This document shows, one piece after another, positions 1-64,000 of a stretch of DNA of 64,000 nt (the first letter of the stretch is position 1; every line of letters starts with the position of its first letter). Origin of the DNA: a bacterium (lineage in GTDB: Bacteria; Orphanbacterota; Orphanbacteria; Orphanbacterales; Orphanbacteraceae); contig JALGYY010000009.1 in assembly GCA_025782575.1 (NCBI GenBank), positions 163,512 to 227,511 of the forward strand, written 5' to 3'. The position numbers were made by a program, and so were the translations under genes. The notes under the pieces are model-generated. The model searched no databases and had not been told where the DNA came from. It worked only from the letters and a program-made list of their open reading frames with translations.

Positions 1-1064
1 CCCATGCTCACACCGCTCAGTGCTCGGCCGAGTCCGGTGAATCCCTGATTGAGACCCTGGACCGTTCCCTGGTCGTGTTCGCCCGTGTGGCGGGAGAGAA
101 GTGCTGTCAGGGTCGGCGTGTTAAGCGCCATCCCGATGCCGATCAGGCTGAGTGCGGCCCAGAGATTCACCACAGGACCGTCGGGCAGCAGGATCAGGAG
201 GCCGACGGTCGAAAAGATCGCTCCGGCGCGGGCGAGGGTAAGCTCTCCGAAGCGAGGGACCAGGCGCCGGAGTGCCCCTCCCTGGACCAGTGCGCCGATC
301 AGAAAGAAGACGGCCAATGCGATGGCGGACTGACGGACGTCGTAGCCCCACCGATCCTCAGCCAGAAGAATCAACGTCCCCTGAAGGACCGACAAACCGA
401 TTGTACCGCTGAGCACCGAAAGCAGGAGCGGGCCGAGGTCGGGATGAGACAGCCCCTTCTTCCAGATGAGCAGCATCTCCCGCTTTCTTGCTGAGGGGGC
501 CGCTCTCTTCGGGAGCGTTTCACGGAGAAAGACCGCAGTCAGAACGAGGGCGAGCAGTTCGAGACCGGCGTTCGCCCAGCCGACTGTGGCGTAGGAGCTT
601 GCCGATGCCAGCGTTCCGCCGAGAATCGGGCCCAGAATAAAGCCGAACCCGGCGGTAGCCCCCAGGATCCCGACCCCCTTCGCCCGGTCACCGGGAGGGA
701 GGCGGTCCGCCACGATAGACATGGCAAGTGTTAGTTGAGTACCGAAAAGGCCCATGAATGCCCGGGCGGCAAGGAACCAGAGGAGTCCGGGGGCGATCGC
801 CCACCCGGCATAGCTCGCGACTGCCCCGGCAAATCCGAGAACGAGTACGGGCTTCCGGCCGATCCGGTCACTCAAGCCCCCCCAGAGGGGTTGCAGAAGC
901 ACTTTGGGCGCGGCAGTCAGGAAAAAGCAGAGCGTCACGTGAAAACCGGTGCCGCCGAGTTCCCGCACGTAGTAGGCAATCACAGGAAAAGTCGCCCCGA
1001 GCGCCACGAGCTCGAGGAACAGCACGATCGGAAGGATGGCCGGGACTTTTTTCTTCTGTTCCAT
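1..1064 (-). CDS. MFS transporter (3' end cut by the window edge)
   Basis: Reading leftwards from an ATG at 1064, 354 codons stay open to the window edge, so the C-terminus is missing. The product is a hydrophobic multi-pass protein of the major facilitator superfamily. After a short basic N-terminus (MEQKKK) comes the first membrane span, and the loop 2-3 signature appears as WGGLSDRIGRKPVLV near residue 70, typical of TetA/DHA1-type drug:H+ antiporters. The substrate cannot be told from sequence. The Shine-Dalgarno match is weak, so the exact start is less certain than the family. It is divergent from the sugar dehydrogenase gene. Reading frames on the opposite strand here are shadows. Confidence 0.85.
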   Translation of the reverse strand, partial: MEQKKKVPAILPIVLFLELVALGATFPVIAYYVRELGGTGFHVTLCFFLTAAPKVLLQPLWGGLSDRIGRKPVLVLGFAGAVASYAGWAIAPGLLWFLAARAFMGLFGTQLTLAMSIVADRLPPGDRAKGVGILGATAGFGFILGPILGGTLASASSYATVGWANAGLELLALVLTAVFLRETLPKRAAPSARKREMLLIWKKGLSHPDLGPLLLSVLSGTIGLSVLQGTLILLAEDRWGYDVRQSAIALAVFFLIGALVQGGALRRLVPRFGELTLARAGAIFSTVGLLILLPDGPVVNLWAALSLIGIGMALNTPTLTALLSRHTGEHDQGTVQGLNQGFTGLGRALSGVSM

Positions 1065-1155
1065 TGTCAGGAAAACATGGTGGGCGGGGGGAGTTTTGGC
1101 AAACGAAAAAAAGAGCTGTCCCGATTCGAAGTGATTCTCGGACCCTGTTAGCAGG

Positions 1156-1185
1156 TTGAATTTCATGGTCATAATAGGATATGAT
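1156..1185 (+). promoter_or_regulatory. Putative sigma70 promoter for the sugar dehydrogenase gene
   Basis: TTGAAT (1156-1161) and TATGAT (1180-1185) are separated by 18 bases, about 120 bases upstream of the start codon at 1305. This is a match by eye to the sigma70 consensus; no transcription start is known. Confidence 0.45.
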
Positions 1186-1304
1186 TCTGTCGTTCACGCG
1201 GCCCGTTTCCGTCCCCGGATTCCCCCATCCCGACTTGGAAGCCAGTCTCCGCACCACTGAAACTCCCGGCACGGCTGCAGCTGATCCGAGGCAGCAGGAA
1301 GATC

Positions 1305-2903
1305 ATGAAAATGCGGAATCACGGGAGCAGTAGAGTGCCGGCCACAGGAACATTTGCCGGCCTCGCGATCCTGGCTCTCCTCGCAGTCGGAGGTTCGTGG
1401 GAGACGGCTGAGGCCCAAACAGTGCCATCCGGCTTCACTACGGAATATGTAGTTCGTGGCCCTCTTACCGGTCAGCCGACCGCGTTCGCCTTTCTTCCCG
1501 ACGGCCGCATGATTTTTGTCGAGTGGAACTCGGGCGTCGTTCGACTCGGCGAAGTAAGTACCAATATTCCGGTCGAAAATGACAGTATTTTCACGGTCCC
1601 CGATGTATTGCATGACGTGGAAAGAGGACTATTGGGCGTTGCCGTGGATCCGGGATTCCCGACCGCCCCCTACATCTACTTCTACCTCACGAGCACGGAC
1701 GGCTTTCACCATGTGAGGCGTTACGAGGCCTCCGGGGATCTGATCGATTCAAGCAGCACCAACCTTGTTCTTTCCGCTCCATATGACATTCTCCTCATCC
1801 CCGATCTGAACGGATCCCATAATGGCGGCACATTGCGGTTCGGTCCGGACGGCATGCTCTATGCGAGCAACGGCGATGATGTTGACAAGTGTAGCTCCGC
1901 CGATATCTCATCTCTGAACGGTAAGATTCTCCGTCTCGATTTATCAGCCCTCCCCGATTCAGGCGGGGGCCCGGTTCCGCCCCATTCTCTGATCGCTCCC
2001 GGTGATAATCCCTTTGTAGGCCTGGGACCGAACGCACAACTGGTATGGGCCTACGGAATGCGAAACCCGTTCCGGTTCTGCATCGATCCACTCACCGGTG
2101 ATCTGGCGATCGGTGATGTCGGGCTGAACACGTGGGAGGAAGTCAACTTCCAGGAGTATATGACCGCCCCCGGGGAGAACTTCGGCTGGCCGTGGTTCGA
2201 AGCGAGCGACCCGCATATCACATGCGACAGTGGTGGAACAAACACACTCCCCGCCTATGCCTATCCTCATATCGAACCGTTCCCGGCCAATATAACGGGG
2301 GGGCCGATCTATCGATCCTTGCCTGGATCGAACCGGACGTTTTCACCCGGCTACGATGGAGACATCTTCTTCATGGATCCGAACTTCGGCTGGATCAGAA
2401 GGCTGAAAAGGACGGGGAACAGCTGGGCAATTGCCGATCCGGTTCCCGGCCAGCCCGACTCTCTTAATTGGGCCACTGATATGGGGTACTTTACTGACAT
2501 CCAGCTCGGGCCCGACGGCGCGATCTACTTCATCAATTTCCTCACCGGGAATCTGAGTCGCGGGATCCACCGGATCGTGAGCGATTATGCAACCGGGGTC
2601 GGGAACGTCGCCGATACCCGCATCGTCTATCCGAGTGTCGCCATCCCCAACCCGGCCCAGGTGGGCGAGGGGACGACAATCCGATATTCGCTGCCAGGGG
2701 GAACGGACGTTTCGATTCAGGTTTTCGACATCACGGGCCGGCTCGTTCGCACGCTCACCCCCGGCCGGGAGAGGGAGAGCGGGGCCGTTTTCTGGGATGG
2801 AAGGACCGACAGGGGAGTCCCTGCTGGGTCCGGGGTCTTCTTCTACCGCCTGGATCCGTCTTCAGGCCCGGCCACCCATGGCCGAATCACCCTCCTACGG
2901 TAG
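1305..2903 (+). CDS. Secreted PQQ-type glucose/sorbosone dehydrogenase-like protein with FlgD-like C-terminal domain
   Basis: 532 aa. An N-terminal signal peptide (hydrophobic stretch around residues 13-30, cleavage likely after AEA) is followed by a six-bladed propeller of the GSDH family (soluble aldose sugar/L-sorbosone dehydrogenase fold, about residues 45-430). Family-like segments include LLGVAVDPGFP, HNGGTLRFGPDGMLY and YGMRNPFRFC. Such enzymes oxidise sugars in the periplasm with PQQ, but the substrate here is unknown. Residues 445-530 form a FlgD-like Ig module (NPAQVGEG, then VFDITGRLVRTL, then GVFFYRL), a C-terminal domain common on exported proteins of FCB-group bacteria. AGGAAG precedes the ATG by four bases. 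It stands alone between two promoter-like regions. Confidence 0.85.
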   Translation: MKMRNHGSSRVPATGTFAGLAILALLAVGGSWETAEAQTVPSGFTTEYVVRGPLTGQPTAFAFLPDGRMIFVEWNSGVVRLGEVSTNIPVENDSIFTVPDVLHDVERGLLGVAVDPGFPTAPYIYFYLTSTDGFHHVRRYEASGDLIDSSSTNLVLSAPYDILLIPDLNGSHNGGTLRFGPDGMLYASNGDDVDKCSSADISSLNGKILRLDLSALPDSGGGPVPPHSLIAPGDNPFVGLGPNAQLVWAYGMRNPFRFCIDPLTGDLAIGDVGLNTWEEVNFQEYMTAPGENFGWPWFEASDPHITCDSGGTNTLPAYAYPHIEPFPANITGGPIYRSLPGSNRTFSPGYDGDIFFMDPNFGWIRRLKRTGNSWAIADPVPGQPDSLNWATDMGYFTDIQLGPDGAIYFINFLTGNLSRGIHRIVSDYATGVGNVADTRIVYPSVAIPNPAQVGEGTTIRYSLPGGTDVSIQVFDITGRLVRTLTPGRERESGAVFWDGRTDRGVPAGSGVFFYRLDPSSGPATHGRITLLR

Positions 2904-2914
2904 CCTGGTCGGAA

Positions 2915-2943
2915 TTGCGCAGGCTCCTCCGCCGCTATATACT
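2915..2943 (+). promoter_or_regulatory. Putative promoter for the bacilliredoxin gene pair
   Basis: TTGCGC (2915-2920), a 17-base spacer and TATACT (2938-2943). It would give a leader of about 140 bases before the GTG at 3089. That leader holds a short inverted repeat, TTCTC/GAGAA, at 2957-2971. Consensus match only. Confidence 0.4.
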
Positions 2944-3088
2944 TTCTAGAGACAGTTCTCGATAAGAGAATTCGATGGGTTCCCGAGCTATCATTCGCCG
3001 CATTCCCGGCCCCGCTCGCCCCAGGGAAAGTCAAAAACGAAGATTCGTTCGATACAGGCCCCCCTGAGCGGCCATAGGAGGATATTCC

Positions 3089-3523
3089 GTGCCTTATGAT
3101 CCAGGGCTCGTCGAGCCGATGCGCAAAGAACTTACCGAGATCGGCGTTCAGGAACTTCAGACTTCCGGTGACGTCGAGGCCTTCATGGAAGGGAATTCCG
3201 GCACGTCACTCGTGATCGTCAACTCTGTCTGCGGTTGCGCTGCGGGCATGGCACGACCGGGAATCAAGCTCGCTCTGCAGCATGAGAACAGACCGGACCA
3301 CGTCGCCACGGTGTTTGCCGGCCAGGATCTCGAGGCTGTAGCAAAGGCACGCACCTATTTCACTAACGTGCCTCCGAGCAGCCCTTCGTTTGCCCTCTTC
3401 AAGAACGGCGAACTGGTCCATTTCGTTCCTCGCCATCAGATAGAGGGCAAGGACGCCAAGACCGTCGCCTTGAATCTCATGAACTCGTTCGACGAGTATT
3501 GTGCCACCGGTAAAACAGCCTGA
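3089..3523 (+). CDS. Bacilliredoxin (BrxA/BrxB, YphP family)
   Basis: 144 aa, the usual family length. The thioredoxin-fold protein carries the diagnostic CGC redox motif at residues 48-50 within VNSVCGCAAG, and the family region around DHVATVFAGQD and PPSSPSFALF is also present. In Firmicutes these proteins remove bacillithiol from mixed disulfides. Whether this organism makes bacillithiol is not shown here, so the thiol partner is open. Start is GTG, preceded by AGGAGG at a normal distance. The next gene begins 11 bases after its stop, so the two are probably co-transcribed. Confidence 0.9.
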   Translation: MPYDPGLVEPMRKELTEIGVQELQTSGDVEAFMEGNSGTSLVIVNSVCGCAAGMARPGIKLALQHENRPDHVATVFAGQDLEAVAKARTYFTNVPPSSPSFALFKNGELVHFVPRHQIEGKDAKTVALNLMNSFDEYCATGKTA

Positions 3524-3534
3524 GGCGACTACCA

Positions 3535-3858
3535 ATGGAACGTACATTTCACCACAACAAGCACGAACTCCACGGAATAACTGTTGTCGTCGATGTTCGT
3601 GGCGGCGCACTCTACATCGGACGCTGCCACGACTGGACTGAGGAGAAAATTACCCTCCACGATGTGGCGATTCATGAAGAGGGAAAAGAGGGCGACAGCA
3701 GTGCCGAATTCGTCCGGAGGGCGGCCCGCTTCGGCCACTGGGCGAAACATGGCACGATTGCCATCTCCGCAGACCAGGTTCTTGATGTTCGTCGGCTCGG
3801 CGATGTCGATGGAGCCGGATCGTCCGGGGACTCTTCGACCAAAACGGATACCGGATAG
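3535..3858 (+). CDS. Small conserved-looking protein of unknown function
   Basis: 107 aa, soluble, no signal peptide or membrane span. The first 85 residues look like a compact beta-rich domain: an N-terminal His-rich stretch (FHHNKHELHG), then TVVVDVRGGALYIGRC, then a central acidic segment and FGHWAKHGTIAI. The last 20 residues are low-complexity Gly/Ser/Asp/Thr. I do not recognise the family with certainty. It sits 11 bases downstream of bacilliredoxin, so a link to thiol or metal homeostasis is possible but only by position. An ORF overlapping it in another frame (3584-3865) was judged to be a shadow. Confidence 0.7.
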   Translation: MERTFHHNKHELHGITVVVDVRGGALYIGRCHDWTEEKITLHDVAIHEEGKEGDSSAEFVRRAARFGHWAKHGTIAISADQVLDVRRLGDVDGAGSSGDSSTKTDTG

Positions 3859-3971
3859 TACTTAACCCGTTGGTTTGATACGATTTAAAGTAGATCCTCC
3901 CGCTCCGCCTCTATTCTCATTAGTTTCTTGACAATCAACTCAACTACTACGAAATTGTAGTGGAAATGTGA

Positions 3972-4020
3972 GGCCCCACTCTTGTCTCGCAAGGCTTGAG
4001 CGGGGGCTTCTTGTTGTGTT
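3972..4020 (+). terminator. Putative rho-independent terminator after the bacilliredoxin pair
   Basis: GCCCC-A-CTC (3973-3981) can pair with GAG-CG-GGGGC (3998-4007) around a 16-base loop, and the run that follows is T-rich (TTCTTGTTGTGTTGT). A TTGACA at 3928-3933 lies just upstream, so the hairpin could alternatively be an attenuator in the porin leader. Confidence 0.5.
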
Positions 4021-4039
4021 GTACGAAATCCCTCTGTTT

Positions 4040-4078
4040 CGAATTCGGTTCGGAGGTGATGACTAGACCCGAATTACG
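4040..4078 (+). promoter_or_regulatory. Leader hairpin upstream of the porin gene
   Basis: CGAATTCGG (4040-4048) pairs with CCGAATTACG (4069-4078) with one bulged A. The loop holds GGAGG followed after two bases by an ATG (4059) that opens an 18-codon frame ending across the porin start codon. Leader-peptide or mRNA-structure control is possible; there is no direct evidence. Confidence 0.3.
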
Positions 4079-4108
4079 AACTGACCCTTTAGGAGGGGGA
4101 GGAAAAAC

Positions 4109-5671
4109 ATGCTAAAGCGGATCGTCTTGTTGTTGTTGGGTGTGCTCATGGCCTACGTACCTCAGGCTGCGCTTGCCGGTGACACGGAGCAGAAACCGTT
4201 TCTGGATCTATCCGGGTTCTATGCTTTCGACGCATACAGCCAGAACAACTTCTTCCTCGGAAGGAGCGGGCAGGCGGTTGAGGATGCCGAAGCGGTCGGT
4301 CAGACACCGACGGTCGGCGGCGTATCCGACAAGGACAACTATGCGGTTCAACTATTCCGGATCCACATGGAATTCGGATATGAAAACGTGCATGCAGTGG
4401 TTCGGGGAGATCTGGCGCAGAGCATCTGGGGAATCGATAACTCCCAGCGCGACACCGATCGGCCCGGCTTTTCCAACATCTTCAACAACAAGGACACCGG
4501 ATTCGAAACGCACTGGGACTGGGCCTATATCGACGCCACCCATCCCGAATACGGCCTGAACGCCAAACTCGGCCGCCAGAAAGTCGCCCTCGGGAATCTT
4601 CTGATTCTCGACCAGGACGGCGACGCGATCATCGTATCCAAGAAGTTCGATGACAGCGGCAGCCTGATTCTCGGTTGGTCCAAGATGTCCGAAGGGGTCG
4701 ACGGCCTCTCCGACGAGGATGCCGAGTTTGCCGGGAGCGATGTTCGTGATGCCACGCTCTATCTGGCCCAGTACAAGGCGATGGTCCGCGGTTGGCTCAT
4801 CAACCCGTTTCTCGCCTACTACAATGACAATGGCGACGGCGATATGACCTCCTATATCCCGAACGGCTTCCAGTACATGAAGGCCCGTTTCACTCCGAAT
4901 ATCTCCTCGGCCACCGCATTCGGTCTGAACGTCAAAGGCAAAAAAGGTCTGGTTGCAGTGAAAGGCGAGATTGACTTCCTGACCGGAACGGATGACATCA
5001 GCAATACGAGTTCCGGGCCCGCCCAGGTTCTCGACGTGAACGACGGTGACCTTTCCGGGTTCAATCTTTACGTCGACGCCAAAGTGGATGCCGGTCCGAA
5101 TAACTTCAAGGTCGGTGGCGTGATCGGTATCGGTTCCGGTGACGACGACCCGATGGACGGCGACGGCAATATCAACAAAATCCGCACCAACGGTTTCTTC
5201 TATGTGAACGAGATCTGGGAAGACTCCGTCATGCCCGATGAACTGGGCATCACTCCACAGGGTCTCGGCTCACCGGCTTCGCGAGGTTACCGGGAGTTCG
5301 AGAACACGACGCTCGTGCAGTTGAATGCTTCAGTAGATGTCCATCCCAAGGTCAACGCATTCATTTCAGGTACCTGGATGAAAGCGACCGAAGAGATCTA
5401 CGCATGGGCGTCGGCAACGGACGCTGACGGCAATGTCACGGCCGCTTCACTGGCCGGCGTAGACAGCGCGGACGATCTCGGTTTCGAGGTTGACGGCAAG
5501 GTGACCTGGAAGATGTCGAAGGGCCTCTTGTGGATCTTCCGTGGCGGCGCGTTCTTCCCGGGTGACGCGGCAGGCTATCTTGTCAACGGTACCGCGGACT
5601 ATGACGACACGGCATGGGAAGCTCGGACCACTGTCAAGTTCGGCTTCGACGGTGTCAGGATCGGTGGTTAG
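4109..5671 (+). CDS. Outer-membrane porin-like beta-barrel of the nap locus
   Basis: 520 aa with a clear signal peptide (MLKRIVLLLLGVLMAYVPQA, cut after ALA). The mature part is rich in alternating Gly/aromatic beta strands and acidic loops, with an FDAYSQNNFFLG start and repeated strands typical of porins of the alginate-export/OprB-like type. The final residues (VKFGFDGVRIGG) resemble a closing strand. It is the first gene of the nitrate reductase cluster and has a very strong ribosome-binding site (AGGAGGGGGAGG). It may let nitrate or another anion through the outer membrane, an inference from position only. It is separated from the tetraheme cytochrome gene by 40 bases, so co-transcription is likely. 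Confidence 0.75.
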   Translation: MLKRIVLLLLGVLMAYVPQAALAGDTEQKPFLDLSGFYAFDAYSQNNFFLGRSGQAVEDAEAVGQTPTVGGVSDKDNYAVQLFRIHMEFGYENVHAVVRGDLAQSIWGIDNSQRDTDRPGFSNIFNNKDTGFETHWDWAYIDATHPEYGLNAKLGRQKVALGNLLILDQDGDAIIVSKKFDDSGSLILGWSKMSEGVDGLSDEDAEFAGSDVRDATLYLAQYKAMVRGWLINPFLAYYNDNGDGDMTSYIPNGFQYMKARFTPNISSATAFGLNVKGKKGLVAVKGEIDFLTGTDDISNTSSGPAQVLDVNDGDLSGFNLYVDAKVDAGPNNFKVGGVIGIGSGDDDPMDGDGNINKIRTNGFFYVNEIWEDSVMPDELGITPQGLGSPASRGYREFENTTLVQLNASVDVHPKVNAFISGTWMKATEEIYAWASATDADGNVTAASLAGVDSADDLGFEVDGKVTWKMSKGLLWIFRGGAFFPGDAAGYLVNGTADYDDTAWEARTTVKFGFDGVRIGG

Positions 5672-5711
5672 CCCCTCGATCGGGAACCCCAACAGGGGGG
5701 AGGAATTCAAA

Positions 5712-6134
5712 ATGGTCCGCAGAATAACCTTCGGCGCCGCAGCGGTTGTCGGCCTCATCGGCCTGCATGTGCTGTTTCTGGCGCCACTGCTCGGGGTAGG
5801 TGATTTGCTTTTTGCCGCCGGCGGCGAAGAAATCACACACCCTGAACTGGATGCGGAAGAATTAGGAACGGAGTGCCAAGTCTGTCACGCGGAGCATACG
5901 CCCGATGTGGTTGATGATTGGTACGCAGGTCCCCACGGCAAGTTCATAGTGAAGTGCTTCGTGTGTCATGGTTCCCTCGAAGGTAACTTTGAAGCGGTGC
6001 CGACAACGGACCGGTGTATTAGCTGCCATTCCGTGCAGTCGCACTCGATGGATACGGAGTTCATGCAGGGGAAGAACTGCTTTACCTGTCATCCGAATCA
6101 TCTTTTGAAGCCGCATCTCGCCGTAGTGGAATAG
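5712..6134 (+). CDS. napM: Tetraheme c-type cytochrome, NapM-like
   Basis: 140 aa with four CxxCH haem sites (CQVCH, CFVCH, CISCH, CFTCH) after one N-terminal hydrophobic segment (about residues 8-35) that is either a signal peptide or a membrane anchor. A tetraheme cytochrome directly before napA matches the napM position in the Desulfovibrio-type napCMADGH cluster, where it passes electrons to NapA. No napB and no NapC/NrfH-type gene is seen here, so this protein may be the only direct electron donor encoded at the locus. ATG at 5712 was chosen because GGGGGAGGAATT lies just upstream; the longer in-frame version would run back into the porin gene. Confidence 0.8.
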   Translation: MVRRITFGAAAVVGLIGLHVLFLAPLLGVGDLLFAAGGEEITHPELDAEELGTECQVCHAEHTPDVVDDWYAGPHGKFIVKCFVCHGSLEGNFEAVPTTDRCISCHSVQSHSMDTEFMQGKNCFTCHPNHLLKPHLAVVE

Positions 6135-6144
6135 GGAGATCGCC

Positions 6145-8394
6145 ATGAGTTTGACGAGAAGGGAATTCTTGATACGCACCGCGGCTGCTTCTGCTGTCGC
6201 TGCGTTGGGCGATCCGACGAAGGTGCTTGCGCAGAAATCGGACGGAATCGTCTGGACCAAGGGCGTCTGCCGCTACTGCGGCACCGGCTGTGGTCTCTAT
6301 AAGGGAGTCAAAGACGGCAAACTTGTCGCCGTGCAGGGGGACAAAGAGAATCACAACGCCGGTTTCCTTTGTCTGAAGGGCTTTCTGCTGCCCCAGATAC
6401 TTTACGATTCAGAAAGACTCACCCATCCGCTCATTCGAAAGAACGGGGAGTTCGTCAGGGCGAGCTGGGATGAGGCGATGGATCTCATCGCGAGCAAGTT
6501 CACGGAATCGGTTAAAGCGAACGGTCCTGATTCAGTCGCTTTTTACGGATCGGGGCAGGCATATACGGAGGAGTCCTACGCAGCGAACAAGCTCTTCCGG
6601 GCCGGATTCAAAACGAACAATATCGAGGGTAACCCCCGTTTGTGCATGGCATCCGCTGTCGGAGGCTATGTAACCACATTCGGCAAAGACGAGCCGATGG
6701 GATGTTACGAGGATATTGATCACGCCGATGTCTTTTTCCTGATCGGTTCCAACACGGCTGAGTCCCATCCGATCATCTTCCGGAGGATCGCGCAAAGGAA
6801 AGAGCGTGACCCGGATGTGAAAGTGATCGTTGTCGATCCGCGGCGTACGCCAACGGCGCGCATTGCGGATCTTCACATGCAGTTCAAGCCGGGAACCGAC
6901 CTCGCCATTCTAAATGCGATGGCTCACGTTATCGTGAAAGAGGGGATGGCGGACGAAGGCTTTGTGAAAGATCATCTCACTTTCGGTGCGGTCAAGACTG
7001 TCGACAAAACCTGGCAGGACTATCTGGCATTTCTGGAAGACTTCACGCCCGAGAAGGCGTCGGAGATTTCAGGGACCCCTGCCGATCAGATTGTCGAAGC
7101 GGCCCGCCTGTTCGGCGCTCTAGGCCGGAAGAGCCTTTCTTTCTGGACAATGGGGCTGAACCAGCGGACCCGCGGAGTCTGGGCGAACAACCTCGTACAT
7201 AACCTGCACCTGGTGACAGGTAAGATCGGTGTGCCCGGTTCGTCATCATTTTCGCTCACCGGCCAGCCGAATGCGTGCGGCGGCGTGCGTGATCAGGGTG
7301 GCCTGGCTCATCTGCTCCCCTATGGACGTCTCTCCGGGAAGCCCGAGCATCGGGCTCAGATGGAGAAACTCTGGGGTCTCAGCCCGGGTACGCTCCCGGA
7401 CCGGCCGGGGAAGCACGCAATCGATATGTTCCGGGCTGTCGAGAGTGGTGACATCAAGTGTATCTATATTATGTGCACTAATCCGGGTCAGACACTTCCG
7501 AATTCCAACCGGTACCGTCCGGCCATTGAAAGTTCGAATACATTTGTTGTGGTGAGCGACATTTACCCGACAAGAACAACCGAACTGGCCGACGTCATTC
7601 TGCCCGCAGCGGCATGGTCGGAAAAAGAAGGGGTCTTCGGGTGCAGTGAGCGCCGTTACCAGCTCGATGCCAAAGTGGTCGAGCCGGCCGGCGAGGCTCG
7701 CCCCGACTTCAACATCCTGGTCGATTTTGCCAGACGGACCGGTCACGGAGATCTGCTGCCGTTCGAAACACCGGCCGAGGCGTGGGACGAGATTCGTGAG
7801 ATCGCCAAGGATACGCCCTACCGGTTCTACGGCATCACTCGCGAACGGCTCCACAAGGAGCCCGGAATTCTCTGGCCCTGCCCGACGGAAGATCATCCGG
7901 GGACGAAGCGCCGCTACGTGAAGGGTGAAGACCCTGTCGTTCCGGCCGACTGGGACAAGAGGATCTGCTTCTACGGCAGGCCGGACAAACGTGCCGTAGT
8001 CTGGCTCCGTCCACAGAAGGATCCGGAGGAGATTCCGGATGCCGAGTACCCGTTCTACTTCACCACCGGTGGTGTGATCGAGCATTGGCACACAGGCACG
8101 ATGACCATGAAGTGTAAAGAACTGAAACATGCCAAGGCGCACGCTGAGCTCGAGATTCATCCTGACGACGCCAAGAAGATCGGCGTCAGGCATGGTGATA
8201 AGGTCAAGGTTGAGTCACGCCGCGGGCACGTTACTTTCCCCGCCAATGTGACCGACACTTCGCCTCCGGGTATGGTGTTCGTCCACATGCACGATCCGGA
8301 CCTCATGGTCAACAAGATCACGATCGACGCATTCGATCCGGGATCGAAGCAGCCTGAGTTCAAGATCTGCGCGGTGAAGATGGAGAAGGTTTGA
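6145..8394 (+). CDS. napA: Periplasmic nitrate reductase catalytic subunit
   Basis: 749 aa, close to the short monomeric NapA of Desulfovibrio and shorter than the about 830-aa enterobacterial form. Order: twin-arginine signal (LTRREFL, residues 3-9, followed by an Ala-rich segment), a [4Fe-4S] site with Cys42, Cys45, Cys49 and Cys76, and the molybdenum-ligand Cys167 in NPRLCMASA. The nearby EPMGCYEDIDHADVF and AESHPIIFRRI segments are NapA-specific rather than formate dehydrogenase-like. The bis-MGD domains follow to the end. The enzyme reduces nitrate to nitrite in the periplasm. It begins 10 bases after napM and overlaps napD by ATGA, so folding and chaperone supply are coupled. A 315-aa antisense frame (7246-8193) is a shadow. 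Confidence 0.95.
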   Translation: MSLTRREFLIRTAAASAVAALGDPTKVLAQKSDGIVWTKGVCRYCGTGCGLYKGVKDGKLVAVQGDKENHNAGFLCLKGFLLPQILYDSERLTHPLIRKNGEFVRASWDEAMDLIASKFTESVKANGPDSVAFYGSGQAYTEESYAANKLFRAGFKTNNIEGNPRLCMASAVGGYVTTFGKDEPMGCYEDIDHADVFFLIGSNTAESHPIIFRRIAQRKERDPDVKVIVVDPRRTPTARIADLHMQFKPGTDLAILNAMAHVIVKEGMADEGFVKDHLTFGAVKTVDKTWQDYLAFLEDFTPEKASEISGTPADQIVEAARLFGALGRKSLSFWTMGLNQRTRGVWANNLVHNLHLVTGKIGVPGSSSFSLTGQPNACGGVRDQGGLAHLLPYGRLSGKPEHRAQMEKLWGLSPGTLPDRPGKHAIDMFRAVESGDIKCIYIMCTNPGQTLPNSNRYRPAIESSNTFVVVSDIYPTRTTELADVILPAAAWSEKEGVFGCSERRYQLDAKVVEPAGEARPDFNILVDFARRTGHGDLLPFETPAEAWDEIREIAKDTPYRFYGITRERLHKEPGILWPCPTEDHPGTKRRYVKGEDPVVPADWDKRICFYGRPDKRAVVWLRPQKDPEEIPDAEYPFYFTTGGVIEHWHTGTMTMKCKELKHAKAHAELEIHPDDAKKIGVRHGDKVKVESRRGHVTFPANVTDTSPPGMVFVHMHDPDLMVNKITIDAFDPGSKQPEFKICAVKMEKV

Positions 8395-8693
8395 TGGCCG
8401 GAAACGGAAATTTTCATAAACATGGGTCCGACCGTTTCTCGGGCGAAGGAATGCCGCTGATCGTCGGGGCTGTCGTCGAGACCGTAGCCGACAAAGCGGA
8501 TGACGTCGCCGAGCGACTCGTGCGAATCGATGGGCTGGAAGTGGTCGGCCGTAAAGCGGGCCGCCGCATCGCTGTTGTCTGGGACACACCGGACGGCAAC
8601 CAGATTGCGAAGCAAATCGAGGAGCTGGTTCGATCCGACGAAGAGATCATCGGGGTCTTCCCGACGTTTGCCGGTCACAACGAAGAGGACTGA
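8391..8693 (+). CDS. napD: NapD chaperone for NapA
   Basis: 100 aa. Small ferredoxin-like-fold protein that binds the NapA Tat signal and controls export until the molybdenum cofactor is inserted. The family core (IVGAVVETVADKADDVAERL, with IDGLEVV and the IAVVWDT strand) lies at about residues 22-70. An extra polar N-terminus of about 20 residues precedes it. Start ATG overlaps the napA stop (ATGA). A strong hairpin follows immediately, before napG. Confidence 0.85.
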   Translation: MMAGNGNFHKHGSDRFSGEGMPLIVGAVVETVADKADDVAERLVRIDGLEVVGRKAGRRIAVVWDTPDGNQIAKQIEELVRSDEEIIGVFPTFAGHNEED

Positions 8694-8707
8694 TCGACAC
8701 ATTCCCC

Positions 8708-8756
8708 ACCCGGGTGGGCCCCCGAATTCGTTCGGCGGGCCCACCGGGTTGTTGAT
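8708..8756 (+). terminator. Strong hairpin between napD and napG
   Basis: The arm at 8708-8726 (key block GGGTGGGCCCCCGAA) pairs with the arm at 8731-8750 (TTCGGCGGGCCCACC) across a TTCG loop, giving about 17 base pairs with small bulges, followed by TTGTTG. It looks like an intrinsic terminator or an mRNA-stabilising element inside the nap cluster, implying lower or separate expression of napGH. Confidence 0.6.
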
Positions 8757-8773
8757 CCCACATCGAGATTAGG

Positions 8774-9277
8774 TTGAAACGCAGCGGGCATCGTAGATCA
8801 TTCCTTAACTGGTTCTTTGCAAAAGAGCTGCGTCCCCCCGGCGCCAGGGAAGAAGACGAGTTTCTTCAGCTCTGTATCAAGTGCGACCGTTGCATCGCTT
8901 CCTGTCCCTATCAATCGATCAAACCGGCCGGATGGAAATACGGCCTGTCAGTAGGGACTCCCGTGATCGAGCCCCGGGAGATGCCCTGCTATCTCTGCAT
9001 GATCTGCCCCGATGTCTGCCCCACCGGCGCACTTGAACCGCTTGCGGATCACGAAGTGGATATGGGAGTGGCGGTGATCGATCAGGAGACCTGCTACGCC
9101 TATCGGGGGATCGTATGCCGGGCCTGTGTCGACGCATGTCCTTTCCAGGGGGAGGCGATCGACATCACTCTGTCACTGGAGCCGGTCGTTCATTCCCGGC
9201 AGTGCGTCGGCTGCGGTATCTGCGTCAAAGTCTGCCCATCAGACCCGGAGGCGATTCAGGTTGTCCGTGCCGAGTAA
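8774..9277 (+). CDS. napG: NapG-like polyferredoxin
   Basis: 167 aa with several Cys clusters fitting four [4Fe-4S] centres: CIKCDRCIASCP, CYLCMICPDVCP, CYAYRGIVCRACVDACP and CVGCGICVKVCP. NapG works with the membrane protein NapH to pass electrons from quinol towards NapA. Usual NapG proteins carry a Tat signal with a long hydrophobic stretch. Here the N-terminus reads HRRSFLNWFFAKEL, an RRxFL-like motif without a real hydrophobic core, so export is uncertain. The start is TTG at 8774 with only a weak AGG upstream, and no better in-frame start is visible. It overlaps napH by 11 bases. Confidence 0.8.
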   Translation: MKRSGHRRSFLNWFFAKELRPPGAREEDEFLQLCIKCDRCIASCPYQSIKPAGWKYGLSVGTPVIEPREMPCYLCMICPDVCPTGALEPLADHEVDMGVAVIDQETCYAYRGIVCRACVDACPFQGEAIDITLSLEPVVHSRQCVGCGICVKVCPSDPEAIQVVRAE

Positions 9278-10211
9278 GAAGAAGGGGGGATTCCGCTGGA
9301 CCTTCTGGAGAAGGACCAGCCAGTTTTTGCTTCTGCTCTTCTTCGCCCTTCTACCTGTTACATACCGGTCTGGCCAGGTCGACGTGATCGGTACTCTGGC
9401 GTCACTCCAGATCGGGCCGATTCACCTGGTCGATCCCGCGACCGGTATCTCGACGGCGCTGGCGGCCCGGTCGGTCCATACCGCCCTCCTGACCGGCATG
9501 ATCCTGCCGCTACTTCTTGCTTTCGCTCTCGGGCCGGTATTCTGTTCATGGGTCTGTCCGTGGGGGCTTCTGTCGGAAATGATCGACAAGTTGCTTCGGA
9601 GGCGCGCCCGTCCCGTCCCCGATTGGGTAGCAAAGCTTCGATGGACGTTTCTGGGGGGTCTGTTTGCGATCTCGCTCGGAATCGGTTCACCGATCGTCGC
9701 GACGATTTCCGCGCCCCGCCTGCTGACCGAGCTCCCGATGGATCTGATTTTTCTGGGAGGCGCATCGGCGGGCACGGTGGTTCTGCTCGGAGTTCTGCTC
9801 GTTCTCGAGTTCGTGCTGCCGAGACGGCTCTGGTGCCGGGCGCTCTGTCCGGTGGGTTCGACGCTCGTGCTCCTCCGAACGCCCTGGACAGCCACGATTC
9901 GATGGAAGAACGCCACCTGCATCACCGGCGGATTCGGCGGGCATTGCGTCAAGAACTGCCCCTGGAATCTCGATCCCCGCCGGATGGGGAAATTGAGCGG
10001 ATGCACCAACTGTGCCCGGTGTATCGAAGTCTGCCCTCCTGAGCCGGTTACGCCCCTCTCTTTCAGTTCGGGTGATCTAGGCGATCGCGCGTCTGAAAAG
10101 GACGCGCTCGAATCGTTCAGACGAATCGGACGGAATAGATCGGCGGAAAATGGGAACCGAGAGAGCGCCACGAATCGCCCCCGTCGTCAGACAGGAACAG
10201 ATTCCCTGTAG
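9267..10211 (+). CDS. napH: NapH-like membrane iron-sulfur protein
   Basis: 314 aa from a GTG at 9267. Several transmembrane helices (around residues 15-30, 70-95, 130-150, 170-195) and the paired motifs CSWVCPWGLLSE and CRALCPVG are typical of NapH/CcoG-type quinol-linked proteins. A [4Fe-4S] site follows in CTNCARCIEVCPP near residue 250. The role is quinol oxidation with NapG. The C-terminal tail of about 50 residues is polar and rich in Arg, Asn and Ser. Its last 95 bases lie antisense to the end of the BNR protein gene, so the tail may be poorly conserved. Confidence 0.85.
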   Translation: MPSKKKGGFRWTFWRRTSQFLLLLFFALLPVTYRSGQVDVIGTLASLQIGPIHLVDPATGISTALAARSVHTALLTGMILPLLLAFALGPVFCSWVCPWGLLSEMIDKLLRRRARPVPDWVAKLRWTFLGGLFAISLGIGSPIVATISAPRLLTELPMDLIFLGGASAGTVVLLGVLLVLEFVLPRRLWCRALCPVGSTLVLLRTPWTATIRWKNATCITGGFGGHCVKNCPWNLDPRRMGKLSGCTNCARCIEVCPPEPVTPLSFSSGDLGDRASEKDALESFRRIGRNRSAENGNRESATNRPRRQTGTDSL

Positions 10212-11205
10212 TCGTCCCGAAAGCGAGCGTCTCTCCCGTCAAGTCGAGCGCGTGCCGGAAGGTCACATCGTAGGCGTCCGCCTGGGGGAGTCCCTTCCGG
10301 TGCCCGGTCCAAGTTTTTCCCCCGTTTTCGGTTCGGCAGACGACCAGCTTGCCGTCGATCGCCACCCTGGTTTCGTCTGAAATCGCCGGCACCACCCATG
10401 CAGTTTCGGCGCTCTGTTTGTGCACCGCAATTGCGAAGCCGAAGTTCGCAGGTCCCCCTTTCTCTGAAATGTCGGTCCATGTCTTCGCGCCGTCAGTGCT
10501 CCGGAAGATCCCGCAATGGTTCTGCTGCCATAGAACGTTGAAATCACTCGGGCTCGCCACCATGAGATGGGGATCATGGCCCACTTCGGCATCAGGATCG
10601 GGCAGAAAATCCGCTCGAAGGCCCTTATTTCTCGGTGCCCAGGTCTCCAGGCTGTCTGTCGACTCGAACACGCCGGCCACGCTCACGCCGACGAGAACTC
10701 TTGAAGTGTCGTTCGGATCGATACAGATCGAGTGGATGCCGGCCTGGTCCCTGCCGCCGCCGAACCAGCTCTCTTTGCGTGACGGATGGTCCCAGAGGGA
10801 CCGAACGAGCTTGAAAGAGGCGCCGCCGTCGTCACTCTGGAAGAGGCCCCCCGGCTCCGTGCCGATATAGATGCGGTCCGGCTGATCCCCGAGTGCCGGC
10901 TGAAGAATCCAGAGATAGCGTGTGGCCGCTTCCAGATCGTCCTTGATCTTCTCTCCTTCGGGATACTTCGGCGCGGCGAGTGCTTCCCACGTGGCCCCCC
11001 GATCGGCGGATCGCTCCAGTTTCTGGCCCCAGTGGCCATGATCGAGACAGGCCCATAATAATCCCGTTCGGGAATCGATCGTGGCATAGGGGATCGGGAT
11101 GCCGAGATGGGCCACCGTCCTGACCTTCCAGTCCCCCCCCTTTTTTCCCATTACAAAGAGGCCCTTACGTGTGCCGAGTACGAGAGTCGACCGGGAATCG
11201 CTCAT
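10117..11205 (-). CDS. BNR/sialidase-type beta-propeller protein
   Basis: 362 aa. Repeated Asp-box (BNR) motifs are visible, such as SADRGATWEAL, SDDGGASFKLV, STDGAKTWTDI, TENGGKTWTG and SDDGGDSWRSL, building a WD40/YVTN/BNR-like propeller. It has no signal peptide, so it is probably cytoplasmic; sialidase activity should not be assumed. Start ATG at 11205 lies two bases after the stop of the MoaD-like gene, whose final GGAGG serves as ribosome-binding site, so the two are translationally coupled. The gene end overlaps napH on the other strand by 95 bases. Confidence 0.85.
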   Translation of the reverse strand: MSDSRSTLVLGTRKGLFVMGKKGGDWKVRTVAHLGIPIPYATIDSRTGLLWACLDHGHWGQKLERSADRGATWEALAAPKYPEGEKIKDDLEAATRYLWILQPALGDQPDRIYIGTEPGGLFQSDDGGASFKLVRSLWDHPSRKESWFGGGRDQAGIHSICIDPNDTSRVLVGVSVAGVFESTDSLETWAPRNKGLRADFLPDPDAEVGHDPHLMVASPSDFNVLWQQNHCGIFRSTDGAKTWTDISEKGGPANFGFAIAVHKQSAETAWVVPAISDETRVAIDGKLVVCRTENGGKTWTGHRKGLPQADAYDVTFRHALDLTGETLAFGTTTGNLFLSDDGGDSWRSLGSHFPPIYSVRFV

Positions 11206-11206
11206 C

Positions 11207-11482
11207 TCAACCTCCGGAGAGTGCCTGTAGAACAAAGATTTTGTCGGTATCTTCCACTTTGTCTGTAAGGCGTTTCTGATCGTGAATGATTTCGTTGCCG
11301 ATGAAAATGTTGACGTGCTGGCGGAGGGCGCCCTGATCATCCACCAGGTAGCCTCCCATGCCGGGGTACTTGTCTTCCAGAGCGCGTACGATCTCGGAAA
11401 CCGTAGCGCCCGGGACTTCCACATCCTGTTCGAGTGCGGGGAAGAATCGTGCAAGGTGCTGCGTGAATCGAACGGTCGCCAT
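11207..11482 (-). CDS. MoaD/ThiS-family ubiquitin-like sulfur carrier
   Basis: 91 aa, a beta-grasp protein ending in the diagnostic GG (LQALSGG), which in the family is adenylated and then thiocarboxylated or conjugated. The LEDKYPGM and VNIFIGNE segments fit MoaD. It is not beside moaE, moeB or any other molybdenum-cofactor gene, but lies in an operon with a DUF4301 gene (15 bases upstream) and the coupled BNR propeller gene. It may serve the cofactor of the nearby molybdoenzymes or act in a separate sulfur-transfer or protein-tagging path; sequence cannot decide. Confidence 0.85.
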   Translation of the reverse strand: MATVRFTQHLARFFPALEQDVEVPGATVSEIVRALEDKYPGMGGYLVDDQGALRQHVNIFIGNEIIHDQKRLTDKVEDTDKIFVLQALSGG

Positions 11483-11497
11483 CGAAACCTCCTTCGC

Positions 11498-13084
11498 TTA
11501 CTCCTGGTGGACGAGGTCCAGGAGATCCATCACTTTCTTGACCGGGCTGAAAGTCTCGGGGGGAACCTCGACGAAGACGGTATTCCAGTATGCCATCGCC
11601 CCGTTCCAGAGCCCGGGCCGCTCCAGAGCCTTGAGTTCGCGCCCGTCTTTCGACTTCCGCGAAATAAAGACCGCTTCGGAATCGACGAATTTCCTCAGAT
11701 CGTACGGGTTCCCTTCCGGGTCGCGCACAGCGCAGACGAGATCGACCGGGTTGAAGTGAGTGGCGTTGTCCAGAACGGCCTTCTGCGCCGGATCGCCCAC
11801 GTCGATCTGCGCGCTCTCTACGATCTGGATCGACACGTTGTCGTTCCCGTCACGGACCCAGAACGGGCCGCCTCCCGGTTCGCCTTCATTGCGGACCATT
11901 CCGCACACCCGAAGGGGCCTTCGGATCAGACTGATCATCCGTTTCCGAAGCTCCGGGAGCGCATTGTCATCAATTTCAAGAGGTAGCTGTATGGAGAGCT
12001 CATCCCGCAGAAAGCGGGCGGCATCCTCGACCGATCGGCGGCCGGGCGCCCCGGAGTTCTCCTGCTCCAGGGTGGCGAGATGCCTGAAAGCTTCAGACTG
12101 TAGACGGGCCGCGTGGCCACCGAGAAGCTTTTTCCATTGGACACAATCCTCACCGAGCTGAGTGGGGGAGACATTGTCGATGTTCTTGATGAAGATGAGA
12201 TCCCCCTGAAGATCGTTCAGGTTCTCGATGAGAGCGCCGTGACCACCGGGACGGAACAGGGGGCTGTCCCCCTCGTCACGAAAGAGTCGATTCTCCGGAT
12301 CGACTGCTACCGTATCGGTGGAACTCTTCTGTTCTGAAAAACTGACATCGTAGTGAATGCCGAAGCGCGTTGATAAAACGCCGGTTGCTCGATCGAGTAG
12401 CGTTTCGAATCGGGATCGATGTTCCGGTGACACAGTGAAGTGAAGGGAGCAGGTCTGATCGCCGTTCTTCCCGTAGAGAGCCGCCTCGACGAGGTGTTCT
12501 TCGAATGGGGTTCTGTTCACACCCGAATAGGTATGAAAGGGGATGAGCCCCTTGGGGAGCGCTGCGAATCCGAGCGCGTCGCCGGCGAGCAGCGCCTCCA
12601 GAATCGGGCGGTACGCAAACTGCTCTACCGCTTCTACCAGGCTGTCCCCCCGACTCTCCATCGCCTCTCTGAGTAGGGTCGCGAAGGCGAATCGTTCTGT
12701 ACCGTCGACAAAACGGATCAGATCCGCGAACCCATCATCCCCGCCGGATGCCCGCTCCTCCGATTCCTGTCTCCCGTAGTCAGAGGGGTCGTTCCGAAAC
12801 CGGAGGAGCGACTGAAACATGCGAGTCGCCGCGCCCGAGGCGGGAACGAGCTTGATCAGCCGGTTGGCACGGCCGGCACTCTCATGGGCCTCGAGGGCGG
12901 CTGACCGGTCGCTCTCACTCAATCGGCGGATTCCGTCACCCGGTGTGCAGGCCCGTTCAATCCTCGTGAATCCGGGGGGATTCCGAAACAGCTTGAGCTG
13001 TCGATCCGCTTCTTCCCTGGGAATGCCGTGATTCTCGAGGGCCGCGATATCGGCTGCTGTCAGTTGTTGCTCATCGGATGACAT
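11498..13084 (-). CDS. DUF4301 family protein
   Basis: 528 aa from ATG 13084 (a GTG two codons earlier is also possible). The segment LVPASGAATRMFQSLL at about residues 80-95 is characteristic of DUF4301 and resembles a nucleotidyltransferase/phosphate-binding loop. Other family-like segments are PKGLIPFH and GHGALIENLNDL. The function is unknown. It is a soluble protein without a signal. It is the first gene of a three-gene leftward operon with the MoaD-like and BNR genes. No strong Shine-Dalgarno sequence is visible upstream. Confidence 0.8.
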   Translation of the reverse strand: MSSDEQQLTAADIAALENHGIPREEADRQLKLFRNPPGFTRIERACTPGDGIRRLSESDRSAALEAHESAGRANRLIKLVPASGAATRMFQSLLRFRNDPSDYGRQESEERASGGDDGFADLIRFVDGTERFAFATLLREAMESRGDSLVEAVEQFAYRPILEALLAGDALGFAALPKGLIPFHTYSGVNRTPFEEHLVEAALYGKNGDQTCSLHFTVSPEHRSRFETLLDRATGVLSTRFGIHYDVSFSEQKSSTDTVAVDPENRLFRDEGDSPLFRPGGHGALIENLNDLQGDLIFIKNIDNVSPTQLGEDCVQWKKLLGGHAARLQSEAFRHLATLEQENSGAPGRRSVEDAARFLRDELSIQLPLEIDDNALPELRKRMISLIRRPLRVCGMVRNEGEPGGGPFWVRDGNDNVSIQIVESAQIDVGDPAQKAVLDNATHFNPVDLVCAVRDPEGNPYDLRKFVDSEAVFISRKSKDGRELKALERPGLWNGAMAYWNTVFVEVPPETFSPVKKVMDLLDLVHQE

Positions 13085-13231
13085 AATCACTTGATGGTAT
13101 CACGAATGATCCGGGCGATCACCCGGTGGCGAATCTGTCGGGCGGGAACGCAATTTCTTTTCTCTTTTCTTGCATTCTGTCGAAAATTCCTTTATGAAGA
13201 GAGTGTGTGGTGTTGGGCAGGTGCGGATAAG

Positions 13232-13264
13232 CGGGGCCGTCTCTTTCGAGGGCGGCCCCGTTTT
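13232..13264. terminator. Intrinsic terminator hairpin
   Basis: CGGGGCCG (13232-13239) pairs perfectly with CGGCCCCG (13253-13260), followed on the plus strand by TTTTG. It lies downstream of the leftward methyltransferase gene and upstream of the DUF4301 gene, so on the minus strand it would insulate the two. Confidence 0.7.
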
Positions 13265-13300
13265 GCTTGAGGGGTGCCCCATTCCGAAATCGGCTTTTTC

Positions 13301-13789
13301 CTAGTAAACACCGGGGAAAAACCGACGAACCTGTTCTTTGTATCGCCCGTACTCCGAGTGCCTTTCTTCCAGCCACTTTTCCTCGCGGGCCGCTTTTTTA
13401 TCGAAGAAGAAAAACAGAAGTACTGTCATCAGAAGATGGGAAAGACTCCCGTTCCAGAGTGACCATGCCAGAGCGGCGTGCAGGATCGCGCTGTAGAGGG
13501 GGTGCCGGACGAGAGCATAGGCGCCCAGCTTGACAAGCTCGTTTCGGTCGGTCGGATGGGGGAGAGGGGTGAGATTGGACCCCAGGTCGAGAGCTCCCCG
13601 AAGGCCGAGAAAGAGGCCGCCGGCGGCGGACAGAATGGCCAGGGTTCGCATCGTCCAGAACAGTCCGGCGGAAGGGGAGGAAAGAACGCCTGGCCGCCAC
13701 GCGGGGAGAATCACGAAAATGGCGAGGAGCAGGAATTGCGCCGCTACCCAGAATCCGCCACGTTGCACGAATGAATTGCCGCTGATCAC
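13301..13789 (-). CDS. Isoprenylcysteine carboxyl methyltransferase-like membrane protein
   Basis: 162 aa with four or five hydrophobic segments. The C-terminal catalytic region has the ICMT/PEMT-type pattern: LGAYALVRHPLYSA (RHPxY motif, about residues 90-103), then a hydrophobic span and an EEKWLEERHSEYGRYKEQV block. These membrane methyltransferases use S-adenosylmethionine; the bacterial substrate is unknown. Start is GTG with no clear ribosome-binding site. A hairpin terminator follows 35 bases after its stop. Confidence 0.8.
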   Translation of the reverse strand: MISGNSFVQRGGFWVAAQFLLLAIFVILPAWRPGVLSSPSAGLFWTMRTLAILSAAGGLFLGLRGALDLGSNLTPLPHPTDRNELVKLGAYALVRHPLYSAILHAALAWSLWNGSLSHLLMTVLLFFFFDKKAAREEKWLEERHSEYGRYKEQVRRFFPGVY

Positions 13790-13905
13790 CCGATTGACAT
13801 CCTTGGCCTGTCCCGTCTACGCTCGCGTTAATCGTTGAATCTAATCGATTTCGTCAGAACGGGGAAGCGGGACATCCAGGCTCCCGCTCATGGAAGGTGA
13901 AACCA

Positions 13906-14907
13906 GTGAAATATACCAATCTGGGAGAGACAGGCCTCGAAGTCTCTCGCGTCTGTCTTGGATGTATGACTTACGGTGATCAGAACTGGGTCCCCTGGGT
14001 ACTCAGCGAAGAAGAGGCGGGTGATCATTTCCGCACCGCTCTCGATCTGGGGATCAATTTCTTTGATACGGCGAACATCTACTCGAAGGGGATGAGCGAG
14101 AAGATCACCGGCCGATGGCTGCGGGAACTCTCACCCGATCGAGATCGCTACGTGCTTGCCACGAAGGTGTTCTTTCCCATGTCAGAGGCTCCGAACGACC
14201 ACGGCCTTTCGAGAAAGCACATTCTTGCCCAGTGCGACGCGTCTCTCCGCCGACTCGGGATGGACTATATCGATCTCTATCAGATCCATCGTTTCGACCC
14301 GGATACGCCGATCGAGGAGACACTCGAAGCGCTCGACTCCCTCGTACGGACCGGCCGGGTCCGCTATCTGGGGGCGAGCAGCATGGCAGCCTGGCAGATG
14401 AGCAAGATGCTCCACACTGCCGATCTCGGGGGGTGGCAGCGATTCGTCTCCATGCAGAACCACTACAATCTGATCTATCGGGAAGAGGAGAGGGAGATGA
14501 TTCCTCTCTGTCAGGATCAAGGTCTCGGGATCCTGCCGTGGAGTCCTCTGGCAAGGGGTCTCCTCGCCGGCGGACGGACTCGCGGTGGTGAGCGTCCGAC
14601 TGTGCGGGCCAAAGGGGATAGCTTCGCCGATCAGCTCTACTACAGGGATGAGGACTGGGGGGTGATCCAGGCGCTCGAATCGGTAGCGCGGGAGAGGGGG
14701 GAGGCGCCGGCAAAGGTCGCCCTGGCGTGGATGCTCTCCGTTCCTGGTGTCACCGCACCGATCATCGGTACGACTCGCAAGGAGCAGATGGTGGAGTTGG
14801 CGGCTGCGCCCGATCTTACGCTTACGAGCGAGGAGATCGAAAAGCTGGAATCGTCATACGTGGCTCATCCCGTGCTCGGCCATCAGCAGCCGGCGTCGAG
14901 GGACTAG
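13906..14907 (+). CDS. Aldo/keto reductase
   Basis: 333 aa, a TIM-barrel NADPH-dependent oxidoreductase of the AKR/voltage-gated potassium channel beta-subunit-like group. The catalytic tetrad is visible as Asp and Tyr in FFDTANIYSKG, Lys in ATKVFFP and His in YQIHRFD. The cofactor end reads APIIGTTRKEQ. The physiological carbonyl substrate is unknown. GTG at 13906 is chosen because GGAAGG lies eight bases upstream; a GTG three codons earlier is also in frame but would overlap that site. It is a single gene between two leftward units. Confidence 0.9.
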   Translation: MKYTNLGETGLEVSRVCLGCMTYGDQNWVPWVLSEEEAGDHFRTALDLGINFFDTANIYSKGMSEKITGRWLRELSPDRDRYVLATKVFFPMSEAPNDHGLSRKHILAQCDASLRRLGMDYIDLYQIHRFDPDTPIEETLEALDSLVRTGRVRYLGASSMAAWQMSKMLHTADLGGWQRFVSMQNHYNLIYREEEREMIPLCQDQGLGILPWSPLARGLLAGGRTRGGERPTVRAKGDSFADQLYYRDEDWGVIQALESVARERGEAPAKVALAWMLSVPGVTAPIIGTTRKEQMVELAAAPDLTLTSEEIEKLESSYVAHPVLGHQQPASRD

Positions 14908-14953
14908 ACTTAGATAGAGGACCGTGGGGCGAAGCCTGGTTGGGGAAAAGTGA

Positions 14954-15946
14954 TCAGCCGATCAACTTTTCGAGCGCCTTCTTGGTATAGGGCTTCACCA
15001 TTTCTTTCCGCCAGCTGAGTAGAAAGTCGGTGTTGTCCATCGGCTTGGCGAGTTTGTACATCGCGTCGGCGGCATCGCTTATGGTTTCAGTACTCAGTGG
15101 TCTTCCGATCAGAGCATCCGCCGCCTCCGGAGCGAGAACGGGCTCGGAGAAGACAGCGCCGAGTACGATTCGCGCCTCTTCCACAGGAGCGTCCGTTCCA
15201 CCGTCCCCCCGTCTGATCCAGGCCGCGATTCCGAGCACCGGGAAATCGAACGTACCTCTTCTCCGAAGCTTCACATAGCTCGACCGCCATCCGTTGGGGG
15301 GGGGCAACCGGATGCCGGTCACCAGTTCATCGGGGTCTTTCGTCAGATAGCGAATGCCGTCATTGCTGTAAAAATCGCCGGCGGGGACCGTCCGGTCTCC
15401 TCGCGTGCTCACGAGCTCGATCTCGGCGGCGAGGGCGATGGCTACGGGTGCCGTGTCGGTCGACGTAACAGCCAAACACTTAGGCGAGGAGCGGGCCACC
15501 CAGCAGGTATCACCATCCTTCTTCAGGCAGAACGAGATCCCCTTTCGCCATTCATAGGTCTGGTCGTAGTAGTTGCATCTCGTATCCAGACAGAGATTGC
15601 CTCCGAGGGTTCCCACGTTACGAAGCTGGGGCGAGGCGACCAGATGGGCCGCTTCAGCCAGGGCGGGATAGTCTCTCTTCAGAGTGGTGTCGCCTGCAAG
15701 TGTGGTGAGCGTGATTCCGGCTCCGATCCGGCAGGAACCGTCATCCAGTCGCCGCACGCCCTGGAGCTCTTCCAGATGGCCGATCTGCACGACATGGTGA
15801 GGCTCCTGCTGGCGGCGCTTCATTTTTGGATAGAGATCCGTTCCCCCGGCGACGAACATCGCAAGCGGCCCGAGATCCTTCTTGATGCGGACCGCTTCAG
15901 CAAGAGATTCAGGAACGTGATAATGAAAATTAGGAAGTCGGAGCAT
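14954..15946 (-). CDS. FAD subunit of a 4-hydroxybenzoyl-CoA reductase-type molybdenum hydroxylase
   Basis: 330 aa from ATG 15946 (an in-frame TTG at 15958 overlaps the large-subunit gene). FAD-binding CoxM/XdhB-type subunit with the FAD motifs MFVAGGTDLYP and RNVGTLGGNLCLD. Between them and the C-terminal domain is a Cys-rich insert with Cys119, Cys124, Cys140, Cys148 and Cys157. Among CoxM-type subunits this insert is the mark of the beta subunit of 4-hydroxybenzoyl-CoA reductase, where four Cys bind an extra [4Fe-4S] cluster that supports low-potential reduction. This makes a reductive dehydroxylation role more likely than xanthine oxidation. Last gene of the three-gene operon. Confidence 0.85.
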   Translation of the reverse strand: MLRLPNFHYHVPESLAEAVRIKKDLGPLAMFVAGGTDLYPKMKRRQQEPHHVVQIGHLEELQGVRRLDDGSCRIGAGITLTTLAGDTTLKRDYPALAEAAHLVASPQLRNVGTLGGNLCLDTRCNYYDQTYEWRKGISFCLKKDGDTCWVARSSPKCLAVTSTDTAPVAIALAAEIELVSTRGDRTVPAGDFYSNDGIRYLTKDPDELVTGIRLPPPNGWRSSYVKLRRRGTFDFPVLGIAAWIRRGDGGTDAPVEEARIVLGAVFSEPVLAPEAADALIGRPLSTETISDAADAMYKLAKPMDNTDFLLSWRKEMVKPYTKKALEKLIG

Positions 15947-15947
15947 G

Positions 15948-18359
15948 TCAGCCGGCAACCTCCTTCTTCTCCACCGGTTTTCCGTCGCCCCCTTCCCAGG
16001 GAGGGGGGACTACAAGCGGTTCGGACCATTCGGGTTCAGGGAATTTCGTGGGCCCGATTCGGGGATCCTTCCCTTTTTCCTTTGCCCGAATCGCCCGGAG
16101 CACTTTCTCGGGCGTAATCGGCACTTCATCGATCCGGACGCCCACCGCATCGTATACGGCGTTGGCGATGGCGGGTATGGTCGGAAGAAGCGGACCCTGC
16201 CCCACCTCTTTCGCGCCGAACGGCCCGTTCGGATCGGGATCCTCCACCAGGTAGGTCTCGACCTCACACATTTCATGAGTGGTGGGACTCTTGTAGTCAA
16301 GCATGCTCGGGGTTTTGTGCACGATATTCACTCGGTCCCGATAGGCCATCTCTTCCATCAGTGCTTCGCCGAGCCCCATGTAGACGCCCCCTTCCACCTG
16401 GCCGATGACGAGCATCGGGTTGATACTCTGACCGATATCGTGGCCGATCCAGATCTTGCGGGCGGAAACAATCCCCGTTTCGGGATCGACGTCGACCTCG
16501 GCGATCGCTGCTGAATAACTGTATGCCGGTGATGGCCCGACACCGGCCCCTTTGTATTGCCCGGGGGACCGGGGAGGTGTGTAGCTCCCCACTGTTCCGA
16601 TGGTGCCGAACTTCGATTCGGCGGCGACGACCGCTTTCGCAAACGACATACCCTTTTCGGGGTCAGACGCCCAGAAGACCCGGCCGTCCGCGAACACGAT
16701 TTCGCCGGAAGGCACCTCGAGCTTTTCGGCCGCCGCCTGTGCGAGCAGCTCCCGCGCTTTCTCAGCGGCCTGGAGCGCCGCATTCCCCGACATGAGGGTG
16801 ACCCGGCTCGAATAGCTCCCGAGATCGACTGGGGTCAGGTCGGTGTCGGCCGTTACGACACGAATGTCAAACGGATCGATCCCGAGGACTTCGGCGACCA
16901 CATAGGCGAGCACCGAGTCCGACCCCTGCCCGATGTCGATGGAGCCGCAGAAAACGGCAACGCCACCTCCACGATCGAGTTTCAACATGACGCCGGAGTG
17001 GGGCATGCTGTTCCAGTAGATGGGCAGCCCGGCCCCGCTCAGATAACTCGAGCAGGCGATGCCGATTCCCCTTCCATGGGGCATCTTCCGGTGTTTCTCT
17101 TTCCAGCCGGACCCTTCAATGACCTTTTCGATGCACTTGCCGAGTCCCATGGTCCCGACCTTGAGATAGTTTGCGGTTACGGAATCGGGGGGGACGAGAT
17201 TATTGAGACGCATCTCTGCTGGATCGAGATGTAGGTCCTCGGCGATCTTGTCCAGATGGACTTCGAGGGCATGTCGGGGCTGGGGCGTACCATGTCCCCG
17301 TTTCGGGCCGCACGGCGGTTTGTTGGTGAACATTCTGGCACCATCGAATTTATAGCGTTTTATGTTGTAAGTAACGGTCTGCAGTGCGCCGGAGTAGAAC
17401 GTGCTCGCCACGCCGTAGGAACCGTAGCCTCCCCCGTCGAGCAGGCTCTGAAAATGCATTCCCGTAATCGAGCCGTCTTTTTTGACACCTGATTTGACGC
17501 GCATCAGGATCGGGTGCCTCCCTCGATGACAGTAGAAGACTTCTTCACGGGTGAGCGTGATCTTGACCGGCCGGCCTGTTCGTCTGGCAAGCTCAGCCAC
17601 CACGATCTCGTGATTGAACGGATCGCTCTTTCCTCCGAAGCCGCCGCCGTTAGGGCAGGCGATCACGCGGATTCGCGCGGCCGGCATCCCGAGCACTCGG
17701 GCGAGCGCCTTGTGAACATAGTGAGGGGTCTGTGTGCTGCTCCAGAGAGTGAGCTTGCCGTCGGGCGACCAGTCGGCGAGCGAAGCATGCTGCTCAATCG
17801 GAAGGTGGGTGTTCCCCTCGAAAAAGACCATATCCTCACGCACATGATCCGCTTCGGCGAAACCCTCTTCCACATCGCCGAATTCCAGATTCACCAGCTT
17901 ATGAATGTTGCCGTAGGCACCGTAGTCATGTATGCGCGGCTCGGGAGTTCGGATGGCCTGGTCAATCGATGAAATCGAATCAAGCGGTTCGAGTTCAGCC
18001 TGGATCAGATGAATCGCCGCTTCGGCGGTCTCTTCATCTTCGGCGACGATGGCCGCGATCGGATCGCCGACAAACCGCACCTTGTCGAGAGCGAGGGCGT
18101 GCTCATCCTGGCTGATCGGCAGAATACCGAAAGTTGTCGGCAGATCCTCGCCGATGAGACCGGCGATAACGCCAGGCATGGCAAGCGCAGGTCCGATGTC
18201 GACCTTGCCGACCGTTCCATGGGGGATGTGGCTCCGCAGCAGTTTGCAGAAGAGCATGCGCGGCTTGATGAGATCGTCGGCAAATAGCGTCTTGCCGAGC
18301 ACTTTGTCGGTGGCGTCGACTTTTCGGAGAGGCTTACCGATTACCCGGTACTCGCTCAT
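15948..18359 (-). CDS. Molybdopterin large subunit, 4-hydroxybenzoyl-CoA reductase/xanthine dehydrogenase family
   Basis: 803 aa. It opens with the family start VIGKPLRKVDATDKVLGK, followed by the hammerhead domain and the two molybdopterin domains. Cofactor-contact regions include CPNGGGFGGKSD, SIDIGQGSDSVL and PFGAKEVGQGP, with the active-site Glu expected near the latter. It binds MCD- or MPT-molybdenum and acts on the substrate. No CoxI/XdhC-type or MobA-like maturation gene is adjacent. It overlaps the small-subunit gene by ATGA and ends one base before the FAD-subunit ATG, a tight operon. Confidence 0.9.
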   Translation of the reverse strand: MSEYRVIGKPLRKVDATDKVLGKTLFADDLIKPRMLFCKLLRSHIPHGTVGKVDIGPALAMPGVIAGLIGEDLPTTFGILPISQDEHALALDKVRFVGDPIAAIVAEDEETAEAAIHLIQAELEPLDSISSIDQAIRTPEPRIHDYGAYGNIHKLVNLEFGDVEEGFAEADHVREDMVFFEGNTHLPIEQHASLADWSPDGKLTLWSSTQTPHYVHKALARVLGMPAARIRVIACPNGGGFGGKSDPFNHEIVVAELARRTGRPVKITLTREEVFYCHRGRHPILMRVKSGVKKDGSITGMHFQSLLDGGGYGSYGVASTFYSGALQTVTYNIKRYKFDGARMFTNKPPCGPKRGHGTPQPRHALEVHLDKIAEDLHLDPAEMRLNNLVPPDSVTANYLKVGTMGLGKCIEKVIEGSGWKEKHRKMPHGRGIGIACSSYLSGAGLPIYWNSMPHSGVMLKLDRGGGVAVFCGSIDIGQGSDSVLAYVVAEVLGIDPFDIRVVTADTDLTPVDLGSYSSRVTLMSGNAALQAAEKARELLAQAAAEKLEVPSGEIVFADGRVFWASDPEKGMSFAKAVVAAESKFGTIGTVGSYTPPRSPGQYKGAGVGPSPAYSYSAAIAEVDVDPETGIVSARKIWIGHDIGQSINPMLVIGQVEGGVYMGLGEALMEEMAYRDRVNIVHKTPSMLDYKSPTTHEMCEVETYLVEDPDPNGPFGAKEVGQGPLLPTIPAIANAVYDAVGVRIDEVPITPEKVLRAIRAKEKGKDPRIGPTKFPEPEWSEPLVVPPPWEGGDGKPVEKKEVAG

Positions 18360-18880
18360 CGTTTCGCCTCTGAATCGGAGCCGTTCCGCATGCGCTTTGC
18401 CGCCAGCTCAACCGCCTCGTAGATCTTGAGATAGCCGGTGCACCTGCAGAGATTCCCCGCGAGCGCGTTTTTGATCTCCTGGCGGGTGGGATCCGGGTTT
18501 TCATCGAGTAGGGCCTGGGCAGTCAGCAGAAAGCCGGGCGTGCAATACCCGCACTGCGCCGCACCGAGGTCGGCAAAGGTCGTCTGCAACGGATGAAGTT
18601 CCGGGCCGTCGGCCATCCCCTCGATCGTACGGATCTCCTTTCCTTCACATGCAATGGCGAGGACAAGGCAGGAGAGAACCGGCTCGCCGTCCACAAGGAT
18701 CGCGCAGGTGCCGCATTCCCCGAGTTCGCAACCATGTTTGGTACCGGTCAGAAAGAGATCCTCCCGGAGTACTTCCAGGAGGGTTTTGTGAGGGCGAACT
18801 GCGATCTCGATCGCCGAATCGTTGACCGTCATCCGGAGCAGTCGGCGACCCGGTTCATCGATGACTCTATGTTTGTACAT
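18356..18880 (-). CDS. Two-[2Fe-2S] small subunit of the molybdenum hydroxylase
   Basis: 174 aa. N-terminal plant-type ferredoxin domain with GCELGECGTCAILVDGEPVLSC and a C-terminal helical domain with CGYCTPGFLL and CRCTGY, together binding two [2Fe-2S] clusters. This is the CoxS/HcrC type that passes electrons between the FAD subunit and molybdenum. ATG at 18880 is the first plausible start; ATG 18832 (MTVND) matches the usual start of the family more closely, and neither has a clear ribosome-binding site. First gene of the operon, which reads leftwards. Confidence 0.9.
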   Translation of the reverse strand: MYKHRVIDEPGRRLLRMTVNDSAIEIAVRPHKTLLEVLREDLFLTGTKHGCELGECGTCAILVDGEPVLSCLVLAIACEGKEIRTIEGMADGPELHPLQTTFADLGAAQCGYCTPGFLLTAQALLDENPDPTRQEIKNALAGNLCRCTGYLKIYEAVELAAKRMRNGSDSEAKR

Positions 18881-18961
18881 GATAGGGCGAGGGTAGGCTG
18901 TAGTGGGCGGGGAGTCAAGACGGGGGAGCGCCTCATGGAACCAAGGAAGGGCTGCGAGGGA

Positions 18962-19028
18962 GTTCCGGGGACACAATACTTAACTCCCTCGCTCTGTTTT
19001 GGCGGAATTAAGTATTGTGTCCCCAGAA
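18962..19028. repeat. REP-like palindrome with GGGGACACAATACTTAA arms
   Basis: GGGGACACAATACTTAA at 18967-18983 is repeated in inverse as TTAAGTATTGTGTCCCC at 19008-19024, separated by 24 bases. Similarity extends a few bases beyond each arm. Such GGGACACAATACTTAA palindromes are known to me as targets of REP-associated Y1 transposases (RAYT). No transposase gene is in this window. It lies in the gap upstream of the molybdenum hydroxylase operon. Confidence 0.75.
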
Positions 19029-19112
19029 TTAAATAGGTGCCACCGGCCTCGTCTCGCTGATTCTCCCCGGAAGAGGGTCAGCTGGCGTGGGGGGCGAGGT
19101 GACTAATCGGTC

Positions 19113-19862
19113 TTAGCGTCCGAATTCGACGAACAGAGTATCGGAAAAGGCGCTCTCCGAAAAACCGTTGACCGAAGCGACCTGAAACGCATTGATAAGC
19201 GCCGCCCCACCCAGGCTGATGTCATCGATCCGGACACGGCAGGATGTGATCGCTCCGATAAGATCGCACTCTCCCGTGAGGGCGACGTCTCGCGGCTCGA
19301 ATCGGTTCGTATCCAGATTGTACTCGTGCACCCGAACCACATGAGAGTCGGCAAGGTCCATTTTCTTCCAGACCAGCCAGTCGCTCCCGTCGCTCGACTC
19401 GAATCGCAGGCTATCCGGAATGAAATGATCCACGATGACCACGATCTCGGTGACCCCTTCGGCCAGGATGTCCACAGGATCGCTGAAGCCCTGCATGGCG
19501 ACGCCCGATTCACTCTTGCCGCCGCCGGGGAGCAGCGCCGACCCTCGGGGCTCGACGAGAATGATTCGATTGGAGCCGGCCGGTACATCGAATGAGGCGT
19601 CGAACTCCCCCGTCTCCCGGTTAGAGGGGAGGGGGGTCGTTCCCACAAGAAGATTGAAGTCTTCATCGAATGCCCGAAGAAGAACGGTCCCCACCGAGTA
19701 CGTCCGGGGATCGTCGGTCACTTTTGTCCTGACGATGATTCGCACGTCGGCCTCCCCCGAAGGGGTCACAGTCCGGTCGCGACCGCACCCGGTGAGACCG
19801 ATCGCGCCGATCATTGCGGCGGTTACGAAAGCCCGCATGGCGTGAGTCTGTAAGTTGATCAT
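19113..19862 (-). CDS. Lipoprotein of unknown function
   Basis: 249 aa. Signal peptide with lipobox (MIGAIGLTGCGRD), so a lipid-anchored envelope protein. The mature part is beta-rich (VRIIVRTKVTDD, DFNLLVGTTPLP, NRIILVEPRGSALLPG) and resembles repeated Ig-like strands; no family recognised. Its start overlaps the stop of the beta-barrel gene (ATGA), and GGAG lies ten bases upstream. It is the last gene of a three-gene coupled envelope cluster, so it probably acts with the barrel and the CsgG-like protein. Confidence 0.7.
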   Translation of the reverse strand: MINLQTHAMRAFVTAAMIGAIGLTGCGRDRTVTPSGEADVRIIVRTKVTDDPRTYSVGTVLLRAFDEDFNLLVGTTPLPSNRETGEFDASFDVPAGSNRIILVEPRGSALLPGGGKSESGVAMQGFSDPVDILAEGVTEIVVIVDHFIPDSLRFESSDGSDWLVWKKMDLADSHVVRVHEYNLDTNRFEPRDVALTGECDLIGAITSCRVRIDDISLGGAALINAFQVASVNGFSESAFSDTLFVEFGR

Positions 19863-20974
19863 GGCCGTCGCATCTCCATTGTAAAGAGCCAGTCATTGCC
19901 GTCCAGTTGTACGTCTCCGTCGCCATGCCCTTCGATTCGATTGTATTGAACGGTGAACGAGAACGCGTTGCTCGCCCGATAGCCGATGCCCGGTCCGAAC
20001 CCGACGGTTGTACCGTTGGCGCCGATGGCATATTCGCTGTCATCCATGAATGAGGCACGGGTACCCAGATAGCCGAGGACTTTCCTGCTGAACGCTCGAC
20101 CGATCCGAAGATCGAGGTAAAGATAGTTGCCGGACGGTTGCGCGATTTCCACGGGGGCGCCGGTTGAATCGGTCTCGAAGAAAGTGTTGTCGGATTTGGC
20201 GAGTCCTTTAACAGCAAAGCTCAATGTGTAGGATGCAAAGGGATAGTCAATCGCTGCGCCCAGCCGCTTTACGTTCCCCTGGTCGATGAACTCTTCCCCG
20301 CTCAGTTCGTCGCTCCCGAATAGGACGAATCCGCCGTCCAGCCGGATCATACGGCCCCGCCCCAGTTCCCAGTCGATCGCCGCCGAGAATCCGGTCTCGC
20401 TCCCCAGCCTGTATTTGCCGGTCTCTCCGCCCAGAAGTTCGAACTCCGCGTGCCGGAGAAAGGCGAATGCAAGACCGGCGCTCACGCGTTCCGAGAGCGA
20501 GAATGCCCTTGCGAGCGTGAACTCCCAGCCGAGCCCTTCGCCAAAGCCGCTGAGTGGGAACCCGGAGCGGGGGTTCCACATCCACTGGGCCGCCTGAACT
20601 TCGTTGGCGGTCAGCTCATAGAGTCCGAACGGCATGACCGTCCCCCCCCCGATCACCCAGTCCGGCGTCGGCCGGTAGAGAAGACGGAGCCGCCCGTCTG
20701 TCATACCGGAAATGCTCGTCCCGTCGAGTCCGAGAAACGAGTCGGCCCATCCGTTGGCGACCACGACAGTCAGTTTCTCACTCGCCATCCAGGTCAACGT
20801 GGATCGGACGCTCGTCTGTTCGTTCGCCACAGGATCGAAGTCGTCGACATTTCGGATTTCCAGTCGCCTATCCTGTACGCCGATCACGAGACTCGACGGC
20901 CCGGAGCGCGCTTCGGGAACAAGAGTGAGAGCGGCCAGGCAGGCGAAGACGATCGCGATTCGATTCCGGTCCAT
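19859..20974 (-). CDS. Outer-membrane beta-barrel protein of unknown function
   Basis: 371 aa with a signal peptide (IAIVFACLAALTLVPEARS) and many alternating amphipathic strands (for example RLRLLYRPTPDWVIGGG, WEFTLARAFSLSERVSAGLAF, YLYLDLRIGRAF), consistent with a 12- to 16-strand barrel. Start ATG 20974 overlaps the stop of the upstream gene (TGATG), with GGAGG seven bases ahead; an in-frame GTG precedes by one codon. Sits between the CsgG-like lipoprotein and a second lipoprotein. Substrate or partner is unknown. Confidence 0.7.
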   Translation of the reverse strand: MDRNRIAIVFACLAALTLVPEARSGPSSLVIGVQDRRLEIRNVDDFDPVANEQTSVRSTLTWMASEKLTVVVANGWADSFLGLDGTSISGMTDGRLRLLYRPTPDWVIGGGTVMPFGLYELTANEVQAAQWMWNPRSGFPLSGFGEGLGWEFTLARAFSLSERVSAGLAFAFLRHAEFELLGGETGKYRLGSETGFSAAIDWELGRGRMIRLDGGFVLFGSDELSGEEFIDQGNVKRLGAAIDYPFASYTLSFAVKGLAKSDNTFFETDSTGAPVEIAQPSGNYLYLDLRIGRAFSRKVLGYLGTRASFMDDSEYAIGANGTTVGFGPGIGYRASNAFSFTVQYNRIEGHGDGDVQLDGNDWLFTMEMRRP

Positions 20975-22623
20975 CACTTACCCTCCGGAACGGGAATCTG
21001 CCCGGTTACGCGGACGGTTCCGAGGGGCGGACCGTCTGCCTGGACATCCCTTTTGGAAGGATCCTCTTCGCTGACTCCCCCTTCCTCGATTCCCATTCCA
21101 ACCGTTCCCATGGCCCGCGCCATCGCCCCCCGCCCCGAGGATTGAGATCGCGATCGGACCACCGCTCGAATCGATCGATTGAGCGCCTGCTGAAACGAAG
21201 CCGAACCGAGCCGCGTCACCTGAACTCGCTCCCGCGCCATGTCGAAACGGGGATCGAGCCTGACCGCTTCGGCGTAAGCGAGATTGGCGTCTTCCAGAAG
21301 CCCCTGATCCTCCAGATCGAGACCGCGACCGAATGCGAGAAACGCCGCGAGATTCCTTGTAGGTGGGGGCATGGAGAGTATTTTCCGCCGCTCATCCCCG
21401 GAGAGAGGAATCTCGAGGGCATCGGCCGTCTTCACTACGATTTCGCCTGAAGCGCGATAAAATTCCTTGAGGGGATGCTCTGTTTCCAGATCGGCCAGTA
21501 AAGAACCGTCGACGGAATCGAGAATGCGCGCCCGAAGGGCGAGACGGTTACCTGCCGGTGAATCATAGGTCCCGGTCATGAGTCTACGTGCACCGAGAAG
21601 CCTCCCCGTGCGGCGCTCTTCCCCCTTACCCGTCACGGTCTTGACATATTTTGATGGGGACGTACCGAGAGAAGGATCCTGCTCACCCGCCGCTGATCTT
21701 GCCGCCCGGTCAATCGCCTTCTGTGTCGCCGGACCCGGAACGCCGTCAGCCCGCATTCCCTCCGCTTCCTGAAAACCACGGATCGCCCTTTTCGTCGGTT
21801 CGTCGAACTCGCCGTTTATCGGTCCTTCGTAGAAGGGGAGGTTGCTCGATGATTTTAGAATCGAGAGACGTTGCTGCACACCGACCAGCTGGTCAGCTGC
21901 CGCAAACTTGTCGATAGAGGACTTACCCCCCGCACGGGGAGGGGGCTCCGGCATAGTGCTCCCCACAGGAGCGGTAGACCCCTGTCGCCCGATTTCATCG
22001 ATCAAGACTTGAAGTTTTCGTCTTTCAACGAGACGAAGATTCTGCAGACGAGAGAGGTCGGTAATCAGGACAGCCGACAACGCCTTCCCCATGGAACGGA
22101 GTTCCCAGGCAGCGGGCTCAGCCTGAAATTCGTAAACCGCCATCGTGTTCTCCGGCATGTTCCGCATGTCCATGTCTCGTTCGCCGGCAAGGAGTTCTGA
22201 CGCCCGCTCTTTGTCGCGCAGGCGGTTCACCCTCCCCCGCGCTCCCTCGATTACCTCTTTCTCTACTTTGCTCGCGGGCTTTGCCCGGAGAAGAAGCGCC
22301 TCGGCTGCCGCAAGATGACCACTCTCCTCGTGAATCCGGCCGAGCATCAGGACAGCTTGCGTGTTGGACGGATCACCGTCGAATGCTCGCTGCACATACG
22401 GGAGCGCTTCGTTCATCTGACCGATCGAATAGAGTGCCGCGCCCAGTTCGAAATTGAGATCGGGGTCATGGGGGTGGGCAAGAATCTCTTCGCGGAGTGC
22501 GGGTAGAGAACTTTCGGCTTCAGCGGGCGACGGCAATGCGCGGGGCGCATGTGACGAACCACAGCCGAGCATGGAAATCAGCGCCGTAATCGCGCAGAAG
22601 GGATATGAGATTCGTCGAGCCAT
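20974..22623 (-). CDS. Lipoprotein with TPR, CsgG-like and peptidoglycan-binding domains
   Basis: 549 aa. Lipobox SMLGCG with Cys21; TPR repeats at about 45-115; a CsgG/FlgO-like half (NTMAVYEFQ, KALSAVLITDLSRL, LVERRKLQVLIDEI) at about 158-215; a peptidoglycan-binding type 1 domain (YEGPINGEFDEPTKRAIRGF, then DGVPGPATQKAI) at about 247-307; then the second CsgG-like half (ARRLMTGTYD, ALRARILDSVDGSLLADLE) at about 345-405 and more TPR. The peptidoglycan-binding module thus lies inside the CsgG-like fold. ATG 22623 follows GTGAGGAG by four bases and is preferred to the GTG at 22635. First of the envelope trio, eight bases after the YdeP-like gene. Confidence 0.75.
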   Translation of the reverse strand: MARRISYPFCAITALISMLGCGSSHAPRALPSPAEAESSLPALREEILAHPHDPDLNFELGAALYSIGQMNEALPYVQRAFDGDPSNTQAVLMLGRIHEESGHLAAAEALLLRAKPASKVEKEVIEGARGRVNRLRDKERASELLAGERDMDMRNMPENTMAVYEFQAEPAAWELRSMGKALSAVLITDLSRLQNLRLVERRKLQVLIDEIGRQGSTAPVGSTMPEPPPRAGGKSSIDKFAAADQLVGVQQRLSILKSSSNLPFYEGPINGEFDEPTKRAIRGFQEAEGMRADGVPGPATQKAIDRAARSAAGEQDPSLGTSPSKYVKTVTGKGEERRTGRLLGARRLMTGTYDSPAGNRLALRARILDSVDGSLLADLETEHPLKEFYRASGEIVVKTADALEIPLSGDERRKILSMPPPTRNLAAFLAFGRGLDLEDQGLLEDANLAYAEAVRLDPRFDMARERVQVTRLGSASFQQALNRSIRAVVRSRSQSSGRGAMARAMGTVGMGIEEGGVSEEDPSKRDVQADGPPLGTVRVTGQIPVPEGK

Positions 22624-22631
22624 TTTTCTCC

Positions 22632-24818
22632 TCACGATTTAATTCGCTCAATACGGGCGAAAACCAATTTGAACGATGGTGTTCCTGACCGGTCGTCCAC
22701 TCGGTGGGGAACGAGGATATTGGCCTCCGGATAGTACATGGCAAGATTGCCCCGTGGTAGGGGGGAGATCGAAATTGTTCCGTTCATGCGACCGACGCTG
22801 GTAGAGACAATCACCCGATCCCCATCGGTCAATGTCATGTGAGCGGCATCCTCTGCGGACATCAGTACCGCATCACGACGGGTCGCACCCCTGTAGAGAT
22901 CCTCCTCCTCGTAGACTACCGTATTGAACTGTCCCTCCGATCGGATTGTCATCAGTCGAAATTCGTCTTCTTCAGCAGCCCGATCGGGAATCGGGGTCAC
23001 ATGAAAGTGCGCCCGGCCATCTTTCGTTGCGAACGGCGGCTCGTGAAACGTGCGCCCATCGACCTGGAACTCGCCGCCGTCCTTTTCGATTTTCCCGATC
23101 CCGTCGTAGCCCGGCACTGTCCGGGCGATTGACTCGCGCAGCTTTTCGTGAGAACGGAGCGCTCCCCAATCGAAGCCGGTCTTCTGGAGAATGCGCTCGG
23201 CGAGGCCGGCAATGACATCGACTTCGGACCGGAGCTCGCCGTCGACAGCAGGATCGCCGCCATCGGAGAGCCTGACGAAATTGAACATCGATTCCTGCGT
23301 CGTTTTCTGGTGCTCCTCATCACGGGCGAGCACGGGCACGATCAAAGCATCTCGCCCCCGGCCATGTACATGCCCCGGATTCAGCTTCGTAGTGATCGAG
23401 AATGTGTGGCCGATTTTTCTGAGCGCCTCGCCCGCCCATCGACTGTCCGGGTTCGACCCCCAGAGATTGCCCCCCAGAAGAACCGCCATGCCGATTTTTC
23501 CGCCATGAGCCGCCAACATGGATCGATAGGTATCCTGCCCCGGTTCCCGAGGGACCCGAATCTGAAAGAGATCTTCCATGGCAGAAAGAAAGGCTTCTTT
23601 TCCATAAGGAGTGACACCTACCGATTGCACGCCCTGCACGTTCGAGTGGCCCCGGATCGGCATCATGCCTGCGCCACTCTTGCCGAGCCATCCCCGGGCG
23701 AGCGCGATGTTGGCGAGGGCAAGCACGTTGTCCGTGCCGAACTCATGATGGGTGAGCCCCATCGCCCAGAGCATCATTCCCTTCGGGGCGCAGGCGATCA
23801 TCTCCACAGCCTGCTCGACCTGTTCACCCGGAACGCCGCAGATAGCAATCAGATCATCCCGGCTGCTCTTTTCGAGGTCCGCTTCGACAAGATCCCAACC
23901 GGCTGTGTGATTCTTCAGGAACGTTTGATCGAGAGCCCCTTTCTCCCTGAGACCGATCAGGATCGCTTTCAGAAGCGCGATGTCAGTTCCGATGTGAGGC
24001 TGCAGATAGAGATCATTTATTCTTGAACTGAATAGAAAACTTCGCCAGTCGGAGGGGACCCGAAACCGTTCGAGTCCCAGCTCGCGTAGGGGGTTGATAA
24101 TAATGACCTTGCCCCCTCGCCGCCGAAGATTGATGAGCTGCGAAATCAAACGAGGGTGATTGGAGGCGGGATTCGCCCCGATCACGATAGCGAGATCTGT
24201 CTGCCGGAGGTCATCGAGAACAACCGATGCGGTTCCCGAACCATAAACCGCTGCAAGTCCGACTCCGCTCGCCGCGTGGCAATAGTAAGAACAGTTGTGG
24301 ATGTTGGCGCTCCCGTAGGCGCGCGCCACGAGCTGAAAGAGATAAGCCGCTTCGTTGCTCGATCGTCCCGAGGCGTAGAAGAACGCTTCGTCCGGCGGCG
24401 TTTCCCGAAGGGACTGTCCGCCTCGATCGATCGCTTCATCCCAGGAGATTCTGCGAAAATGGGTTGCCCCTTCGGCCGCATGAATCGGAAATGCCAGGCG
24501 CCCCAGTTTTTCGAACTCCAACGGGGTGAGGTTCCCGATAGCGTCGATCGGACGGTCCCGGAAGAACTCCTCCGGGATCGTTTTACCCATGTCCCACGCC
24601 TGAGCCTGGATTGATTTCTTGCAGATCTCGGGAAAATGGCCCGCTTCGTTCACCATGCCGCCGCGCTGGCCACCCATGCCGAGCGCGCACGTCTTACATG
24701 TATTACGGGAGCGGAGACGCTTCAGGAGCCGGAAGGGGTCTCCCGTCTGGAGCGCCACTTTCCAAACATACTGAAGGGCGGCGATGCCGCCGCCTGCTGA
24801 TACCCGGGGGATTGCCAT
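22632..24818 (-). CDS. YdeP/FdhF-like molybdopterin oxidoreductase
   Basis: 728 aa, matching the formate dehydrogenase alpha-like YdeP group (TIGR01701 type). A Cys-rich N-terminus (CKTCALGMGGQRGG, then ICKKS) replaces the usual Cx2Cx3C site. The bis-MGD domains follow, with FFYASGRSSNEAAYLFQL, ANPASNHPRLISQL, IRGHSNVQGVQSVG and the late STSVGRMNGTI strand. E. coli YdeP is linked to acid resistance; the reaction of the family is not established. No Tat signal is present, so it should be cytoplasmic. ATG at 24818 has GGAG only two bases upstream, so the start could differ slightly. It heads a leftward cluster with the envelope trio. Confidence 0.85.
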   Translation of the reverse strand: MAIPRVSAGGGIAALQYVWKVALQTGDPFRLLKRLRSRNTCKTCALGMGGQRGGMVNEAGHFPEICKKSIQAQAWDMGKTIPEEFFRDRPIDAIGNLTPLEFEKLGRLAFPIHAAEGATHFRRISWDEAIDRGGQSLRETPPDEAFFYASGRSSNEAAYLFQLVARAYGSANIHNCSYYCHAASGVGLAAVYGSGTASVVLDDLRQTDLAIVIGANPASNHPRLISQLINLRRRGGKVIIINPLRELGLERFRVPSDWRSFLFSSRINDLYLQPHIGTDIALLKAILIGLREKGALDQTFLKNHTAGWDLVEADLEKSSRDDLIAICGVPGEQVEQAVEMIACAPKGMMLWAMGLTHHEFGTDNVLALANIALARGWLGKSGAGMMPIRGHSNVQGVQSVGVTPYGKEAFLSAMEDLFQIRVPREPGQDTYRSMLAAHGGKIGMAVLLGGNLWGSNPDSRWAGEALRKIGHTFSITTKLNPGHVHGRGRDALIVPVLARDEEHQKTTQESMFNFVRLSDGGDPAVDGELRSEVDVIAGLAERILQKTGFDWGALRSHEKLRESIARTVPGYDGIGKIEKDGGEFQVDGRTFHEPPFATKDGRAHFHVTPIPDRAAEEDEFRLMTIRSEGQFNTVVYEEEDLYRGATRRDAVLMSAEDAAHMTLTDGDRVIVSTSVGRMNGTISISPLPRGNLAMYYPEANILVPHRVDDRSGTPSFKLVFARIERIKS

Positions 24819-24894
24819 GGCTCCAGATTACGGAATGTGGGCGAGAGAGGCAAGGGGAGGGGCTCTCCCCTCCCCCTGTTCTTTATACCGGTTC

Positions 24895-25506
24895 TTACTT
24901 CGCCGCTTCGTACCGGCGGTTCACTTCATCCCAGTTCACCACGTTCCACCACGCCGAAATGTAGTCGGGCCGGCGGTTCTGGTAGTTCAGGTAGTAAGCA
25001 TGCTCCCAGACATCGAGGCCCATGATAGGAATCATTCCGTCCATGAGCGGGCTGTCCTGATTCGGTGTGGACGAGACGACGAGCTCTATTTTGGAGTTCA
25101 GGCTGAGCCAGGCCCAGCCGCTTCCGAAGCGAGTCATGCCCGCTTTAGCGAACTGATCCTGGAACGCGCCGAAGCTTCCGAACTTGCTACCGATCGCCTC
25201 ACCGACCGAACCGGTCGGATCGCCGCCGCCGCCCGCTTTCATGATCGTCCAGAAGAGGGAGTGATTCCAGTGGCCGCCGCCGTTGTTTCTCACCGCGCCG
25301 CGGATGTTCTCGGGCACGCTGTCGATCGAGGCGACCAGTTCGTCGATTGTCTTCGCCTGGAGATCATCATGTCCGTCGAGGGCGGCGTTCAGATTCGCGA
25401 CGTAGGCAGCGTGATGCTTGCCGTGATGAATCTCCATCGTCTTCGCATCAATATGGGGCGCGAGGTGGTCGTAGGAGTAAGGAAGGGATGGTAGTTCGTG
25501 AGCCAT
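24895..25506 (-). CDS. Superoxide dismutase, Fe/Mn family (Mn-like)
   Basis: 203 aa. Metal ligands are visible: His in EIHHGKHH, His in [10 protein letters not shown], and Asp and His in [18 protein letters not shown]. The [10 protein letters not shown] block and NQDSPLM resemble the Mn-type or cambialistic branch. It converts superoxide to oxygen and peroxide in the cytoplasm (no signal peptide). ATG at 25506 is preferred, with GGAG eight bases ahead, to an ATG two codons earlier that would sit on the ribosome-binding site. It is divergent from a peroxiredoxin, suggesting a shared oxidative-stress intergenic region. Confidence 0.95.
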
Positions 25507-25580
25507 GATCAATCTCCTTAAAGTCGGTCTTTCAGGTCGGACGAGCCCTTTAGGGCGCCGGAGGATTGCCTACAGATCGA

Positions 25581-25609
25581 AATGTAGTGAGACGGCGCGG
25601 CGAAGTCAA
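25581..25609 (-). promoter_or_regulatory. Putative sigma70 promoter for superoxide dismutase
   Basis: On the minus strand TTGACT (25609-25604), a 17-base spacer and TACATT (25586-25581). It gives a leader of about 70 bases before the ATG at 25506. Confidence 0.6.
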
Positions 25610-25651
25610 CCGGCAGAGCATCGCTCCAACAGCCGGGGAACTGACTGCGGA

Positions 25652-25680
25652 TTGGCACGACAAAACTGTTCAGCTATACT
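25652..25680 (+). promoter_or_regulatory. Putative sigma70 promoter for peroxiredoxin
   Basis: TTGGCA (25652-25657), a 17-base spacer and TATACT (25675-25680), with a leader of about 60 bases to the ATG at 25750. The two divergent promoters are back to back within 100 bases. Confidence 0.6.
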
Positions 25681-25749
25681 GATAATTACTCCGGCTGCAT
25701 GACCAGCGGCCGCAATCTGATTCCCGGACCCAGGAAAGGAGCCAGGTCA

Positions 25750-26397
<648 letters not shown>

Positions 26398-26406
26398 TTC
26401 CAAAGA

Positions 26407-26457
26407 GGGCCGGGGTGAGCGTCCCAGGTATTCGGGGCGCTGCGCCGGTCCTTGTCT
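26407..26457 (+). terminator. Putative terminator after peroxiredoxin
   Basis: Outer arms GGGCCGG (26407-26413)/CCGGTCC (26445-26451) and inner arms AGCGTCCC (26418-26425)/GGGGCGCT (26434-26441), each with one G-T pair, followed by TTGTCT. Confidence 0.5.
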
Positions 26458-26557
26458 AACAACCGGCTGATGAAACCTTCTCTCTCTTCCGGTAGTATTC
26501 CCTCCGACACCGCTCGTTTCGTTTTCGTTCGACCACCTGAGAAAGAAAGGCCCGGCC

Positions 26558-27082
26558 ATGGAGCCGATCCTCCAAATGACCGGACAGATCGCCGGGCTAG
26601 TCATATTGGACATTGTCCTGCTGGTCTCACTGCTGGTTGTTCCACTAGGCCTTCCCGGGAATTTCGTGATTGTCGGAGCCGCCCTGATCGCAGGATTCGC
26701 CACACGGTTCGTTCCGATCGGTTGGATCGACATCGCCGCCATGCTCGGTCTCGCGGTCATCGGTGAAGTTGTCGAAGGGTTTCTCGGCTCGGCGATGGCC
26801 GGCCGGTACGGTGCTTCCAAGTGGGGGATGGTCGGCGCGTTCGGGGGTGGTCTGATCGGAGCCGTTCTCGGCACGGCCGCCATGCCGGTTCTGGGTACTC
26901 TTATAGGTTCGTTCATCGGTACCGCGGGAGGGGCGATTCTGGTGGAGTGGGCGTTGGGAGCGACCACATCTGACGGCGCCCGGGCCGGTTTCGGCGCGCT
27001 TCTCGGCCGGAGCCTCTCCACACTATTCAAGCTCTCCATCGGCATGGCCATGGCGATCTATGTGATGATCCGGGTACACTGA
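26558..27082 (+). CDS. DUF456 membrane protein
   Basis: 174 aa, almost entirely hydrophobic with Gly/Ala-rich helices (GLPGNFVIVGAALIAG, VIGEVVEGFLGSAMAGRYG, GFGALLGRSLS). The repeated Gly zipper-like segments match DUF456. Function unknown. It begins about 160 bases after peroxiredoxin and ends 38 bases before ferrochelatase, so it could share a transcript with the latter. Confidence 0.85.
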   Translation: MEPILQMTGQIAGLVILDIVLLVSLLVVPLGLPGNFVIVGAALIAGFATRFVPIGWIDIAAMLGLAVIGEVVEGFLGSAMAGRYGASKWGMVGAFGGGLIGAVLGTAAMPVLGTLIGSFIGTAGGAILVEWALGATTSDGARAGFGALLGRSLSTLFKLSIGMAMAIYVMIRVH

Positions 27083-27120
27083 AGTCAGGTTCGAAATCCA
27101 TCGGCCCTGAGGAGAGCGAA

Positions 27121-28104
27121 TTGATCGGTGTTTTACTTAGCAATCTGGGTTCGCCCGAAGGGCCGACGGAAAAGGCGCTCCGGCACTATCTCGCCGAATT
27201 CCTCTGGGATCGAAGGGTGACAGATCTTCCGCGGTGGAAATGGTGGCTCATTCTTCACGGGATCATTCTCCGCACAAGGCCGGCGCGATCGGCAAAACTC
27301 TACCAGCGAATCTGGTCGGACGAGGGCTCACCTCTACTGATCACAACCAGGGAGCAGGCCGCGGGGATCGATAAGGCGCTCGGAAAATCGCTGGGGGTTT
27401 CCTACGCGATCGCCGTCGGTATGCGCTACGGCAACCCCTCCATTGAGAGCGCTCTGGACGAACTTATGGGGAAGGGGTGCGATCGACTTCTGGTCCTGCC
27501 GCTCTATCCGCAGTTTTCGTCGGCAACGACAGCGTCCACCTTCGACGCGGTGGCCGATGTGTTTCGGAAGCGCAAACATCATCCCGAAATTCGATTTCTA
27601 TCCGGCTACCATGATGATCCGGGCTATCTCGATGCCCTGGCCGGTTCGATTCGGGACTACTGGGACAGGGAGGGGGAACCCGATCGATTTCTTATTTCGT
27701 TCCATGGCATGCCTGTCAGAACAAAGGAATGCGGCGATCCCTACTTCGAGCAATGCCTGACGACTGCGAAGGGGTTGCGGGACCGTCTCGGCATGGACGA
27801 GAAGAGCGCATTTCTGGCATTCCAGTCGCAGTTCGGCAACGAGGAATGGCTGAGCCCCAAGACGGATAAGACTCTTCAGGCCTGGGCAAGGGAGAATCTG
27901 GGGAGAGTTGACGTGGTCTGCCCCGGCTTCTCATCCGACTGCCTCGAAACTCTCGAAGAGATCGCCATGACGAACCGCGAAATCTACAGAAAAGCGGGTG
28001 GGGGAGACTATCGATTCATCCCCTGTCTGAACGCTTCGGCGGCTCACATTGACGCGCTGGCCGCGATCGTCCGGAAGGGTCTGGCCGGGTGGCTGGACCG
28101 ATGA
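27121..28104 (+). CDS. hemH: Ferrochelatase
   Basis: 327 aa, full family length. It inserts ferrous iron into protoporphyrin IX (or coproporphyrin III) at the end of haem synthesis. Family blocks are LLSNLGSPEGP at the start, the active-site His in LISFHGMP (about residue 196), FAFQSQFG-like LAFQSQFGNEEWLSP, and VVCPGFSSDCLETLEEI with the second conserved Glu. Start is TTG, six bases after GAGGAG. It overlaps the next gene by ATGA. Haem is needed for the c-type cytochromes encoded at 5.7 kb and elsewhere. Confidence 0.95.
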   Translation: MIGVLLSNLGSPEGPTEKALRHYLAEFLWDRRVTDLPRWKWWLILHGIILRTRPARSAKLYQRIWSDEGSPLLITTREQAAGIDKALGKSLGVSYAIAVGMRYGNPSIESALDELMGKGCDRLLVLPLYPQFSSATTASTFDAVADVFRKRKHHPEIRFLSGYHDDPGYLDALAGSIRDYWDREGEPDRFLISFHGMPVRTKECGDPYFEQCLTTAKGLRDRLGMDEKSAFLAFQSQFGNEEWLSPKTDKTLQAWARENLGRVDVVCPGFSSDCLETLEEIAMTNREIYRKAGGGDYRFIPCLNASAAHIDALAAIVRKGLAGWLDR

Positions 28105-28991
28105 AATTTCTGGTGACCGGTTCAACCGGCCTCATCGGATCGGCCCTTCTACCCCACCTGAAAGCGAAGGGCCATCAGGTAGTCACCCTGGTTCGTGATC
28201 GACGCCTCGAAGGACCGAGCAGTTTCTACTGGGATCCTGCTGGGGGAGAAATTGACCTTCTTGCTTTCGATGAAGTAGACGGTGTCGTTCATCTCTGCGG
28301 AAAGAATCTCTTTTCGGGAAGATGGACGCGATCGCTCAAGCGTGACTTCAGGCTGAGCAGAATCGAGTCCACCGAGTATATCTCCCGGGCGATGGCCGCG
28401 TTGGACGAGGCTCCGCGCACGCTGATTTCGGCATCCGCCGTCGGTTACTACGGGAATACAGGTACAGAGGCGAGTGACGAAAGCGGACCCAAGGGAACGG
28501 GTTATCTCTCCGATCTCTGTGCCGACTGGGAAGCGGCGACAGGATCCGCGGCCGCTCGGGGAGTACGTGTCGTCAATCTCCGAATCGGCCTGGTGATCGA
28601 GGGCCTGCTCAAGAAACTGACTCCCCTGTTCCGGCTCGGCCTCGGGGGACCGACCGGTAACGGCCGGCAGCTCATGAGCTGGATCGCCCTTCCCGATCTT
28701 CTTCAGATGATCGAATTTCTGCTCGTGAACGAGTTGATTTCCGGCCCGGTGAACGGCGTTACGGATCAGCCGGTTACCGGCCGGGAGTTCGCCCGGACGC
28801 TGGGCAAAGTTCTCAGGCGGCCGGCGATTCTCCCGGCGCCGGCGTGGGCCCTCCGGATTCTGCTCGGCAGGGAAATGGCGGGTGAAACGATTCTCAAGTC
28901 GGTTGGGGCTGTTCCCGACCGATTGTTGAGCAGCGGGTTTCAGTTTCGCTACGCCTCTCTGGAGAGGGCGGTGCGCCGTGCCGTTGAATAA
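28101..28991 (+). CDS. TIGR01777 family NAD(P)-binding epimerase-like protein
   Basis: 296 aa, short-chain dehydrogenase-like protein of the SDR39U1/YfcH type. An N-terminal Rossmann GSTGLIGSALLPHL (about residues 7-20) precedes HLCGKNLFSGRWT and SAVGYYGNTG, and the C-terminal DUF1731-type segment SLERAVR ends it. Function unknown; often encoded near haem or redox genes. ATG overlaps the hemH stop. The end overlaps the following gene by 14 bases. Confidence 0.9.
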   Translation: MKFLVTGSTGLIGSALLPHLKAKGHQVVTLVRDRRLEGPSSFYWDPAGGEIDLLAFDEVDGVVHLCGKNLFSGRWTRSLKRDFRLSRIESTEYISRAMAALDEAPRTLISASAVGYYGNTGTEASDESGPKGTGYLSDLCADWEAATGSAAARGVRVVNLRIGLVIEGLLKKLTPLFRLGLGGPTGNGRQLMSWIALPDLLQMIEFLLVNELISGPVNGVTDQPVTGREFARTLGKVLRRPAILPAPAWALRILLGREMAGETILKSVGAVPDRLLSSGFQFRYASLERAVRRAVE

Positions 28992-31755
28992 GCCGGACCG
29001 CTCTCCCGGCATCGTTCCACTGATTCCTCTTCTGGCCCTTTTCCTGTCGGGATTCACCGCGCTTTGCTATGAAATCGCCTGGATTCGCCAGTCCGTCCTG
29101 GTGTTCGGCGGTACAACCCTCGCCCTCGGTACCGTGCTGGCCGTGTTTTTTGGCGGGCTGGCGATCGGAAATCAGGTTTTCGGCCGGATGGCAGGGCGGG
29201 TCGGCAATCCTGTTGCGCTCTTCGGCCGGCTCGAAATCGGCATCGGGATCCTGGCGGCTCTCTCCCCCTGGCTCTTCGATCTCGTTCTCGCCCTTCTGGG
29301 GATGTTCGGAAGAGCGGTGGGAGGCCACTCTCCGCTCTCCACTGGATTGAGCGCGCTCTTCGTTTCCATTGTTCTGCTTCCCCCTACACTGCTGATGGGG
29401 GGCTCCCTACCACTTCTGGCTCAGCACTTCGTGCGTAAGGAAGGTCACATCGCCCGGCCTGTCGGGGGGCTCTACGGCCTGAACACGCTGGGTGCGCTCG
29501 CGGGATGCCTGGCAGCCGGATTTCTACTCATTCCGACAATCGGAATGGACCGGACGATCTGGCTCTCCGCTCTCATCAATGTCCTAGCGGGCGCACTCGT
29601 GCTGGCGACCGCTTCAAGGCGGGAAGCCGGAGAAAGGGAGGAGAGCGCTCGCCGGTTCGTGGCAGCCGGATCGGAGAGAGGCCGGCCCCGCTTGGGGGTT
29701 GGGGGGGGGAGAGGACGTCTTAATCTGGTTTACGGACTCTTTTTCCTGTCGGGGTTTATTGCGCTGGCAAATGAAATCTACTGGACCCGCTATCTTGCCC
29801 TGCTCATCCGGAACACGGTGCACACGTACACGCTCACCTTGGCGGTTGTCCTCGGCGGGATCGCTCTCGGGAGCCTGATCGCGTCTACATGCCTGGATTC
29901 CTACAAGCGTCGTTCGTTTCTCTTCGGTCTCATCATGATTACGAGCGGCCTGCTGGTTATCGGGGTGCTCTTCTTCCTCCCCCGTGTCTGGAGCGGGGAG
30001 CTTCACGAAACAAGCTACGCCGTGCGACTGGCTCTCTTCAGTCTGGTCATGCTCCTGCCTGCGGCGCTCTCCGGCGCGGCGTTTCCCCTGGCTGTGCGCC
30101 TTTCCCTCGATCATCCCGATCTGGCGGGCTCTCGAGTGGGGACGATGGCGGCGGTCAATACGGTCGGTGGGATTCTGGGCTCCATGCTGGTTGCCTTCTG
30201 GTTACTCCCCGCCTTCGGCCTCTCCTTCGGGATCGGCCTTACCTCCGGCCTCGCCATATTGACCGGGATCATAGCCTGGATCGCCCTTGGCGAGAGCGCC
30301 GAGCGTCCGAGACTCGCCGCGTGGAGTGTGGCTGCCGTGATCGTCGCGATTGTCGTTCCCCGCGTGGCCGGAACGCGAATACCCGAGGATTACCTGGGAC
30401 GGAACGGGGAGCTGGTCGATTTTGCCGAGGGCTATGAATCGAATCTTGCGGTGGTCAGAACCCCGGCCGGGCTGCAGCTCGAAATCAACCGGCTCTGGCA
30501 GGGATCGGACCGGAAAACCGCACAGATTCTCGCGGCCCATATTCCCATGTTGCTTCACCCCGAGCCGAAGCGGGTCGCCGGAATCGGTATCGGAACGGGG
30601 CAGACGTTCAGCCGCTTTCTCTATTACGACGAGCTCGAGCGGCTGTACGTCGTGGAAATCGAGGGAAAGCTGATCGATGTGCTTCGAAAGCACTATGATT
30701 CGCGGTGGCTTGACGATCCCCGAACGACGATTCTGATTGAGGACGGGCGCAGGTTTGTGAGGGGAGGGGAGGAGCGGTGGGACATTCTCTCTCTCGAGCT
30801 AGGACAGACATTCCGTCCGGGAGTCTCCACGTTTTATACGGCGGAATTCTACCGGGACGCCAGGGAGCTCCTCGAACCTGACGGCCTGATCTGCCAGTTT
30901 CTCCCGATCCGCCTGATCGGACTGGACGATTTCCGGTCGATGATCGCCACTTTTCTGGAGGTCTTCCCGGCGAGCACCCTCTGGTACAACCGGAACGAGA
31001 TGATTCTGATCGGCATCCGGGCCGATCGATTTGAAATATCGGGCGAACGACTTGCCGAGCGGCTTCGGATTCCGGCGGTCGCTTCTGACCTTCACTACTC
31101 CTATTGGGGAGGTCCCGGACGATCTCTCCACCTTCCTGAAAACATGCTGGGCTCCTTTCTGATGGGGCCGGAAGGGCTTTCCGGGGTAGCGGCGGGGGCA
31201 GTCGTCTACCGAGATGACCTTCCCCGGCTGGAGTACGCCGCCTCCGCCTGGAAGGGGAGCGACGAGCAGCGGATCGCCGAGTTACTCGCCAGGCAAGTCG
31301 AGCCTCTGTCCGGGATTCTGTCGGACAGGCCGGGACACGCGCCGCTGGAAATCGCGGCTCATGTTCAAGGGCTCAATCTGAAGAACATCGCCGCTTCAAT
31401 CCTTCTCGATGATTCCGGCCGGGCGGTCAACAGGGGGCATCTCGTTCTGGCCAGGCGTTTCCTGGAGGAGGCGAGAAGGCTGAACCGGGAGAATCGGCGG
31501 GTGGCTAACAATCTGGGTCTCGTCTGTGCGCAACTCGGTGATACGGAGGCGGCGATCCGGCATCTAACGGACGCCTGCCAGCTCGATCCCGGTTTCATGG
31601 AGGCCCGGTTCAATCTGGGGTCGGCCCTGGAGGGGGCGGGGCGGAAGAGCGAGGCTCTTCTTGCATTCGAAAAGGCCATCGCCCTCAGGCCCGAGTGGCC
31701 CGAGCTGAGAAGTCGTATCGAACGGCTCCGGCAGGAACTGACAGACTCCCCTTGA
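28978..31755 (+). CDS. Membrane protein fused to a spermidine synthase-like domain and TPR repeats
   Basis: 925 aa. About 14 hydrophobic segments, in two MFS-like halves (residues about 10-215 and 245-465) each beginning with the LSGFxALxxExxW motif (LSGFTALCYEIAWIRQ; LSGFIALANEIYWTR). The methyltransferase/spermidine synthase-like fold is at about 530-690 with GIGTGQTFSRF, YVVEIEGKLIDV, LIEDGRRFVR and LSLELGQTF. The C-terminus (about 815-920) is TPR-like (NRRVANNLGLVCAQLGDTEA, EARFNLGSALEGAGR). Some residues of a true aminopropyl transferase seem altered, so polyamine synthesis is not assured. Start is GTG inside the end of the preceding gene. Confidence 0.85.
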   Translation: MPLNKPDRSPGIVPLIPLLALFLSGFTALCYEIAWIRQSVLVFGGTTLALGTVLAVFFGGLAIGNQVFGRMAGRVGNPVALFGRLEIGIGILAALSPWLFDLVLALLGMFGRAVGGHSPLSTGLSALFVSIVLLPPTLLMGGSLPLLAQHFVRKEGHIARPVGGLYGLNTLGALAGCLAAGFLLIPTIGMDRTIWLSALINVLAGALVLATASRREAGEREESARRFVAAGSERGRPRLGVGGGRGRLNLVYGLFFLSGFIALANEIYWTRYLALLIRNTVHTYTLTLAVVLGGIALGSLIASTCLDSYKRRSFLFGLIMITSGLLVIGVLFFLPRVWSGELHETSYAVRLALFSLVMLLPAALSGAAFPLAVRLSLDHPDLAGSRVGTMAAVNTVGGILGSMLVAFWLLPAFGLSFGIGLTSGLAILTGIIAWIALGESAERPRLAAWSVAAVIVAIVVPRVAGTRIPEDYLGRNGELVDFAEGYESNLAVVRTPAGLQLEINRLWQGSDRKTAQILAAHIPMLLHPEPKRVAGIGIGTGQTFSRFLYYDELERLYVVEIEGKLIDVLRKHYDSRWLDDPRTTILIEDGRRFVRGGEERWDILSLELGQTFRPGVSTFYTAEFYRDARELLEPDGLICQFLPIRLIGLDDFRSMIATFLEVFPASTLWYNRNEMILIGIRADRFEISGERLAERLRIPAVASDLHYSYWGGPGRSLHLPENMLGSFLMGPEGLSGVAAGAVVYRDDLPRLEYAASAWKGSDEQRIAELLARQVEPLSGILSDRPGHAPLEIAAHVQGLNLKNIAASILLDDSGRAVNRGHLVLARRFLEEARRLNRENRRVANNLGLVCAQLGDTEAAIRHLTDACQLDPGFMEARFNLGSALEGAGRKSEALLAFEKAIALRPEWPELRSRIERLRQELTDSP

Positions 31756-31807
31756 CAACCATCTGATTAAACCATATGATTCACCCAGGTGGTTAAATCA
31801 TATGGTT
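31752..31807 (+). promoter_or_regulatory. Promoter with three TetR-type half-sites for the efflux operon
   Basis: TTGACA (31752-31757), exactly 17 bases, TATGAT (31775-31780) form a near-perfect sigma70 promoter. Overlapping it are AACCATCTGATT (31757-31768), AACCATATGATT (31770-31781) and the inverted AATCATATGGTT (31796-31807). The outer pair reads AACCATCTGATTAAACC against GGTTAAATCATATGGTT, with two mismatches. It should be an autorepression operator of the TetR-family gene that starts at 31802. Confidence 0.75.
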
Positions 31808-32449
31808 GATAACAAAGGAACCAAGACCCGCATTCTGGACGCAGCCGAACGGCTGTTCGCCTCCCAGGGTATGTCCTCGACTTCCCTAAGAAGTGTGACC
31901 AGAGAGGCATCCGCCAACTCGGCATCGATTCACTACTACTTCGGCTCGAAGGCGGCGCTCATAAAGGAAGTTCTCGAGCGGAGGATCGGTCCCGTCAATG
32001 CCGAGCGGCTGCGGCTCCTTGGCGATGTTGAGCGCCGCGCAGGAGAAGGGCCGCTCCCGCTTGAACCGATTCTTGAGGCGTTTCTCGGGCCCGCTATTCG
32101 GCTGAAATACGGTAAGGATGACCAGTTTAGGCCAGTAGCACAGTTGATCGGAGCCACGTTCAGCGAGCCGGCCAAGGAGGTCAGGGAGATCGTGGGTTCC
32201 CTCTTCGGCGGTGTTTTTTCTCGATTTGGTGATGCTCTCTCCCGCGCCCTTCCAGGTCTCGACCAGCAGGAACTAGTCTGGCGAATTCAATTCATGATCG
32301 GAGCGATGGCTTTTACCATGCACGTTCCACAGAGCCTTCATGTCTTCCTGGAGATTCCTTGTGACGAGCCGGATGGGGAAATCATTCTCCGTCGAATCGT
32401 CCGTTTCATGGCGGCCGGCATGAGGGCTGCGGGAGGAGCATCAAAATGA
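31802..32449 (+). CDS. TetR-family transcriptional regulator of the efflux operon
   Basis: 215 aa. N-terminal helix-turn-helix (TKTRILDAAERLFASQGM, then SANSASIHYYFGSKAALIKEV, residues about 7-55) typical of TetR/CerR-like repressors that bind a short palindrome. The C-terminal ligand domain is not diagnostic. Its start codon lies inside the operator and only about 15 bases after the expected transcription start, with AGGTGG as ribosome-binding site. Overlaps the outer-membrane factor gene by ATGA, so regulator and pump are one operon. Confidence 0.9.
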   Translation: MVDNKGTKTRILDAAERLFASQGMSSTSLRSVTREASANSASIHYYFGSKAALIKEVLERRIGPVNAERLRLLGDVERRAGEGPLPLEPILEAFLGPAIRLKYGKDDQFRPVAQLIGATFSEPAKEVREIVGSLFGGVFSRFGDALSRALPGLDQQELVWRIQFMIGAMAFTMHVPQSLHVFLEIPCDEPDGEIILRRIVRFMAAGMRAAGGASK

Positions 32450-33948
32450 GACTTCGAAACGGACGATTTCAGTCTCTTCCCGTCCCCATTCTGGCCATTG
32501 CCTCGTTGCTGTTCTGGGGGTGCGGGGGAGCGCCTTCACGCGTTGTGCCGGAGTGGGACATTACGGTCCCCGCCGGATGGGCCGCGGTCGACTCAGGAGA
32601 GATCTCCACTCCCATCGCGCCGATCGACGAAGCTTGGTGGAAGACGTTCGGATCCGCAAGCCTCGATTCAGTAGTGACAGAAGCTCTCTCGGGAAGTCCG
32701 ACACTCCAGGCGATGGCGGCGGGAGTCGACGCCGCTCGGGCGGGGGTGACAATTGCCGGGAGCTCGCTCTGGCCCCAGATCAATCTCGGTATGTCTGCTT
32801 CGAGAGCGCGCGGTAATCTGTCCGGATCAGGTGTGACCTCTCTCTTTTCAGGCCCGGATGGGGCCCCTGAAGTAATCGAGTTCCATACGAATCGATTCGA
32901 TCTCTCTCTCTCTTCGAGTTGGGAAGTCGATCTCTGGGGGCGTAACCAGGCCGGGCGGTCGGCATCTGTCGCTGATGCACAGGCGGCCCTGGCCGATCTG
33001 GCCGCCGGCAGGCTCTCCTACGCGGCTCTCACGGCCAAAGCGTGGTTCGCGCTTACCGAGGCGCGACTCCAGGCGGATCTGGCGGAGCGGACCGAACAGA
33101 GCTATCGGAAAGCAGCCGAGCGCCTGGCGAGGAGATATCAGCAGGGTGTGCGGCCATCGCTCGACTACCGGCTTGCCCTCGCCGCCCTCGCCCGGAGCGA
33201 GTCCGCGCTCGAGGCGAGTCGTCAGCAGGCGGACTTTTTCGCACGCAATCTGGAGATTCTGCTCGGCCGTTACCCCGCGGGTGATCAGACGGGGGGGCTC
33301 GATCTTCCTGCCCTGAACGAAGAACTTCCCGCAGGACTACCGGCTGATCTCGTTCTTCGCCGGCCTGATCTGGTCGCCACAGAGAGGAGGCTGGCCGGCG
33401 CCGGCCGCCGTGTCTCCGAAGCGAAGCGGTCCCTCTTGCCCGGCATCAAGCTGACGGCATCAGGCGGGCGGCTGAGCGATCAGATCGAGGATCTGCTGGA
33501 GGGAGATTTCAGCGTCTGGTCGATTGCCGGGTCGATTCTGCAGCCGATTTTCCAGGGAGGTCGGCTGAAAGCGAACGTCGACCGGACTGCCGCTCTTGAG
33601 CGCCAGGCGCTCGGGATATACGCAAATGCGCTGCTGACAGCGTTTGGTGAGGTGGAAGGAACGCTGGTGGCGCATAAGACGCTTCAAGGACGTGAAAGAG
33701 CTCTCCGGACGGCCTGGGAGCAGTCTGAGGCGGCCAGGCGTCTGGCCGAGCGACAGTATGACAGCGGTCTTATCAATATTATCACTCTGCTCGAAGCCCA
33801 GCGCAGCGCCTTCGGTACGGAGGCAGTGCTGCTGGCGGTGAGAAGAGCGCGCCTCGATTCACGTGTGGATCTTTATGTCGCCCTCGGAGGGGGATTCGAC
33901 ATTGACAAGGATTGGTTCTCGTATCTGGAGGAAGTCAATGAACCGTAG
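32446..33948 (+). CDS. Outer-membrane efflux lipoprotein (NodT/TolC type)
   Basis: 500 aa. Lipobox LLFWGCGGA with the lipid-anchored Cys at about residue 26, then two internally repeated OEP domains with coiled-coil helices (LQADLAERTEQSYRKAAERL) and the family motifs DAWWKTFG-like EAWWKTFGSASLD, PADLVLRRPDLVATERRL and RLAERQYDSGLINIITLLEAQ. It forms the outer-membrane channel of the tripartite pump. It overlaps the adaptor gene by 11 bases. Confidence 0.95.
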   Translation: MRLRNGRFQSLPVPILAIASLLFWGCGGAPSRVVPEWDITVPAGWAAVDSGEISTPIAPIDEAWWKTFGSASLDSVVTEALSGSPTLQAMAAGVDAARAGVTIAGSSLWPQINLGMSASRARGNLSGSGVTSLFSGPDGAPEVIEFHTNRFDLSLSSSWEVDLWGRNQAGRSASVADAQAALADLAAGRLSYAALTAKAWFALTEARLQADLAERTEQSYRKAAERLARRYQQGVRPSLDYRLALAALARSESALEASRQQADFFARNLEILLGRYPAGDQTGGLDLPALNEELPAGLPADLVLRRPDLVATERRLAGAGRRVSEAKRSLLPGIKLTASGGRLSDQIEDLLEGDFSVWSIAGSILQPIFQGGRLKANVDRTAALERQALGIYANALLTAFGEVEGTLVAHKTLQGRERALRTAWEQSEAARRLAERQYDSGLINIITLLEAQRSAFGTEAVLLAVRRARLDSRVDLYVALGGGFDIDKDWFSYLEEVNEP

Positions 33949-35131
33949 GACGGCGATGGCCCTCGCTCCCCTTGCCATTCTTCTGATCGGCGCTCTGGTG
34001 GCAATTGGGATCGTGAAGACAAGAGCGCCGGTGCCGACGACGAAACCGGCGCCGTTTGCGCCGCTCGTCCGGTTCCAGGAGATCGTGCCGGGGAGGGTGA
34101 CCCTTGATGTCAAGACCCAGGGGACAGTGGTACCCCGGACGGAATCCTCGCTCGTTTCCGAAGTGGCCGGGCTGGTAAGGGAGGTATCCCCCTCATTTGC
34201 GTCGGGAGGTACGTTTGAAAAGGGAGACGTGCTTATCACGATCGATCCGCGTGATTATCAGTTCGGGGTATCCCAGGCGAAGAGCGTCCAGGCCCAGGCA
34301 CGTCTGGCCTATGAAGTGGAAAGCGCCCAGGCGGAAGTGGCCCGCGAGGAGTGGGACGATCTTGGTGACGGAGGTGAAGCGACCCCGCTTGCGAGCCGCG
34401 CTCTTCAGGTCGAGGACGCCCACGCCCGTCTGATCGCGGCCGAAGCTGCTCTCGCAAAAGCCGAAAGGGATCTGGCGAAAACCAGAATCCGGGCGCCCTA
34501 TGCGGGGCGGGTGCGCCGTAAGGGAGTCGACGTGGGGCAGTACGTCGTTCGAGGGACGGCGATTGCCTCGATCTACGCGATCGATGATGTCGAGGTAAGA
34601 CTCCCGATTCACGACGCGGATCTCGCGTCGATCGACCTTGCGTTCGATTTCAGGGAAGAGCCTGCAGGCCCGGAGGGGCCGCCGGTCACCCTGTTGGCGG
34701 ATTTCGGTGGGGCGAGACGGAAGTGGAGCGGGCGGATCGTCCGCGTGGAGGGTGAAATCGACCCTGTGAGCCGGATGGTTCATGTTGTGGCGCGGGTCGC
34801 CGATCCATACGGGCGGAACGGCGGTGCAGGTTTGGGAATCCCCCCACTCGCGGTCGGCCTGTTCGTTGAGGCGACGATTCGGGGACGGGTCATCGAAAGT
34901 GGCGCTCGTATTCCACGGTCGGCCATCCATGACGGTGACCGTGTGCTGCTGATCGATTCCGACAATCGCCTCCGGTTTCAGGAAGTGGAGATTATCCGGC
35001 GGGATGGAGAGGACGCGATCGTCGGCGTGGGTTTGAAGCGGGGCGATCGGCTCTGCCTCTCTTCACTCGCTGCCGCTACGGAAGGCATGCTTGTTCGGAC
35101 CGGGGCGATCGATGCCGGAGACACGCCGTGA
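33938..35131 (+). CDS. RND efflux adaptor (membrane fusion protein)
   Basis: 397 aa from ATG 33938, five bases after GGAGGAA. One N-terminal membrane span (LAPLAILLIGALVAIGIV), then the lipoyl-like half-motifs (VAGLVREVSPSF and RIRAPYAGRVRRKGVDVGQYV), a coiled-coil hairpin between them, and beta-barrel and membrane-proximal domains (VRLPIHDADL, IPRSAIHDGDRVLLID). It links the pump to the channel. The end overlaps the pump gene by ATGA. Confidence 0.95.
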   Translation: MNRRTAMALAPLAILLIGALVAIGIVKTRAPVPTTKPAPFAPLVRFQEIVPGRVTLDVKTQGTVVPRTESSLVSEVAGLVREVSPSFASGGTFEKGDVLITIDPRDYQFGVSQAKSVQAQARLAYEVESAQAEVAREEWDDLGDGGEATPLASRALQVEDAHARLIAAEAALAKAERDLAKTRIRAPYAGRVRRKGVDVGQYVVRGTAIASIYAIDDVEVRLPIHDADLASIDLAFDFREEPAGPEGPPVTLLADFGGARRKWSGRIVRVEGEIDPVSRMVHVVARVADPYGRNGGAGLGIPPLAVGLFVEATIRGRVIESGARIPRSAIHDGDRVLLIDSDNRLRFQEVEIIRRDGEDAIVGVGLKRGDRLCLSSLAAATEGMLVRTGAIDAGDTP

Positions 35132-38100
35132 AAGGTATCATCGCCTGGTTCTCTGAAAACACGGTAGCCGCCAATCTCTCGATGTTCTTCATTCTTGGAG
35201 CGGGACTCCTCACGATCCCTACGATCAAGCAGGAGGTCTTTCCCGAATTCTCCCTCGACATGATCAACATTTCAGTCGTCTATCTGGGCGCCGCCCCCGA
35301 AGAGGTCGAAGAAGGGGTGTGTATCCGGATCGAGGAGGAGATTCAGGACCTCGAGGGCATCAAGAGGATCTCCTCGGTCGCGAATGAAGGCGTGGGGACC
35401 GTAACGGTCGAGGTGGAGCGGGGCACAGATCCCCGTGAGCTTCTCGATGATCTCAAAGCGAGGATCGACGGGATCACGACATTCCCTGTAGAGACGGAAA
35501 AGCCGGTGATCATCGAGGTGACCAACCGGCGCCAGGTAATCGACATCGCTGTCTGGGGGGATGTGGGGGAGAAGAGCCTCAAAGTGGTGGGCCAGAGGGT
35601 ACGCGACGAGATCGCCGCGGTCCCGGGAATCACCCAGGTGGAACTCATAGTCGCCCGTCCTTACGAAGTTTCGATTGAAGTGTCTGAAGCCGAACTCCGA
35701 AAGCACGGCCTCACATTCGACCAGGTGGCCCAGGCCATCCGACGATCTTCGTTCGATCTCCCCGGCGGGTCGATTCGGTCGGCGTCCGGTGACATTCTGC
35801 TGCGAACAAAAGGACAGGCGTATGACGGTCTGGAATTCGAGGAGATCGTTCTTCTTACAAGGCCGGACGGCACGCGCCTCATGTTGAATGATATTGCCCG
35901 GGTAGTAGACGGCTTCGCCGAAACCGATCAATCCGCTCGATTCGGCGGCGCCCCCGCCGTCGGCGTTCGGGTATTCCGTGTGGGGGACCAGGCGGCGCTC
36001 GATGTAGCGGCCAAAGTAAACAAGTACGTCAGGGAAGCGCAGCTTCGTGTGCCCGAGGGAATCACGCTGACGGCGTGGAACGACTCATCCCGCGTGCTTC
36101 GGGGTCGCCTAGATCTCATGCTCCGAAACGCCAAAGCAGGTTACATTCTCGTATTTCTGGTGCTTGCCCTGTTTCTTCGGTTCCGACTCGCCTTCTGGGT
36201 CTCACTCGGTATTCCGATCTCCTTTCTCGGTGCGATGTGGCTGATGCCTATGCTTGATATATCGATTAATATGATTTCGCTTTTCGCTTTTATAGTAGTA
36301 CTCGGAATCGTGGTAGACGATGCGATCATCGTGGGGGAGAACATCCACTCTCATCAGGAGAGGGGGGAAAAAGGAGTAACGGGAGCCCGGCGGGGAGCGT
36401 CGCGGGTCGCTGTCCCGGTCGTATTCGGCGTGCTCACGACGATCGCCGCATTTTCTCCACTTCTGGCGGTGGAAGGAACGATGGGGAAGATGATGAGTGT
36501 GGTGCCGACGATCGTCATTGCCACGCTTGTCTTCTCACTATTTGAATCGCTCTGCATTCTGCCGGCTCACCTGGGCCACGGAGGTACGAGGAAAGAGGAG
36601 TTCCACGGTCTGCAGGGGATCTGGCGCCGATTTCAGTCCCGGTTCACTGATGGGCTTGCCACGTTTATCGAAAAGGTCTACAGGCCGGCGCTGGAGTTCG
36701 CGCTTCGCTGGCGGTACGCCACGATCGCCTGGGCGGTGGCGACGCTGCTCATCACGATCGGCCTGGTCGCCGGAGGAAGGATCAAGTTCCAGTTCTTCCC
36801 ATCGGTTGAATCGGACTTCGTTTCTGCTGATCTGACGCTGCCCCCCGGGACGGCTGTCGACGCTACAGCGGCGGCGATCAAGTATCTGGAAGACGGAGCC
36901 ATCGCCGTACAGGATGAACTTCAGGCAGAAATGGACGAAGGGGAAATCAACCCGATTCAATACATCTTTACTTCCATAGGATCGCAACCGTTCCGTGAGG
37001 GGAACCGGCCCAATTCGAGCATCGGGTCCGGGCCCGCCCAGTCCCATATCGGTGAATTGATTCTCGAACTACTCCCATCGGAAGAGCGGAACGTGACGAG
37101 TGCGGAGATCATGCAGCGATGGCGGGAGAAAGTGGGGTCGATTCCTGACGCGATCGAACTCTCATTCTCGGCAAGTCTTTTCTCATCAGGGGAACCGATC
37201 AACATTCAGCTCACCGGACCCGATATCGAAGATCTTCAGGAGGCTGCGGAGCGGCTCAAGCTCGCCCTCGCCGAGTACGCCGGTGTGTTCGACATTACCG
37301 ATTCATTTCGAGCGGGTAAGCGGGAAATCAAGCTCGGTGTCAAGCCGGCGGCGGAGGCATACGGCGTATCACGTGCTGATCTCGCACGCCAGGTTCGCCA
37401 GGCCTTCTATGGGGAAGAGGCGCAGAGAATCCAGCGGGGGAGAGATGATGTACGAATCATGGTGCGCTTCCCCGAGGAGGAGCGCCGGTCGCTCGGTGAT
37501 CTCGAGAACATGCGCATTCGAACGCCGTCGGGAGGGGAAGTCCCGTTCCCTGTTGTCGCGGAAGTGGAAATGGGCCGCGGGTTTTCGTCGATCCGCCGTG
37601 TCGACCAGCGGCGGGCTCTGAACGTGACGGCCGATGTCGATGCTTCGATCGGGAATGCAGGTGAAATTCTGGGGAGCGTCGGGTCCGATGTGCTTCCGGG
37701 GATCCTTGCCGATTACCAGGGCATCAATTTTACGCTTGAAGGAGAGCAGAGGGAGCAGCGGGATACGATGGGCGGTCTCCGTCGAGGGTTCATGATGGCC
37801 CTTCTCCTGATCTACGGGCTCATGGCGATTCCGTTTCGGTCCTACCTGCAGCCTCTCATGGTCATGTCGGTTATCCCATTCGGGATAGTGGGGGCCATCT
37901 GGGGGCATATTTTCATGGGGCTGGATCTCTCCATTCTCTCCCTGTTCGGGATCGTGGCGCTTACCGGCGTGGTTGTGAACGACAGTATCGTTCTCGTTCA
38001 CTTCGTGAACACAAGAAGGGATGAAGGGGTCTCCATTCAGAAGGCCGTGCACGATTCCGGGGTGGTTCGCTTCCGCCCGATTCTACTCACATCACTCACA

Positions 38101-38292
38101 ACCTTTGTCGGTCTGTCACCCCTTCTTCTCGAGCGAAGCATGCAGGCGAAGTTTCTTATCCCGATGGCGACGTCACTCGGGTTTGGTGTGATGTTCGCGA
38201 CGGTCATCACGCTCTTTCTCATTCCGGCCTCTTATATGATCCTGGAGGATCTGAAAACGGCGGGCGCTCGTTCGTTGGGCGGCCGCAACTGA
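35128..38292 (+). CDS. RND-family efflux pump (AcrB/HAE-like)
   Basis: 1054 aa, full length for the family, with 12 membrane spans and two large periplasmic loops. The first span is followed by IKQEVFPEFSLDMINISVVY. TM4 carries the proton-relay motif FIVVLGIVVDDAIIVGENI (VxxDDAI). The second half has FGIVALTGVVVNDSIVLVHFVN. The proton-driven pump exports drugs, metals or other compounds; substrate not predictable from sequence. Last gene of the tetR-OMF-MFP-RND operon. Confidence 0.95.
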   Translation: MKGIIAWFSENTVAANLSMFFILGAGLLTIPTIKQEVFPEFSLDMINISVVYLGAAPEEVEEGVCIRIEEEIQDLEGIKRISSVANEGVGTVTVEVERGTDPRELLDDLKARIDGITTFPVETEKPVIIEVTNRRQVIDIAVWGDVGEKSLKVVGQRVRDEIAAVPGITQVELIVARPYEVSIEVSEAELRKHGLTFDQVAQAIRRSSFDLPGGSIRSASGDILLRTKGQAYDGLEFEEIVLLTRPDGTRLMLNDIARVVDGFAETDQSARFGGAPAVGVRVFRVGDQAALDVAAKVNKYVREAQLRVPEGITLTAWNDSSRVLRGRLDLMLRNAKAGYILVFLVLALFLRFRLAFWVSLGIPISFLGAMWLMPMLDISINMISLFAFIVVLGIVVDDAIIVGENIHSHQERGEKGVTGARRGASRVAVPVVFGVLTTIAAFSPLLAVEGTMGKMMSVVPTIVIATLVFSLFESLCILPAHLGHGGTRKEEFHGLQGIWRRFQSRFTDGLATFIEKVYRPALEFALRWRYATIAWAVATLLITIGLVAGGRIKFQFFPSVESDFVSADLTLPPGTAVDATAAAIKYLEDGAIAVQDELQAEMDEGEINPIQYIFTSIGSQPFREGNRPNSSIGSGPAQSHIGELILELLPSEERNVTSAEIMQRWREKVGSIPDAIELSFSASLFSSGEPINIQLTGPDIEDLQEAAERLKLALAEYAGVFDITDSFRAGKREIKLGVKPAAEAYGVSRADLARQVRQAFYGEEAQRIQRGRDDVRIMVRFPEEERRSLGDLENMRIRTPSGGEVPFPVVAEVEMGRGFSSIRRVDQRRALNVTADVDASIGNAGEILGSVGSDVLPGILADYQGINFTLEGEQREQRDTMGGLRRGFMMALLLIYGLMAIPFRSYLQPLMVMSVIPFGIVGAIWGHIFMGLDLSILSLFGIVALTGVVVNDSIVLVHFVNTRRDEGVSIQKAVHDSGVVRFRPILLTSLTTFVGLSPLLLERSMQAKFLIPMATSLGFGVMFATVITLFLIPASYMILEDLKTAGARSLGGRN

Positions 38293-38313
38293 TCCAGGCT
38301 CCGCGCTCCCGAC

Positions 38314-39240
38314 CTAGGCCGGACGGAGAAGCAGGATGGCCACGCCGGAGAGCGCGATCAATATTCCGATGACCTCCCGTCGGGTAGGTGCACCATGCCC
38401 GATCCGCTTGCCGAACGGTAGAAGCCAGATCGGCACCGTAGCGAGAAGGGTCAATGAAATCCCGGCGGGTGCGAGACCGAGCGATACCGTCATGAGGAGA
38501 ACCGCAATCACCTGGCTCCCCATGCTCCCCAGAACGAGAATGCCCACGAGCCTGTGAGCAAGAAACGCTTTCGCCCAGGGGAGGAGTCGCCTGAATCCTC
38601 CCGCTGCTACCAGCAAGACGAAAGTGGCAGCGAGAAGCCGGATGTGGGTGGCGGCCACCCAGTCGACGCGAACGAGCGGTCCCTTGACGAGCAAGGCTCC
38701 GCCGGCTTGTGACGCCGCAGCGCCGATGCCTGCCAGCGTGCCGAGCAATGCCGGTCTTCTCTCTGACCACGAGGGGCGCCCGGATGAGTCCCTGCCGTTC
38801 CCGGCGCTTTCCGAAATGACCCAGACCACGCCGGCCAGCGCGACCAGGATTCCCGAAATGGCGACCCCGTTCAGCCGCTCACCGAAAAGGAAGAACCCAC
38901 CGATCGATCCCATGACGGGCGCCAGTGAGAGAAGGAGAAGGCCCTTTCTTGTCCCGACCAAAACGAACGAAGTGAACAGAAGGGAATCACCGAGCGCGAG
39001 TCCGACCATACCGCTCACGGCTAGCGTTCCGATATCGGCAGCAGCGATTCCGGGTGGTAAGGCCGTGCCGAATCGAACGATGGAGAGCAGTGTGAACACC
39101 ACCGCGGCAACCGTGCACTTGAAGGTGTTCGATGCGATCGGTGAGACGAGATGGCCTGCCCTCGTAAAGATGAGGGACGTAAACGCCCACACCATCGCTG
39201 CGGCGAGGGCCGCCATTTCTCCGAGTGGTAGCTGATTCAT
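38314..39240 (-). CDS. EamA/DMT-family permease
   Basis: 308 aa with ten predicted membrane helices in two repeated EamA halves (MAALAAAMVWAFTSLIFTRAG and ALLGTLAGIGAAASQAGGALL). Each half ends in SLAPVMGSIGGFFLFGERLNG or LATVPIWLLPFGKRIG-like segments. Probably exports metabolites or amino acids; substrate unknown. Convergent with the RND gene, 21 bases apart, with no obvious terminator between. Start ATG at 39240. Confidence 0.9.
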   Translation of the reverse strand: MNQLPLGEMAALAAAMVWAFTSLIFTRAGHLVSPIASNTFKCTVAAVVFTLLSIVRFGTALPPGIAAADIGTLAVSGMVGLALGDSLLFTSFVLVGTRKGLLLLSLAPVMGSIGGFFLFGERLNGVAISGILVALAGVVWVISESAGNGRDSSGRPSWSERRPALLGTLAGIGAAASQAGGALLVKGPLVRVDWVAATHIRLLAATFVLLVAAGGFRRLLPWAKAFLAHRLVGILVLGSMGSQVIAVLLMTVSLGLAPAGISLTLLATVPIWLLPFGKRIGHGAPTRREVIGILIALSGVAILLLRPA

Positions 39241-39267
39241 GATCGCGGGAGTATACCAGAGGGAATC

Positions 39268-41730
39268 CTAGAGCGGCTTGATCTGGCGAAGCTTCCAGAT
39301 TTCCCTGGCGTACTGCTGGATCGTGCGATCACTCGAGAATTTCCCGACCCGCGCGGTATTCAGAATCGCCTTTTTTGTCCAGAGGGTGGAATCGGTGTAT
39401 TCGGCCACCGCTCTTTCGTGAATCTCGATATAGGAGGGAAAGTCGGCCAGATGAAGGTAACGGTCATCCGGGCTCATCAGTTTGTCGTATATCCACTGAA
39501 ACAGACCCGGTTCATTCGCACAGAAGCGATCGGATCGAATCGCCTCCATTACCCGGGCCAGGGAAGGGTGACTCTTGCAGAGCGCCTCCGGATCGTATGT
39601 GCCGTCCGATCGTAGTGAGGCGATCTCGTCGGTCCGCAAACCGAAGATGAAGATGTTCTCTTCGCCCACTTCTTCCTGGATCTCGATGTTCGCCCCATCG
39701 AAAGTGCCGATCGTGAGTGCTCCGTTCAGAGCGAACTTCATGTTGCCCGTCCCTGACGCCTCCATACCCGCCGTGGAAATCTGCTCGCTTATATCGGCGG
39801 CCGGGATAATCCGTTCCGCCAGGGATACACGATAGTCAGGGATGAACACCACCCGCAGCCATTCCTGGGCTTTGGGATCCTGATTGACTACGGCGGCAAC
39901 ACTGTTCACCAGTTTGATGATCTGTTTCGCTTCCCAGTAACCGGGGGCCGCTTTGCCCGCCTGAATAAATGTTCGCGGTGCAGGCGGTGTGTACCCATCT
40001 TCCACGATCCGAAGATAGAGATGAACCACATGAAGAATGTTCAGCAGTTGCCGCTTGTACTCATGGAACCGTTTGGCTTGCACATCAAAGATGGAGTCGG
40101 GATCGACCACTGCCATGGTCGTCTCCTCGATCAGTTTGCCCAGCTTGTCCTTGTTGGCTCTCTTGATATTGCGAAAGTCTTCGAGAAATCCGGGATCCTC
40201 AAGATGATCTTCCAGTCCGCGCAGCCTGTCCAGATCGGTGATCCATTTGTCACCGATCGCGCGGGTAATCAGGCGGGCGAGATCAGGATTGGATTTTATG
40301 AGCCAGCGTCTCTGGGTGATGCCGTTCGTTTTGTTACAGAATCGTTCGGGCCACATCTCATAAAAATCGGGCACGAGAACGGTCTGGATCAGTTTGGAGT
40401 GAAGCTCGGCGACTCCGTTGATGGAATGCGTGCCCACAATGGCGAGGTTCGCCATCCTGATCTGGGGATCGCCCCCGTTCTCCACCAGTGAGACCCGGTT
40501 GATTCGATCGTTATCGTCGGGCCATCGGCCGCGCACCTCTTCCAGGAAACGATCGTTGATATCGTAAATAATTTGAAGATGGCGGGGGAGAATTCTCTCG
40601 AGCAGTGAAGTGGGCCACTTTTCGAGCGCTTCAGGAAGGAGTGTGTGATTGGTAAAGGCGAGCGTTCGAACTGTAATCTGCCACGCCCGATCCCAATTGA
40701 CGCCATGTTCGTCGACCAGCATTCGCATCATCTCGGGAACGGCGAGCGCCGGATGAGTGTCGTTCAGTTGAATCGCGACGAAAGAGGGAAAGTCGTTCAG
40801 GTTCGAGTGGTTCTCGAAAAAGCGCCGGAAAATATCTTGAATGGCGCAGGCCACGAAGAAATACTCCTGAAGCAGGCGAAGCTCCCGGCCTTCCTCGATC
40901 GCATCCGAGGGGTAGAGTACTTTGGAGATCCTTTCTGACGTCACTTTCTGTTCAACTGCCTTGAGATAATCTCCTGAGTTGAAGATCTCGATATCGAACT
41001 CTTCAGACGCCTCAGACCGATAGAGTCGGAGATAGTTCACGGTCTTCCCGCCGTAACCGACGACAGGCATGTCGCTCGGACAGCCGATCAGCACGTTCCA
41101 GTCGAGCCAGCGCGAGTTCCGGGGGGATTCGTCGCCGTTCTCCTCGACCCTTCCGAATACCGGGATGATGCAGGTCTGATCGCGACGTTCGATCTGCCAT
41201 GGTGAGCCCTCGGCGAGCCAGTGATCAGGTTTCTCTTTCTGATAGCCGTCCTGAATCAATTGCTTGAAGAGGCCGTATTCATAGTTGATGCCGTACCCGA
41301 ATCCGGGGTAATCCAGTGTGGCAAGGGAGTCGAGAAAGCAGGCGGCAAGACGGCCAAGGCCGCCGTTTCCGAGCGCGGCGTCGCACTCACCCTCTCGGAC
41401 ATCCTCGAGCTCGACGCCGAGTTCATGAAGGGCACTTTCGCAAAGATCCTGGATGCCAAGATTGTATAAGTTGTTCCCCAGCGACCGTCCCATGAGGAAC
41501 TCCATGGAAAGGTAGTAGAGTCGTTTGGCATTTTGAGCGCGGTATCGTTCCTCGGTCTCGAACATACGGTCGATCAGGGTATCCCGGACGACCAGGGCGA
41601 CTGCGTGAAAAAGATCGCCCCCGTTCAATCTGTTCCATTTCTTTCCGAGCGTATAGCGAACCCTCTGACGAACCGCTCGAACGAATTGATCGACTCTCTC
41701 TGTCTGGCGCTTGAAGTCGTTGTCCATCAT
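39268..41730 (-). CDS. glgP: Glycogen/starch phosphorylase
   Basis: 820 aa. Releases glucose-1-phosphate from alpha-1,4-glucans using pyridoxal phosphate. The PLP-binding Lys lies in EASGTGNMKFALNGALTIGT. Other family blocks are NGGLGRLAACFLDS, YEYGLFKQ, VAIQLNDTHPALAVPE and KRFHEYKRQLLN. ATG 41730 follows GGGAGG by seven bases; the longer frame to 41826 would cross the upstream hairpin. No other glycogen gene is in the window. Upstream lies the terminator of the Hpt gene. Confidence 0.95.
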   Translation of the reverse strand: MMDNDFKRQTERVDQFVRAVRQRVRYTLGKKWNRLNGGDLFHAVALVVRDTLIDRMFETEERYRAQNAKRLYYLSMEFLMGRSLGNNLYNLGIQDLCESALHELGVELEDVREGECDAALGNGGLGRLAACFLDSLATLDYPGFGYGINYEYGLFKQLIQDGYQKEKPDHWLAEGSPWQIERRDQTCIIPVFGRVEENGDESPRNSRWLDWNVLIGCPSDMPVVGYGGKTVNYLRLYRSEASEEFDIEIFNSGDYLKAVEQKVTSERISKVLYPSDAIEEGRELRLLQEYFFVACAIQDIFRRFFENHSNLNDFPSFVAIQLNDTHPALAVPEMMRMLVDEHGVNWDRAWQITVRTLAFTNHTLLPEALEKWPTSLLERILPRHLQIIYDINDRFLEEVRGRWPDDNDRINRVSLVENGGDPQIRMANLAIVGTHSINGVAELHSKLIQTVLVPDFYEMWPERFCNKTNGITQRRWLIKSNPDLARLITRAIGDKWITDLDRLRGLEDHLEDPGFLEDFRNIKRANKDKLGKLIEETTMAVVDPDSIFDVQAKRFHEYKRQLLNILHVVHLYLRIVEDGYTPPAPRTFIQAGKAAPGYWEAKQIIKLVNSVAAVVNQDPKAQEWLRVVFIPDYRVSLAERIIPAADISEQISTAGMEASGTGNMKFALNGALTIGTFDGANIEIQEEVGEENIFIFGLRTDEIASLRSDGTYDPEALCKSHPSLARVMEAIRSDRFCANEPGLFQWIYDKLMSPDDRYLHLADFPSYIEIHERAVAEYTDSTLWTKKAILNTARVGKFSSDRTIQQYAREIWKLRQIKPL

Positions 41731-41799
41731 TTGCAGTACCTCCCGGAACGGCCCATTATAATTGCCGCGGGAAGATAGGGAAAGCCCCGGAAACGAGAA

Positions 41800-41820
41800 G
41801 GACCCGCATGGTGCGGGTCC
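41800..41820 (-). terminator. Hairpin terminator between the Hpt and glycogen phosphorylase genes
   Basis: Perfect 9-bp stem GGACCCGCA/TGCGGGTCC with a 3-base loop. On the minus strand it is followed by TTCTCGTTT, so it most likely ends the Hpt transcript. Confidence 0.7.
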
Positions 41821-41889
41821 GGACATTTCGCGATACTCCCGGCAGGACGTGGGAAGATCACGGAATGGTGATCAGTTTCAGGCGAGCGA

Positions 41890-42309
41890 TCAATCCTGTC
41901 GCTGAGACTCCAGATAGATTCGGACCCGGCTGACCTCACTCTCGAGATACTCGACCACGTCCGCGACGTCAGCCATCTGGGAATCGCGCCCCCGCTTCTC
42001 GAGTTCATAACAGATGACGGAGAGCGGCCCCGCGCCTAGATTGGCGCTGCTCCCTTTCAGGTTATGGGCTTCCCTTTCCAGTTCTGTGGCATTGCCGGCC
42101 TTCACAGCATCACGGATGCCTGACACCCGCTCCGGTAAATCGTTGAAAAAGGTATCGATAAGCTCAGTCACGATATCCGCATCCCCTTCATCCTGAAGAT
42201 CGCGGTACTGATCGAGAACTGAGGTATCGATCGGGATTTCCTTCACCGCTCGCGCGAGAGTCTCATGAAGAGTAGCCGCGTTGGCGGTATCGTCCTTGTA
42301 TTCAGCCAT
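41890..42309 (-). CDS. Hpt-domain phosphotransfer protein
   Basis: 139 aa, a four-helix histidine phosphotransfer domain with the phospho-accepting His82 in AHNLKGSSANLGA. Such proteins relay phosphate between a hybrid histidine kinase and a response regulator. No kinase or regulator is in the neighbourhood, so the partner is unknown. The first 30 residues are a polar extension. A hairpin terminator follows at 41800. Confidence 0.9.
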   Translation of the reverse strand: MAEYKDDTANAATLHETLARAVKEIPIDTSVLDQYRDLQDEGDADIVTELIDTFFNDLPERVSGIRDAVKAGNATELEREAHNLKGSSANLGAGPLSVICYELEKRGRDSQMADVADVVEYLESEVSRVRIYLESQRQD

Positions 42310-42435
42310 TCCTGCCTCCAGATGATGCGCCCGGGGCGGGGCGCGTCAATACAGGGAATCAACCCCAGATGGCGGGCAATTCCGGTTTTACCCTATATTC
42401 GGCAGGTTTAGGATGTTCTGAAGCCGGCCCGCAGT

Positions 42436-42480
42436 TCTCACCGGCTTTCTGCTGCGGCCTCGCGACGAAAGCCGGTGAGA
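42436..42480. terminator. Long hairpin downstream of ferritin
   Basis: TCTCACCGGCTTTC (42436-42449) pairs fully with GAAAGCCGGTGAGA (42467-42480): a 14-bp stem with a 17-base loop, seven bases after the ferritin stop. No T-run follows on the minus strand, so it may protect or end the transcript. Confidence 0.6.
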
Positions 42481-42488
42481 TTTACGGG

Positions 42489-42995
42489 CTATTCCCCTTC
42501 GGGCTCTACTTTCCGTGCGCCGAGAGTCTGGTCCAGTAGGAGAAGCCCGCTTCCGGAATTGCCGACAAGTTTGAGTTGGCTCACGATCTCGTCTGCGGTC
42601 GCCTCCTCCTCTACCTGTTCGGCAACAAACCATTGCAGAAACGACTGCGTGGGATGATCTCCGTCTTTGACGCCGAGGTCCACCAGCTGATGAATGCTTC
42701 GACTGATTTTTCGCTCGTGCTCGAGGGCACCTTCGAAAACGGCAAGAGGGGACTTCCACGTGGCCTGGGGAGCGGGGACGGCCTCGAACTTAACCGATCC
42801 GCCACGCTGATGGATGTGATTATAGAACCGCATGACGTGGTCCATCTCTTCCAGAGTCTGAATCCGCATCCAGGCGGCCATTCCCACCAGGCTCTTCGAT
42901 TCCAGCCAGGCGGACATGGAAAGATAGAGATAGGAAGATTCGAATTCGCGATTCAGCTGTCTGTTGAGGGCTTTTTCCATACTCTTTTTGAGCAC
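42489..42995 (-). CDS. Ferritin
   Basis: 168 aa, non-haem ferritin of the FtnA type. Ferroxidase ligands are visible in NREFESSYLYLSMSAW (Glu near residue 17), TLEEMDHVMRFYNHI (Glu/His near 50-53) and LQWFVAEQVEEE (Glu/Gln near 127-131). Stores iron and limits peroxide chemistry. Start is GTG 42995 with GGAG nine bases upstream; an ATG five codons later is an alternative. Single gene unit. Confidence 0.95.
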   Translation of the reverse strand: MLKKSMEKALNRQLNREFESSYLYLSMSAWLESKSLVGMAAWMRIQTLEEMDHVMRFYNHIHQRGGSVKFEAVPAPQATWKSPLAVFEGALEHERKISRSIHQLVDLGVKDGDHPTQSFLQWFVAEQVEEEATADEIVSQLKLVGNSGSGLLLLDQTLGARKVEPEGE

Positions 42996-43069
42996 GCTTT
43001 CTTACTCCTCTGGATGACGGGGCTTCGATTCCCCCGATGGGTGAGATTCAATCAGCAATTCAGCTCCTC

Positions 43070-43714
43070 TCAGGAGCCTGACAATGGAATCAAAAACGGG
43101 TTGCTCCGGCGCTCCACGCCGATTGTCGTTCCTGAACCGTGCCCGGGATGGACGTGAGTCTCGTCCGGCAGGGGGAGTATCACGGATCGGAGCGTGTTCA
43201 TCATCACCTCGTAGTCCCCGCCGGGAAGATCGGTACGACCGATCGACCCCTGAAACAGGACATCACCGGCGATCAGGTGATCCTCTACGTGGAGTACGAC
43301 GCTGCCCGGCGAATGGCCGGGGGCCAGCATGACCTTGATCGTGAAACCGGCCAGATCGAGAGAAACGCCGTCTCGGAGCGAGTGGTCCACTGCGGGGACC
43401 GGAGAGGGGGGCAGGCCGAACATGCGAGCCTGCTCGGGGCCCGCCTCAAGGAGCGGTTCGTCGTCGGGATGGAGGTAGAAGGGAATGTCGTAGCGTTCCT
43501 TGATCGCCTGAACCGCGCCGATGTGATCGAGGTGAGCGTGTGTGTTTACGATTGCTACCGGCTTCCAGTGGTCACCATCGATCCGGTCGATCAGGCGCGC
43601 CGCCTCGTCACCAGGATCGATGACGATTACTTCGTCCGAATCACCTCGCTTCAGGAAGAAGGTGTTTTCCTGGAAAGGACCGACGGTCATCGCTTTAATC
43701 GTAGTGTTTGACAC
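43070..43714 (-). CDS. MBL-fold metal-dependent hydrolase (glyoxalase II-like)
   Basis: 214 aa. Zinc-binding THAHLDHIGA (HxHxDH), APGHSPGSVVLH, IAGDVLFQGSIGRTDLPGG and VHPGHGSGT show the full metallo-beta-lactamase fold of the YcbL/glyoxalase II branch. It probably hydrolyses a thioester. GTG at 43714 starts five bases after the stop of the upstream lipoprotein gene, so the two are likely cotranscribed. An ATG eight codons later is possible. Confidence 0.9.
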   Translation of the reverse strand: MSNTTIKAMTVGPFQENTFFLKRGDSDEVIVIDPGDEAARLIDRIDGDHWKPVAIVNTHAHLDHIGAVQAIKERYDIPFYLHPDDEPLLEAGPEQARMFGLPPSPVPAVDHSLRDGVSLDLAGFTIKVMLAPGHSPGSVVLHVEDHLIAGDVLFQGSIGRTDLPGGDYEVMMNTLRSVILPLPDETHVHPGHGSGTTIGVERRSNPFLIPLSGS

Positions 43715-43718
43715 CTTC

Positions 43719-44174
43719 CTAATTGTCCTCCGCCCCTTCGTCGATCCAGTCCGCAATCGTCTGTACCGTCTCGTTGCTGAGGGGGGCCCTTCCGAGGGGC
43801 ATGCGACTTCCGAATGGGGGGGATTTCAGCTTCAGAACAAGATTGCTTGATTCACTATCACCGGGCACGACGGTATTGCCATGGACGCCGCCGGCGATAA
43901 TGGAGGTATAGCTGGTGAGCGATAAGCCACCCGACGCTGATCCCCCTCCGTGACATCCCGGATTCCGGCAGCTGTTGGCATTCAAAATCGGCTCGATATC
44001 GTCGCTGAAAGAGACGGTGGTCGTATCGACCATGTTGTCGTCGTCATCTCCGGCGGGGGAGACAGGATCATCTCCACTATCCCCGCACCCGGATAGCAGT
44101 AAGCAAACGAAAACAGTGGCGGCGAGAAGGCTGAACAGGAAACCGCCACTAAGGCGGCGGAAAGACAGCGTCAT
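43719..44174 (-). CDS. Lipoprotein with a CX4CH haem-like motif
   Basis: 151 aa from ATG 44174. Lipobox LLLSGCGDSG (Cys30), an Asp/Pro-rich linker, then a cytochrome-like segment VSFSDDIEPILNANSC with Cys69 and Cys74-His75 spaced as CX4CH, and RMPLGRAPLSNETVQTIADWI at the end. The layout resembles the cytochrome c-like DIxPIL...C..CH modules in planctomycete and FCB-group lipoproteins, where the second-axis Met is in MP. Whether haem is bound with the longer spacing is uncertain. Located upstream of the MBL gene. Confidence 0.75.
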   Translation of the reverse strand: MTLSFRRLSGGFLFSLLAATVFVCLLLSGCGDSGDDPVSPAGDDDDNMVDTTTVSFSDDIEPILNANSCRNPGCHGGGSASGGLSLTSYTSIIAGGVHGNTVVPGDSESSNLVLKLKSPPFGSRMPLGRAPLSNETVQTIADWIDEGAEDN

Positions 44175-44265
44175 CGGAAAACCCCCATGGGAGTGGCATC
44201 GATCCGAACGGTGAACGACCACTTAGATGGTATGCAGGGGAGAGCGCATTAGCAAGTGGAAGTAA

Positions 44266-44300
44266 GAAACCCCGAGTGGTGTCGCGCCACCCGGGGTTTC
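44266..44300 (-). terminator. Terminator after the first tailed secreted protein
   Basis: GAAACCCCG-A-GTGG (44266-44279) pairs with CCAC-C-CGGGGTTTC (44287-44300). On the minus strand it runs on into TTTCTTACTTCC. It starts 21 bases after the stop of the gene at 44322. Confidence 0.75.
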
Positions 44301-44321
44301 GTCTATTACAATGCAGCCAAT

Positions 44322-45008
44322 CTAGCGGAACAGGTTCTTGACGCCTCCCCAGCTCGATTCTTCCGTTGCGGTGGGCGGGCATTCACCGAGCCCGTAGTGA
44401 CCGTTGCAGTGGAAGTCGTATCCGGCCGGAATGACGGCGGTGCACCCATTATCGCTCCACGTGGCGTCAATATCACCAGCGCAACCGGGAACGAGACCGA
44501 AGAGCGAGCCGTCAGTCGCGAGCCAATTCGCGAAGAACGTGCCGCCCGGGCAACCCGCACCGAGGTCGACGATGTTTGTCGCCACATCAGACAGTGGGCC
44601 GTGCAGGATCAGCGTGCCGTCGCTGAAGCTCCCCGCGTTGGCGAAGTCAGCCGCGGCGCCTGAGCCGTCATCTTCATATACCCAGAACTCACCACCACTG
44701 TAGCTGGTGAGGTTCAGAGGAAAGGCGTGAATGGAGCCAAGCGATGTCATGTTCCCGAGTACGACCGTGTACTCATTGCCGTTCCCGTTCAGTGCGGCGA
44801 AAGGACCGTTATTGGCGAATCCGATAATAATGCCCCGGACCGTCAAAACGTTTCCTGCCGTCGAGTGATGGGTCCCGGCGTTGTAGTTGGGCTCGCTCGC
44901 CTTTCCGTTCGTCCCCCAATCAATGATAAAATCGACCCCCGCGTACGATGTACCGGCAAAGAGGAAGGGGATCACCAAGAGGGAGAGGCTCTTTACAATT
45001 CGATTCAT
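44322..45008 (-). CDS. Secreted protein with TEESSWGGVKNLFR tail, unknown function
   Basis: 228 aa. Signal peptide (IVKSLSLLVIPFLFAGTSYAG), a beta-rich Gly/Asn-rich mature part without a recognised family (LTVRGIIIGFANNG, EYTVVLGNM, GEFWVYEDDGSGA, DGTLILHGPL), a few Cys near the C-terminus (PGCAGD, NGC, HCNG, ECPP) and a final segment TEESSWGGVKNLFR that is shared with the next protein. It seems to be a paralogue of that protein: both have YEDxG...DGTLIL blocks at matching places. Upstream gene ends 29 bases away. Confidence 0.75.
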   Translation of the reverse strand: MNRIVKSLSLLVIPFLFAGTSYAGVDFIIDWGTNGKASEPNYNAGTHHSTAGNVLTVRGIIIGFANNGPFAALNGNGNEYTVVLGNMTSLGSIHAFPLNLTSYSGGEFWVYEDDGSGAAADFANAGSFSDGTLILHGPLSDVATNIVDLGAGCPGGTFFANWLATDGSLFGLVPGCAGDIDATWSDNGCTAVIPAGYDFHCNGHYGLGECPPTATEESSWGGVKNLFR

Positions 45009-45037
45009 GTCAGCTTCTCCTGAACCTAAGGATTCGG

Positions 45038-45715
45038 TTACTCGTTAAAGAGTTTCTTGATATCGCCCCAGGTGGTTTCCTCTGTCCCGGTAGTAAGCGG
45101 GCAAAGATTCGCCTCACCGTCGATGTCCCAGACGTATCCGGCCGGAACACCGAACGCATCGGTACCGATCACGGAGAACTGGGTCGAGGTGTTTGCCGGC
45201 AGATTGCCGAGCTGCGAACCGGAACTCCAGACGACGCTACCCTGAATCGAACCGTTCAGCGTGTTCAGATCGACCGTGACGACCATGTCCGGCATAATAC
45301 CGCCGAGAATGAGCGTACCATCGACGAACGAGCCGGGAGTGGTCGCGTTCTGCGGGCTTGTGCCATAGTCGAACGCCGTTCCGGCATCTTCATAGATACC
45401 GACAAAGCTGTTCGGCTGGTAGCTGAAAATCCCGAAGTTGAAGACCGTATCCGCCGTTGCCAGGAAGTCCGACAGAACGTAGAACGTGTACTCGTTTCCG
45501 CCCGTGGTGGTGATATAGAGCGGGTTAACGGCGACGATCTCCCCGACGGCTTCATAATAGTTGTTCGGGGCGGCGAAATCACCGCCCGGAACCGGGAACG
45601 TGTAGTCGAAGCCGTTGAGATCCAGCAGGAATTCCGGTGTCGTGCACGTGGCAAATGCGGGCATTGCCACGGCCAGTGCGGCCAGCATTACTGTGCATAC
45701 CGTTAGCAATTTCAA
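45038..45715 (-). CDS. Secreted protein with TEETTWGDIKKLFNE tail, unknown function
   Basis: 225 aa from TTG 45715, with GGAGGGG seven bases ahead. Signal peptide (KLLTVCTVMLAALAVAMPAFA). The mature region is beta-rich (FPVPGGDFAAPNNYYEAVGEI, NEYTFYVLSDF, GIYEDAGTA, DGTLILGGIMPD) and ends in TEETTWGDIKKLFNE. Paralogous to the next gene downstream, with a shared order of motifs. No enzymatic motif recognised. A 16-base perfect palindrome lies 22 bases upstream of the start. Confidence 0.75.
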   Translation of the reverse strand: MKLLTVCTVMLAALAVAMPAFATCTTPEFLLDLNGFDYTFPVPGGDFAAPNNYYEAVGEIVAVNPLYITTTGGNEYTFYVLSDFLATADTVFNFGIFSYQPNSFVGIYEDAGTAFDYGTSPQNATTPGSFVDGTLILGGIMPDMVVTVDLNTLNGSIQGSVVWSSGSQLGNLPANTSTQFSVIGTDAFGVPAGYVWDIDGEANLCPLTTGTEETTWGDIKKLFNE

Positions 45716-45736
45716 GATTACCCCTCCTTCTTTTAG

Positions 45737-45752
45737 TTTGGCTGCAGCCAAA
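45737..45752. promoter_or_regulatory. Perfect 16-base palindrome upstream of the tailed secreted proteins
   Basis: TTTGGCTGCAGCCAAA reads the same on both strands and lies just before the ribosome-binding site of the gene starting at 45715. A regulator operator or an mRNA hairpin is possible. No -10/-35 pair stands out nearby. Confidence 0.4.
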
Positions 45753-46202
45753 TTCAGCGACAATAGCGCCTAGGGAAAACCGGGGCCCGTAGCTCAGTGT
45801 CACAAAGAACTCAGGGTGTTTAGAATCGGCCCTTCTCTAGGGAGATGACGCGAGAATAGCAGAGCGGGGGCTTAAATTCAAGCAGTTTGACGTGAATTGG
45901 GGAGGAATTTCACAGATTGGCCAGCGAGGACCCGGCCTGGCTGCGTAAGAACATACCGGATAGGGGGTTCGATCGCAATCAGTTTTTGCCCGGTAGGGGC
46001 GGAGGGGAGGATGAGCATGGTGTCCACGATGGAGGACAGATTAAGGGGCTTAGGGCTGAATGCCGGGTACGAACGAGCTGAAGTCTTTGTAGGATAGAAA
46101 GATACGCGGCTGGCAGTCCGGTCTGCCGAGGGTCTCGAACACTACCCCGATCCACTCATGCTCGGCGATTCGACACGGAATCGTGAGGGTTTTTCAGGGA
46201 AA
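45753..46202. other. Intergenic stretch without a convincing gene
   Basis: Between the secreted-protein pair and the M24 peptidase. Part of it should be promoter for the leftward pair. It has one open frame of 66 codons (45897-46097) with no protein-like features, a GGGCCCGTAGCTCAGT stretch that resembles a tRNA 5' end but does not fold into one, and nothing else I can support. Confidence 0.5.
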
Positions 46203-46204
46203 GA

Positions 46205-46220
46205 CGCCCCATGAGGGGCG
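46205..46220 (-). terminator. Short hairpin after the M24 peptidase gene
   Basis: CGCCCC (46205-46210) pairs with GGGGCG (46215-46220) around a 4-base loop. On the minus strand it is followed by TCTTTCCC. It is 43 bases beyond the peptidase stop. Confidence 0.55.
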
Positions 46221-46263
46221 CCTTATCTAACGGAACGCCTGGAAGGGTTTTCGGGACGGTTTC

Positions 46264-47376
46264 CTAAACTTCGAGTACTTTGGCGAAACGGGTCAGATTC
46301 TTCGCCCCCTGGGGCGTCACCAGCACGAGATCCTCGAGACGGATCCCCCCATGTCCTTTGTAATAGAGGCCAGGCTCGATGGTGATGACATTTCCGGCCT
46401 GCAGCTCAAGATCCACCTGGGAGATACGGGGCGGTTCGTGAACTTGAAGCCCGACGCCGTGCCCGGTGCCGTGTATGAAGCCCTGCATCTTGCCGTTCAC
46501 CATGCCGGTTTTGAAGCCCTTCTCCTCGAAATGCTCGCAGATGGCGCTATGGATCTTGTTTGCCTTCACGCCGGGTCGAATCATGTTCATGGCGATCCGC
46601 TGACCTTCCCTCACGGCTCGGAACATCTTTTTTACCGTATCCGTGGCCTTGTTCTTGACGACCGTTCGGGAGATGTCAGCAAAATAGTGGGTCTCCATGG
46701 ATCGAGGGAATATGTCGATGATGATCGGCTTATTGGCTTTCAGCGCTCCGATGCCGACGTTGTGAGGATCGATCGCCTGGTCACCGCAGGCCACGATCGT
46801 GTTCGAGGCGAGGCAACCGCTCTCCATAAGCCGGAGCTGGATTCGCTGCCGTACCATCTGAGCCGTCAGGGGCTTTCCCGAATAGTAGAGCGTCCCCCGG
46901 CGGACCGATGCCGACGCAATCCATCGAATCGCGCTTTCCATGGCCCGTTCCGCTTTTCGCTGGGTTTTGGTGATCAGCTTGACCTCGTAGCTGTTCTTAA
47001 GCTCCCGCTCGGGAAGGAATGGCAAGGGAAGAACCCGGACTTCGAAGCCTCGCTGTCGCAGTTCCTCCACCCCCCCGGCGGGGAACTGATGCGGAACCTT
47101 GACGTTCGTGATCTGCCGATCGCTGAGGAGCTGCCCGGCCGCCGCCACCAGATCCTGCGTGCCGGTCTTCTTCGTCAGTGAGGAGAGCGGGAGTACTTCA
47201 TCCGCGTCCGATTCCTCCTCGGCCCGGCCGACCTCGAAATCGGTCACCACGATCGTGCTTATCCGACCGATTTTGAGATAGATAAAGGGATCGCCACAGG
47301 GAAATCCCGTGAGATAGAGCATATCGGCGTCGGAATCGCTGGCGGCGAGTAGCAATGTAGCCGTCTTTTTCGTCAT
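46264..47376 (-). CDS. M24 family metallopeptidase (Xaa-Pro aminopeptidase-like)
   Basis: 370 aa. N-terminal creatinase-like domain, then the pita-bread catalytic domain with the metal-ligand set: Asp in IIIDIFPRS and FADISRTV, His in HGTGHGVGLQVHEPP, Glu in TIEPGLYY and Glu in IRLEDLVLV. Removes N-terminal residues before Pro or acts on related peptides. Start ATG 47376, with AAGGA seven bases ahead, is preferred over the longer 16-residue extension. Leftward single gene. Confidence 0.9.
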   Translation of the reverse strand: MTKKTATLLLAASDSDADMLYLTGFPCGDPFIYLKIGRISTIVVTDFEVGRAEEESDADEVLPLSSLTKKTGTQDLVAAAGQLLSDRQITNVKVPHQFPAGGVEELRQRGFEVRVLPLPFLPERELKNSYEVKLITKTQRKAERAMESAIRWIASASVRRGTLYYSGKPLTAQMVRQRIQLRLMESGCLASNTIVACGDQAIDPHNVGIGALKANKPIIIDIFPRSMETHYFADISRTVVKNKATDTVKKMFRAVREGQRIAMNMIRPGVKANKIHSAICEHFEEKGFKTGMVNGKMQGFIHGTGHGVGLQVHEPPRISQVDLELQAGNVITIEPGLYYKGHGGIRLEDLVLVTPQGAKNLTRFAKVLEV

Positions 47377-47485
47377 GCTGTCGTCCTTGCGAATAGGGTG
47401 GAGAGGAAACTCGCAGGATAGCACGGTCCGGGCGATTCAGACAAATCATGGGGCGTGGAGCCTTCACGATCCGGGGGCGCTCAGC

Positions 47486-48142
47486 TCAGGAAAAGAGGGG
47501 GGAGAGTTCGGTCAAGTCATTGATTATGACATCGGGCGAGGCTGCTTCCAGTTCTTCGCGCGTTCGAAATCCCCCGAGTACAGCCACTGTGAATACCCCT
47601 GCTGCCCGCCCGGTTTCAATGTCGACCGGGGTGTCGCCGACCAGAGCGCATTCCCCCGGAGTGAGCTCGAAGTGTTCCATAGCTTTATCAAGCATGAACG
47701 GTGCAGGCTTTCTTTCATCCAGCGCTTCGGGGCCAAGAACCAGCGGGAAGTCGCCTCGAATACCGAGCGCTTCGGCGATGCGAATGGAAAACGGCGCCGG
47801 CTTGTTCGAGATGATCGCCAGACTGCGATCCGAGAAATGATCGAGACAACCGCGAACTCCTGGAAGCAGGACGGTATGATCGAGCAGATGCACGTCATAG
47901 AATTGTTCAAAAATGGCGAGCGCTTTCGTAAGCAGCGGCCGCCCCTCTTCGCCGAGTGAGCACTGCATGAGATGCCGGACGCCGTTCCCGACGAACAGTC
48001 TGACTTCCTCGAACGACCTTTCCGGCCGGTCGAGAGTTCTCAGTGTGTGATTTACGGAATGAGCGAGATCGCTGAGAGTCTCTGCAAGGGTTCCATCGAA
48101 ATCGAAGAAGACTCCCCGCGGATTTATGGGGCGGGGTATCAT
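47486..48142 (-). CDS. HAD-superfamily phosphatase (phosphoglycolate phosphatase-like)
   Basis: 218 aa. Motif I VFFDFDGTLAET (nucleophile Asp and acid Asp), motif II IISNKPAP, conserved Lys in DERKPAP and motif III LVGDTPVDIETG show a C1-cap HAD hydrolase of the Gph/PGP type. Substrate may be phosphoglycolate or another small phosphate ester. ATG 48142 lies one base after the stop of the Nudix gene, so the two are in one operon. The longer N-terminal frame is not real. Confidence 0.9.
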   Translation of the reverse strand: MIPRPINPRGVFFDFDGTLAETLSDLAHSVNHTLRTLDRPERSFEEVRLFVGNGVRHLMQCSLGEEGRPLLTKALAIFEQFYDVHLLDHTVLLPGVRGCLDHFSDRSLAIISNKPAPFSIRIAEALGIRGDFPLVLGPEALDERKPAPFMLDKAMEHFELTPGECALVGDTPVDIETGRAAGVFTVAVLGGFRTREELEAASPDVIINDLTELSPLFS

Positions 48143-48143
48143 T

Positions 48144-48563
48144 TCAGGTGGACCACCTTTCCAGTGTTTCTGGAGACTGAAGTTCAAGCAGTAAGTCGGC
48201 GTCCCCTTCGAGAAAGGAGAGATCGACGCTCTCTTCCGGAGTGATCCAGCGAAGCTCGGCTCCTTCGAGTCCGTGAGGCTCTTCACCGTTCAGATGAATT
48301 CGGTAGAAGTGGAGTTCCACGGCGAGATCCCCGTAGCGGTGGCGATGAACACCGAGCTGCTTCCCGACAACCACGCGAACGCCAAGTTCCTCAGCGAGTT
48401 CACGGATCAGCGCTTCTTCATCTCCCTCACCAGGTTCGACCTTACCGCCTGGGAATTCCCAGAGGCCTCCGAAACTCGCTTCGGCCGGCCTGCGTGCCAC
48501 GAGAACCCGGCCCCCCTCGATTGCAACGCCTGCAACGACCCTGATGAATTTCGAGGAATTCAT
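48144..48563 (-). CDS. Nudix hydrolase (MutT-like)
   Basis: 139 aa with the full Nudix box GGKVEPGEGDEEALIRELAEELGV (Gx5Ex7REUxEExGU, residues about 38-62). The N-terminal VVAGVAIEGGRVLVARRP and the segment SFGGLWEFPGGK match the 8-oxo-dGTP type (MutT). It would sanitise oxidised nucleotides. Operon with the HAD phosphatase (downstream) and ten bases after the SpoIIE phosphatase. Confidence 0.9.
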   Translation of the reverse strand: MNSSKFIRVVAGVAIEGGRVLVARRPAEASFGGLWEFPGGKVEPGEGDEEALIRELAEELGVRVVVGKQLGVHRHRYGDLAVELHFYRIHLNGEEPHGLEGAELRWITPEESVDLSFLEGDADLLLELQSPETLERWST

Positions 48564-48573
48564 GGGGCTCCCA

Positions 48574-49530
48574 TCAGTCCACAGAAAGAGCGAGGAGCGT
48601 CACGTCGTCGGTCTGCTCTTCCCCTCCTCGGAACATGGTGGTCCAGGTCACCACGGTTCTGACGAGCGAGGCAGCATCTTCCCCTTTGTTGGCGGAGAGC
48701 ACCTCGATCAGACGATGGGCGTCGAAGAACTCACCGTGACGGTTTGTCGTTTCCGTAATGCCGTCCGTGTAGAGCAGGATCCCCTCGCCCGGTCCGATCG
48801 AAACGGTCCCCTCTTCGTAAGCCATATCCGCGATCGCGCCGAGCGGTGTCCCCCCTTTGTCCAGCTCTTTGAGGGCACCATCCTCACTGACCAGAATGGG
48901 TGGCTCATGCCCGCCGTTCGAATAGTGAAGCGTCTGGCGAACTCCATCCCAGATCCCGTAGAACACAGTCACGAATTCGGTTGCTTCGGTTGTTTTCGAG
49001 AGCGCGGTGTTCATACGGGCGAGAAGCTTCCCCGGCGGAAGAGCGGCATTCGCGAGAATATGAAACTGGGCGTGAACACTTGCCATGAGAAGGGCGGCAG
49101 GAGCTCCTTTCCCTGATACGTCCGCGATCAGGAGACCGAAGCGGCCGCCTCCGAGATCGACCACGTCATAGTAGTCGCCACCCACAGCCCGGGCAGGAGT
49201 GTGGTAGCCGGCAAAGTGAAAGTTCTCGCCTGCGGGAAGCGTTCGGGGTAGAAACCCTCTCTGGATCCGCGCGGCGAGAGCCATCTCGCTTTCGTACGCT
49301 TTCTTTTCGGTGATTTCGAGAGCGATGACGCCGTTGAAGAGAACAGCGCCAAAACAGAAGAGAAGAAGCATAGTGATGCGGAAGGGGGAGAAGTCCCCGC
49401 CCACAAGCGATCCGAGGGTCAGGCCCATGAGGATGGAGGCGATGACGACCAGCACCCGGCGCCTGACCGAGAGGTTCTTAGAGAAATCTCCGAAAGCGAG
49501 CCGGAGGGCCCTGATGATTCGGCGAATCAT
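48574..49530 (-). CDS. SpoIIE/RsbU-type PP2C phosphatase with membrane anchor
   Basis: 318 aa. Two membrane spans near the N-terminus (about residues 26-45 and 52-72), a short coiled linker ending in MALAARIQRGFLPRTLP, then the PP2C-like catalytic domain with metal-binding VGGDYYDVV, LLIADVSGKGAPAALLM, ILLYTDGITE and EEQTDDVTLLAL. It dephosphorylates Ser/Thr phosphoproteins such as anti-sigma antagonists. No partner-switching genes are next to it. Confidence 0.9.
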   Translation of the reverse strand: MIRRIIRALRLAFGDFSKNLSVRRRVLVVIASILMGLTLGSLVGGDFSPFRITMLLLFCFGAVLFNGVIALEITEKKAYESEMALAARIQRGFLPRTLPAGENFHFAGYHTPARAVGGDYYDVVDLGGGRFGLLIADVSGKGAPAALLMASVHAQFHILANAALPPGKLLARMNTALSKTTEATEFVTVFYGIWDGVRQTLHYSNGGHEPPILVSEDGALKELDKGGTPLGAIADMAYEEGTVSIGPGEGILLYTDGITETTNRHGEFFDAHRLIEVLSANKGEDAASLVRTVVTWTTMFRGGEEQTDDVTLLALSVD

Positions 49531-49586
49531 GAGGATCGATCCCCAATCTCAAGAGGAACGCCCGTCGTTCCGATCAGTAGAGTGTG

Positions 49587-49661
49587 ATGAAGAAAGAAAT
49601 CTGGTTCGGGCTTATATTTACTCTCTTCGTGCTCTCCCTGATCGCGGGGGCAGCGCAGTAA
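49587..49661 (+). CDS. Possible 24-residue hydrophobic micropeptide
   Basis: ATG at 49587 to TAA at 49661 encodes a 24-residue peptide (starting MKKEIWFGLIFTLFVLSL, ending AGAAQ): two basic residues, then a single membrane-like stretch, as in small membrane proteins or a bare signal peptide. It stands alone on the plus strand between two leftward genes. The ribosome-binding site is weak, so chance cannot be excluded. Confidence 0.35.
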   Translation: MKKEIWFGLIFTLFVLSLIAGAAQ

Positions 49662-49670
49662 CCAACGACC

Positions 49671-50597
49671 CTACTTGTGCTCGACAAGATAGCGCTCCGC
49701 GTCGAGCGCCGCCATACATCCCATTCCCGCCGCGGTCACGGCTTGTCTGTACACATGATCCGCCACGTCACCGGCCGCGAATACCCCCGGGACACTCGTA
49801 TGCGACCCGTTGCTGATGACGATGTATCCGTTTTCATCTAGATCGACTTTGTCGGTGAAGACTGATGTATTCGGGGTGTGACCGATGCCGAGAAACACCC
49901 CGTCGAAATTGACGTCGCTATTTTCCCCGGTCTTGACGTTCTTGAGCCGTAAACCGGTAACGGCGTCGTCACCCAGGAATTCCTCGACTACCGAATCCCA
50001 GATGACTTCAATCTTCTCATTCCCGATGGCGCGTTCCTGCATGATTTTCGACGCTCGAAGCTCGTCTCGCCTATGGATGATCTTTACCTTCGAAGCGAAT
50101 TTTGTCAGATAGACCGCCTCTTCCATGGCCGTGTCGCCGCCGCCGATGACCGCCACTTTCTTGTCGCGGAAAAAGAAGGCATCGCAAACAGCGCAGGCGG
50201 ACACGCCTTTGCCCATCAGGCGCGTTTCCGACTCGAGTCCCAGAAAACGAGCGGTCGCACCGGTAGAGATAATTACAGCATCGCCCGTAACCGTATCTTT
50301 CCCGTCAAGAGTCAGCCGGAACGGGCGGGAACTGAAGTCGACCTCCGTTACTGTTTTCTGAAACACATCCGTTCCGAATCGTTCCGCCTGCTTCCGAAAA
50401 ATCTCCATCATGTCGGGGCCCATGATGCCATCTACATATCCGGGATAATTTTCCACCTCGGAGGTGATGGTGAGTTGTCCTCCAGGCTGCGCCCCCTCGA
50501 ACACGACCGGCGGAAGTTCTGCCCGAGCCGCGTAGATGGCAGCTGTAAGTCCGGCAGGTCCGGATCCGACAATCAGGACCCGATAATGCTCTTTCAT
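49671..50597 (-). CDS. trxB: Thioredoxin reductase
   Basis: 308 aa. FAD-binding [16 protein letters not shown] at the N-terminus, redox pair CAVC (about residues 136-139) in [14 protein letters not shown]-binding [13 protein letters not shown] and the final [26 protein letters not shown]. Transfers electrons from NADPH to thioredoxin. ATG 50597 overlaps the stop of pepA (ATGA). Confidence 0.95.
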
Positions 50598-52075
50598 GAT
50601 GTGCCTCTCCCCGACCGTTCTGCCAGATAGGTTAGAAGGAGCCCCGCACCGAATCCGGTGGGTCCCCGATTAAACAGTTCGTTTTTGGAATTGTTCCAGG
50701 CCATGCCCGCAATGTCGAGATGAGCCCATGGAGTCTGATCGACGAATCGATAGAGGAACGACGCCGCTACGGAGGCACCTCCGCCTGCCCCGCCCCTTCC
50801 GACGTTTTTCATATCGGCCACATCACTCTCGAGCTCACGGTCGTACTGATTCCAGAGCGGGAGCTGCCAGACCAACTCTCCCGAAAGATGTCCCGCCTGA
50901 CGGATTCGTGCCGCAAACGCGTCGTCATTTGAGAAGAGCCCCGCCGCATGTCGGCCGAGCGCGATCCGGCAGGCGCCGGTCAATGTAGCGGCGTCGATCA
51001 TCTCATCGGGTTTGAGGTTCTTCTCCGCCCACGCCAGGCCGTCGGCGAGAACGAGCCGGCCCTCGGCGTCCGTATTGTCCACTTCGATCGTCAGCCCTTT
51101 GTAAGAGGGGACCACATCGCCGGGGCGATAGGCATCAGCGCTCGGCATGTTTTCTGCGGACGGAATAATCGCGGCAATCCGAATGGGGAGGCTAAGCCGG
51201 GCGGCCGACCGGAACGCACCGAGTACGGCGGCCGATCCCCCCATGTCGTATTTCATGTTGACCATGCGGTCGGCGGACTTGAGTGAAAGACCTCCGGAGT
51301 CAAATGTGATTCCCTTTCCGATGAGCGCGACCAGCGGGCCTTCGCCCCCCGTGCCATCATACTCTGCGACGACGAAGCGGGGTTTGTTCGAGCTTCCCAT
51401 GCCGACGTTGGCGAGAGCGTGAAGACCCTCTTTCTCGATCGCCTTTTCATCGAATACCCGAACCGTCACCCCTTTTTCAGAGGCGATCCCCTCCGCATGT
51501 TCGGCCAGGGCCGCCGGAGTGAGTCTGTTGGGGGGCTCGATCACGAGGGATCGAGCGAAAAACGTTGCTTCCGCGAGCGCGGTACCGAGCCGGGCGATCT
51601 CATCCGAGCCTTCCCGTCCGTGGATCGAAATCGACTTGATCGGAGGGGCGTCGGGCGTGGTTTTCGGATCAGCAGTGCCGAGCACAGCCCCCTGCGCCAC
51701 GACGCGCAATACATCCGCTCCCGCTTCGGGAGGCAGTTGGATCGTGAATTGTCCGACCCGTAACCGCTTTGCTTCTCTCGCGGCTTTGGCTCCGAATCGC
51801 CGAAAATGATCGATGTCCATGTTGGTCGGATCGCCGAGCCCTATCAGAAGCAGGCGCTCCGGCCCTTTTTCCGGATAGACAAGAATAGTCTCCAGATTCT
51901 CTGCGCGGAAATCACCTCCGGCGATCAGCCGATCGGCTTCCGGGATCTTGCCGGGGAGCGCGATTCTCTCGGGATCAGGACTCTTGGCCAGCCCCCAGAC
52001 GAGGAGGGGTGTTCGGTCAAGGGGTGCATCCCCTGACTGGAAGGTCACTTTCGGAATGGGAAAATTCGCAAGCAA
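50594..52075 (-). CDS. pepA: Leucyl aminopeptidase (M17)
   Basis: 493 aa. Metal-binding and catalytic motifs [30 protein letters not shown] and [18 protein letters not shown]-terminal [22 protein letters not shown] and the final [11 protein letters not shown]. Hexameric zinc/manganese aminopeptidase for cytosolic peptide breakdown. Start is TTG 52075, seven bases after AGGAG. It overlaps trxB by four bases and forms an operon with it. Confidence 0.9.
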
Positions 52076-52352
52076 GCCGATTCTCCTGCTTTAGGACCGG
52101 TGTTATCAATTGGCGCCAGCTGCGGAGGATCCGCAATGAGGGGCGAACAGAAACGAAACGCACCCCTTGGCGAGGATCGAATTTAATCGAAGGAAGTGTA
52201 TCAGATCAGGGAGAGTGGCGTGGGGAAAACGGTGTCGGACTCCGATTTCAAAGGGTGTCGATGACCGGTTCCTGCCGACGCCGTTGACACCGTTCGAGAG
52301 CGGGTGATACCGTCCCCTCCGGTAACGATGGGCATGGAGGGCGGTCAATCCG

Positions 52353-53339
52353 ATGACAATCGACTGGTCCCCGATTCGAGAAGCTATCGAAGAGGGGCGG
52401 AATTTCCTGATTACGAGCCACGTCAACCCCGAAGCGGATGCGATCGGGTCAATGGTCGCCCTTGCCCGGTTCCTGCAAGGCCTCTCCCAATCAGTCCGAA
52501 TGGTCAGCCCGAGCGCCATTCCCGAGAGCTGTCGATTTCTCGATCCGGCAGGAGAGATCGTACTGTTCGATCCGAGCAGAGCCGATGCCCTCCTCCGCGC
52601 TGCCGATGTGGTCTTCATCGTAGACCTCAGCTGCTGGAGTCAACTCGGTTCATTCGCGGATCCGCTGAAAGAGAGTAGTGCGCGCCGGATCTGCATTGAC
52701 CATCATCAGGATCCGGACGAGGATATCGCATCCGTATTGATTCGTGATCCTTCCGCCGCCGCCGCAGGAGTACTCATCTATGAGTTGATCCGGGACTTGG
52801 ACGGCGACATGACGCCTGCCATTGCTGAGGCTCTCTACGCCGCCATCATCACCGATACCGGATCCTTCCGATTCGCCAATACCGATGCGCGGGCCCTCAG
52901 AATCGGTGCCGATCTCGTTGAGAGGGGTGTTCGACCCGAACTGGTATACCAAAAGGTGTTTGAAAACCGGAAGTGGGCATCTGCCAAACTCCTCGCCCCG
53001 GTGTTCACCACTCTCGGAAAGAGCGTGAACGGCAAACTCGCGTGGATTTCGGCAACCAGAAAGATGCTTACCGAAACGGGGGCGAATCAGGGCGATATGG
53101 ATGGATTTATCGACCAGATTCGCGCCATTCGCGGCGTGGAAGTTTGCGTGTTCTTCAAGGAGGCGGATGAAGGGGTGGTGCGCGTCTCTCTCCGGTCCAA
53201 CGGATCCGTCGATGTGCAGCGTTTCGCCCAATCCCTGGGCGGGGGCGGGCACACTCGGGCGGCCGGTCTCACGGTGGAAGGGACGGTGGAAGAGGCGATC
53301 GGTAAAGTCATAGCCGGCCTCGAATCACTGGTACGCTGA
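52353..53339 (+). CDS. DHH/DHHA1 phosphoesterase (NrnA-like)
   Basis: 328 aa. N-terminal DHH domain with SHVNPEADAIGSMVAL (motif I; usually PDxDA, here PEADA), VVFIVDLSCW, and ICIDHHQDP (DHH), then NTDARALRIGADL and a C-terminal DHHA1 domain with GGGGHTRAAG. Such enzymes degrade short oligoribonucleotides (nanoRNA), pAp or c-di-AMP. ATG 52353 is preceded by GGAGGGCGG at a longish distance. Divergent from pepA. Confidence 0.9.
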   Translation: MTIDWSPIREAIEEGRNFLITSHVNPEADAIGSMVALARFLQGLSQSVRMVSPSAIPESCRFLDPAGEIVLFDPSRADALLRAADVVFIVDLSCWSQLGSFADPLKESSARRICIDHHQDPDEDIASVLIRDPSAAAAGVLIYELIRDLDGDMTPAIAEALYAAIITDTGSFRFANTDARALRIGADLVERGVRPELVYQKVFENRKWASAKLLAPVFTTLGKSVNGKLAWISATRKMLTETGANQGDMDGFIDQIRAIRGVEVCVFFKEADEGVVRVSLRSNGSVDVQRFAQSLGGGGHTRAAGLTVEGTVEEAIGKVIAGLESLVR

Positions 53340-53517
53340 GCGCGGTATTCTCTTCCTGGCAGCCCTCTCCTCCCATGCCCCGCCGGACCACCCGGCGCGG
53401 GTTTCGTCGATAAAAGTTCGGATGGATCCATAACAGCCCACGGAATGTGGAATCCTCATTCAGTCGATGTTATATTACGAAGTACGCGATTTCCCTGTCC
53501 GTACTCGAGGAGTAGTC

Positions 53518-53958
53518 ATGGCGTACACGAAAAACCGCAAAGCAATAGCCGGAATCATGCTGATTCTTGGTGCCCTGATCTACCTGGGATTCGTGGGCTA
53601 TGAAGAAAGCAAGGCCTATTATAGGACCGTCGAAGAAGTACAATCTCTGGAGCCACACGAGATGTCCATGCGGTTCAAGGTCGGGGGAGACGTAGAGGAA
53701 GGTTCAATCGTCTGGAATGGAGCGGGAGTCGATTTTCGTCTCATCCAGGAGGATCAGGCCCTTGTCGTCGAGTATCGTGGTTCGGACCCCGTGCCCGATA
53801 CCTTCCGGGATGGTTCGCAGGCTATCGTGGAGGGGACGATGGGGAGTGACGGTGTCTTCCTGGCTGTGAAGATCCAGGCGAAGTGCGCATCGAAGTACGA
53901 GGCGGAGTACGATACCGAAACTCATTCGGTAAGTTCCCCCGCGAGTGGCGACGCCTGA
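53518..53958 (+). CDS. ccmE: CcmE haem chaperone, Cys variant (CxxxY)
   Basis: 146 aa from ATG 53518. One N-terminal membrane span (about 10-28), then the OB-fold periplasmic domain with MSMRFKVGGDVEEGSI, VDFRLI, LVVEYRGSDPVPDTFRDG and QAIVEGTMGSDGVFLA. The haem-binding position, HxxxY in most CcmE, reads KCASKY here: Cys123 and Tyr127. Cys-type CcmE is known from Desulfovibrio and archaea and goes with Ccm systems lacking CcmH. First gene of the ccm operon, 25 bases before ccmF. An upstream 17-codon extension is not credible. Confidence 0.9.
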   Translation: MAYTKNRKAIAGIMLILGALIYLGFVGYEESKAYYRTVEEVQSLEPHEMSMRFKVGGDVEEGSIVWNGAGVDFRLIQEDQALVVEYRGSDPVPDTFRDGSQAIVEGTMGSDGVFLAVKIQAKCASKYEAEYDTETHSVSSPASGDA

Positions 53959-53983
53959 TCCCAAAAACATAGGAGAATGAGCG

Positions 53984-55963
53984 ATGTTGCAACTCGGCAG
54001 CGTCACATTGATGACGCTTTGTCCCGTCGCCCTCTTTGGAATCATCGCCTCGTTCGTGGGCGGGGCAAAAAGACGGATGGGGCTCGTTCGCGCCGGTGAA
54101 CGAAGTCTCCTGGTATCCTTCCTGTTATTGACACTCGCCATAGCCATCCTCGTGTTTCAGTTCTATACTGATGACTTCAACAGCAGCTATGTAGCGGGCC
54201 ATTCGAATATCGATCTCTCTCCTTTCTACAAGGCGACATCTCTCTGGTCAGGCCAGGAGGGATCGCTCCTGTTCTGGAACTGGCTGCTGGGAGTCTACGG
54301 CGCCACGGTTCTTCTCGTTCATCGGAAGAAGAATCGTGATCTGATGCCGTATGTGACGGGCATTATTCTGACGGCGATTCTGTTCTTCGCCATTTTGAAT
54401 GGAATCGTATCCAGTCCGTTCGTTCCTCTCGTGTCTGAACATGGGGGGACAACGGTGCCGTTTGCTCCGCAGGATGGAAGGGGACTGAATCCTCTTCTCC
54501 AACATCCGGCGATGGCCATTCATCCGCCCATGCTCTATCTGGGACTGGTCGGATTTGTGGTTCCGTTCGCGTTTGCGATGGCGGCGCTTCTCGTAAGGTC
54601 TCCCGGATCACGCTGGATCCGAACCACCAGGCGGTGGACACTCTTTGCCTGGTGCTTCCTGAGTTGCGGAGTTCTTCTCGGTGCCCGCTGGGCGTACGTC
54701 GAACTCGGATGGGGCGGCTACTGGGCGTGGGACCCGGTTGAAAACGCATCGCTCATGCCCTGGCTCACGGGAACCGCATTCCTCCACTCCGTCATGATCC
54801 AGGAAAAGAAGGGGATGATGAAGGTCTGGAATGTGGCGCTGGTGATCGCTACCTATTTCCTGTGTCTCTTCGGTACTTTCCTCACACGAAGCGGGGTGGT
54901 CAGCTCCGTGCATGCCTTTGCACAGAGCCCGATCGGATTCTACTTCATAACATTCATTGCGATCGGTCTGGCGCTCTCCATCTGGCTCGCCTATTCCCGC
55001 CGGGAATTTCTGGCGCCGGAATCCGGCCTCGATTCGGTGGTGAGCCGTGAATCGAGTTTTCTCTTCAATAACCTGATTCTTCTCGCTGCCTGTTTCGCTG
55101 TATTCTGGGGAACGATCTTTCCCGTTATTTCGGAAGCGTTTCGTGGAGAGAAAATCTCCGTCGGGCCTCCCTTCTTCAATAAGATCAACATTCCGATCGG
55201 GCTGTTCCTGCTCTTCCTGACCGGTGTCGGGCCACTCCTGGCATGGCGCAAGACCTCTATGGCCGGACTCAGGCGAAACCTTACGTGGCCCACAGCGGCC
55301 GCGCTCGTCGTGATGATCGTCCTCCTCGCTCAGGGGATGCGCGAGTTCTACGCTCTCATCTGTTTCAGTCTGTTTGCATTTGTCGTTGCGGGTGTGTTGC
55401 TCGAGTTCTATCGAGGCTCGCGCGTTCGGATGAGCCAGCTGGGCGAGTCAATTGTTCTTGCGGTGTATCGTTTGACGGCGAAAAATACCAGGCGTTACGG
55501 CGGCTACATAGTCCATATCGGTACGGCCCTCCTCTTCGCCGGCATTGCCGGGACGGCGTTCAACTCCAATGTGCGAACTGAATTGCTCGAGGGAGAATCG
55601 ATCGACATTGCCGGCTATAACGTACGAGTCGATCATATTGAATCGGACAGGACGCCGAACTACGAATATGAAAGAGCGCAGATTACTCTCACTGAAGACG
55701 GGCGGGAGATCAAAAAGCTCTACCCGGAGCGACGCTTCTACTTCGCCAGCGAGCAAGCGAGTTCGGAAGTGGAGATTCACACGACCTTTAGCGAGGATAT
55801 TTACGTTGTCTATGCCTCTCACGGTCCGAACGACGGCGCAGTAATTCAAGTTTACCACAATCCTCTTGTCCGGTGGCTCTGGGTGGGCGGAATGATTCTC
55901 GTCGGCGGCACGATCATTACCATCTTCCCCAATCAAAAACGCCGGGAACAGATCGGAGCGTAA
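53984..55963 (+). CDS. ccmF: CcmF cytochrome c haem lyase subunit
   Basis: 659 aa with about 15 membrane spans. It starts MLQLGSVTLMTLCP, has the SLWSGQEGSLLFWNW segment, and the tryptophan-rich haem-handling WWD domain WGGYWAWDPVENASLMPWL (about residues 245-265). A large periplasmic C-terminal loop precedes the last span. It transfers haem from CcmE to apocytochromes in the periplasm. It ends one codon before the CcmI-like gene (stop TAA, then GTG). Confidence 0.95.
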   Translation: MLQLGSVTLMTLCPVALFGIIASFVGGAKRRMGLVRAGERSLLVSFLLLTLAIAILVFQFYTDDFNSSYVAGHSNIDLSPFYKATSLWSGQEGSLLFWNWLLGVYGATVLLVHRKKNRDLMPYVTGIILTAILFFAILNGIVSSPFVPLVSEHGGTTVPFAPQDGRGLNPLLQHPAMAIHPPMLYLGLVGFVVPFAFAMAALLVRSPGSRWIRTTRRWTLFAWCFLSCGVLLGARWAYVELGWGGYWAWDPVENASLMPWLTGTAFLHSVMIQEKKGMMKVWNVALVIATYFLCLFGTFLTRSGVVSSVHAFAQSPIGFYFITFIAIGLALSIWLAYSRREFLAPESGLDSVVSRESSFLFNNLILLAACFAVFWGTIFPVISEAFRGEKISVGPPFFNKINIPIGLFLLFLTGVGPLLAWRKTSMAGLRRNLTWPTAAALVVMIVLLAQGMREFYALICFSLFAFVVAGVLLEFYRGSRVRMSQLGESIVLAVYRLTAKNTRRYGGYIVHIGTALLFAGIAGTAFNSNVRTELLEGESIDIAGYNVRVDHIESDRTPNYEYERAQITLTEDGREIKKLYPERRFYFASEQASSEVEIHTTFSEDIYVVYASHGPNDGAVIQVYHNPLVRWLWVGGMILVGGTIITIFPNQKRREQIGA

Positions 55964-56242
55964 GTGAGCTGGTTCGTACTCCTTCTGGTTCCTGTCGGGG
56001 CTATCCTGTATCTCCTTCTGCCCCTTCTCCGGCCCGACCGGGAGATCTGGGATGTGCCGGAAGCCCGAATCGAATCGCTTCAGGAAAAGAAGCGCATGCT
56101 TGTAGGGGCGGTTCGTGATATTGATTTCGAGCATAGTATCGGGAACCTGACCGACGAGGATCATTTAGAGGCGAGGGAGCGATTGAAGGCTGATCTATCC
56201 GGGGTTGTAGTTGATCTGAAGATAGCGGAGGAGACGGATTGA
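55964..56242 (+). CDS. Small CcmI N-terminus-like protein
   Basis: 92 aa. One N-terminal membrane span (MSWFVLLLVPVGAILYLLLPLL), then a short helical domain: EARIESLQEKKRMLVGAVRDIDFEHSIGNLTDEDH resembles the N-terminal part of CcmI/CycH (KxxLLxAIRDLExDYxxGKLSxxDY). The TPR part of CcmI is absent. Start is GTG with GGAG five bases upstream. It overlaps the unknown protein gene by ATGA-like TTGA coupling. Confidence 0.75.
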   Translation: MSWFVLLLVPVGAILYLLLPLLRPDREIWDVPEARIESLQEKKRMLVGAVRDIDFEHSIGNLTDEDHLEARERLKADLSGVVVDLKIAEETD

Positions 56243-57264
56243 TCTGCCGATCGGTGTTCGGACCGCTCCTTTTCGGTGCTCTTGCGGTATCTCCGTGTTT
56301 CGCTGAGTCGCTCCGAGTTGAGATCGTGAACGGTTCGGGCGGCCCCTTCCGTGAGGCGGTGACAATCGATCTTCTCGGATTCGGTTCGGAAAGCGGAGAA
56401 TGGGGGGGGGGCGATGCGCGGGAGGGATGGCTCTTCGCCGACATTCCTGCCGGCGAGGAAAACCCCTATCTTCTTCAGGCGGGCTATTTAGGTGTTTCCT
56501 ATTCCCAGCACATCACTCTCCAGTCGGGCGTCGATTCGACGATCACAGTCCTGGTTTACGATACGACATCCCGCTGGGATAAGATCGAGGTGGTCGGCGT
56601 GGAGTTTGATATATCAATCGCCAGTGCGACCGGAAACCTTCGGGTCGACCAGATTCTCAGATTTCATAACGGCATGAAGAAAACGCTTCTCGGAGGGGAA
56701 GACGGGCTCATCCCTGTCGCTTTGCCGGTTACGGTGAGCGATCCCGGGCGAGTGACCCTTGCCGTTTCGACAGGTCTCGTTCCGCTCCGCCGGGAAGCGA
56801 TCCTGACGGATACGCCGAAGAGAATTGCCGTCGACTATCCTCTTCGGCCCGGGATCACGACGATCGCAGCGTCTGTTGATGTCTCTTACAGGGGCCAGTA
56901 CTTCTACAGCGCAGTCGTACCATACGACATCCCTCACGGTTTTCTGGTTGTCCCACGGGGCCTGGAGATCTCCGGAGAGGGCATTACGGTCCAGGCAAAT
57001 GAAGACGATCACCAGGGCCATCTCGTTTACCACACTCCGCGCCTCAAAAAAGGAGATGAGCTGGCATTCCTGGTTTCGGGAACGGCTGCCCCGCTTGAGG
57101 CGCCGATGGCCGGCGATCAGAACGGGGCCCGGCCACCCGGCCGGATTACAACGGGCGAAGCCTTTCTCGCCGAAATGCGCTGGCTGTACATGGGCGGCCT
57201 CACGCTTCTACTCGTCCTCGGCCTTTTCTTTTATCGTGCCCCCGATCCGGAGGATAAGGCTTGA
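56239..57264 (+). CDS. Unrecognised membrane-anchored periplasmic protein inside the ccm operon
   Basis: 341 aa. A signal peptide (FGPLLFGALAVSPCFA), about 280 residues of beta-rich extracytoplasmic sequence, and one C-terminal membrane span (residues about 315-335, YMGGLTLLLVLGLFFYRAP) with a short cytoplasmic tail. The first third resembles a carboxypeptidase-regulatory/Ig-like fold (GGPFREAVTIDL, LFADIPAGEENPYLLQAGYLG). It has no CxxC motif, so it is not a standard CcmG or CcmH. Start is TTG 56239, four-base overlap with the CcmI-like gene; ccmA overlaps its end by four bases. Position suggests apocytochrome handling. Confidence 0.65.
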   Translation: MICRSVFGPLLFGALAVSPCFAESLRVEIVNGSGGPFREAVTIDLLGFGSESGEWGGGDAREGWLFADIPAGEENPYLLQAGYLGVSYSQHITLQSGVDSTITVLVYDTTSRWDKIEVVGVEFDISIASATGNLRVDQILRFHNGMKKTLLGGEDGLIPVALPVTVSDPGRVTLAVSTGLVPLRREAILTDTPKRIAVDYPLRPGITTIAASVDVSYRGQYFYSAVVPYDIPHGFLVVPRGLEISGEGITVQANEDDHQGHLVYHTPRLKKGDELAFLVSGTAAPLEAPMAGDQNGARPPGRITTGEAFLAEMRWLYMGGLTLLLVLGLFFYRAPDPEDKA

Positions 57265-57983
57265 GCAGTCCCACTCCGGTGGAAGTCTCCGGTCTTGTCA
57301 GGAAATTCGGATACTTCTACGCACTCGATCGGGTCGATCTGTCTGTACAGGAGGGGACGATCGCCCTTCTACTCGGATCGAACGGCGCGGGCAAGACGAC
57401 TCTTCTTCGCATATTGGCCGGTCTTCTTGAAGCGAACGAGGGGACCCTTCGAGTACTGGGACTGGAAACAAAGAAAGACGGCGAAACGATTCGCAGGCGA
57501 ATCGGATTTCTCTCCCACTCGCTCGGTCTCTACAGCGAACTCACCGCTCACGAAAACCTCGACTTTTTTTCTCGCCTCTACTCGTTACCGAACCGCTCCC
57601 GACGAATCGATGATCTGCTCGAAGAGATGAATCTCAGCGAGTGGCGGGATGATCCGGTACGAAACTACTCACGTGGTATGCGTCAAAGGCTCGCACTCGC
57701 CCGGGTATTTCTGCACGATCCGGATCTTCTTCTGCTCGATGAGCCCTTTACGGGGCTCGACGCACGATCTTCCCATGTGCTGGCGGGGAAGCTCCGCGCC
57801 TCGTGCGCCGCGGGAAAGACGGTGCTGCTCGCCAGTCACCGACTCGATGTCGCCGGACCTGTCGGGGATCTCGCGATCCTCCTCGCTGCCGGCCGGGTCG
57901 CGGGAACTCTCGATCTGGAAGGCACACCATCTGGTGAGCGGCCTCGTCGGCTGGAAAGTTTTATTGAGGGTGCGGCAGAATGA
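57261..57983 (+). CDS. ccmA: CcmA ABC-transporter ATPase
   Basis: 240 aa. Walker A LLGSNGAGKTTLL (about 36-48), Q-loop in FLSHSLGLYSELT, ABC signature YSRGMRQRLALARVF and Walker B LLLLDEPFTGLD, switch His in SHRLD. With CcmB/CcmC it releases holo-CcmE from the haem-loading complex. Start TTG 57261, with GGAGG seven bases before; overlaps the gene before and ccmB after. Confidence 0.95.
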   Translation: MSSPTPVEVSGLVRKFGYFYALDRVDLSVQEGTIALLLGSNGAGKTTLLRILAGLLEANEGTLRVLGLETKKDGETIRRRIGFLSHSLGLYSELTAHENLDFFSRLYSLPNRSRRIDDLLEEMNLSEWRDDPVRNYSRGMRQRLALARVFLHDPDLLLLDEPFTGLDARSSHVLAGKLRASCAAGKTVLLASHRLDVAGPVGDLAILLAAGRVAGTLDLEGTPSGERPRRLESFIEGAAE

Positions 57984-58648
57984 GCGATTTCTCCGGACTG
58001 ATCGCCATACTCAGGAAGGACATTCTGATCGAGTTCCGGACGAGGCAGGCGCTCATATCGATGACGCTCTTCGCCTTACTCACCGTACTTCTTCTGGCGT
58101 TCGCATTTGAGCCGACCCGCGAAGAGACGGCGCTCATCGGCCCCGGCCTGCTTTGGGTTGCATTCGCATTCGCCGGCACGATCGGCCTCGAACATACGCT
58201 CAGCACCGAACGGGAAGAGGGGGGGCTCGAGGCGCTACTGCTTGCGCCGCTCGACCGGAGTACGATCTACTTCGCCAAGCTGATTGCCAACGTGATTTTC
58301 ATGACTGTCGCTGAGTTTCTCACGATCCCGGTCTTCGTCGTCTTCTACAACATGAACCTCATTCCGTTTCTCGGTCCCCTTCTACTGCTCAATCTGCTCG
58401 GGACAATCGGATTCTGTGCTGTCGGCACGCTCCTCTCGGTAATTACAGCGCAGACGAAACTGAGGGGGGTGCTTCTCCCTATTATTCTCTTCCCGATGAT
58501 CGTTCCCATTCTGCTTGCGGCCGTGGAAGGCACGGGCGCTCTTTTTCGCGGGGACAGCCCGGTGGGGGCCTTTCGCCTTCTCATCGTTTACGATATCGTC
58601 TTCGTCGTCGGGGGTTTCTTAACATTCGGATTCGTAGTCGAGGAGTGA
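57980..58648 (+). CDS. ccmB: CcmB permease
   Basis: 222 aa with six membrane spans and the typical N-terminus (AILRKDILIEFRTRQALISMTLFALL), GLEHTLSTEREEGGLEALLLAPLDRSTIY and IPILLAAVEGT-like VPILLAAVEGTGA. Part of the CcmABCD complex. Overlaps ccmA by ATGA and is followed after three bases by ccmC. Confidence 0.95.
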   Translation: MSDFSGLIAILRKDILIEFRTRQALISMTLFALLTVLLLAFAFEPTREETALIGPGLLWVAFAFAGTIGLEHTLSTEREEGGLEALLLAPLDRSTIYFAKLIANVIFMTVAEFLTIPVFVVFYNMNLIPFLGPLLLLNLLGTIGFCAVGTLLSVITAQTKLRGVLLPIILFPMIVPILLAAVEGTGALFRGDSPVGAFRLLIVYDIVFVVGGFLTFGFVVEE

Positions 58649-58651
58649 CGG

Positions 58652-59347
58652 ATGGACCGTAACCGAGCGATCATCGACTCTCTGCTTCTGCTGCTCACAG
58701 GGGCAGCCATGGCAGTCAACCTGTGGCTCATCTTCTACTTCGCTCCCCTCGAGCGAACGATGGGGCTCATTCAGAAGATCTTCTATTTTCATGTGCCCTC
58801 TGCATGGGTCGCTTTTCTCGCGTTCTTCATCACATTTCTCATGTCGATCGGTTACCTGGCGAGCAGGCGGGACTGGTTCGATCGCGCCGCCTCGTCATCC
58901 GCCTCAATCGGAACCGTTTTCTGCACGATCGTACTGGTCACAGGACCCATCTGGGCGAGGCCGGTCTGGGGCATCTGGTGGACATGGGACGCGCGGCTCA
59001 CCTCCACACTCGTTCTCTGGTTTATTTATGTCGCCTATCTTCTGATTCGATCGTACCTGCCTGCCAGCGGGACAAAGCGGGGCACACTCTCCGCTGTGGT
59101 CGGTATCATCGGCTTCCTGAACGTACCTCTCGTGTACATGTCAATCCGGTGGTGGCGGACGCAACATCCCCAGCCCGTGATTGCCGGCGGCGAAGGATCG
59201 GGCCTCGAGCCGCGGATGAAGCTCGCGTTCTTCTTCTCTCTCGCCGTATTCACACTTCTTTACGCCGTCATTCTCCGTTACCGCATGCGGCAATCATTCA
59301 TCGACGGTCGTGTCGAAAAGCTTCTGGAAGAAAGGAGGCGCTCATGA
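58652..59347 (+). CDS. ccmC: CcmC haem-delivery protein
   Basis: 231 aa, six membrane spans. Conserved HVPSAWVAF near residue 48, the WWD domain WGIWWTWDARLTSTLVLWFI (about 108-127) and the last His-containing loop near WWRTQHPQ. It loads haem on to CcmE. Overlaps the CcmD-like gene by four bases. Confidence 0.95.
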   Translation: MDRNRAIIDSLLLLLTGAAMAVNLWLIFYFAPLERTMGLIQKIFYFHVPSAWVAFLAFFITFLMSIGYLASRRDWFDRAASSSASIGTVFCTIVLVTGPIWARPVWGIWWTWDARLTSTLVLWFIYVAYLLIRSYLPASGTKRGTLSAVVGIIGFLNVPLVYMSIRWWRTQHPQPVIAGGEGSGLEPRMKLAFFFSLAVFTLLYAVILRYRMRQSFIDGRVEKLLEERRRS

Positions 59348-59622
59348 TCGCCTCGGTTGTTGGACGGTCGGCCCCCTGGTTTCTGGTGGCCGCACTTATT
59401 CTGGTCGTGATCATGCCGATGGAATGTGCATTTGGAGCGGATGGCGCTTCGTCCGTCCGGCCGGGTGGTGGTCCCGCCGGCAATACCGGTTATGTGTTTG
59501 CGGCGTTTCTGTTTGTCTGGGGAGCGCTCTGGCTGTACCTGGTGGCGATCCATCGGGGCCAACGCCGGATGGAAGAAAGGCTCTCCCGTCTGGAGAAGAG
59601 TCGTGGGGGCGACCCATCATGA
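59344..59622 (+). CDS. CcmD-like protein with N-terminal extension
   Basis: 92 aa. The C-terminal half (GYVFAAFLFVWGALWLYLVA, then HRGQRRMEERLSRLEK) is a CcmD-type single span with basic tail. The N-terminal half adds a second hydrophobic stretch (APWFLVAALILVVIMPMECAFG), probably a signal peptide, so it is longer than normal CcmD (about 50-70 aa). Lies between ccmC and endonuclease IV with four-base overlaps on both sides. Confidence 0.7.
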   Translation: MIASVVGRSAPWFLVAALILVVIMPMECAFGADGASSVRPGGGPAGNTGYVFAAFLFVWGALWLYLVAIHRGQRRMEERLSRLEKSRGGDPS

Positions 59623-60470
59623 ATCTCGGCTCCCACATGTCGATCGCGGGTGGAGTTTACAAAGCCCTGGAACTCGGCCGGTCGATCGACTGCCATGCGG
59701 TTCAGATCTTTACCAAGAACAACAATCAGTGGGCAGGGAAGCCGATATCCGACGAGGATGCGGCGCGGTTTCATGAACTGGCGAAGGAATATACTCCGGA
59801 GTTTCTGATTTCCCACTCGAGCTATCTCATCAATCTCGCATCTCCCGGCGGGCCGGTGCTCGAGAAGTCGATACCCGGTTTTGTCGATGAACTGGAACGG
59901 GCCGAACTCCTCGGTCTCGCGGGAGTGGTCATTCACCCCGGTTCACACGTCGGGGAGGGGGAGGAAAAGGGGATCTCGCAGATTGCGAAGTCGCTGAACA
60001 TGGTATTCAAGAAATCCAAAGGCCTGGAGACGCTCGTACTTCTCGAGACGACCGCCGGTCAGGGAACGAACCTCGGCTATACGTTCGAGCAGCTCGCCGG
60101 CATAATTGAACTATCCGATCATCCGGAGCGTATCGGGATCTGTCTTGATACGTGTCATGTTTTTGCCGCGGGATATCCGGTTCACGAGCGAAAAGGCTAT
60201 CTGAAGACCATGCGCGAATTCGACTCCGTGCTCGGCCTCGATCGATTGCGAGCGATTCACTTCAATGATTCCAAGAAACCTTTCGGGAGCAAACGGGACC
60301 GGCATGAGCACATCGGGCAGGGAGAGATCGGTGAGGACGCGTTTTCCTTCTTCCTGAACGACAAGCGGCTCAAGAACATCCCGATGATTCTGGAGACCCC
60401 GAAATCGAAAGATCTGCACGAAGATGTGGAGAATCTAAAGGTGCTGCGGGGGCTTCGGAAGAAGAAATAG
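59619..60470 (+). CDS. nfo: Endonuclease IV
   Basis: 283 aa, AP endonuclease family 2 TIM barrel. Zinc-ligand blocks are LGSHMSIAGG at the start, VIHPGSHVG, LLETTAGQGTNLG, GICLDTCHVFAAGYP, IHFNDSKKPFGSKRDRHEHIGQGEIG and MILETPK. Cuts DNA at abasic sites. ATG 59619 overlaps the CcmD-like stop; there is no functional link with Ccm known to me. Confidence 0.95.
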   Translation: MNLGSHMSIAGGVYKALELGRSIDCHAVQIFTKNNNQWAGKPISDEDAARFHELAKEYTPEFLISHSSYLINLASPGGPVLEKSIPGFVDELERAELLGLAGVVIHPGSHVGEGEEKGISQIAKSLNMVFKKSKGLETLVLLETTAGQGTNLGYTFEQLAGIIELSDHPERIGICLDTCHVFAAGYPVHERKGYLKTMREFDSVLGLDRLRAIHFNDSKKPFGSKRDRHEHIGQGEIGEDAFSFFLNDKRLKNIPMILETPKSKDLHEDVENLKVLRGLRKKK

Positions 60471-60516
60471 AAACCGGGTCAGGGAGATAGCCGCAGCCCC
60501 GAACGGCCGATCGAGC

Positions 60517-60879
60517 TTACGAGATCTCCTTCGCGTATTCGGTTACGATTGTTGTTCCAATGCCCCCTCGGACAAAGAAGTCGGCCGTTACTTCCATCCA
60601 TCTGGGCTCAATTGCCGCGACGAGATCATCCAGAATCTTATTCGTTACCGCCTCGTGAAAGGCTCCCTTGTCACGATACGACCACAAGTAGAGCTTCAGG
60701 GATTTGAGCTCTACACAAAGCCGATCGGGAATAAATTCTATCGTGATTTCGGCGAAGTCGGGCTGGCCGGTAATGGGGCACAAACAGGTGAATTCGGGGC
60801 ACTCGAACCGGATTTCGTAATCTCTTTCCGGCTTGGGATTCTCGAATGTATCGATCGTCTTGCTCGGCTCCGTTGACAT
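60517..60879 (-). CDS. queF: NADPH-dependent preQ0 reductase
   Basis: 120 aa, the short (unimodular) QueF form. Catalytic Cys in [14 protein letters not shown] with the following conserved Asp, [13 protein letters not shown] motif for NADPH binding and the His in GAFHEAVTN. Makes preQ1 from preQ0 for tRNA queuosine. No other que gene is close. GGGAGG lies six bases before the ATG. No preQ1 riboswitch could be made out in the 100 bases upstream. Confidence 0.95.
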
Positions 60880-60980
60880 AGGTCACCTCCCAGTTTGATC
60901 GTACCTCATCGCCGGGCCGGAGGGAACGAGGCTCTCAATTTGTTGTTTCCATCGGTCGCTCTCCCCTCTACTCTGACGCC

Positions 60981-62093
60981 ATGCGAAGAATACTCCGCCC
61001 ATCCCTGGACTGGCTTCTGATCTTTCTGCCGGCCACGATTGTCTACCACTTCGCATTTCCCGATCAAGGGACGCTCACGTTTATCTTCGCATGCCTGACG
61101 ATCATCCCGCTTGCCGGGTGGATGGGGAAGGCGACTGAAAACCTTGCGGAAAGAACGAACGAGGGAATCGGAGGGCTCCTGAACGCGACTTTCGGGAACG
61201 CCGCGGAGTTCATCATCGCGATTGTGGCGCTCCGAAATGGTCTGATCGATATTGTAAAAGCGTCTCTAACAGGTTCGATCATCGGAAATATTCTGCTCGT
61301 ACTGGGCGCGTCGTTCCTTGTGGGAGGGCTACGGAACCGGGAGCAGAAATTCAATCTCGCCGGAGCGCGAATCCGGTCGACTCTTCTATCGCTTGCTGCC
61401 ATCGCCTTGATCGCACCAGCGGCGTTCCATCATACCGTGGACGGGATGGGCACGATGAACGAAGTGACCTTGAGCGTCTGGATCTCCGTGGTGCTTCTTG
61501 TCAGTTATGGTCTGGGGCTCCTCTTTTCCCTTAAGACTCATCGCCATCTCTTCAGCGGATCGTTCGGAACGGTCGATGAGGGTGACGGCGGTCAAGCGGA
61601 AGACTCCAATTCTACCCACGAACCCTGGCCCCTCTCTCGCGCAGTTGTCGTTCTTCTCGGGGTAACGGCGATCGTGGCATGGGTGAGCGAAATCCTCGTC
61701 GGTTCAGTGGAACATGCCGCGGACACGTTCGGCATGAACCACGTATTTATCGGTGTGATTGTCGTCGCCATCATCGGAAATGCGGCAGAACACAGCACGG
61801 CCGTTCTCATGGCTCTCAAGAACAGAATGGATCTCTCCCTGGGGATTGCGGTCGGAAGCAGTGTTCAGATCGCGCTCTTCGTGGCGCCGGTTCTCGTGCT
61901 CCTCAGTCATTTCGTCGCTCCGGAGCCGATGGATCTCATTTTCACGCTCCCCGAGGTGATCGCCGTGGGGCTGGCCGTTGCCATCACGTCTCAGATCGCC
62001 GATGACGGTGAATCGAACTGGCTCGAAGGGGTTCTGCTATTGGCGGTCTACACGATTCTGGGGATACTCTTCTTCTTCGTGCCTGCTACTTGA
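60981..62093 (+). CDS. Calcium/proton exchanger (CaxA-like)
   Basis: 370 aa with 11 membrane spans in two halves, each with the CAX signature: GGLLNATFGNAAEFIIAIVAL (about residues 54-74) and VVVAIIGNAAEHSTAVLMAL (about 262-281). An acidic linker (TVDEGDGGQAED) separates them. It exchanges cytosolic Ca2+ for H+. The end overlaps the convergent MBL gene by eight bases. Confidence 0.95.
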   Translation: MRRILRPSLDWLLIFLPATIVYHFAFPDQGTLTFIFACLTIIPLAGWMGKATENLAERTNEGIGGLLNATFGNAAEFIIAIVALRNGLIDIVKASLTGSIIGNILLVLGASFLVGGLRNREQKFNLAGARIRSTLLSLAAIALIAPAAFHHTVDGMGTMNEVTLSVWISVVLLVSYGLGLLFSLKTHRHLFSGSFGTVDEGDGGQAEDSNSTHEPWPLSRAVVVLLGVTAIVAWVSEILVGSVEHAADTFGMNHVFIGVIVVAIIGNAAEHSTAVLMALKNRMDLSLGIAVGSSVQIALFVAPVLVLLSHFVAPEPMDLIFTLPEVIAVGLAVAITSQIADDGESNWLEGVLLLAVYTILGILFFFVPAT

Positions 62094-62727
62094 TGCCGTG
62101 CTCTTCTTTGTACTGAAGCCAGTTCTTCTTGAGATGAAGAAACGCATCATAGTCAGGCTGGATAAGAAACGGGTTTTCTTTTCGCTCGTCGCCGATGGTT
62201 GATGACGGACGGACGCCGAAATCGTGGCCGGGCCAGACAGTAACGGCGTCATCCAGCTTCATGAGCTTGGCGAGCCCATCCCATTCCTTGGCCGCCGCCT
62301 CATCGGATCCGGTGCCGCCTACTTTGCCGACGAAGAGCGTGTCTCCACTAATGAGGGTTGTTCCGTTCACAAGAAAGCAGACGGAATCGAGTGTGTGTCC
62401 CGGGGTGTAAATGACTCGAACCTGGAGTCCGCCGACTGTCAGAATGTCGCCGTCTCCCACGCCAAGGTCATCAGGTCCGGCTGCCGATTTGTGAAACCAG
62501 ACCTTTGCTCCGGTAAGCTCTTTCAGTGTGTCGTTCCCGTTCACATGATCGTGGTCCGAGTGAGTGCACGCGATCACCTTGATCGTAAGGTCCTGGGCTT
62601 TTGCTTTTTCGTGAAATCGTTCGGGAGTGTAGGCCGGGTCGAAGGCGATTGCCGAGCCGCCCGGTTTGTCGCCGATCAGGTACCCGAAGTTCCTGTCGCC
62701 GCCGATTCGGATTTGTTCGAAGAGCAT
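62086..62727 (-). CDS. MBL-fold hydrolase with HSDHDH metal motif
   Basis: 213 aa. MBL fold with CTHSDHDHVNGN in place of the usual HxHxDH (second ligand His is Asp), then IYTPGHTLDSVCFL, ISGDTLFVGKVGGTGS and VWPGHDFGVRPSSTIGDER, as in glyoxalase II-type proteins. GTP... the C-terminal part, ENPFLIQPDYDAFLHLKKNW, is like the hydroxyacylglutathione hydrolase end. ATG 62727 follows GGAGG; it overlaps the radical SAM gene by 52 bases in a different frame. Confidence 0.85.
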   Translation of the reverse strand: MLFEQIRIGGDRNFGYLIGDKPGGSAIAFDPAYTPERFHEKAKAQDLTIKVIACTHSDHDHVNGNDTLKELTGAKVWFHKSAAGPDDLGVGDGDILTVGGLQVRVIYTPGHTLDSVCFLVNGTTLISGDTLFVGKVGGTGSDEAAAKEWDGLAKLMKLDDAVTVWPGHDFGVRPSSTIGDERKENPFLIQPDYDAFLHLKKNWLQYKEEHGIK

Positions 62728-63746
62728 GTTTCCCGGACCTCCTCGGGCAACGTCAGCCCGAAGCGGCCGACGTGCGCCTTGGTCTTGTTTTCCGCAATCC
62801 ATCGGGTCACGTGGCCGGCGTGGCGCTTCATGTCAGTCCTGGCGGTGCAGACCATCCAGCATTTCAGCTTGCACGCCCGGACCTCGCCACGGATTTCCTC
62901 TGCATTCTGTGAACCCCAGATCTCCTCAAAAGACTGTTCGCGGACGTTCCCGAGGACCTTCTCCATGACATTGCAGGGATAGATGTCACCGTTAGGACCG
63001 ACAAACAGGAAATCTGAGGCGGCGTTGCAGACGAAAGGCCGTCCCTGACCCGCCGCATAACGAAAGATACCATGGGCGAAAAATGCGCGCAGCCAGTTTT
63101 TGGGTTTTGACGAGCGGAGCATGTCGTTCACGATCGGTCCGAGTCTTTCTTTCAGCTCGTCCAGTTTGCCGAAGTTGTTCTCATCGGTCATGAAATAGAA
63201 TGAGGAATTCTGGGCCACAGCCATGCTGAACTCGACCCCCACCTCTTTGGTCAGCCGATAGACTTCGGGAAGATCGTCGACGTTGTCATTGACTACGGTG
63301 AACGCGAGGCGGAGGTTGGTCATGCCGAGGCCCTTCAGGCGCCCGAGCGTATCCATACACTTGTCGAATCCGCCGGGAATGCCCCTCACATGGTTGTGTT
63401 TCTCCCCCCGGCCGTCGATCGAGATCCCGAGACCGACCGAAGGATCGATCTTCAACACTTCCCTCATGGACTCCTCGATCTTGCCCGGCATGAAGCCGTT
63501 GGTCGAGAGAATCACTTGAGCGTTCGGTGCCCGGCCTTTCACAACGCTCACGATTTCAGGAATATCGTCCCTCAGGAACGGTTCGCCGCCCGAGATATTG
63601 ATGTAACGGATCGAAGGGGGCAAAAAACCGTATTCGTGCGGAAGAAGATCATTTTCGGATGGATTCTGCCAGATGTTGCACATAATGCAACGTGCGTTAC
63701 ATTTATAGGTAGTTGCGAGAACAACATCGATCGGCTGAGTAGGCAA
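62676..63746 (-). CDS. Radical SAM/SPASM domain protein
   Basis: 356 aa. Radical SAM motif CNARCIMC (CX3CX2C) near the start, ISGGEPFLRDDI (SAM-binding GGE), then the C-terminal SPASM-like cluster region with CNAASDFLFVGPNGDIYPCN and CKLKCWMVC. Family members modify peptides or act in cofactor synthesis; substrate not evident. TTG 63746 is chosen: GGAAGGA lies eight bases ahead, and the longer frame (TTG 63800) would begin almost at the predicted transcription start. The last 50 bases overlap the MBL gene. Confidence 0.85.
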   Translation of the reverse strand: MPTQPIDVVLATTYKCNARCIMCNIWQNPSENDLLPHEYGFLPPSIRYINISGGEPFLRDDIPEIVSVVKGRAPNAQVILSTNGFMPGKIEESMREVLKIDPSVGLGISIDGRGEKHNHVRGIPGGFDKCMDTLGRLKGLGMTNLRLAFTVVNDNVDDLPEVYRLTKEVGVEFSMAVAQNSSFYFMTDENNFGKLDELKERLGPIVNDMLRSSKPKNWLRAFFAHGIFRYAAGQGRPFVCNAASDFLFVGPNGDIYPCNVMEKVLGNVREQSFEEIWGSQNAEEIRGEVRACKLKCWMVCTARTDMKRHAGHVTRWIAENKTKAHVGRFGLTLPEEVRETCSSNKSESAATGTSGT

Positions 63747-63808
63747 GCGATGAATCCTTCCGGGGTTACGGCTGGTAGCGCGGATGTGCGAGCGCTTCAA
63801 GTTAAGTA

Positions 63809-63837
63809 ATACTAATAGATTTCGGCGTTGGAGTCAA
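63809..63837 (-). promoter_or_regulatory. Putative sigma70 promoter for the radical SAM gene
   Basis: Minus strand TTGACT (63837-63832), 17 bases, TAGTAT (63814-63809), giving a leader of about 55 bases before TTG 63746. The rest of the region to the window end (63838-64000) holds no gene I can support. Confidence 0.6.
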
Positions 63838-64000
63838 GTGAGAACTGGTGACCGTCCCGTTGACTTCAAGCCCTCCTCTAACTAAAGTAATAAAATACTC
63901 CTTCCATGGGAAGTCGGTCGGGATCGTAATTCCGGCACCTCCCTGAACGAATTATCGGCGATCGGATCGGGTGACATGAGAAGACGAGCCGGGGAGACTG

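What the first reader, a model, noticed from the sequence alone, without database searches (positions are those of the whole stretch)
44322..45715. Two adjacent secreted proteins share a C-terminal tail T-E-E-x-x-W-G-x-[VI]-K-x-L-F
The proteins differ over most of their length but end in TEESSWGGVKNLFR and TEETTWGDIKKLFNE after a variable low-complexity stretch. A conserved end on exported proteins is a typical sorting or anchoring tag (compare PEP-CTERM, T9SS CTDs), but this one has no hydrophobic helix and does not match those I know.
Basis: partly seen in the sequence, partly recalled or inferred. Interest (0 to 1): 0.6.

Follow-up and report, generated by a model that had tools for sequence, protein, structure and literature searches.

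The report
New C-terminal tag on secreted proteins
Dozens of unrelated secreted proteins in this bacterium, and in many related phyla, end in the same roughly 10-residue tail (W-G-x-V-K-x-L-F-R) that matches no known sorting signal, occurs in bacteria that also show type IX secretion, and probably tells the cell where to send or attach those proteins.

Summary
The tail W[GS]x[VI]Kx[LM][FY]R ends at least 54 genes in the window's genome; the control pattern gives 0 for the strict form and 5 for the loose form. All 7 genomes of its small phylum have it. It also occurs in MAGs labelled Eisenbacteria, Krumholzibacteriota, Latescibacterota and Coatesbacteria. Of 72 unrelated genomes, 3 are tag-rich; the rest sit at control level. 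In Ignavibacteria it ends one small FnIII-like protein found in nearly every genome. The motif is terminal in 164 of 167 occurrences. Tagged ORFs are strongly enriched for signal peptides. The tail sits on unrelated domains (cohesin, lamin-tail, CHRD, NHL, beta-helix, choice-of-anchor) that elsewhere carry PEP-CTERM, LPXTG or T9SS ends. No Pfam or NCBIfam model matches the tail. It has no transmembrane segment and never co-occurs with a T9SS CTD, although homologous domains carry one or the other. Nearly all tag-bearing genomes have the T9SS translocon SprA and/or T9SS CTDs, but many T9SS genomes lack the tag. Best reading: a previously undescribed C-terminal sorting tag, probably read by a T9SS-linked receptor. 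The receptor was not found. The two window proteins are paralogues, so by themselves prove nothing.

The parts
45041..45715 (-). Secreted protein 2 (225 aa, TTG start at 45715), signal peptide plus beta-rich domain of unknown family plus tail
   Evidence: ORF and sequence; no Pfam match and no significant NCBIfam match; relatives in other genomes are also tagged
45041..45085 (-). C-terminal tail TEETTWGDIKKLFNE of protein 2 (slightly atypical end: NE instead of R)
   Evidence: Translation; genome pattern hit G000:C11:208549-208581
44325..45008 (-). Secreted protein 1 (228 aa, ATG), signal peptide plus beta-rich domain plus tail; paralogue of protein 2
44325..44366 (-). C-terminal tail TEESSWGGVKNLFR of protein 1 (consensus form)
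   Evidence: Translation; genome pattern hit G000:C11:207833-207862
44263..44301 (-). Inverted repeat followed by T-rich stretch just after protein 1, a likely intrinsic terminator of the two-gene unit
   Evidence: Read directly from the sequence: aaaccccgggtgg...ccactcggggtttctt; not tested otherwise

Best explanation
The tail is a transferable C-terminal sorting tag on Sec-exported proteins. After export to the periplasm, a flexible linker presents the short amphipathic end W-G-x-[VI]-K-x-L-[FY]-R to a common receptor, which moves the protein across the outer membrane or fixes it at the cell surface. The most likely receptor belongs to the type IX secretion pathway (a PorV-type shuttle or the SprA translocon), so the tag would be a miniature alternative to the roughly 80-residue T9SS C-terminal domain. 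Shown here: the tag itself, its end position, its enrichment on signal-peptide proteins, its spread over unrelated domains, its mutual exclusion with T9SS CTDs, and its confinement (with one exception, a 3-tag bin) to genomes bearing T9SS markers. Inferred: recognition by a receptor, surface destination, and the T9SS link.
For: At least 54 tagged ends in the genome, all 7 genomes of the phylum, and further phyla, at zero or near-zero control. Ends only: 164 of 167. Signal-peptide-like start in 155/211 tagged against 175/768 untagged ORFs, p = 2e-41. Unrelated cargo domains that elsewhere carry other anchors: choice-of-anchor E and W, ScyF, M36, TQXA, cohesin, LTD, CHRD, NHL. 0 of 51 CTD-bearing ORFs are tagged, yet homologous domains carry either ending: L087, L103, L130. 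SprA over cut-off in 10/10 tag-rich against 12/61 tag-poor genomes (Fisher 1.4e-6; 0.0027 when the window's phylum is counted once). Two SprA-less tag carriers still have 80 and 52 T9SS CTDs. In the Ignavibacteria family the tail is more conserved than the body and is modelled as a short helix on a floppy linker. CTDs in the same loci end in a comparable basic-hydrophobic-basic run.
Against: T9SS is not sufficient: 12 SprA-positive genomes have no tag excess. SprA is widespread in this part of the tree, so co-occurrence may be ancestry. No dedicated partner gene recurs beside tagged genes. PorV-family copies are as numerous in T9SS genomes without the tag. A 10-residue T9SS signal has no precedent that I know of. 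The 3-tag genome G094 has neither SprA nor T9SS CTDs; a mis-binned contig is assumed, not shown.
Confidence: 0.5

Rival explanations
1. The tail is a sorting or anchoring tag of a separate, so far unknown system (its own receptor, protease or transpeptidase); T9SS co-occurs only because these phyla share ancestry.
For: Same evidence for a tag. T9SS is present in many genomes without the tag. The short helix does not resemble a folded CTD.
Against: Nearly all tag-bearing genomes carry SprA and/or T9SS CTDs. No conserved unknown gene beside tagged genes.
Confidence: 0.28
2. The tail is a docking peptide rather than a secretion signal: an amphipathic helix that binds a common scaffold (matrix, S-layer or outer-membrane protein), as dockerins bind cohesins.
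For: Amphipathic pattern with W1, V/I4, L7, F/Y8 together and x3, x6 free; low-confidence helix on a flexible linker; a few tagged proteins look like lipoproteins and so are already anchored.
Against: No scaffold candidate found; the one cohesin-bearing tagged protein has no shown link to one; the strict position at the very C-terminus with terminal Arg suggests end recognition.
Confidence: 0.12
3. The tail marks proteins for periplasmic proteolysis or quality control (a C-terminal degron read by a PDZ-type or tail-specific protease).
For: Short, unfolded, exposed C-terminal end of defined sequence.
Against: Long-term conservation on many functional exported domains and on a single protein present across a class is hard to explain for a degron.
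Confidence: 0.05
4. No targeting role: the tail is a shared domain end inherited by one expanded family.
For: The two window proteins are paralogues, and a tandem array of five related tagged genes exists.
Against: Tagged proteins belong to many unrelated families and folds; mean column identity over 135 proteins is 6%, with the tail columns W, G, K invariant.
Confidence: 0.03

Closest known systems
T9SS type A C-terminal domain (TIGR04183, Por_Secre_tail)
   Same: C-terminal, on Sec-exported proteins, many per genome, swapped among homologous domains; ends in a basic-hydrophobic-basic run; present in nearly all tag-bearing genomes tested
   Different: About 72-80 residue Ig-like domain on large proteins (median 578 aa); the tag is about 10-14 residues, likely helical, on small proteins (median 231 aa); the two never occur together
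PEP-CTERM, GlyGly-CTERM, MYXO-CTERM sorting tags
   Same: Short C-terminal tag on dozens of otherwise unrelated exported proteins; the same cargo domains (ScyF, M36, choice-of-anchor) occur with these tags elsewhere
   Different: Those have a signature motif, a transmembrane helix and a basic end; here only 2 of 178 tails have a TM-like stretch and 1 has a Cys in the last 16 residues
LPXTG / sortase
   Same: C-terminal sorting of surface proteins; TQXA-type domain on one tagged protein
   Different: LPXTG found in 1 of 178 tails; no TM segment; Gram-negative-type organisms
T9SS type B CTD with PorP/SprF shuttles (PMC12618676)
   Same: Shows that different T9SS signals can have their own outer-membrane shuttle, the model used here
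   Different: Type B is a domain of about 100 residues; no match of the window proteins to that or any CTD model
BAM beta-signal of outer-membrane barrels
   Same: C-terminal motif with an aromatic near the end (family features from general knowledge)
   Different: Cargo here is soluble domains (propeller, cohesin, plastocyanin, beta-helix), and the residue pattern ends in Arg

Membership tests
T9SS type A CTD (TIGR04183) | Match to the curated CTD model at the C-terminus | tested here: not met
   No match for either window protein at E up to 10; a CTD HMM built from the loci hits 51 ORFs, none tagged
T9SS type A CTD (TIGR04183) | Sec signal peptide on the same protein | tested here: met
   Signal-peptide-like start in 155 of 211 tagged ORFs by a crude rule
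T9SS cargo | Genome encodes the T9SS translocon SprA | tested here: met
   SprA at G000:C21:304609-308952, 525 bits summed; at least 98 type A CTD matches in the same genome
T9SS cargo | Export depends on T9SS | not testable with these tools
   Needs mutants or co-folding with shuttles
PEP-CTERM / GlyGly-CTERM / MYXO-CTERM | Transmembrane helix followed by basic cluster at the C-terminus | tested here: not met
   2 of 178 tails have a TM-like 17-residue stretch
PEP-CTERM / GlyGly-CTERM / MYXO-CTERM | Match to an NCBIfam CTERM model | tested here: not met
   No NCBIfam match for four tail peptides at E up to 10
LPXTG / sortase | LPXTG-type motif | tested here: not met
   1 of 178 tails
BAM beta-signal proteins | Protein is an outer-membrane beta-barrel | tested here: inconclusive
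   Recognised cargo domains are soluble folds, which argues against it, but the window proteins' own fold is unresolved (mean pLDDT 54)

The most novel reading that the evidence does not exclude
A roughly 10-residue C-terminal peptide is a second, ancient class of secretion signal in FCB-group bacteria, read by a T9SS-linked or separate dedicated receptor, and serves dozens of small surface proteins per genome in several candidate phyla.
Probability: 0.5. Interest if true: 0.85.

Novelty: new variant of a known kind. Interest (0 to 1): 0.74.

Why it matters
C-terminal sorting tags have led to new enzymes before (exosortase, rhombosortase, myxosortase). This one has no transmembrane segment, spans several mostly uncultured phyla, and would let annotators recognise many 'hypothetical' proteins as exported or surface proteins. 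If the T9SS reads it, a 10-residue end could replace a folded 80-residue domain, which would change how T9SS recognition is thought to work.

Tried and rejected
1) Dedicated partner gene beside tagged genes: clustering of 702 ORFs from 118 loci gave no recurrent unknown neighbour. SprA neighbourhoods gave LptF/LptG-like, RimP-, NusA- and IF-2-like genes and an M28/glutaminyl-cyclase-like gene, none specific to tag carriers (gene names from my reading of the sequences). 2) PorV-family copy number as the discriminator: 9-17 copies in most tag-rich genomes and 6-39 in most T9SS genomes without the tag. 3) PorV gene adjacency: found only in L143 and L171, a closely related pair. 4) Fold of the window protein: AlphaFold model poor (pLDDT 54) and its PDB search has no match with E <= 0.001, so discarded. 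5) One pattern search was mistyped (one base short) and gave nothing; repeated correctly. 6) DNA- or RNA-level element: rejected because codons vary while residues do not. 7) Literature: no report of this tail in the held library.

Full report
OBSERVATION. They are divergent paralogues (31% over 169 aa) and their relatives in other genomes are tagged too, so alone they would not show a sorting tag.

GENOME-WIDE TEST. A DNA pattern for the tail plus stop finds 42 matches in the window's 4.88 Mb genome, with 0 for the reversed control; these are 37 distinct ORF ends. A looser pattern finds 74 raw matches against 5 in the control, which reduce to 54 distinct tag-like ends; two further ends (WGKIKSLFRDE, WGDIKKLFSLDH) were confirmed from ORFs. 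G can be S at the second position. Over 161 tails: W 161, G 160, K 161, L 152, F 97 or Y 64, Arg as the only following residue in 147; Glu at -4 before W in 103; S or T at -1 in 147. In the window's genome the amino-acid entropy at W, K and F is zero while the synonymous codons of K and F vary, so selection is on the protein. The motif is terminal in 164 and internal in 3 cases. In the window's phylum the eighth position is F (60 F, 2 Y); elsewhere Y dominates (48 F, 76 Y), as expected if tag and receptor drift together.

DISTRIBUTION. All 7 genomes of the window's phylum carry 8-47 matches. Of 72 other genomes, nearly all from different families across Bacteria, three are tag-rich (32, 14, 27) and the rest have 0-2, the level of the reversed control. 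A scan of named genomes found it in MAGs labelled Eisenbacteria, Krumholzibacteriota/Krumholzibacteriia, Latescibacterota, Coatesbacteria and Gemmatimonadetes, among others, with up to 62 per genome. In Ignavibacteria, Melioribacter, Kapaibacterium and Chlorobiota it ends one small FnIII-like protein. 61 of 61 genomes of that class have a homologous match, about 59 of them reaching the tail. 27 of the 30 loci examined show the tail by the ORF filter. In the wider phylum 48 of 118 genomes have a match to the family, about 40 of them reaching the tail. In that family the body is 32-52% identical to the first member while the tail is nearly invariant.

CARGO. Among 135 tagged proteins, mean column identity is 6% and W, G, K of the tail are invariant. 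They carry beta-helix, lamin-tail, CHRD, NHL propeller, plastocyanin, cohesin and thioester domains, and families whose NCBI names record other anchors elsewhere: choice-of-anchor E, W and X, PEP-CTERM protein ScyF, rhombosortase- and myxosortase-dependent M36 peptidases, TQXA. A signal-peptide-like start is found in 155/211 tagged against 175/768 untagged ORFs (p = 2e-41; crude rule, some ORFs have wrong starts). Some tagged proteins look like lipoproteins (L030, L143, L171), so a pure membrane-anchor role for the tail would be redundant there. No Pfam or NCBIfam model matches the tail.

RELATION TO T9SS. A CTD HMM built from the same loci hits 51 ORFs and none is tagged; tagged proteins have median length 231 aa against 578 for CTD proteins. 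Homologous domains bear one or the other ending, for instance the lamin-tail protein L087 (tag) next to L087_4077 (CTD), and the L103 and L130 pairs. SprA exceeds its cut-off in 10 of 10 tag-rich against 12 of 61 tag-poor genomes (Fisher 1.4e-6, or 0.0027 with the window's phylum counted as one lineage). Among 31 named tag carriers, 26 exceed the cut-off and two more have strong SprA fragments. Two of the three without SprA have 80 and 52 type A CTDs, which I attribute to incomplete assemblies. The third (G094, 3 tags) has neither and is probably a mis-binned contig, though I did not prove that. So tag-bearing genomes show T9SS, but T9SS genomes need not have the tag. CTDs in the same loci end with K/R at -6 (30 of 35) and K/R at -1 (26 of 35) with hydrophobic residues between; the tag has K at -5 and R at -1. 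This resemblance is suggestive only.

STRUCTURE. AlphaFold2 on the Ignavibacteria family gives a confident FnIII-like core (most blocks above 90) and a low-confidence tail with a short helix over WGSIKAL; Foldseek finds FnIII-type domains among its matches. The window protein itself is not modelled reliably.

MECHANISM. Best explanation: a receptor-read C-terminal sorting tag on Sec-exported proteins, with a T9SS component as the likeliest reader. Shown: tag, position, cargo, exclusion with CTDs, T9SS co-occurrence. Inferred: receptor, surface destination, T9SS dependence. PMC12618676 shows that T9SS CTD types have distinct outer-membrane shuttles, so a further signal with its own shuttle is conceivable; the window's genome has 13 PorV-family matches. 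No partner was identified: no recurrent neighbour, nothing special at SprA, and PorV copy number does not discriminate. I put about 0.8 on a genuine targeting tag of some kind, and 0.5 on the T9SS version.

NOVELTY. I found no report in the held literature and no database model. I had a vague recollection of such endings in Eisenbacteria proteins, but know of no description. It is a new variant of the known kind 'C-terminal sorting tag', differing from PEP-CTERM-type tags (no transmembrane helix) and from T9SS CTDs (no folded domain).

Noticed in passing
L193-L195, L197, L200, L202, L205 (SprA neighbourhoods): A roughly 310-aa gene that looks like an M28 / glutaminyl-cyclase-type enzyme lies beside SprA in several tag-rich genomes outside Bacteroidota, and many tagged proteins of the window's genome appear to start with Gln after the signal peptide. 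PMC5837995 describes the Gln rule as Bacteroidetes-specific, so this may extend it.
   Followed up: partly
G000:C21:223729-226221 (L025-L029): Tandem array of five paralogous small tagged proteins (VELDLDGxxGNGPD family), spaced about 615 bp apart.
   Followed up: no
window 1305-2903 (+): 532-aa sugar-dehydrogenase-like protein ending in a FlgD-like T9SS type A domain, so both ending types occur in this window.
   Followed up: no
L157 (JADZDL, labelled Planctomycetota), L103 (QNAI, labelled Verrucomicrobia), L087 (DYDD, labelled Fibrobacter): Tag-bearing contigs in bins with unexpected labels; L157's genome has 3 tags and no SprA or T9SS CTD. Possible mis-binning or mislabelling; the tag could serve as a contamination marker.
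   Followed up: partly
L112 and L135: In two Kapaibacterium/Ignavibacteriae loci the FnIII-like tagged gene is followed by a CTD-ended metalloprotease-like gene and an ABC-type ATPase.
   Followed up: no
G000:C24:26044 and C24:27246 (L030): Two internal W-T-A-V-K-x-[LV]-F-R-W stretches inside the duplicated tagged lipoproteins resemble the tail but are not terminal.
   Followed up: no
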